In this document: positions 1 through 24,675 of the stretch, one piece after another
Layout of the letters: the number at the start of each line of letters is the position of its first letter
Numbering within the stretch: position 1 is the first letter of the stretch
Source: a virus
Strand: one strand, 5' to 3'
Length of the DNA: 24,675 nt
IMG/VR virus record: IMGVR_UViG_3300009285_001679
Coordinates: 1-24,675 of that record
Notes under the pieces: generated by a model
Seen by the model: only the letters and a program-made list of their open reading frames with translations
Database searches by the model: none
Told to the model about the DNA's origin: nothing
Translations under genes and position numbers: made by a program

Positions 1-200
1 CTTTTTTTCAGCGAGACGTCGGTTTCTCTGACTGGGTGGGGAGAATAAAATATTTTTGATGAGGGGATTTGTCCGTAAGTACCTTTTTGGATTATAGCGC
101 CGATAGCTGTTCTGTTCAGAGCAACTAATGAATTTATATAAGCTTCTTCTCCTGAAGTTAAATCATCACTTGCTGCTGTTGGCGCATTAATATATGACAT
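1..200 (-). CDS. Partial unknown phage protein, N-terminal 66 residues
   Basis: An open frame starts with ATG at 200 and runs off the left edge. It begins MSYINAPTAASDDLTSGEEA and continues through YINSLVALNRTAIGAIIQKG without a stop. The upstream gene ends with TAA only one base before this ATG, so the two are translationally close and belong to the same operon. No SD sequence precedes it, as for most genes here. I do not recognise the family. The position, after fibre-type genes, would suit another virion or fibre-associated protein, but that is inference from context only. Only the N-terminus is visible, so domain content is unknown. Confidence 0.6.
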   Translation of the reverse strand, partial: MSYINAPTAASDDLTSGEEAYINSLVALNRTAIGAIIQKGTYGQIPSSKIFYSPHPVRETDVSLKK

Positions 201-201
201 A

Positions 202-888
202 TTATATCATTAACTCAGACCTTTTCTTTGGTCTTACTTTTATTGTTAAATCAATTGGAAGTTCAAATTTCCCGCCCATCTTTTCATATTCTCCCTGAAC
301 ACGACGACCTATAACACGAATATCTTGTATTGTTTTGTTGAGAGTAATTTCTTTTACAAAAATTTCTTTCTGTCTATCGTGTATTTCTTGTTCGAGGACG
401 GATTGTTTTGTTTCCAGTAACGAAACAACACTTTGTAATGTTTTTAATTTAGTTTCTTTTAATTCTATATCTTTTTCAAGCTGTTTTTGATTTCTAAGCA
501 AATCTTGTGTTTCTTTAAGTTCAATTTCAATTTTTTTTACCGCTTGTAATAATCTTTTAAGATAAGTTTCTTGTTTAATAATTTCTTTTGAGATATTATC
601 AACAGTAGTAAGCTGTGAAATAAATTCTTGTTTTTTCTCATTTATCTGTTCCGCAAATTTGTTTTTTTCAACATTTTTTTTATTATCCAATTCTTTTTTT
701 TCTTTGATAAGTTGTTTTGCTTTTTCTTTTGTTTTTTGAATCCTACTTTCCGCATCTGTAGCAGAAGCATTTAATTCATCAATTTTTTTCCTTTTAATAT
801 CATATTGTATCCCTAACTTATTAAATTCAAGTTCTAAATTACGCTTTTTAATTCCAAGCTCGTGAAGTTTTGTTGAGATACTTTTCAT
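202..888 (-). CDS. Lysine-rich coiled-coil protein, 228 aa
   Basis: The protein is almost entirely long amphipathic helix, rich in Lys, Glu, Gln, Leu and Ile with heptad-like spacing from about residue 5 to 195. Runs such as QKTKEKAKQLIKEKKELDNK are typical. The last 30 residues are different (GRRVQGEYEKMGGKFELPID, then a basic RPKKRSE) and may be a small folded tip. There is no signal peptide, membrane segment or catalytic motif. It lies 3' of the fibre-type genes and stops one base before the next gene. A rod-like structural or assembly protein (spacer, chaperone or fibre stalk) is possible. I do not recognise the family. Upstream is AT-rich with no SD site. Confidence 0.7.
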   Translation of the reverse strand: MKSISTKLHELGIKKRNLELEFNKLGIQYDIKRKKIDELNASATDAESRIQKTKEKAKQLIKEKKELDNKKNVEKNKFAEQINEKKQEFISQLTTVDNISKEIIKQETYLKRLLQAVKKIEIELKETQDLLRNQKQLEKDIELKETKLKTLQSVVSLLETKQSVLEQEIHDRQKEIFVKEITLNKTIQDIRVIGRRVQGEYEKMGGKFELPIDLTIKVRPKKRSELMI

Positions 889-899
889 TATAATTATAT

Positions 900-1235
900 T
901 TAATCACCTACTATTCTATATCGCACAAGACCAGTTACTGCCACAGCGCTATTAAGATTAATAACAAATGCTGAATTATCAGACATTGTTAATACACCGT
1001 CTTGGTCTTGTATTGTGTTTTCAAGTGTAACTGGCTGTTTAGCATCAAGTGGGAGTGAACCTCCGTAAGAAGTACTTCCGTTTTTAAATTGAATTGTAAC
1101 AGCTGAAGCTGGAAAAATATACATAAAATCAATAGCTAAATATTTTCCACTTCCAGGTGCACTGATAATAGTATTATCACCAGATGATGAAATATCTATA
1201 TCAGCTTTTTGTAGTTTATATCCTCCTAATTTCAT
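900..1235 (-). CDS. Small beta-rich virion-type protein, 111 aa
   Basis: A 111-residue protein of alternating hydrophobic and polar residues, predicted mainly beta: KYLAIDFMYIFPASAVTIQF in the middle and AVAVTGLVRYRIVGD at the end. It has no Cys, no membrane segment and no known catalytic motif. Its size and its place next to a long fibre gene suggest a capsid-decorating or fibre-associated beta-sandwich, which is inference. An AAGGAG sequence lies about 18 nt upstream of the ATG, farther than normal. Upstream bases partly complementary to that site could fold over it. Function is otherwise unknown. Confidence 0.7.
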   Translation of the reverse strand: MKLGGYKLQKADIDISSSGDNTIISAPGSGKYLAIDFMYIFPASAVTIQFKNGSTSYGGSLPLDAKQPVTLENTIQDQDGVLTMSDNSAFVINLNSAVAVTGLVRYRIVGD

Positions 1236-1305
1236 ATTTGTAATTTATATCAACTCCTTGTCGCTCCCCCTATAAAGAGAGAGAGCAAAGAGTTGAAATT
1301 AACTA

Positions 1306-4300
1306 TTAAACAACTGAATATCCATTTCCTCCCACTATTGACCAACCTGCGCCAATATATGCAAGGGTAGCAGTATCTCCTGCCGCATTCAGTGTAACTG
1401 AAGTACCTCCTTTCATTGTATCGGGAGTAATGGTTGCTATTCCTGTAGCTGAAGCACATACGATTACCATTATTTGTCCTTCGGTTCCATTTGCAAGTGT
1501 AAATGTGTCTCCGCCTGCGTCAGCATCAATATAGTGAGCTGTTTTTGTTAAATCAAGAGCTGTAGAAGTTCCACCAGCTGCGATTGTTTCTGTTCCGGCA
1601 AAGATTACTTTTGCATCAATTCCAGCCGTCAAAACAACAGCAGCTGTTCCTGTAAACACACCCGTAACAGTCAATGTTTCATCAAATGTTACAGTCCCAG
1701 CATCAACTTTAATAGCTTCTACGTTTGCTCCTGTTGCATTAACATATAAAGCGTGAGTTCCTGTTGTGCCTGCACCGGATGATGTAATTGACACTGCGTG
1801 AGAAGTAGCCGAATGACTACCGGATGTATTTATATCTACAACATTAGCACCTGCAACCAAATTGGCTGTTTGTGTAATGTCAAGGGCACACCCTTCTCCA
1901 GATACTCCAGTTCCTGCTGAATTAATCGTAATAGCCCTACCAGCAACGTTTGTATCCATTGTGATACCAATAGCATCACCAGTTGAAGCCTCTGTTCCGA
2001 ATGTTAATTGAATAAGGTTTGAGTCAAGCAACCCTGTTTGGTTGATAAAGAGAACATGGTCGTCAGTTCCACCGTCCGTGCCGGTATTTGCAATATAGAT
2101 TAATGGAGCTGTTCTAACTCCCGCCGCGTCTATAAGAATTGCGTTTCCGGCAAGATTAGAACCAAGGTCTACATGAAGTGCTGAACCTGTTGCGGCGGCA
2201 CTATAGACAATATCAATCTCATTACCTGTATGAACTCCTGATATGTCAATATCAAAGAGATTTCCAGAACCGGTATTTGTAACATTAACATCCATTAATG
2301 ACACATTACCTGAACCGTCAAATGTTACATCAATAACATCTGCTGTTCTGATTGCATTCCCTGCGTCAAGTAAGATACCTGCACAAGCAACTGCTGCGTC
2401 CAAATCAATAGCAATAACCGCCACCCCAGTAGCCGCACCACTCATTGCGATGTCTATAATATTTCCTGTTCTAATTCCAGTAACATCAATGTCAAATACT
2501 GAACCTGAGCCAGTATTTGAAGCAGTGATTGCCAGAGCATCTACATCTCCTGAACCATCATCAGTGATGTTGATAAGATTATCAGTTCTTAAACCTGCAC
2601 CACCATCAATAAAAATAGCAGCGGCGGCAAGTCCTGCATCCATATCAATGTTGATGACATTTCCAGTTGAAGCTGCTCCAAGAGCTACATCAAAGATGTG
2701 TCCCGCATATACTCCTGTAACATCAATATCAATAAGAGGATTAGATGTTGCTCCTGTGCCAGTTGCATTAATGTCAATTAATGTTCCTCCAGCACCTGTG
2801 CCGTCTCCTTCTGCAAGAAATTCAACAACTGGCTGTGTTCGTGTACCTGCTCCTGAATCAATTCTAAGAGCTGTTGCTGCAAGACCAGCGTCAAGGTCAA
2901 TGTTTATCACATTTCCCGTAACAGCTGCTGAGGTAGCGACATCAAAGACATTTCCTGTATAAGCATCTGTGAGATTAATGTCGAAGATATGACTATTTCC
3001 AGTTGAAGCGTCATCAATCTTAATTAAGTCATCTGTTCTTATTCCAGCACCTACAATCGTAAGAGCTGAACCAGCAACAGCTGATGTCATATCAAGATTA
3101 ACTGCATCTCCTGTAGCCGCCGCTGAATAAACAATGTCAAGAACATTGCCTGTATGTATTCCGGAAATGTCTATATCAAATACATGACCAGTAGCTGCTC
3201 CAGAGATTTGCACGCTCATTACGTCACCTGACGGAGTTCCTGAATCTGCTACCTGGATAGCGTCAACAGTTCTCGTCATCGCTCCTGATGTAAGAACAAT
3301 TGCTTGTGCTCCTGTTCCGGTCGCACCAAGGTCTATATCAAGAACATTACCCGTATAAGCAACTGCTCCGACTAAGACATCAATGAAATTACCAGAACCT
3401 GCTCCTGTGATATCTAAATCAAACACTTGTGCTGAACCGGTTGAATCTGTTATAACTTCAATCATTGGTTGTGTTCGTATTCCTGAACCTTCAATATGAA
3501 TAGCGGTCATTGCAACTGCATTATCCATATCAAAGAATAGTATATTTCCTGTAGAAGCTGATGATGCGCCAAATGCTACATCAATAATATTTGAGTCGAA
3601 CACTGCGGTGAAATCAATATCAAATATATGAGAGGTTGTACTTGCATCTGTGTGTCCAAGATTGAAGTCAAACATAATGCCTCTATCGCCAGTTCCCGTT
3701 GTCAACTGCATTACTTCTGTATCGAGGTTGTCAGAAGCATTTAAGTCTACGAGAAATACTTGTCCTCCTGGTGAACCATTGTAAGAACCAACAAAGTCGA
3801 ATCCTACCGTAGCTCCTGAACCAGATGAATTGATATCAATTACTGAGTGAGCTCCTGTTGAGTCGTCTGTTACAAGAATGTCTGCACCCGTGCGAGCTTC
3901 TGCACCTGCGTCAATATGTATTGCATTTGCAGCAATACCTTTATCTATGAAGATATCAATAGCATTACCTGTAAGTGCGGCGCTAACATCAAGGTCAATA
4001 AGATTGCCTGAACCAGCTCCTGTCTTATTGATTGCAAATGTATGAGCCGCTCCTACTGTTGAATCGTTAAAAGCAATCTCACCCGCATCTACTGTAATAC
4101 TGCGTCCTTGGTCATAAGCTCCGTCAAGCGAAGCTGTCCCTCCACCTCCAGAACCGAGAACTGTCGTTGTCCCTTGATTTGCGTAAACAAGGTCTCCAGA
4201 TGTGTTTATATATAAACCACGATGACTGGAACCTATTGGGTCTGAAGGGTTTGTACTCTCAAAAAGGAGAATACCTCCACGACCAGAACCTTGACCTTTT

Positions 4301-4350
4301 AAGTTAATGTTCCTTGGCGTGGAATATTGTCGTGTGTTAATTGTTGCCAT
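1306..4350 (-). CDS. Giant repetitive beta-solenoid fibre-like protein, 1014 aa
   Basis: The N-terminal 100 residues include ASLDGAYDQGRSITVDAGEI, a segment type I associate with phage and phage-derived structural proteins. A long body of degenerate rungs follows, built from TGNVIDID-, GSGNLFDID- and AGxAIxIDAGxxRT-like units. Hydrophobic, beta-branched and Gly/Asp residues alternate every 16 to 18 residues, as expected for a beta-solenoid. The x-R-T element recurs about eight times, 66 to 84 residues apart. The last 140 residues (from about VTFDETLTVTG to GAGWSIVGGNGYSVV) are less repetitive and may be the trimer-forming or receptor-contact end. It follows the major capsid gene directly. A tail fibre or head fibre role is inferred. 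There is no signal peptide. The ATG is preceded by an in-frame TAG, which fixes the start, and a strong SD lies too far upstream to serve it. Confidence 0.75.
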   Translation of the reverse strand: MATINTRQYSTPRNINLKGQGSGRGGILLFESTNPSDPIGSSHRGLYINTSGDLVYANQGTTTVLGSGGGGTASLDGAYDQGRSITVDAGEIAFNDSTVGAAHTFAINKTGAGSGNLIDLDVSAALTGNAIDIFIDKGIAANAIHIDAGAEARTGADILVTDDSTGAHSVIDINSSGSGATVGFDFVGSYNGSPGGQVFLVDLNASDNLDTEVMQLTTGTGDRGIMFDFNLGHTDASTTSHIFDIDFTAVFDSNIIDVAFGASSASTGNILFFDMDNAVAMTAIHIEGSGIRTQPMIEVITDSTGSAQVFDLDITGAGSGNFIDVLVGAVAYTGNVLDIDLGATGTGAQAIVLTSGAMTRTVDAIQVADSGTPSGDVMSVQISGAATGHVFDIDISGIHTGNVLDIVYSAAATGDAVNLDMTSAVAGSALTIVGAGIRTDDLIKIDDASTGNSHIFDINLTDAYTGNVFDVATSAAVTGNVINIDLDAGLAATALRIDSGAGTRTQPVVEFLAEGDGTGAGGTLIDINATGTGATSNPLIDIDVTGVYAGHIFDVALGAASTGNVINIDMDAGLAAAAIFIDGGAGLRTDNLINITDDGSGDVDALAITASNTGSGSVFDIDVTGIRTGNIIDIAMSGAATGVAVIAIDLDAAVACAGILLDAGNAIRTADVIDVTFDGSGNVSLMDVNVTNTGSGNLFDIDISGVHTGNEIDIVYSAAATGSALHVDLGSNLAGNAILIDAAGVRTAPLIYIANTGTDGGTDDHVLFINQTGLLDSNLIQLTFGTEASTGDAIGITMDTNVAGRAITINSAGTGVSGEGCALDITQTANLVAGANVVDINTSGSHSATSHAVSITSSGAGTTGTHALYVNATGANVEAIKVDAGTVTFDETLTVTGVFTGTAAVVLTAGIDAKVIFAGTETIAAGGTSTALDLTKTAHYIDADAGGDTFTLANGTEGQIMVIVCASATGIATITPDTMKGGTSVTLNAAGDTATLAYIGAGWSIVGGNGYSVV
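1900..4050 (-). repeat. Coding repeats of the fibre gene (degenerate, about 200-250 bp superunits)
   Basis: Across this approximate span the fibre gene consists of diverged copies of a superunit, visible in DNA as recurring stretches equivalent to TGNVIDID and RTxxLIxI codons. Superunits measured between successive R-T elements are 66, 84 and 80 residues. Copies differ by several rungs, so expansion and contraction by recombination is plausible. The edges given are approximate. Confidence 0.6.
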
Positions 4351-4382
4351 ATTGTTAAACTATTGAGTTGAATAATTTGGTA

Positions 4383-4402
4383 TTATTACCTCCTCCACTA
4401 TT
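4383..4402 (-). promoter_or_regulatory. Strong orphan Shine-Dalgarno, far from any start codon
   Basis: On the minus strand this stretch reads GTGGAGGAGGTAATAATA, an almost ideal SD core. The fibre ATG at 4350 is about 35 nt further on, and an in-frame TAG (12 nt before that ATG) rules out an earlier start in that frame. No ATG, GTG or TTG lies at normal spacing from the SD. It may act as a ribosome standby or pause site, or be a relic of a lost start. Confidence 0.45.
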
Positions 4403-4423
4403 CGCTCAGTAGCTAATTAACTA

Positions 4424-5425
4424 TTAAGTTGTTGAACTATTTCCTGCGCTTGCAACCCAACAACGAGTTACATCATTATGTCCAAGTGTTGCAAGTCTGT
4501 GACCAAAAAACTGCATTTCTCGTGTTTTTGGAACGATATATACTGGGTCAAGATTATTTGCTTCACTTTCTACCCATTGAAAACCTTCTTCGTCTGTCAT
4601 TGCACGAGAAGAATCACACATAAACCAATATGCATCATTTGTAAGGTAATCAAGTTCAAGAACAGTAAATGCTGGCACACCTGCCGCATCATTGTCAAAT
4701 GATTCTGGAATAGAACCTTTCTTAATTGCTCCAAGAATTTCTTTTGCTTTAAAAGAAACTGAGGAACCTTTCTTACAAATAAGTTTGTCAGGCATTCCTG
4801 GATATGGATTGCCACGACCATCTACAAAGAGTGACATTGTGCGAATAGCTGCTTTGTAACCAGCGTAATCGAATGGAAGTGAATAAGTTGTTCCGTCATA
4901 AACAACATTATTTATTCCAGTTCCACCATCTTCTCGTGTATGAGAAGTATTCCACGGTTCGAGTGAGTCACCACCTGTTAAACTGATTGTTTTAGTTGCA
5001 CCAAGTGGTTGTGTGTGAGAATAACTCGTTGAGAAGCCATTTGTAAGGCGTTCTGCTGCAAGTCGTTCTGCTTTTCTATTAAGTGCTCTCGTAATTTCAC
5101 GAGAAACATTCTGTAATCGGCGTTTCTTAATGCCGAACTTCCAAGCCATATATGTATATGTGGCTGAAGCGTCCATTTGCTCCTGAGTGTATGTTTTATC
5201 AAACGTTTCAATCGGAGCGTCTTCTGTTATTTGTGCGTTCTCTGCTGTGAATGTTGCTTCAGAAAGACCAGTCAAACCAGAATCTTTCTCGTAGAGGTCT
5301 TCAGTAGTTCGGAAGTTATAATACTTCTTCAACTGAAGCTCTACTTCAGAATCTTTTTTGAAGTATTTCTGAATAGAAACATCAACCGAGTCGGCAATTT
5401 GTCCTAAGTTTAATGGAGATGCCAT
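4424..5425 (-). CDS. Major capsid protein candidate (HK97-fold type), 333 aa
   Basis: At 333 aa this has the size usual for an HK97-fold major capsid protein, and it sits two genes after the scaffold-like protein. The N-terminal helix (LNLGQIADSVDVSIQKYFKK) is followed by an acidic beta region (FTAENAQITEDAPIETFDKT) resembling the E-loop and N-arm part of capsid subunits. A spine-helix-like stretch follows (NVSREITRALNRKAERLAAE). The C-terminal half is mixed alpha/beta and ends with ...PVYIVPKTREMQFFGHRLAT and a Ser/Thr tail, as in P-domain and A-domain segments. No maturation-protease gene lies next to it. The start is preceded by an AT-only leader (TTATTATT then ATGGC) with no SD. I infer the function from size, position and general features and cannot confirm the fold here. 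Confidence 0.72.
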   Translation of the reverse strand: MASPLNLGQIADSVDVSIQKYFKKDSEVELQLKKYYNFRTTEDLYEKDSGLTGLSEATFTAENAQITEDAPIETFDKTYTQEQMDASATYTYMAWKFGIKKRRLQNVSREITRALNRKAERLAAERLTNGFSTSYSHTQPLGATKTISLTGGDSLEPWNTSHTREDGGTGINNVVYDGTTYSLPFDYAGYKAAIRTMSLFVDGRGNPYPGMPDKLICKKGSSVSFKAKEILGAIKKGSIPESFDNDAAGVPAFTVLELDYLTNDAYWFMCDSSRAMTDEEGFQWVESEANNLDPVYIVPKTREMQFFGHRLATLGHNDVTRCWVASAGNSSTT

Positions 5426-5462
5426 AATAATAATTTAGATTAAAATGATTAAATAATAATAA

Positions 5463-5888
5463 TTACCCTCTATCTTGTACTCTTACGAAACGACCAATAA
5501 TCTTTTTTTCTGAAGCTGCTCCAATAGGTGCAACTTGCATAAATACAGCAGTGTCTGCCGTACTGTCAGTTCCTGTATTATTCACCGTTGTAGAGTCTGT
5601 AAGAACCATACGATGATAATTATGAGCTGAATCTGAGTTATTTGTCGTGTCTACAACATACTCATCGCCATCTACGATTTCTTGAACCTGTGCTGTAGTA
5701 TCTCCTGAAGCAATTGCTTTCACACTTACACCAGCAAGCGACTCAATAGTGCTTGAAGATGTAGCTGCAATCAATACTTCATTAGCACGGTCATAATCAA
5801 GAAGTTCGTTAATGACAGCTGTGAGTGATGATACAGTGCGCGGCTCTGAAAAACCTTTATCACTGCCTTTTACTCTTTTGAATGCCAT
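5463..5888 (-). CDS. Capsid decoration-like protein, 141 aa
   Basis: A short beta-rich protein with Ser/Thr/Ala-rich stretches (VLIAATSSSTIESLAGVSVK, TAVFMQVAPIGAASEKKIIG) between the scaffold-like gene and the major capsid gene. Genes in this slot often encode a head-decoration or stabilising protein, and the composition and length fit. There is no signal peptide, Cys or catalytic motif. The leader is TTTATTATTATTATGGC, the same unusual AT-only start context as the major capsid gene, directly downstream of an intrinsic terminator. Its expression may therefore need its own promoter or read-through. The function is inferred from position. Confidence 0.55.
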   Translation of the reverse strand: MAFKRVKGSDKGFSEPRTVSSLTAVINELLDYDRANEVLIAATSSSTIESLAGVSVKAIASGDTTAQVQEIVDGDEYVVDTTNNSDSAHNYHRMVLTDSTTVNNTGTDSTADTAVFMQVAPIGAASEKKIIGRFVRVQDRG

Positions 5889-5900
5889 AATAATAATAAA

Positions 5901-5927
5901 TTAAAAAAACCCGTTATTAGCGGGTTT
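5901..5927 (-). terminator. Intrinsic terminator between scaffold-like and decoration-like genes
   Basis: On the minus strand AAACCCG (5927-5921) pairs with CGGGTTT (5913-5907) around a 7-base loop, giving a 7-bp stem followed directly by a run of T (TTTTTTT, then AA). This is a classic Rho-independent shape. It lies between the scaffold-like gene ending at 5955 and the gene starting at 5888, so it would reduce transcription into the capsid genes. Confidence 0.75.
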
Positions 5928-5954
5928 AATATCCGTTAATAATATTTAATTGAA

Positions 5955-6785
5955 CTACTCTTTAAAATCGTCTTGATTGAATCCTTTGAAGATAACTCCA
6001 CCTATAGGTTTTGTTAAATCAACTGGAGATTTTTCTGTTGGAGTAGTTCGAGTTCCCCCTGAATGTGATGCTACGCCAACTTTATGTTGTTGGGCGGCTC
6101 TTTGAGCTGGATTACTTTTTACTATAATTGATTCTCCAAGATTCTTCTTAACATCTTCATTAACTTTTTCAAAAATTAACTTAAGTTGTCGTGATGTTTT
6201 TCCTGAAAGGTTATAAATACCACTTTGAAGAATTGATTGGAATTGACTCCATCGCACATCATCAATATCATTTATAGATTTGTATTCTGGATGTTCTTCT
6301 ACAAAGAAATCTACAAGGTCATTGATGTTTTGTTTGTACGAATCTTCAGCACGAATATATCCTTTATTCTTCGCAATAGCATCTACAACGACGGTCATTT
6401 TTTTTATTTCTTCGTCAGTGTAGCCTTCGTCACGAAGATTTTGATAAGGGTCTTCTTGCTGAGGAGTTTTTGGCTCAATAACTTGTTTGATATCATCGCT
6501 ACGTAATTTAGTACGTAATCGTTGAATTTCAAGTCGTAAACCTCGCTCTCTTTCTGTTTCACCTGAAACCGGGGCTGGTTGTGAAGGTGCTGGTTCAGAG
6601 ACAAGTTCTACATTTTCATCAAGTGTGCGCTTTGAATCAATAAGTTCTAAATCAGAAATAGCACTGCTGTCAGCAGCTTTTCCTTTTAAAGCGATTTCTT
6701 GCTCTTGTTTATTTAATTCCTCTTCTGAAGGAACAGGAATAATTTCATCTTCAGGAGAATTTGTCTCTAATTTTGTTTCTGTCAT
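5955..6785 (-). CDS. Scaffolding protein candidate, 276 aa
   Basis: The likely start is the ATG at 6785 (MTETKLETNSPEDE); an in-frame TTG at 6812 would add 9 residues but lies in structured leader sequence. The N-terminal 90 residues are acidic, Glu/Ser/Pro-rich and probably disordered. A helical region (ETERERGLRLEIQRLRTKLR) follows, then a mixed helical body with EEHPEYKSINDIDDVRWSQF. A more basic tail (QRAAQQHKVGVASHSGGTRT, ending GGVIFKGFNQDDFKE) ends the protein. Acidic, helical, low-complexity proteins just before the capsid gene are typical phage scaffolds, with the basic C-terminus contacting the capsid subunit. The gene ends with TAG 28 bases before the terminator stem. The assignment is by composition and position. 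Confidence 0.6.
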   Translation of the reverse strand: MTETKLETNSPEDEIIPVPSEEELNKQEQEIALKGKAADSSAISDLELIDSKRTLDENVELVSEPAPSQPAPVSGETERERGLRLEIQRLRTKLRSDDIKQVIEPKTPQQEDPYQNLRDEGYTDEEIKKMTVVVDAIAKNKGYIRAEDSYKQNINDLVDFFVEEHPEYKSINDIDDVRWSQFQSILQSGIYNLSGKTSRQLKLIFEKVNEDVKKNLGESIIVKSNPAQRAAQQHKVGVASHSGGTRTTPTEKSPVDLTKPIGGVIFKGFNQDDFKE

Positions 6786-6839
6786 TGTTTTACTGCCGAT
6801 TTTATTACCCAACCGCAGACGTTAGGAAAGAAACTTTTT

Positions 6840-6887
6840 AAGTCCTCTTTTGTGGACTTTGTGGTAGATAGTCCAACTCTATCCACC
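6840..6887 (-). promoter_or_regulatory. Tandem RNA hairpins before the scaffold-like gene, with an alternative pairing
   Basis: Transcribed on the minus strand, GGTGGATAG (6887-6879) pairs with CTATCTACC (6871-6863) around a 7-base loop, with one G-U pair. Next, AAGTCC (6859-6854) pairs with GGACTT (6845-6840). The first loop and stem also contain GGACT, which could pair with the same AGTCC instead, so two structures exclude each other. A run of A and then GTTTC follows, which is not a convincing T tract. This could act as an attenuator, processing site or translation control element; the function is inference. Confidence 0.4.
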
Positions 6888-6901
6888 TCAAAATCAACAA
6901 A

Positions 6902-7228
6902 TTATAATTTACTATTAAGTGAAATCAAAGCTTTGTCGTTAAAAGTAAGTTCTTTCTTTTCATCTTTTTGTTTGATTGTTTCTTTAATATAATCTATTGT
7001 GCCTTTCTGTAAATTAATTTCTTTTTCACCACTCTTCCCGTCATCCCAGGTCCATTGAGTTCCTTCACCAACTTTTGTTATTTTTCTATTTGCTTTTTTC
7101 CACTCCTTATCATTTATTGGAAGTTGTTTAATATCTTCTAAAATAATAGCAAGTGTGTCAAGATTACCTTTGAATCCATTAAGGATTGAAAGTGTTGCTA
7201 TACGTTCTGATATGTTTAGTTTAATCAT
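6902..7228 (-). CDS. Unknown small phage protein, 108 aa
   Basis: A 108-residue protein beginning MIKLNISERIATLSILNGFK, with a helical N-terminal half (ISERIATLSILNGF, LDTLAIILEDIKQL) and a charged middle (KEWKKANRKITKVGEG). A Trp-containing hairpin (GTQWTWDDGKSGEKEIN) and a Lys-rich C-terminal helix follow. No Cys, membrane segment or catalytic motif is visible. It lies between head-assembly genes in the same operon. I do not recognise the family, and a virion or assembly accessory role would be a guess. The ATG is preceded by a T-rich leader without an SD. Confidence 0.65.
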   Translation of the reverse strand: MIKLNISERIATLSILNGFKGNLDTLAIILEDIKQLPINDKEWKKANRKITKVGEGTQWTWDDGKSGEKEINLQKGTIDYIKETIKQKDEKKELTFNDKALISLNSKL

Positions 7229-7240
7229 AAAAAAATGAGA

Positions 7241-7462
7241 TTAGTTTGTTAATAAATACAACTCTTTTTTTTTACTATCTACATCATCTTCTGGCAAACT
7301 TCCTTCAGGAACTGTGTCTGGAATTCCTAACTTATCCTCTGCTGTGTCCGTAACCCTTACTCGTGATTATAAGAAAATAAGCGCCTCTTCATATGATTTG
7401 AATTCATAGGGGTGTGTTTGATTGTCGCCCTCTATAATAATTATTCTAAATCTTTCTTTCAT
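7241..7462 (-). pseudogene. Small ORF split by an in-frame TAA (31 + 41 codons)
   Basis: From ATG at 7462 the frame reads MKERFRIIIIEGDNQTHPYE and ends at TAA (7369-7367). The same frame continues without interruption as SRVRVTDTAEDKLGIPDT and DVDSKKKELYLLTN to TAA at 7241-7243. The two halves fill the space between the 165-aa and 108-aa genes exactly, as a single 73-residue gene would. The downstream half has no ATG at its beginning. Three readings remain: a nonsense mutation in a small gene, stop-codon read-through, or just a functional 31-aa peptide followed by relic sequence. The product function is unknown. Confidence 0.45.
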
Positions 7463-7472
7463 ATTATTTATA

Positions 7473-7970
7473 TTAAATTTTTAATCTAACATTACGATTA
7501 TATTTAAGATTGGTTTGAACCAACTTACACCACTCACGCATATCATTTTCAATATTATCTGGTTTTAAAGCTTTCATTCGTGTATCTACTTTATAAAATG
7601 ATTTCCAAGCTTCGTTTGCATTTGAAAACTTTAACGGGACGATGATAGTAAAATAAACTCCTTCAAGTCGTGCTGTAAAATCATCTTGTGGGTCAAAGTA
7701 TTCATTAAAAATTTTCTGATAAGCGGGATTAAGTGCATAATTAGACGCTTCTGCTGATGCTTCTTTTGCTACTTCTACTTGCTGTTGGTTTGTAACACGA
7801 AATGGACCTGGTGATGTTAAAGTATTTGAAACAATAGAACTTGAAGGAGTTGAAATTGTTTGTGTTGGTTGAGCCAACTTTTCAACAATATTAAGAATTG
7901 CATTAAATTTATCCTCAACGTTTGTTTTGAGTTTATTTAACTCACTTGATAATTCTGCGTTTGTTGCCAT
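7473..7970 (-). CDS. Unknown phage protein with coiled-coil N-terminus, 165 aa
   Basis: Residues 1 to 35 form a short coiled coil (ELSSELNKLKTNVEDKFNAI). A Ser/Thr/Pro linker follows, then a folded C-terminal part with FNEYFDPQDDFTARLEGVYF, IIVPLKFSNANEAWKSFYKV and a helical end (MREWCKLVQTNLKYNRNVRL). There is no membrane segment or known catalytic motif. A strong promoter ends ten bases before the ATG, so this is the first gene of a head-gene transcript and its mRNA would have almost no leader. The family is not recognised. An assembly or packaging accessory role is plausible from position only. Confidence 0.7.
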   Translation of the reverse strand: MATNAELSSELNKLKTNVEDKFNAILNIVEKLAQPTQTISTPSSSIVSNTLTSPGPFRVTNQQQVEVAKEASAEASNYALNPAYQKIFNEYFDPQDDFTARLEGVYFTIIVPLKFSNANEAWKSFYKVDTRMKALKPDNIENDMREWCKLVQTNLKYNRNVRLKI

Positions 7971-7980
7971 AATTATTTTA

Positions 7981-8009
7981 ATTATAAACTACTATTTTTA
8001 ATAAATCAA
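7981..8009 (-). promoter_or_regulatory. Sigma70-type promoter giving a near-leaderless transcript
   Basis: On the minus strand TTGATT (8009-8004), a 17-bp spacer and TATAAT (7986-7981) form a near-consensus promoter. The ATG of the 165-aa gene begins 10 bases after the -10, so transcription would start only about 2 to 5 bases before the start codon. The -10 and the following bases read TATAATTAAAATAA, nearly the same as before the gene at 23540. Confidence 0.8.
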
Positions 8010-8121
8010 CCTTTTAAAAATTAAAGTGTGGATAACTTCTAACATAAATAATAAAAAGTATAATGAACTGGAAAATATATAATCCCTACACAGTGTCTTG
8101 TAAATTGAAAAAATAACAAAA

Positions 8122-8144
8122 TTATAATTAAAGTTATAATTAAA
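8122..8144. repeat. Tandem 11-bp AT-rich repeat
   Basis: Two copies of ttataattaaa (8122-8132 and 8134-8144) separated by one base lie in the 186-bp gap between the 135-aa and 165-aa genes. The gap is nearly all A+T. It could help strand opening or bind a protein, or just reflect base composition. No gene is seen in this gap. Confidence 0.4.
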
Positions 8145-8156
8145 ATTATTATTATT

Positions 8157-8564
8157 CTAAATAATTTTATTAACATGTTTTTCTAATTGTGACTCTGATT
8201 TTAATTCACCTTTTCTATATTTTTCTGGATTAGATATAAGAAGTTTTTCTACAATAGTTTCTGGCATAAAGTATGTATATGCCGCCCTAACAATTTCTCC
8301 TTTACGCATATTTTTTTTTAACTTAAAAGAAAGTAAACGAGTAATAGAGCGCACTTTTGTTTCTTTAATCGGAATCAAATCTTCTTGTTGTTGTTCGTCA
8401 GCAAATAAAAATAAGAGTCCAAAAAGCTCATCACGGCTCATTGTGGTGCTTTTGTTTCCCATCGTTAACTTAAACCATTTACACGGAGTTGAATGTTTAG
8501 AATAATTTGCTTCAAAGGTAAGGTCTTGTGTAAGTTTTAAGCGTGTATATTCTGTGTGTTTCAT
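8157..8564 (-). CDS. Unknown protein downstream of the homing endonuclease, 135 aa
   Basis: A basic 135-residue protein starting MKHTEYTRLKLTQDLTFEAN. A beta-like N-terminal part (SKHSTPCKWFKLTMGNKSTT) is followed by helices (SRDELFGLLFLFADEQQQED, then KVRSITRLLSFKLKKNMRKG) and a helical tail rich in Lys and Glu. Its ATG overlaps the TGA of the endonuclease gene (ATGA), so it is translationally coupled. It ends with TAG before an AT-rich gap and a new promoter. I do not recognise the family. A nucleic-acid-binding role would fit the charge but is not shown. Confidence 0.65.
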   Translation of the reverse strand: MKHTEYTRLKLTQDLTFEANYSKHSTPCKWFKLTMGNKSTTMSRDELFGLLFLFADEQQQEDLIPIKETKVRSITRLLSFKLKKNMRKGEIVRAAYTYFMPETIVEKLLISNPEKYRKGELKSESQLEKHVNKII

Positions 8565-9277
8565 ATTTGTCGTGCTTCAATAAACTTACTTATATTAAAA
8601 TCTTCTTTTACAATCTCATGCTCTGGAATACGAATAATCTTATATCCACAAGCTGTAAGATATGCGTTTCTTGATTTATCAAGCTTTCTTCCGTTATAGC
8701 CACACTTCTCACACTTGTGCCAGTAACAACCGTCTGCTTCAATAACTAAGTTGAGAGAAGGTATAAAAGCGTCTACTAAAAATTTACCATTTATCAACTT
8801 TTGTTTTTCAAACAAGAAGCCAGTCCTTTTAAGTTCATTATAAACCTTAAATTCAATAGATGTTTCTTTAAAACTTCCTCTTTGTGAAATGGTTTCTAAT
8901 CTTTTCTTTCTTGCTTGTGGTGAATTTATATAGCCATAATTTAACTTGCGATTCAACTGTCCTAATTTCATCTTCTCTCTTGATTCTAATGAAAGTTTCT
9001 TACCTTTATTCCAAGCCGCTTGACCTAAATGAGATAGTCTGTTTATCTCAACCTGTTTAGCTGTTTGTGGCTTGCCTTTTTTGGCAAAACTAATTTTTTT
9101 TCTTGATTCAATTGTATGTTTTCTTCCTTTACTGGCAAATCCTATTTTTCTTTTATGCTCTTCAGTGAGTTTTCTGCCTTTTAGAGATTGGCTGATACGA
9201 AGCCTAATGTCTTTTGAATAAACCCCAATCTTTCCTTTATTCCAAGGAATTCTTTTTTTATATACTTCCCGCTTCAT
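8561..9277 (-). CDS. NUMOD3 / Vsr-like homing endonuclease, 238 aa
   Basis: The protein starts at the ATG at 9277 (MKREVYKKRIPWNKGK); a TTG six bases upstream is the only alternative. The N-terminal half carries several NUMOD3-type DNA-binding units: PWNKGK near residue 10, SLKGRKLTEEHKRKIG near 31, SKGRKHTIESRKKIS near 49, and WNKGKKLSLESREK near 89. Residues about 138 to 225 resemble Vsr / DUF559-type nucleases, with E142 (IEFKVYNEL), D169 (VDAFIP), E180, H187 in DGCYWH, a CEKC pair, D200 and a C-terminal strand YKIIRIPEHEI. This matches the E-D-x-H-D homing endonuclease plan. It overlaps the upstream 74-aa gene by 20 bases and the downstream gene by 4, so it is fully embedded in the operon. 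Being free-standing, it would cut a cognate phage lacking it, at a site I cannot identify. Confidence 0.85.
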   Translation of the reverse strand: MKREVYKKRIPWNKGKIGVYSKDIRLRISQSLKGRKLTEEHKRKIGFASKGRKHTIESRKKISFAKKGKPQTAKQVEINRLSHLGQAAWNKGKKLSLESREKMKLGQLNRKLNYGYINSPQARKKRLETISQRGSFKETSIEFKVYNELKRTGFLFEKQKLINGKFLVDAFIPSLNLVIEADGCYWHKCEKCGYNGRKLDKSRNAYLTACGYKIIRIPEHEIVKEDFNISKFIEARQI

Positions 9278-9482
9278 ATTCAAGTTGTTTTTTAAAATCG
9301 TTTAAAAATGTCTTACCTCCCTCACTGTGTGCAACATTCCAAACTGTCTCCCATTCAGTGTTTCTTTTCAGTGAAGACCAGATAAAGTTTCTTTTCATAT
9401 AATCCTCAAAAAATACTTCAAACGCACCCCATTGGGGTTGGGACATTAGTTGTTGTAATTGTTTGCGATATTGGTCGTTCAT
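9258..9482 (-). CDS. Small protein coupled to the portal gene, 74 aa
   Basis: A 74-residue helical protein, MNDQYRKQLQQLMSQPQWGA then FEVFFEDYMKRNFIWSS and NDFKKQLEYEAGSI. Its ATG overlaps the portal stop (ATGA), so it is translated by coupling. Its 3' end overlaps the homing endonuclease. Small acidic or helical proteins are frequently found right after portal genes, but their roles are mostly unknown. It has no membrane segment and no Cys. It could help portal or head assembly, which is inference from position. Confidence 0.65.
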   Translation of the reverse strand: MNDQYRKQLQQLMSQPQWGAFEVFFEDYMKRNFIWSSLKRNTEWETVWNVAHSEGGKTFLNDFKKQLEYEAGSI

Positions 9483-11650
9483 TTTCCAAATAATTTATTA
9501 ATAACACCTCCTTGTTGTGATTCAACACTGTCACGAACTGGATTAGATACTGTGTGCCTTGGTGCGACGGATTCAACTCCTGACTTTTTCTCACTTGGGG
9601 CTACTCCACCTTGCTCTTCCCTTGGTTTAATAAACATTGGCTGTCCTGTTCCTGATTGCATTTGTTGTTGTTGTTGTTGCATAAGCTCTGTTATCATTTC
9701 TGGATTATTTAACATAAGAATAACATCTTTTGGCAACCAATTTTCAGGTTTTTCATCTTGTATTTCTAAGATTTGAATAACAGGGCGAGCTATATCTACT
9801 GCCATTTGATACATCCCTTGACTCATTGCTTGTGAAATTGCTTGCACAATAGGTACAACAAGATTATAAAGCTCTAACTTCCTTTGTCTTTCAAGCTCTT
9901 GAGACGGTGCAATGATTGATAATGCTTTAACAGTAACTCTTCCTTTCCACTTAATTGCTTTTTTTTCTAAATTTTGACCTACTGTAAAAAATCTTTCTTC
10001 TGGACTTTCTATCAACTCTCCTTCTCTATTTTCTTCTAATGAAAGGTCTAATGAACGAGGAAAGTCTGCCGTTGCTGAACCATCTGGATTAAATGTCGTA
10101 AGTTCTGGTTGTGTGTTCGTTTCTTCCATAAAATCACGCAGCTGTTCAAGTGTTGTAAATTGTTTAATTTCTGGCAATGAATATACTTGATTAGCCCACG
10201 AAAGAGTAATATAAGCTTCTTTCTCAATAGCTCCAGCAATATTAGCAAGTGGAATATTGAGTCGTTTAAGAGCTGAATCTTTAGCGTGAAGTACTTCACC
10301 AAGTGTTTTGCCGGTTATTTCTCCTTCAAGGGTTGGGGTAATACCAGTATTCTCATCTATGCGTTGTTTACGAAACTCAAGACCTTTCCACGCTTCTTTT
10401 TCAAACGGAACATCAATCACATCTATTGTTGTGCCTGGTAATTTCTGCTTAGCAACTCCTGGCTCAATTCGTATTGTTCCATCTCCTGGTGTGTGAGGTC
10501 CTGAATAAAATAACATTTTATAAACTGCCATAACAAGCTGGTCCATAGCCATATTATCAAACCTGTCATATAATACCTTGTCATTCTTTAGAATCTCGTA
10601 AAGACCGATGCCAATACGTGTGCGTGGGTCTCGTAATGTCCATTGCATATCCCAATAAGAAAGTAATCCTTCGTCATTAGGAAGTGGTCCGTTGTAAAGA
10701 ACTATCTTTTGGTCAGGAATATAAATTGAATAAAGGTCTTTAGTTTTTTTCTCATAAAAGCCAATCGTGATAATATCTTCTCGTGTTTCTGTTTCGTCAT
10801 TTAAATTGTCTGAAATATTTTTTTCATCTCTAACCAGAGCTCCTGCTTTAACTTCTCCGTGGTGTGAATAATTACTGAACTCTAAATCAAATGAGTCTTT
10901 ACTATAATCTTTTTCAAAATACCAATCATCTAAACTCCACGGGTCATACATATTCGCCATATCATCAATCCAGGTGCGGTGTGGGTCAAGAGCTTCACGA
11001 TAAATATCATTAAATTCAGTAATTATTCGTCTTTCATACTTATTATTTTCTGGATTATCTATATCTAATTCTATCAATACATCTTTTGGTCTTTGAACTA
11101 AACGAGGATATGTTCTACCCGGAGCCCAACCGTATTTAGCTGCGTTTTGTATGAATAATTTCATTTGTTCTTTAGAGTCAGCAAGATTCCACGAACGCTT
11201 CCAAATTGATTTAGCTAATGATGAAGTTGGTTTATATTTATCCAATGTTGCTTTAAAAGTAGCTTCTGGATTCTGTTGCATTAAAATAGAAAGAGCTGTA
11301 TTTACTTTTACATAAAGAGTTGGTTCTGAAATATCAGACCTCCAACCATCAGGATTTTGACTACCTAAATTAACAACTCGAGCTCCGCGTAATCCTGTCA
11401 CTTCATCTACTTGTAAATAATTAACTCGTGATTGTGGTTTTTCTTTAAGATTATGAGGAACATATTCTCTATCAGCGTCTTCCATCAATTGGTCAAAGTC
11501 AAATTTGCCCATAATACTTTTACGAGCGTCTTTCAATACTTTGATACGTTTCTCTAAATATATCTGGAGCTCTTGTTCAACTTTATTCTCCTTTTTCGGT
11601 TCAGGAGTTTCTTTTTCTGTCAGCTTTTTTACTTCTTTTAGTTTTTTCAT
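9479..11650 (-). CDS. Portal protein, 723 aa
   Basis: The size (723 aa), the position directly after the large terminase, and content typical of podovirus portals (P22-like group) support this call. The protein would form the dodecameric ring at the capsid vertex through which DNA is packaged and ejected. Visible landmarks are a basic helical N-terminus, a core with TLYVKVNTALSILMQQNPEA, a clip/stem-like middle (LYDRFDNMAMDQLVMAVYKM), GEVLHAKDSALKRLNIPLAN, and a helical region after EELIESPEERFFTVGQNLEKK-type sequence. The C-terminus has a six-Gln run (LMQQQQQQMQSGTGQPMF) encoded by repeated CAA, followed by a disordered tail. The gene ends in TGA overlapping the next ATG. No SD precedes the ATG. 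Assignment is from overall features, not a search. Confidence 0.85.
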   Translation of the reverse strand: MKKLKEVKKLTEKETPEPKKENKVEQELQIYLEKRIKVLKDARKSIMGKFDFDQLMEDADREYVPHNLKEKPQSRVNYLQVDEVTGLRGARVVNLGSQNPDGWRSDISEPTLYVKVNTALSILMQQNPEATFKATLDKYKPTSSLAKSIWKRSWNLADSKEQMKLFIQNAAKYGWAPGRTYPRLVQRPKDVLIELDIDNPENNKYERRIITEFNDIYREALDPHRTWIDDMANMYDPWSLDDWYFEKDYSKDSFDLEFSNYSHHGEVKAGALVRDEKNISDNLNDETETREDIITIGFYEKKTKDLYSIYIPDQKIVLYNGPLPNDEGLLSYWDMQWTLRDPRTRIGIGLYEILKNDKVLYDRFDNMAMDQLVMAVYKMLFYSGPHTPGDGTIRIEPGVAKQKLPGTTIDVIDVPFEKEAWKGLEFRKQRIDENTGITPTLEGEITGKTLGEVLHAKDSALKRLNIPLANIAGAIEKEAYITLSWANQVYSLPEIKQFTTLEQLRDFMEETNTQPELTTFNPDGSATADFPRSLDLSLEENREGELIESPEERFFTVGQNLEKKAIKWKGRVTVKALSIIAPSQELERQRKLELYNLVVPIVQAISQAMSQGMYQMAVDIARPVIQILEIQDEKPENWLPKDVILMLNNPEMITELMQQQQQQMQSGTGQPMFIKPREEQGGVAPSEKKSGVESVAPRHTVSNPVRDSVESQQGGVINKLFGK

Positions 11651-11709
11651 TTTTTTATTTTGTTAACTAACCCATCTTCATCTAACCTATCCTTCCACTC
11701 TCTTATTAA
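11647..11709 (-). other. Possible -1 frame extension of the large terminase
   Basis: The terminase stops at TAA (11708-11706), but the -1 frame from the last T of the final Ile codon reads LIREWKDRLDEDGLV and NKIKK for 20 residues. It ends at TGA overlapping the portal ATG. This makes an ATGA junction like three others in this window. The segment has no start codon of its own. A frameshifting indel, or less likely programmed slippage at TATATTTAA, could explain it. Confidence 0.45.
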
Positions 11710-13436
11710 ATATAACTATCTTGTGTAATCATCTCCTTATTTCGACCTTTTTTAAGAAATTCTAATCTTGCCATAATTCTTTGCTCATTTGTTTGTATGT
11801 ATGGGTCTGCTGGTTTTTCAAACTCACTCGGTGCGTTCTTTCTAATCTCTAATGCTATTGCTTTTGCCATAATTCTATCATCTTTCCTACCTTCCATCGC
11901 TTCTGGTTTGCCTACTTTATTCCTAATAAATGTAAGACATTCATCTAAAAATGCTCTATCGACCCAAATGTCATCATAATTATTAAGATAAGATTTAAGA
12001 TTAGCAAGTATCGGGTCTCGCTCTCTCGCACCGGTTCTGAATCCTAACTGCTTACCTACTGACTTTGTAATATCATCATATCTTTCTCTAAAAAAAAGAT
12101 TCGGATATCCCATTTTGAAAAGAGTATCATTTATCCAAAGACCGTCCTTATTACTTTCTACTCCTGTATAGGCATTATTATAATACAAACCTAAAGCAAA
12201 AACAACCAAAGCAAATTCATCTGGGGGACAACTTCCACTAACATATGATGCAACTGTTTTTAATGTTTTATTATTTATCACATCAGCTACAGAATTATCC
12301 TGCCCAACTCCTTCTGCAGTATCGTCTCCTTGTATATACGAACTGTAAGACTGCGGATGTTCCCAAATAAGAAGTTTTCCATTTGCTTGTTCTGTAAGTA
12401 TAGGTCTTTTAGAATTACACAATTCAATGAAAGAACATTGTGTTGGATGTTGGCATTTAAGCTCTATCTCTCCTTGCCAAATTGGTACTTTTGTCTTATG
12501 AATAAGCATTGTAATACGCTCTGTATTAAAGTATGGTGAACCAGAAAGTATAAAAGCTTCTTCTGGAGTGGTAGGATATTCTTGACGGAGAATGTTCCAG
12601 TCTTTTTTAAGAGAAAGCCATTTAAGATAATAGTAAGTAACTTCTTTATCGGATAAATTGTGTGCTTCTTGTAGTTCTTTGAAACGCACATCCTCCATTT
12701 GTTCTACTGGAATAATTTCTTTTACTTTATTTATCTCTTCGTCGTCCCAAGTCCAATTGTAAAAATGAGCTTTAAATTGGGTTGTGTGAATTGGCTCACC
12801 TCTATTCCACGCTTCCCAAAACATATCTGAAAAATGACCACCCATACCCTCTGCTGTGCTTTCTATATCAATACGTCCATCAAATGGAACTGTTGGGATT
12901 GTGCCGCTGATTATTTCTTGCGCTTTAATTGGATATGTTGCACATAATTTAGCAAACTCTGAAATATGAACTCGATTGTATGTGCCAGAGCGTCCAGAAT
13001 TTGAAACAGATATTGAAGAAACTGTTTGTCCTCTAAATTTACCATCCAACTCTCCAAAATCAAATTTCAATTCCATTGCAGTATCAGATTCCATTTTCCA
13101 AAGATTATGAATCTCGTGCATTCCTTTCCATGCATAGTCAACTTTCTTATCAAAAATTGAGGTAGCATCATCTTTTGTATGAGCAATAAAAAGAGAATTG
13201 AAATGAGGAGTAAATAGAGTATCATCAAGCATATCAATTGACTCATCTGTAGTAAATCCAAGCTGTCTGCTTTTTAAAATGATATTTCTTTGTGTTTTAT
13301 TTTTTTGGAAATCTTGCTGTGCTCGGTTTCTATTAAAAGTAATTTTATTTGAATTTTTGTCAGTAATCTTATACAAATGAGATATCCTCCATTCTTTGTT
13401 TCTCAACTTTTTATATTCTTTTGGAATTTCAATCAT
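11706..13436 (-). CDS. Terminase large subunit, 576 aa
   Basis: This is the ATP-driven DNA packaging motor and nuclease. The N-terminal ATPase shows a Walker A variant KSRQLGFTT (residues 55-63), a Walker B with catalytic Glu RVHISEFAKL (E160), and a coupling motif IESTAEG (193-197). LRQEYPTTPEEAFILSG (about 283-299) is a typical linker. The C-terminal RNase-H-like nuclease is visible as GDDTAEGVGQDNSV (D371/D372), GVESNKDG (E427) and GRKDDRIMA (D519/D520). All key residues are present, and 576 aa is in the family range. The ATG overlaps the TGA of the upstream candidate small terminase (ATGA), and the portal gene follows. The protein ends ...MITQDSYI; a further 20 residues lie in the -1 frame. 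Confidence 0.93.
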   Translation of the reverse strand: MIEIPKEYKKLRNKEWRISHLYKITDKNSNKITFNRNRAQQDFQKNKTQRNIILKSRQLGFTTDESIDMLDDTLFTPHFNSLFIAHTKDDATSIFDKKVDYAWKGMHEIHNLWKMESDTAMELKFDFGELDGKFRGQTVSSISVSNSGRSGTYNRVHISEFAKLCATYPIKAQEIISGTIPTVPFDGRIDIESTAEGMGGHFSDMFWEAWNRGEPIHTTQFKAHFYNWTWDDEEINKVKEIIPVEQMEDVRFKELQEAHNLSDKEVTYYYLKWLSLKKDWNILRQEYPTTPEEAFILSGSPYFNTERITMLIHKTKVPIWQGEIELKCQHPTQCSFIELCNSKRPILTEQANGKLLIWEHPQSYSSYIQGDDTAEGVGQDNSVADVINNKTLKTVASYVSGSCPPDEFALVVFALGLYYNNAYTGVESNKDGLWINDTLFKMGYPNLFFRERYDDITKSVGKQLGFRTGARERDPILANLKSYLNNYDDIWVDRAFLDECLTFIRNKVGKPEAMEGRKDDRIMAKAIALEIRKNAPSEFEKPADPYIQTNEQRIMARLEFLKKGRNKEMITQDSYI

Positions 13437-13861
13437 TTTAGAATTAGTGCAACATTAACTTGTGTATTAACTTGAACAGCAACATCTGGTGATGATTTTC
13501 CGTGAACCCTGTCAAGTAAGGAATCAATTGCTCTGTTGTCAGGTTTTTCTGTTGTAATGTAATAATATGATTTTGAATAGTCAAAATCTCCTCTAAGATA
13601 TTCTTCAATTTCAGTTTGAGAAACAACAAGCTCTGGTTTTTCATTATTTCCTTTCTCGTCTTTGTCTATCCTATAAAGAAATGAAACACCTTGAGCAAGA
13701 GATAATTGTGAGTTCATAATCTTCTCTGTTGCCGCGTTCACTCTTCTAACTATGTATTCTTTCTTTTTTGCAGCTTCAATGGTATGAGAAGCCCAGCTAC
13801 CTTTTGGTCTTCCTCCAAACTTTCTTCCATTCTCTGCTGATGTTATCGACCTCTTGTCCAT
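13433..13861 (-). CDS. Terminase small subunit candidate, 142 aa
   Basis: The N-terminus has a basic GRPKGSWASHTIEAAKKKEY motif of the kind seen in small terminases and related DNA-binding proteins, followed by a helical region (YIVRRVNAATEKIMNSQLSL). The C-terminal part contains DNRAIDSLLDRVHGKSSPDV, a segment common in small terminases, where an R-A-I-x-x-L-L-D-R-V-x-G-K pattern precedes the oligomer tail. It lies directly before, and overlaps, the large terminase gene, the expected position. It would recognise the packaging site on phage DNA. The target site is not apparent here. The AT-rich leader has no SD. Confidence 0.68.
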   Translation of the reverse strand: MDKRSITSAENGRKFGGRPKGSWASHTIEAAKKKEYIVRRVNAATEKIMNSQLSLAQGVSFLYRIDKDEKGNNEKPELVVSQTEIEEYLRGDFDYSKSYYYITTEKPDNRAIDSLLDRVHGKSSPDVAVQVNTQVNVALILK

Positions 13862-13879
13862 AATAAAAAATCTAACAAT

Positions 13880-16800
13880 CTAATTTACTAATTCATTAAA
13901 GTCATTAATTCTCTTTTGTCTTTGCTCTTCTGATTTTGTTTGCGTCCAATACTTGTCAACATATATTTCTGCATCTGACAAGTTTGGATTTCTTTCTCTC
14001 ATCAATTGAAAATATTTAACGCCAGCATTTAGCACATCTTCTCTATCATTTTTGTCAAACGAATCATCAATGAGTCCAACTCGTTTTAGTTCTTTGATGG
14101 CAATATTAGTAAGCCCTATAAGCCATTTTATTTCACCCTCATCAGCACTTGTTTTATCTGTTCCGCCAGATGATTCAAGCTGCATTAGAGTTGTTTTTAG
14201 AACTTCAGGAGAAGTTATTTGTTTTTGTTCTTCCTCTTTTTGATAAGTTGTCTTTGTTTGATAAGTTGTTTTTGAAGGAACAAATAAAGGAGCAAATAAA
14301 GAACTTGCAATTACACCTGCACCAGTAACTGCACTTCCACCTAAAAGAGTTGCGATATTGGTATGTCCAAATGCAAAAGTGGGCTTCTTATGTTCACCTT
14401 TAATATTAGTAATTTTCCACCAACTGCCAGGAACTGTCTCACGAGTAGTCATATTAAACTTATCTGGCACGTTAAGATTTGGTACTTTTTCTACTTGTAA
14501 GCCCATCTTTCTTGCTTCTCTTGGAATGGCTTCTTCATTGAGTTTATGAACAAAGTGTTTGGTATCTATTTTGCCAGAGATGTCAAAGGTTTCTGAACGA
14601 CCCCCAATATATGCCTTTCCATCAACTATTTTATTATATCCTAAAGCAACATCTCCTAAATAAATTTTTCCATCAACTAACTTTCTTCCTTCAATTTTAG
14701 TATTTGCCTTAAACTTCCCATCTCCGAGGACGTCGGTGATTATCCATTGGTCTTGCTCTGCATAATTTGGTTGATTGCCAAATCCAGGTTCATCTCTTGA
14801 AATCCTTGCTCCTACTTCTAATTTATCAGGAGTCAATTTACCACTCCCACTCGGTCTCATTCCTGCTGGTGTTTCTATATCATCGTACAACTGTCTCCAA
14901 GTTGTTCTGTCTCCCAACCCCTCAATCTTCATTGCTGTCTCTCCGCTTGGAATGAGAATAATATTCTTGCCATCTTTAGCAGCTCGCTTTACTTCTTCTC
15001 TGAAGGTACGGAGTTGAGCGAGTGGATCACTAGAAGAGTAGGATTCTAGTTTTTGTAATTCTTGTTTTCTTATTTTTTCTTTTATTGTTTCGTCAACTTT
15101 CTCAGGAAGATCATCTATAATCTTAATTATTTGTTGGATACGTAATTCATTTTTGGCTATATTTGTAAGTTTATCTTTTTCTAGGCCAATTGCACCAGAC
15201 TTGTATTTATCTGTATCTTCCCTAACTTTACCAAGCCATTCTTCCAACCACGGTTTGTCTTTTTTAGATAATCCAAATTCCTTACTTAACCTATCTAAGT
15301 CTTCTAGATTCAAACCTTCTCTACTTTTTTCATAAAATGCGAAAGGAAAAGCATCTTTTTTTAATTCTGGATGTAATTCGCCTCTATAATCTACTGACTT
15401 GTAGGGTGTTTTTTCGAGTGCAAAATTATCTTTCTGCATCAAATCACTTTGTGTCTCAAGTATTTTACGAGTCTTGCCATCTGCCATATCTTCATAGCGA
15501 ATATGAGAGAAATAGTTAGGGAAATCATTGCCGCCTTGTTTTTTAGCGACCAATTGAACCCACTCTGCATTTTCTTGTGGAGTCATTGTGTTGGATATAT
15601 TTTTCTGCACAAGAACATCGAGTCTTTGTCTCTCTACTCTTGTTAATTCTTCAATGTTTCCAGTTCCTCTTTTCATGAAATGCACGTCTCCGGCGCTTGT
15701 CTTTATAGGACTTTGATAAACTATTTCTCCATACTTGCCATCACCTATAAAGTCTTCGCCAATATTTGACCATCTTGGAGACTTAACTTCAGTTGGAGTA
15801 AGAGGGAGAAGTTGTTCTTCTATGTCTTTTGCGAGTTGAGTAAGATTGATTTTACCTTTTTCTTTCAGTTGCGTTTCTGCCAAAGAAACAATTAAGTCTT
15901 TTTCGACTTTCTTGATGCCTTCTTTTTCAACACGATTTAATACTTCGCGAAATTGTTGTTCAGTTATCTCATTTAGCATCCCCTTGAATTTTTCAAGGAG
16001 TTTAGTAGAAAGATTAGAAAGACCTTGGAATATCTTAGGCCCAGCGGCTTTGGCCATTCTAAACTTTGCTGGTCTTCGCATATATTCTTTTATTCCTTGT
16101 GTACCAGTTCTTTCGTGAGTTGAAACTCTTATTAATCTCTTCTCTTCTTCTGCTGCCAATCTTCTATAGAGCCTTTCGTCTGTAATCACATCAAACTCTC
16201 TTTTGCCAGCTTGATACATTTCGACTAATCTATGTTTTCCATTAACAATATCGTATTTGCCATTTGGCATCTTTTCAGCCAATAATGGCAACCTCAAATA
16301 AGATGTTTTCTTCTTTGAAACATCCTTAAGAGCTATTATAATTTCATCACTCATATTGACCTCTTTGATTGAGATCTTAGAAATAGCTCCTGACGGAAGC
16401 TCCTTCATTAAAGCACTAAATCTTTCAGGCTTAATAATAACTTCGGCTTCTTCTTCAAAAAATCCAGCAGATCTTTGAATCTTTGATGGCAACTCAGTTG
16501 AGTCTAAAAGTATTTCATCTGGAGTAAATTTTCGTGCAAGAACCCTGCCTGTGCCATATGTGTGCTCCTTTGCAAGTTCTTTATTATAAGTCCAAGAAGT
16601 AGGTCGAGAAAAATCCAAGGCCTCACCCTCCTCAACTCCTCTATAAAGCGTAACGGTCTTTTTGGGCTTATATTCTTCTCCAAGTTTTTCGATTGACCCC
16701 ATATTAATCTTGGGCTTTTCGCCTTGTGCAGCATGTGTCCATTTTTGAAGCTCTATGATTGGGTCATTTTCTTTTTCTCTTAACTTTATACCCTTGCTTT

Positions 16801-17836
16801 CAATATACTCTTCTACTGTTCCTGGTTTCAAGTCTTGAATAATATGTTCTTTTGCAGTCTTCCCTGTTTCTATTTTAATCACTTCGTTTGCCGACTTAAC
16901 TTTTGTCTCGAGTTTTTCTATTCCTGGCTTGATATCATAAATTGGCCTTTCAAGCTGTGTCCCCTCTCTTAAATTAACAGTTTCAAATGTTCTTTGTTTT
17001 ACATCTTGAGTAGTCCGAGTTTCTAGTGCCTCTCTTATTGTTTGATCTTTGATCTTGCTCGTAGTTTCTTTAAACTCATTCCCTACTTCATTGATAGTTT
17101 TTGAGAGTGCTTTGTCTTTTATTAAACCAAATGCCTTAGAGGCTGCCTTAAAAACTCCAAGAGCTATTATGTCGTTTCGCAATTGCTCAAGACGACTTCC
17201 TTCTTCGTGTAAAATCTGTCCAGTACCCAAAAATCCAACTGCATCAGAAATAGCAGGAATATACTTAGCAACCTTTGGAGCAAGATTTAGTGCCTCAAGG
17301 CCAACTTTAGTTGTCTTAGCCATGCCTGAGTAAGGAACCATCCATCCTAAGAACTCACCAACTTGTTTGGCTTTTTCCTCTTCAGGAGTTTGTGGCTTAC
17401 TTTTTATACTTTCAAATTCTTTATTCTCAACCACCTCGCCAGAAAGAAATTTCTGCGAAGATTCTAGAGGTTTAATAACTGCTGTCTCATAAGCGCCCTT
17501 CAAAATCTCTTTTGGCTTCATAATGGTCTTTTCATAAGCGCCAATTGTTTCACCTATTTTATCAAGCGTATCAGTAACAGTAATTAATGGATTTTTTGCT
17601 GCCTTTTGAGCCTCCTCTTCAGCCTTTAGGTAGCCCTCTACTAATCCTTTAAACTTTTCTTGTCTTTGAGTTTCTTCTTGTATGATTTTATGCTTTTTGA
17701 CTATGTCCTGATAAGTAGATGGTCGAGCTTGTTGAAATTCTTCGTAATTCTTTTGCGCCAAAGCATCACTCAATTTTAATGGAGCGATCGGTGATTTATT
17801 TTTATATTTATTAACTATATCTTGATAAGTTGACAT
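13880..17836 (-). CDS. Polyvalent ejection-type protein, 1318 aa: ART-like, ParB-like, LPD-like, membrane and transglycosylase-like parts
   Basis: The start is taken as the ATG at 17836, four bases after the previous stop; an in-frame GTG at 17869 would overlap that gene. Residues 2-10 and 40-48 repeat STYQDIV. Residues about 155 to 245 hold membrane-seeking helices (VGFLGTGQILHEEGSRLEQL nearby). About 360 to 475 resemble an ADP-ribosyltransferase: LYRG (R399), TSWTYNKELA (S414) and EEEAEVI (E463, E465). About 495 to 555 resemble a ParB-like domain with IVNGKHRLVEMYQAGK. About 690 to 980 match a large-polyvalent-protein type segment: FSHIRYEDM, ETQSDL, and IPSGETAMKIEGLG. A hydrophobic stretch lies near 1160-1185. 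The C-terminus has QLESSGG (E1221) and LNAGVKYFQLMRERNP, like lytic transglycosylases. Such proteins are injected with phage DNA. The domain calls are by eye, and catalytic activity is not shown. Confidence 0.68.
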   Translation of the reverse strand: MSTYQDIVNKYKNKSPIAPLKLSDALAQKNYEEFQQARPSTYQDIVKKHKIIQEETQRQEKFKGLVEGYLKAEEEAQKAAKNPLITVTDTLDKIGETIGAYEKTIMKPKEILKGAYETAVIKPLESSQKFLSGEVVENKEFESIKSKPQTPEEEKAKQVGEFLGWMVPYSGMAKTTKVGLEALNLAPKVAKYIPAISDAVGFLGTGQILHEEGSRLEQLRNDIIALGVFKAASKAFGLIKDKALSKTINEVGNEFKETTSKIKDQTIREALETRTTQDVKQRTFETVNLREGTQLERPIYDIKPGIEKLETKVKSANEVIKIETGKTAKEHIIQDLKPGTVEEYIESKGIKLREKENDPIIELQKWTHAAQGEKPKINMGSIEKLGEEYKPKKTVTLYRGVEEGEALDFSRPTSWTYNKELAKEHTYGTGRVLARKFTPDEILLDSTELPSKIQRSAGFFEEEAEVIIKPERFSALMKELPSGAISKISIKEVNMSDEIIIALKDVSKKKTSYLRLPLLAEKMPNGKYDIVNGKHRLVEMYQAGKREFDVITDERLYRRLAAEEEKRLIRVSTHERTGTQGIKEYMRRPAKFRMAKAAGPKIFQGLSNLSTKLLEKFKGMLNEITEQQFREVLNRVEKEGIKKVEKDLIVSLAETQLKEKGKINLTQLAKDIEEQLLPLTPTEVKSPRWSNIGEDFIGDGKYGEIVYQSPIKTSAGDVHFMKRGTGNIEELTRVERQRLDVLVQKNISNTMTPQENAEWVQLVAKKQGGNDFPNYFSHIRYEDMADGKTRKILETQSDLMQKDNFALEKTPYKSVDYRGELHPELKKDAFPFAFYEKSREGLNLEDLDRLSKEFGLSKKDKPWLEEWLGKVREDTDKYKSGAIGLEKDKLTNIAKNELRIQQIIKIIDDLPEKVDETIKEKIRKQELQKLESYSSSDPLAQLRTFREEVKRAAKDGKNIILIPSGETAMKIEGLGDRTTWRQLYDDIETPAGMRPSGSGKLTPDKLEVGARISRDEPGFGNQPNYAEQDQWIITDVLGDGKFKANTKIEGRKLVDGKIYLGDVALGYNKIVDGKAYIGGRSETFDISGKIDTKHFVHKLNEEAIPREARKMGLQVEKVPNLNVPDKFNMTTRETVPGSWWKITNIKGEHKKPTFAFGHTNIATLLGGSAVTGAGVIASSLFAPLFVPSKTTYQTKTTYQKEEEQKQITSPEVLKTTLMQLESSGGTDKTSADEGEIKWLIGLTNIAIKELKRVGLIDDSFDKNDREDVLNAGVKYFQLMRERNPNLSDAEIYVDKYWTQTKSEEQRQKRINDFNELVN

Positions 17837-17840
17837 GTTT

Positions 17841-19193
17841 TTATCCAATCTCATTATTTGCAGTTCCACTTGTTTTGCCTATTCCATATTTCCTGCGATC
17901 TTCTGGACTTAAATAATCAGAGAAGCTATCATCAAAATCTGCAGAAGTTCCTTGATTATTTTGAATATAAAGATTCTTGATATCCCTATATACATTTATA
18001 TCAACAAATCCACCTCCTCCAATAAGTTCACTTAGTGCACCCGCTGCTTCTGCGTCATTTGCATGCCCGCCGCCTTTACCTGCTAAAAACTGAGCGTAGG
18101 TTTTCCCGGTTCCAGCTTGACCTCCAGCAAGACTCCATTCTTGATAAGACGAAGGAGCTTCGTTTGGTTTTGATTTTGCAATCTTTCCAGCTGAAACCTG
18201 ATTTACAATATTCCCTACCTCATCATAAGTAGTAAGTGTAACCTCGCCTGTTGCAGCATTAGTGGATTGAATAACCTTATAACCCTCTGTTGCTGACTTC
18301 ATTCCTTGAATGGTAAACTCTTGCCCAGTATTTGGATCTGTAATTGTTTGAGTTTCTCCTTCTGGCAACTCTTTGGCAATTGCGATTAGATCAGAACTCT
18401 TAAAGAATGGATCTGGTGTAGCGATTCCTGTATAGACCGTTCCATTGGGCGAAGTATAAGTTTCTCCAGCTGGGAGCTTCGAGATAACATTAAAGTAATT
18501 CTCGTCTTGTTGGATTTTTGCATTTTCTTTCTGAATGTTTAATTGCTCAAGGTCAATACCAATACCTAGAATCTTCAAAGCTCTATCATATAGCTTATCA
18601 TTAATCTTATCTCTTTTTTCTTCTTCAATCCTCAAAGACTCATTGGTTAATTTAATGCTTTCAACATCAAGCATTGCAAGGGCTTGCTCTTTTTTCTTTT
18701 CTAATGTTTTAATTCTATCGTCTATGTCTTTTTTAACAGAAGAAATATATCCAGCAGAAGCAGTATCAAGCCCTAGGTCGCCACCAGCAAATCTTGCTGT
18801 TTGAGCCGTAGCAACTCCAAGTTCTTTCTTACCCTTTTCTGTTTCTTGGCCTATTGCTTCTCCATACTGACTTTCTATGAGACGTCTTGATGCAGCTTCT
18901 TGTTCTTCGATGTTCTTCCGGATTTGTTCTTCCATATTAACAGAAGTAGAAAGTCCAGAAGATTGAGAAGACATAAAATTATTGATCCAAGCGTTCGGGT
19001 CAGAAAGAAAATTTGGACTATTGCCAAGATTAGTATTAGGAGAAGCTGGCGCTCCAAGAGTTGCAGGAGTTATTGCGGAAGTCGCTGGCAGAGGCGCTCC
19101 TCCACCAGTAAAAATATTACCAGAAGCATCAAGAATATTTCCTTGATTGTCAATATTTACGACTTGTCCATTAGGAAGAGTTGTTGTTGGCAT
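17841..19193 (-). CDS. Coiled-coil internal virion / ejection protein candidate, 450 aa
   Basis: The N-terminal 90 residues are Pro/Ala/Ser/Gly-rich and low complexity. A long coiled coil spans about 90 to 240 (EEQIRKNIEEQEAASRRLIE, then TLEKKKEQALAMLDVESIKL, and DLEQLNIQKENAKIQQDENY). A beta region follows, with two related hairpins around LPAGETYTSPNGTVYTG and LPEGETQTITDPNTGQEF. Near the end is SSYQEWSLAGGQAGTGKTYA; its GTGKT resembles a P-loop only by chance, since no ATPase core surrounds it. Ala-rich segments sit before the Gly-rich GKGGGHAN. Its place between the fibre-like protein and the 1318-aa ejection protein, and its coiled-coil build, suggest an internal virion or DNA-ejection protein. 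The family is not recognised with certainty. Confidence 0.6.
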   Translation of the reverse strand: MPTTTLPNGQVVNIDNQGNILDASGNIFTGGGAPLPATSAITPATLGAPASPNTNLGNSPNFLSDPNAWINNFMSSQSSGLSTSVNMEEQIRKNIEEQEAASRRLIESQYGEAIGQETEKGKKELGVATAQTARFAGGDLGLDTASAGYISSVKKDIDDRIKTLEKKKEQALAMLDVESIKLTNESLRIEEEKRDKINDKLYDRALKILGIGIDLEQLNIQKENAKIQQDENYFNVISKLPAGETYTSPNGTVYTGIATPDPFFKSSDLIAIAKELPEGETQTITDPNTGQEFTIQGMKSATEGYKVIQSTNAATGEVTLTTYDEVGNIVNQVSAGKIAKSKPNEAPSSYQEWSLAGGQAGTGKTYAQFLAGKGGGHANDAEAAGALSELIGGGGFVDINVYRDIKNLYIQNNQGTSADFDDSFSDYLSPEDRRKYGIGKTSGTANNEIG

Positions 19194-19208
19194 AGTTTTG
19201 ATTATTTA

Positions 19209-20753
19209 TTATTTGCATACTTTATAAGTGTAAAATCTATTAGTTCCAGTCGTCCCGTTAGTCGTCCAATTAAGAGTAAAAGTTGTAGCCGAGATAGCGG
19301 AAATGGAAGCTTGAGCAGAAACTACATCAGAAGTATTAGTCAAAGTAATAATTGAAGAGGTGCTTTGAGCGACCACCGAAGCCGCGTCAGCGTTGCTATG
19401 AGAAGAATAAGTGCAGTTATTGGCTGAAGTAGAAGTAGCATAGCCAAAAGATTGAGCCATTGCTTCTGCTCCACCGCCAGTCATGGCTGTAATTTCAATT
19501 AAAGTCGGCGCCACTCCCAAGCCGTGCGAGATAACTTGCGCGGCAACAACATTTTCCAACATATAATTCATCCCCCCAATACAATCTGTCGCGTGATAGT
19601 GCAGAGCTGAAGCATTAGAAGTAGCTCCAGTAGTAAGAGTATTGAGGTTTGTTGCTGTTACAGTAGAAGTTGCTATTCCATCTAGAATGTTTAGTTCGTT
19701 CCCATCAACATTTAAAACATAGCCCCTAAGATAAAAATTCCCAGCCTCAGCACTGATTGATAATTTAGATAAAGTCGAAGTTCCAGTGAATGAATGAACA
19801 CCAGTCCAACTTACAATAGCAGTTGAAGTCGCTAGGCTCACAATAGATGAAGTGATGTCTATCCCAGCTCCAGCAGTATAAGTTGAGGCACCATTCGAAA
19901 TAGCAGAAGAACTCAGACCATCATTTGAATAAGACCAGATATTATTTCCCTCATCATACATCAAGTATGGTTTGTTGGTCTCGCCATTATTCGCATAGAT
20001 AACTTTATTATAAGTTGTATTTCCTCCTCCTATTTTAATTTGCGAAGCTGCTGTTGTTGAGGCAAAGCTCCAAGTCCCATAAATTGTCTCATCATCATCA
20101 TTTGCAGTATATTGAGTCTTTAACCAGGCATCATCATTTGAAATAATAACTGTTTCTCCTGGAGAGTGAGCCTTTGCATTCCCAGATAAAGCAGAATTAG
20201 AATAAAAAGAATATCCTCTTGTACATCCTGTAAAAGATAAGGTCGAAACTCCAGTACAAGAAATTATCTCATCGGTTGATGCTCCAGGATTAATGTGAAA
20301 AGTTATAAAGTCGCCCACATCAGACGAAGTCAAAGTATGTCCATCCTTTGTTGTTAGAGTTGAAACATAGATTGTTTCAGTTGTCGATGCAGTTGCCGAT
20401 AAAGACCTTGATAGCGTTGTTTTAAAGTTTGAAGGTCTTTGTCCTGAGTCAGCACCAAAGGTTGTGTAAGGATTTTCTACTTCTTTGTTAGAAAAAGCAT
20501 CCTCAAGTACAACCAAATAATCTCCTTTGGGATATCTCCCTTGAAGATATTTAAGCAGGGCAACATTTTGATTGTAGGTCCCGACATATTCTCCTACTCT
20601 TGAGACAATGCCTGCTTCAAGGGCAATTTTAGCCCTCTCAAGACGAGAAGGAAGTTGTCCTTGATAGAATTCCCAAAGCGTATTTGCTCCGAATGTGAAG
20701 CTTGGAATTAACAAGAAAGCAATTATTAATTGTGCTATGTATTTTTTCTTCAT
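19209..20753 (-). CDS. Signal-peptide-bearing tail fibre-like protein, 514 aa
   Basis: The N-terminus MKKKYIAQLIIAFLLIPSFT is a textbook Sec signal peptide, with cleavage probably near residue 23. A helical stretch follows (about 25 to 90), then Ser/Thr-rich beta sequence. Residues about 110 to 206 resemble an Ig-like or beta domain with ISCTGVSTLSFTGCTRGY. Later come a VSWTGVHSFTGTSTLSKLSI stalk and LTTGATSNASALHYH. The C-terminal 130 residues (VISHGLGVAPTLIEITAMTG and onwards) resemble fibre tips of the HGLG-x-APxxI type, with several Cys. It lies between the nozzle-like protein and the ejection genes, so a tail fibre is likely. An exported fibre is unusual for a virion protein assembled in the cytoplasm. 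It may instead be displayed on the host surface. Confidence 0.6.
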   Translation of the reverse strand: MKKKYIAQLIIAFLLIPSFTFGANTLWEFYQGQLPSRLERAKIALEAGIVSRVGEYVGTYNQNVALLKYLQGRYPKGDYLVVLEDAFSNKEVENPYTTFGADSGQRPSNFKTTLSRSLSATASTTETIYVSTLTTKDGHTLTSSDVGDFITFHINPGASTDEIISCTGVSTLSFTGCTRGYSFYSNSALSGNAKAHSPGETVIISNDDAWLKTQYTANDDDETIYGTWSFASTTAASQIKIGGGNTTYNKVIYANNGETNKPYLMYDEGNNIWSYSNDGLSSSAISNGASTYTAGAGIDITSSIVSLATSTAIVSWTGVHSFTGTSTLSKLSISAEAGNFYLRGYVLNVDGNELNILDGIATSTVTATNLNTLTTGATSNASALHYHATDCIGGMNYMLENVVAAQVISHGLGVAPTLIEITAMTGGGAEAMAQSFGYATSTSANNCTYSSHSNADAASVVAQSTSSIITLTNTSDVVSAQASISAISATTFTLNWTTNGTTGTNRFYTYKVCK

Positions 20754-20757
20754 AAGT

Positions 20758-22581
20758 TTATGTTATTTTAAATGCTTTTTTATATTTAGATGGTATTTTC
20801 ATTTGTGCGTCTTTGATATTGAAACAGCAGGATTCTATCTTCCATCTTGCTCCAGCTTCATCAGAATAAACCGTTAATTGTGCATCGATTGGATGATGCT
20901 TTTCTGGTAAAGTAAAAAATATCCGAAAATAGTTAAGCTCATTTATATCATCGAGTGTACCACCAATCGGCTCTGTTCCCATTTCGAACGCTCCCATAAC
21001 ATTGACAGTTGGATAAATAATATATTTTTGATCATTCGTTACTGATGGGTCAAAGGTTGCCTCAAGATGTGCAAGTGAGCCAAGATAGTTATATTCTAGT
21101 TGGAATGTAAGTTTCCCACTTAATGTCCAACCTGTTACAATGAGATAATCAAGATCTTTTTGCAAAACAGGACTTTCACCAAAGCGATATCTTTTCAAAG
21201 TGAACAAAGCCTTAAATGACGCATCTTGTGTTCCTTTTTGATATCCATCAAACGCTTTAAAACAATTTGGTTCAAAAGAACTTCCAAAATATAAGTCTCC
21301 ATTGTATCTGAACCAATCTCCCACTGTCCAATCAAGAATGCTTAATGATTTCTTTAATTGTTCGTCCGTACTCTTAATAAATTCAATCGCAACAACTCTA
21401 TCATTGTAAGCAGAATCTGAGTTCTTTTTAAAAGCAGTCAAGAAAACCTTTTCTTTTTCAAAATAAGTTGATCTAGCAGATGTGAACACTCCATCTTTTA
21501 GAGTTGGCCTGATATTGTCTGTAATATCCTCAAAGTCAAAATCTTCTTGGAGCTTTGAGAGTGAAATAGATTTCAATCCTCCTTTTTTTGTAACATAGAA
21601 AATGGTTTCTCCAATTGTTGTAGTTCCTTGATGATTAACTGCTCCAACTGAATCACCTCTACGAAGTTCTTTAGAAATTGAAATTCTCGTTGTCGCTGTT
21701 GGGTAATCTAGTTTATATAAGCGAACTAGATCATTTTTAAAAACTATACAATTCTCTTTTATAAATCCTATCGATGTAATAGACCCTTCGCCTTCAATAA
21801 AATCTCTAAATCCGGGAGCATCTGGAGTGTCAGCGGAAGTAAAATTTGAACCTACGCCAACTTGTGAATAATAAAGACGAACATTATCTGATCTTGCTCC
21901 CCAAATTCGTCCATCGCCAACTGAGAGAATATCAAACTTAGTGATTGCTGAATAAGTAGTATCATCTACTGCCTCAGCAACACCTTCGTTTGCATCAAAG
22001 GTTGGAAGCCCTGAAAGTCCAGTCAAGGTATTACCACTTGTCCCTGTATAGGCATATTCGACTCCATTAACTATAACTGTTCCTGTAGTAAACCCTTGAG
22101 TTGCTGCTACCTCATTCAAAGTAATCACAGTAGCGCTATTTGAGGCTACTGATCCTATAGCTTTTTTCCAAAAAGAATAATTCATTATACCGTTGCAGAA
22201 AAAGACTCCATCTTGTGTTGCAGTATTATAATCAGCAAATGCCATTGGCTTTGCAGTTGTTAGGTTTGGTAAAAGCGTCTCCCAATTTCCAGCGACTGAA
22301 TTATACCATTCTAAATGCGTATTTGTATCATCATCTCTAACCCTTAGAGGAATCTCTACTCCTAATGAAGTGAAAACTGTTTTTGATGATATAATTCTTC
22401 CTACACCAGTCAATTGATTAGCAAATTGAGAGTACTGCTTAAAAGGCGCAATGCCTCCAATATCAGAACAAGAACAATTTAAAATATTTGCCAAATAGAA
22501 ATCTGGAATCTGTGTAGCTGTCTTTGTGGTGTACATTCCAAGCCACTTGTCTATTATTTTGATGTTTGGTAATTCATTCAT
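20758..22581 (-). CDS. Tail nozzle / DNA-stabilisation-like protein, 607 aa
   Basis: Beta-propeller-like repeats with W/Y-rich blades are visible: VGDGRIWGARSDNVRLYYSQ, ITSIGFIKENCIVFKNDLVR, IFYVTKKGGLKSISLSKLQE and SILDWTVGDWFRYNGDLYFG. This pattern matches tail hub proteins that close the podovirus tail, such as P22 gp10 or T7 gp12. The SxxGxxxNF and ENCIVFKN-type blade is the main clue. Residues about 141 to 208 are an inserted beta domain with YAYTGTSGNTLTGLSGLP, related to a segment of the next gene. The size suits the family. It directly follows the adaptor-like gene (overlapping TAATG), the order known from podoviruses. No signal peptide is seen. The AT-rich leader has no SD. Confidence 0.72.
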   Translation of the reverse strand: MNELPNIKIIDKWLGMYTTKTATQIPDFYLANILNCSCSDIGGIAPFKQYSQFANQLTGVGRIISSKTVFTSLGVEIPLRVRDDDTNTHLEWYNSVAGNWETLLPNLTTAKPMAFADYNTATQDGVFFCNGIMNYSFWKKAIGSVASNSATVITLNEVAATQGFTTGTVIVNGVEYAYTGTSGNTLTGLSGLPTFDANEGVAEAVDDTTYSAITKFDILSVGDGRIWGARSDNVRLYYSQVGVGSNFTSADTPDAPGFRDFIEGEGSITSIGFIKENCIVFKNDLVRLYKLDYPTATTRISISKELRRGDSVGAVNHQGTTTIGETIFYVTKKGGLKSISLSKLQEDFDFEDITDNIRPTLKDGVFTSARSTYFEKEKVFLTAFKKNSDSAYNDRVVAIEFIKSTDEQLKKSLSILDWTVGDWFRYNGDLYFGSSFEPNCFKAFDGYQKGTQDASFKALFTLKRYRFGESPVLQKDLDYLIVTGWTLSGKLTFQLEYNYLGSLAHLEATFDPSVTNDQKYIIYPTVNVMGAFEMGTEPIGGTLDDINELNYFRIFFTLPEKHHPIDAQLTVYSDEAGARWKIESCCFNIKDAQMKIPSKYKKAFKIT

Positions 22582-23540
22582 TAGTTTTCGTTTGTTTTAC
22601 TAGAACCTCGAAACCACTCTGATCTTGTTGTTAGTCTTTCAACTGGTTTAATCTGATAGACTCCGATTGAGGCAATCATTCCTTTCAGCTTAACTCTTCC
22701 CTCTGATAAGATTCTCATTCTTTCAGGATCATCGTATCCTTTTTTTTGTCCCACTAGCTCAGCCGTACTTAAGGTGATCACTACATCAATGAATCGGTCT
22801 GGCATTAATAGTGTATCATCATCACTTTCTCCATCAAAATAGGTCCTACGAGTCGAGCCGCCATCATCAAGAACCATATTTGAACTATAGAATACTAGGT
22901 TCGTATTCTCTTCTGTATCATGATTAATGACTAAAACTTGTGTTCCATTGATATACTCAATAGTAAACATTGACTCTCCACTTGATGAAATATATTTTTT
23001 CCTTTCAAAGTATTGTGGATCAACATAAGAAAAGAAAATATCATGATCCTCTGCTAGTCTCAGTATAACTGGAAACTTTAAACTCCACGAAGAATTTATC
23101 TTATAATTTAGACTCTTTATTATATAGGCATCATCCTCTGTAAAAGTGTTATCTGTCCCATTCTTTAAAGAAGTAGTAGTAAGAGCTGTTTCTGAATCAA
23201 TGGAAACAACCCTAGCTATCGAACCATCGGTAGTATTTTCTATATCGTCTCCAATAGCGACACCATCAGTCACAAAAGTAGCCGAAGAATCAGTTAAAGT
23301 AGTCGTTCCTGTTGTTGTTATTGTTCCTGTAATTTCATTATCAAATGCTATGTCTTGGTATTCTCTTTGAAAATCATAGCCAACTTGAGGATGGTCTTTT
23401 TCTCCAACATCACCAGAGTCAATTTGACTTAAAGCGGTATTAATTGCTCTTAGAACCTGATCTGGATTATCAGAAGAAAATTCAGAGTCCCTCAGCTTGT
23501 CGTTGACTAGATTTTTAATATCTGTTAATTTTTTTGACAT
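22581..23540 (-). CDS. Tail adaptor / head-completion-like protein, 319 aa
   Basis: The N-terminal helix-rich part (TDIKNLVNDKLRDSEFSSDN, VLRAINTALSQIDS) and the C-terminal helical end (RFIDVVITLSTAELVGQKKG) frame a beta core. This arrangement is like the ring proteins between portal and nozzle (P22 gp4 / T7 gp11 group). Residues about 70 to 141 are an inserted beta domain reading GTITTTGTTTLTDSSATFV then GSIARVVSIDSETALTT, a pattern common in phage tail and fibre proteins. It overlaps the start of the nozzle-like gene, as expected if both join the same tail hub. A promoter just upstream leaves a leader of about 6 bases. The assignment is by context and helical pattern. Confidence 0.6.
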   Translation of the reverse strand: MSKKLTDIKNLVNDKLRDSEFSSDNPDQVLRAINTALSQIDSGDVGEKDHPQVGYDFQREYQDIAFDNEITGTITTTGTTTLTDSSATFVTDGVAIGDDIENTTDGSIARVVSIDSETALTTTSLKNGTDNTFTEDDAYIIKSLNYKINSSWSLKFPVILRLAEDHDIFFSYVDPQYFERKKYISSSGESMFTIEYINGTQVLVINHDTEENTNLVFYSSNMVLDDGGSTRRTYFDGESDDDTLLMPDRFIDVVITLSTAELVGQKKGYDDPERMRILSEGRVKLKGMIASIGVYQIKPVERLTTRSEWFRGSSKTNEN

Positions 23541-23544
23541 AGAT

Positions 23545-23649
23545 TTATTTTAATGATAGATAAATATTATAAGCTATCCAACTCCAGAATAATACCGGAG
23601 CTAAAATATAAATTACTACAATGGCAATAATATCCCGATTGTGATACAT
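23545..23649 (-). CDS. 34-aa single-membrane-span microprotein
   Basis: ATG at 23649 encodes MYHNRDIIAIVVIYILAPVL followed by FWSWIAYNIYLSLK, one hydrophobic span with charged ends. It overlaps the 3' end of the other tiny membrane ORF by 34 bases in another frame. The promoter for the adaptor-like gene lies inside it. It could be a holin-like, spanin-like or lysis accessory peptide, but no homology supports that. There is no SD, and the ORF is short enough to be chance. Confidence 0.4.
   Translation of the reverse strand: MYHNRDIIAIVVIYILAPVLFWSWIAYNIYLSLK
23553..23581 (-). promoter_or_regulatory. Promoter for the tail genes, matching the one at 7981-8009
   Basis: On the minus strand TTGGAT (23581-23576), a 17-bp spacer and TATCAT (23558-23553) precede the ATG at 23540, which lies 12 bases after the -10. 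The 14 bases TATCATTAAAATAA differ at one position from TATAATTAAAATAA at the other promoter, with equal spacing, which raises confidence. Taken alone, the -35 is weak. Confidence 0.6.
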
Positions 23650-23729
23650 ATGGTTAAAAAGATTATAGCCATGGCCCAACCTAACATAAATTCCTTAAAG
23701 ATTTTTGAAAAGATAAATCCATCTTTCAT
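23616..23729 (-). CDS. 37-aa single-membrane-span microprotein
   Basis: ATG at 23729 encodes MKDGFIFSKIFKEFMLGWAM followed by AIIFLTICITIGILLPL and a TAG. A charged N-terminus precedes one long hydrophobic segment, as in small holin-like or membrane regulatory peptides. It is the first phage-side ORF after the GC-rich hairpin and overlaps the next membrane microprotein in another frame. No SD is present and the function is unknown. Shape and location alone support it. Confidence 0.45.
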   Translation of the reverse strand: MKDGFIFSKIFKEFMLGWAMAIIFLTICITIGILLPL

Positions 23730-23736
23730 AGATTGT

Positions 23737-23757
23737 GGGGCGTTTAAGGCACGCCCC
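23737..23757 (-). terminator. GC-rich hairpin at the GC transition, without a T tract
   Basis: GGGGCGT and ACGCCCC form a perfect 7-bp stem around the loop GCCTTAA just after the stop of the zinc-ribbon gene at 23771. That loop can also pair with TAAGGC located upstream, so an H-type pseudoknot topology is possible, though the linking bases are very few. No run of T follows in either direction, so it is not a standard intrinsic terminator. It may be a Rho-dependent or 3'-end stabilising structure. Confidence 0.4.
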
Positions 23758-23770
23758 GAGCCTTAGGAGG

Positions 23771-23989
23771 TTAAACATAATAGCAGATGAGCATCATCTG
23801 GTTGCGGCAGGATTTGTTAGAGCAATGCCCGTAAATCGCCTTGAGCCAGCGCGGACTGCCCCGCCGAAAGATATCTACTAAGATATCCTGTCGGCAGACC
23901 TCGCAGGTCTCGTGCCAGTTTTCCATAAACCATTCCAGCGAATTGCCTGTTTGAGACGGGCTTCTAAACGGTCTACGTTTTTTTCCCAT
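23771..23989 (-). CDS. Cys-rich zinc-ribbon-like protein, 72 aa
   Basis: A short basic protein (MGKKRRPFRSPSQTGNSLEW) with a Cys set CEVC near residue 33 and CSNKSC near 55, followed by another Cys near the end. Spacing and number suggest one zinc-binding ribbon. The start ATG at 23989 has GAGGAAG at normal SD spacing, unlike the phage genes. It overlaps the 3' end of the upstream zinc-ribbon gene. It is GC-richer than the phage part. Function is unknown; a nucleic-acid-binding or regulatory role would fit, as would a small accessory gene of the element. Confidence 0.6.
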   Translation of the reverse strand: MGKKRRPFRSPSQTGNSLEWFMENWHETCEVCRQDILVDIFRRGSPRWLKAIYGHCSNKSCRNQMMLICYYV

Positions 23990-24149
23990 TGGCTTCCTCG
24001 CAATCAGGACAGAGTTTCCATTCGTAGGTTATCTTGTCCTTGTTAAAAGAAAGTATCTGGGCAATTTCCGCTTCAATAATCAGCCAGCAACCGCAACGGC
24101 AAACCCGATGGCAGAGAGGGCATAAATATATCAAAGATTTTGTGTCCAT
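23973..24149 (-). CDS. Cys-rich zinc-ribbon-like protein, 58 aa
   Basis: Started at ATG 24149 (MDTKSLIYLCPLCHRVCRCG), one base after the TGA of the upstream gene; a TTG at 24173 would overlap that gene. It has CPLC, a CRCGC cluster and a late CPDC, the paired CxxC pattern of zinc ribbons, with a helical or beta middle (LIIEAEIAQILSFNKDKITY). GGGGGTG upstream gives a usable SD. It is the middle gene of a three-gene cluster with good SD sites. Its role is unknown. Confidence 0.6.
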   Translation of the reverse strand: MDTKSLIYLCPLCHRVCRCGCWLIIEAEIAQILSFNKDKITYEWKLCPDCEEANGKKT

Positions 24150-24150
24150 C

Positions 24151-24393
24151 TCACACCCCCAATCTTGGTTCAACGCATTGAACGAAAATCAAAACCTCTT
24201 GGTTGTCCGTCATTACCCGAAATTGAGCTTTGCCGCAAGAGGTCTTTTCAAAGAATTGCGTTTTGTAAATGACGGCGTTGACAATGGCTATCTGCTCTTT
24301 AGGGCTTAGCTTGTCCCAATTTTCTTTCGGGATTTTCCCTAAGAGCGTCCAGCCGATGATGACCGACAATAGAAAAACCGCTAATCTTTTCAT
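24151..24393 (-). CDS. Small exported or membrane-anchored protein, 80 aa
   Basis: The ATG at 24393 has AAGGAGG four bases upstream, a near-perfect SD; the GTG one codon earlier is too close to that SD. The N-terminus MKRLAVFLLSVIIGWTLLGK is a signal peptide or membrane anchor. The rest is a small, mostly soluble domain with two Cys (KTSCGKAQF and FVQCVEP) that might form a disulphide outside the cytoplasm. It is the first gene of the three-gene cluster after the palindromic promoter. The family is not recognised. Whether it belongs to the host or to the element is unclear. Confidence 0.6.
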   Translation of the reverse strand: MKRLAVFLLSVIIGWTLLGKIPKENWDKLSPKEQIAIVNAVIYKTQFFEKTSCGKAQFRVMTDNQEVLIFVQCVEPRLGV

Positions 24394-24404
24394 CACACCT
24401 CCTT

Positions 24405-24445
24405 GTTAACTGAATTTTGAGAGTTAACATATGTTAACTATTATA
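24405..24445 (-). promoter_or_regulatory. TATAAT box with overlapping palindromic operator and a third half-site
   Basis: On the minus strand TATAAT (24445-24440) overlaps by one base an 18-bp perfect palindrome, AGTTAACATATGTTAACT (24439-24422), and another AGTTAAC lies at 24411-24405, next to the SD of the first small gene. The palindrome sits where RNA polymerase would start, as repressor operators often do. No good -35 is seen at 17 bp. Repressor control is inference. Confidence 0.55.
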
Positions 24446-24488
24446 TCAATATGAAAAATAACGGGAGTGGGGATCTGTGGTCATGGGA

Positions 24489-24674
24489 TCAGGTGCGGGT
24501 GAGGGCGTTCAGTGCTTCCTTATATTTCTCGGCGGTCTGTTGCGCAATCTCCGGCGGGAGCGCCGGGGCGGGCGGTTTTTTGTTCCACTGGATTGATTCG
24601 AGGTAGTCGCGGACGAACTGCTTGTCGAAACTGGGGGGAGAGATCCCGACCTTATATTGATCCCTCGGCCAGAA
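24489..24674 (-). CDS. purC: Phosphoribosylaminoimidazole-succinocarboxamide (SAICAR) synthase, C-terminal 61 residues
   Basis: The frame runs in from the right edge and ends at TGA (24491-24489). It reads [20 protein letters not shown], then [20 protein letters not shown] and a final helix [18 protein letters not shown]. This is the conserved C-terminus of SAICAR synthases of about 290 to 300 aa, which convert CAIR plus aspartate and ATP to SAICAR in purine synthesis. No frameshift is seen. The stretch is clearly GC-richer than the phage genes, for example about 60 percent G+C in 24541-24600. It therefore looks like host chromosome. Phages can carry purine genes, but composition argues against that here. 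Confidence 0.9.
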
Positions 24675-24675
24675 C

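Follow-up and report, generated by a model that had tools for sequence, protein, structure and literature searches.

A 1318-residue protein of a viral contig as a candidate polyvalent virion protein with an R-S-E ADP-ribosyltransferase-like part, a ParB-like part and a conserved core

Does the 1318-residue protein encoded beside the packaging genes of IMG/VR virus record IMGVR_UViG_3300009285_001679 combine several unrelated domains that enter the host cell together with the phage DNA, and what would such a protein deliver? We analysed the window formed by positions 1 to 24,675 of this record (24,675 nucleotides in total). Overall, we consider it probable that a podovirus-like (short-tailed) phage uses the protein as a polyvalent virion protein that is ejected with the DNA. 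This reading was drawn at the level of sequence, from the domains, their order, their homology and the gene context, with injection and the activities inferred from these. Polyvalent proteins are recognised by two or more unrelated activities within one chain, and here an ADP-ribosyltransferase (ART)-like part and a ParB-like part accompany a conserved domain that we call the QSD core.

The locus and its relatives

The open reading frame runs on the minus strand from an ATG at 17836 to a stop at 13880 (positions 13880-17836), and all parts of the protein discussed below lie on that strand. An alternative GTG start is present 11 codons upstream, from which the frame would run into the preceding gene, a 450-aa member of the tail/ejection cluster (17841-19193) with a stop only a few bases before the start of the 1318-aa gene. 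Downstream come, in order, a 142-aa gene, the large terminase, the portal and, at a greater distance, the capsid gene. The large terminase was assigned by a PHROG match, while the portal and capsid were assigned by size, place and conserved cluster, with an additional weak Pfam match for the capsid. The 142-aa gene is, by position, a putative small terminase. Encoding in the company of virion structural and packaging genes, as in this portal-terminase phage, is a further mark of polyvalent proteins.

Relatives were reached with the terminase first, then the portal and then the core as queries. The terminase shares approximately 30% identity with phage terminases in 464 records, including Vibrio phages and Escherichia podoviruses, and as much as 53% with terminases on uncultured IMG/VR contigs. 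The portal-based search yielded the nearest relative, L225 (portal 64% and capsid 85% identical). Genome contigs scanned with the core and the portal yielded neither a host genome nor a prophage.

Several other features of these genomes caught our attention. The gene downstream of the portal (8561-9283) reads as homing endonuclease-like, with repeated NUMOD-type motifs and what appears to be a VSR-like end. A 1014-aa protein (1306-4350) is composed of many similar short repeats (TGNVIDI-like), with only its ends conserved in most relatives. In L005, the large terminase (L005:1293-3977) has 894 aa, of which approximately 280 extra residues, possibly an intein, interrupt the conserved region.

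Direct searches with the 1318-aa protein were silent: hmmscan of the whole protein and of its domains against Pfam, PHROGs and NCBIfam gave no match for any part, and neither did a PDB sequence search or tblastn in phages and plasmids. The AlphaFold model of residues 340-1318, built from nine sequences, was poor (mean pLDDT 47.6, with the ART region below 50), and a fold search with it is meaningless. The motifs quoted in the preliminary description are all found at the residues given there, namely L397-Y-R399-G, T413-S414-W, EEEAE at 461-465, IVNGKHR at 530, ETQSDL at 794, PSGETAM at 963 and QLESSGG at 1219 (containing E1221).

The QSD core and the domains around it

The QSD core spans residues 593-1165 (14342-16060). 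Residues 593-1182 share 49-50% identity with stretches of the L225 gene that directly follows the portal, and alignment-based scans added seven further homologues (L255-L261), giving eight with L225. Identity between the core and these eight homologues, all on other phage contigs, is 41-58% over the aligned pieces, and the motifs FPNYFSH, E.QSDL, DPLA.LR..REE, P.G.TA and ETFD.S are common to nearly all of them. Within the core, the block FPNYFSHIRYEDM...ETQSDL pairs with NVLAHMRLNDR...EEIQSDWHQ of a large phage superfamily comprising at least 120 stretches. Profile-profile comparison of the two gave P 1.5e-5, and a relaxed alignment was colinear across the whole domain. In terms of these alignments, the core belongs to a phage domain that is widespread and carries the EEIQSDWHQ motif, and within which it forms a divergent branch. 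No Pfam match was obtained for the core region in four superfamily proteins. In one contig, L140, the EEIQSDWHQ motif occurs twice (L140:7031-7057 and L140:10205-10231). Among cultured phages, Dolichospermum phage Dfl-JY45 gave a match to the superfamily.

For a superfamily member, L124, AlphaFold produced a confident model from 54 sequences (pLDDT 85.8). With VIA-align, the majority of the 50 best PDB rows were GNAT-fold acetyltransferases, at a best Z of 8.1 that is not decisive alone. Foldseek of the L124 model by itself gave no significant PDB match, and its BFVD matches were large phage proteins, some of them annotated as ART-PolyVal or large polyvalent protein. For the window's core, to which it is transferred from the L124 model by homology only, a GNAT-like fold is a tentative prediction. 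None of the nine proteins in the window's branch has the acetyl-CoA loop pattern Q/RxxGxG/A (between beta4 and alpha3), and for this reason we describe the core as GNAT-like in predicted fold and not as a demonstrated acetyltransferase. The preliminary description had called this part LPD-like; it is indeed a conserved domain, but one of a specific QSD superfamily with a GNAT-like predicted fold.

Comparison of the homologues indicates that the core stays constant among related phages while the payload domains are exchanged. The window's protein has nothing inserted in the slot at approximately residue 657, where L258 has a ParB domain and L261 an ART-like domain of the H-Y (PARP) type (E 0.039 to Pfam PARP; motif YHTT...YGKGVYFA). 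Recognised payload domains are missing from L255, L256 and L260. In more distant terminase relatives, genes at comparable positions carry LPD38 or zeta-toxin domains.

At the end of the core lies a hydrophobic, Gly/Ala-rich segment (residues 1160-1182, 14291-14359; hydropathy 1.68), the sole such segment in the protein. A Gly/Ala-rich hydrophobic segment precedes the C-terminal end in L225, L259 and L261 as well. The C-terminal residues 1205-1318 (13883-14224) make up a lysozyme/SLT-like helical domain that is homologous to the C-termini of L257 and L261, and E1221 aligns with a glutamate in both, so that two homologues retain this catalytic-type residue. A profile of the three homologous C-termini matched SLT weakly (P 0.011, glutamates aligned), but the window's domain alone matched neither an SLT profile nor PF01464. 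We regard the transglycosylase-like assignment of the preliminary description as plausible but unproven and as the weakest of the domain assignments; cleavage of peptidoglycan is the likely role of the C-terminal part.

Matches of the C-terminal profile to PPR were taken as chance, and a scan with the C-terminal domain returned no further relatives. Other relatives have different ends in this place. That of L258 is cell-wall-hydrolase-like (PF07486 E 0.0033, short of the curated cut-off) and that of L259 resembles endolysin/tape-measure proteins (PHROG E 1e-4), while L255, L256 and L260 have no such C-terminal end. The L225 C-terminus gave no family match, and a double-psi/3D-like cell-wall reading of it was set aside. 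L258 additionally has an SLT domain in a separate gene (L258:6572-8212; PF01464 E 5e-6, narrowly missing the curated cut-off), two upstream of its QSD-core gene, and wall-cutting domains therefore appear to move between proteins.

The ART-like and ParB-like parts

The ART-like domain with its R-S-ExE motif set occupies approximately residues 385-475 (16412-16684). We compared residues 340-490 by hhalign with a profile built from nine R-S-E ARTs of phages (T4 ModA, ModB and relatives), which gave P 6e-5 and a score of 34.8. Among 71 tiles of the window's proteins, the best non-overlapping one scored 17.0, and 100 shuffles of the ART stretch reached at most 24.6. The R, S and ExE motifs are all present and in the right order, as R399 (16640-16642), S414 of the STS-type motif SWT (16595-16597) and E463-A-E465 (16442-16450; compare EQEVMIP in ModA). 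The aligned block comprises 49 columns and takes in the S motif (SWT versus SFT). Outside this block, LYRG (LWRG in ModA) and EEEAEVIIKP (DEQEVMIP in ModA) follow in the correct order, with an R-to-S spacing of 15 residues that is shorter than in ModA and ModB. PF03496 had no match in the 1318-aa protein, and ART-PolyVal (PF18760) had none in the window's record, the positive control L112 matching at 6e-20. L176, a BLAST match to the ART region, was rejected because it resembles a tail protein and its alignment lacks the motifs.

The ParB-like domain follows at approximately residues 495-555 (16172-16354) and includes NGKHRL. The profile used here consisted of two sequences, the ParB-like domains of the related phages L226 and L258, to which hhalign linked the window's protein at P 7.6e-6; the match covers approximately residues 510-555 and scores 38.0, with no control tile above 17.6. 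The domain of L258 in turn hits ParB families in PHROG (E 4.6e-8) and in Pfam (0.0014), and the (D/N)G.HR motif of ParB-like domains is present in the window's part. A direct search of the window with PF02195 returned nothing. Both of these parts had been proposed in the preliminary description, and both are supported, by profile matches that stand above tile controls and, for the ART-like part, above shuffles as well.

Might these parts be inactive, serving as packing or structural filler in an ejection protein whose relevant functions are wall cutting and the channel alone? We think this unlikely. Both domains are short and very divergent, to the extent that hmmscan detects neither, the ParB part is cut down to approximately 60 residues, and three of the homologues do without a recognised payload, all of which would suit filler. 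However, the R, S and ExE residues have all been retained and a relative retains an ART-like domain of another class, suggesting that ART activity is under selection. A more basic doubt is that the ART-like call itself could be a chance profile match in a region that is really an uncharacterised domain, given that the window's ART is known from a single sequence and that the aligned block is short and the motif spacing deviates. We hold this to be quite unlikely, as the score exceeds everything obtained from non-overlapping tiles and from shuffles and as the R and ExE motifs lie beyond the block that was aligned.

Probable injection and comparison with known systems

All nine core genes are located within a packaging/ejection cluster. 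In the window the gene is flanked by tail genes on one side and by putative TerS/TerL/portal genes on the other, and the core genes of the relatives adjoin TerS, TerL, portal or tail/ejection genes. The place of the core gene within the cluster varies among phages, which counts against a polyvalent virion protein; the controlled domain matches together with the gene clusters support the earlier proposal that a polyvalent protein is encoded with virion genes. It is very unlikely that the protein is not injected and instead has its role in the cell that makes it, for example as an effector made late or as a lysis or maturation protein, since its gene sits among packaging/ejection genes at each of the nine loci and its architecture fits described polyvalent virion proteins (PMC5512222), even though endolysins also have wall-acting C-terminal domains and the QSD superfamily matches a PHROG labelled endolysin.

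As a polyvalent virion protein, the 1318-aa product would be made late, together with the packaging and tail genes, be packed into the head and leave it with the DNA. The lysozyme-like C-terminal domain, behind the hydrophobic segment, would cut peptidoglycan during entry, and the conserved QSD core would be the common module of the protein family. The R-S-ExE ART may then, like T4 Alt, modify a host protein as infection begins, and the ParB-like domain may act on DNA or nucleotides. The guides to this proposed course, including the preliminary description's modification of a host target ahead of phage gene expression, are the gene context and the closest precedents, T4 Alt and T7 gp16.

The preliminary description further suggested that such a first-strike effector may be undescribed, which is too strong. 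Iyer et al. reported phage polyvalent proteins with ART, ParB-like and lysozyme-type domains in 2017 and predicted their injection (PMC5512222), and a 2022 survey described fusions of Alt/VIP2 ARTs with head proteins of the MuF type (PMC9503650). The protein studied here resembles the former in having several unrelated domains, of the same three types, in one late-cluster protein, and the pattern described for them is likewise one of an unchanging core combined with interchangeable effectors and wall-acting ends. However, the ARTs of the 2017 polyvalent proteins are of the H-Y-D type (ART-PolyVal) (PMC5512222), whereas the one here is R-S-E, and the QSD core is without a Pfam family match. The MuF-fused Alt/VIP2-family proteins share an R-S-E ART, packaged via fusion to a head protein (PMC9503650), but no MuF match was found here and the partner is the QSD core.

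T4 Alt is injected and modifies host RNA polymerase (PMC5512222). With Alt, ModA and ModB the window's protein has the R-S-ExE motif set in common, with a profile match to ModA/ModB, and Alt likewise goes in with the DNA; the T4 proteins stand alone, whereas here the ART is one domain of 1318 aa and has a shorter R-S interval. T7 gp16 is an ejection protein as well and contains a transglycosylase domain (PMC8954989); it is also a large protein of a short-tailed phage with hydrophobic segments. Its transglycosylase is N-terminal, though, and no ART or ParB part has been described for it. No significant sequence similarity was found between the two, and we take their equal length of 1318 aa as a coincidence. 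Proteins of the EEIQSDWHQ superfamily in uncultured phages (e.g., L106, L112 and L126) possess a homologous core, in L112 together with an ART-PolyVal domain, but differ in the motif variant (ETQSDL here) and in the other partner domains.

The polyvalent class has thus been known since 2017, and what is new is the combination of an R-S-E ART with the QSD core. An Alt-type (R-S-E) ART would now be joined to a true polyvalent protein, an association reported absent in 2017. Moreover, a conserved core without a Pfam match occurs in many uncultured phages, with neighbouring domains swapped between relatives, and could be a handle for finding more injected phage effectors as well as a concrete domain for activity tests. 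More tentatively, the QSD core could be a widespread, unnamed module of injected phage proteins, a constant part that derives from a GNAT-like fold, lacks the usual acetyl-CoA loop and bears payloads (R-S-E or PARP-type ARTs, ParB) and wall-cutting ends that can be exchanged, and that may be a new enzyme type or a virion-loading module; we regard this as possible but doubtful.

The N-terminal region (residues 1-300, 16937-17836) belongs to no family and gave no significant profile match; on position only, it is a possible virion-association part. It contains a duplicated short motif, TYQDIVNKYK at residues 3-12 and TYQDIVKKHK at residues 41-50 (17687-17830), with a score reached by none of 200 shuffles. 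Homology of this N-terminus to the ejection-position proteins of L258 and L260 was considered, and the comparison gave no support. Doubled motifs of this kind are backed by shuffles in the proteins named below, with some chance matches in a wider scan. Ejection-position proteins often begin with two copies of a short motif that differs per phage, as seen for TYQDIV.K.K, FGS.PI.PV, YTYE.L..G and FDP..FGA.P (window 17687-17830, L098:8141-10111, L104:7277-9565 and L258:8212-9618).
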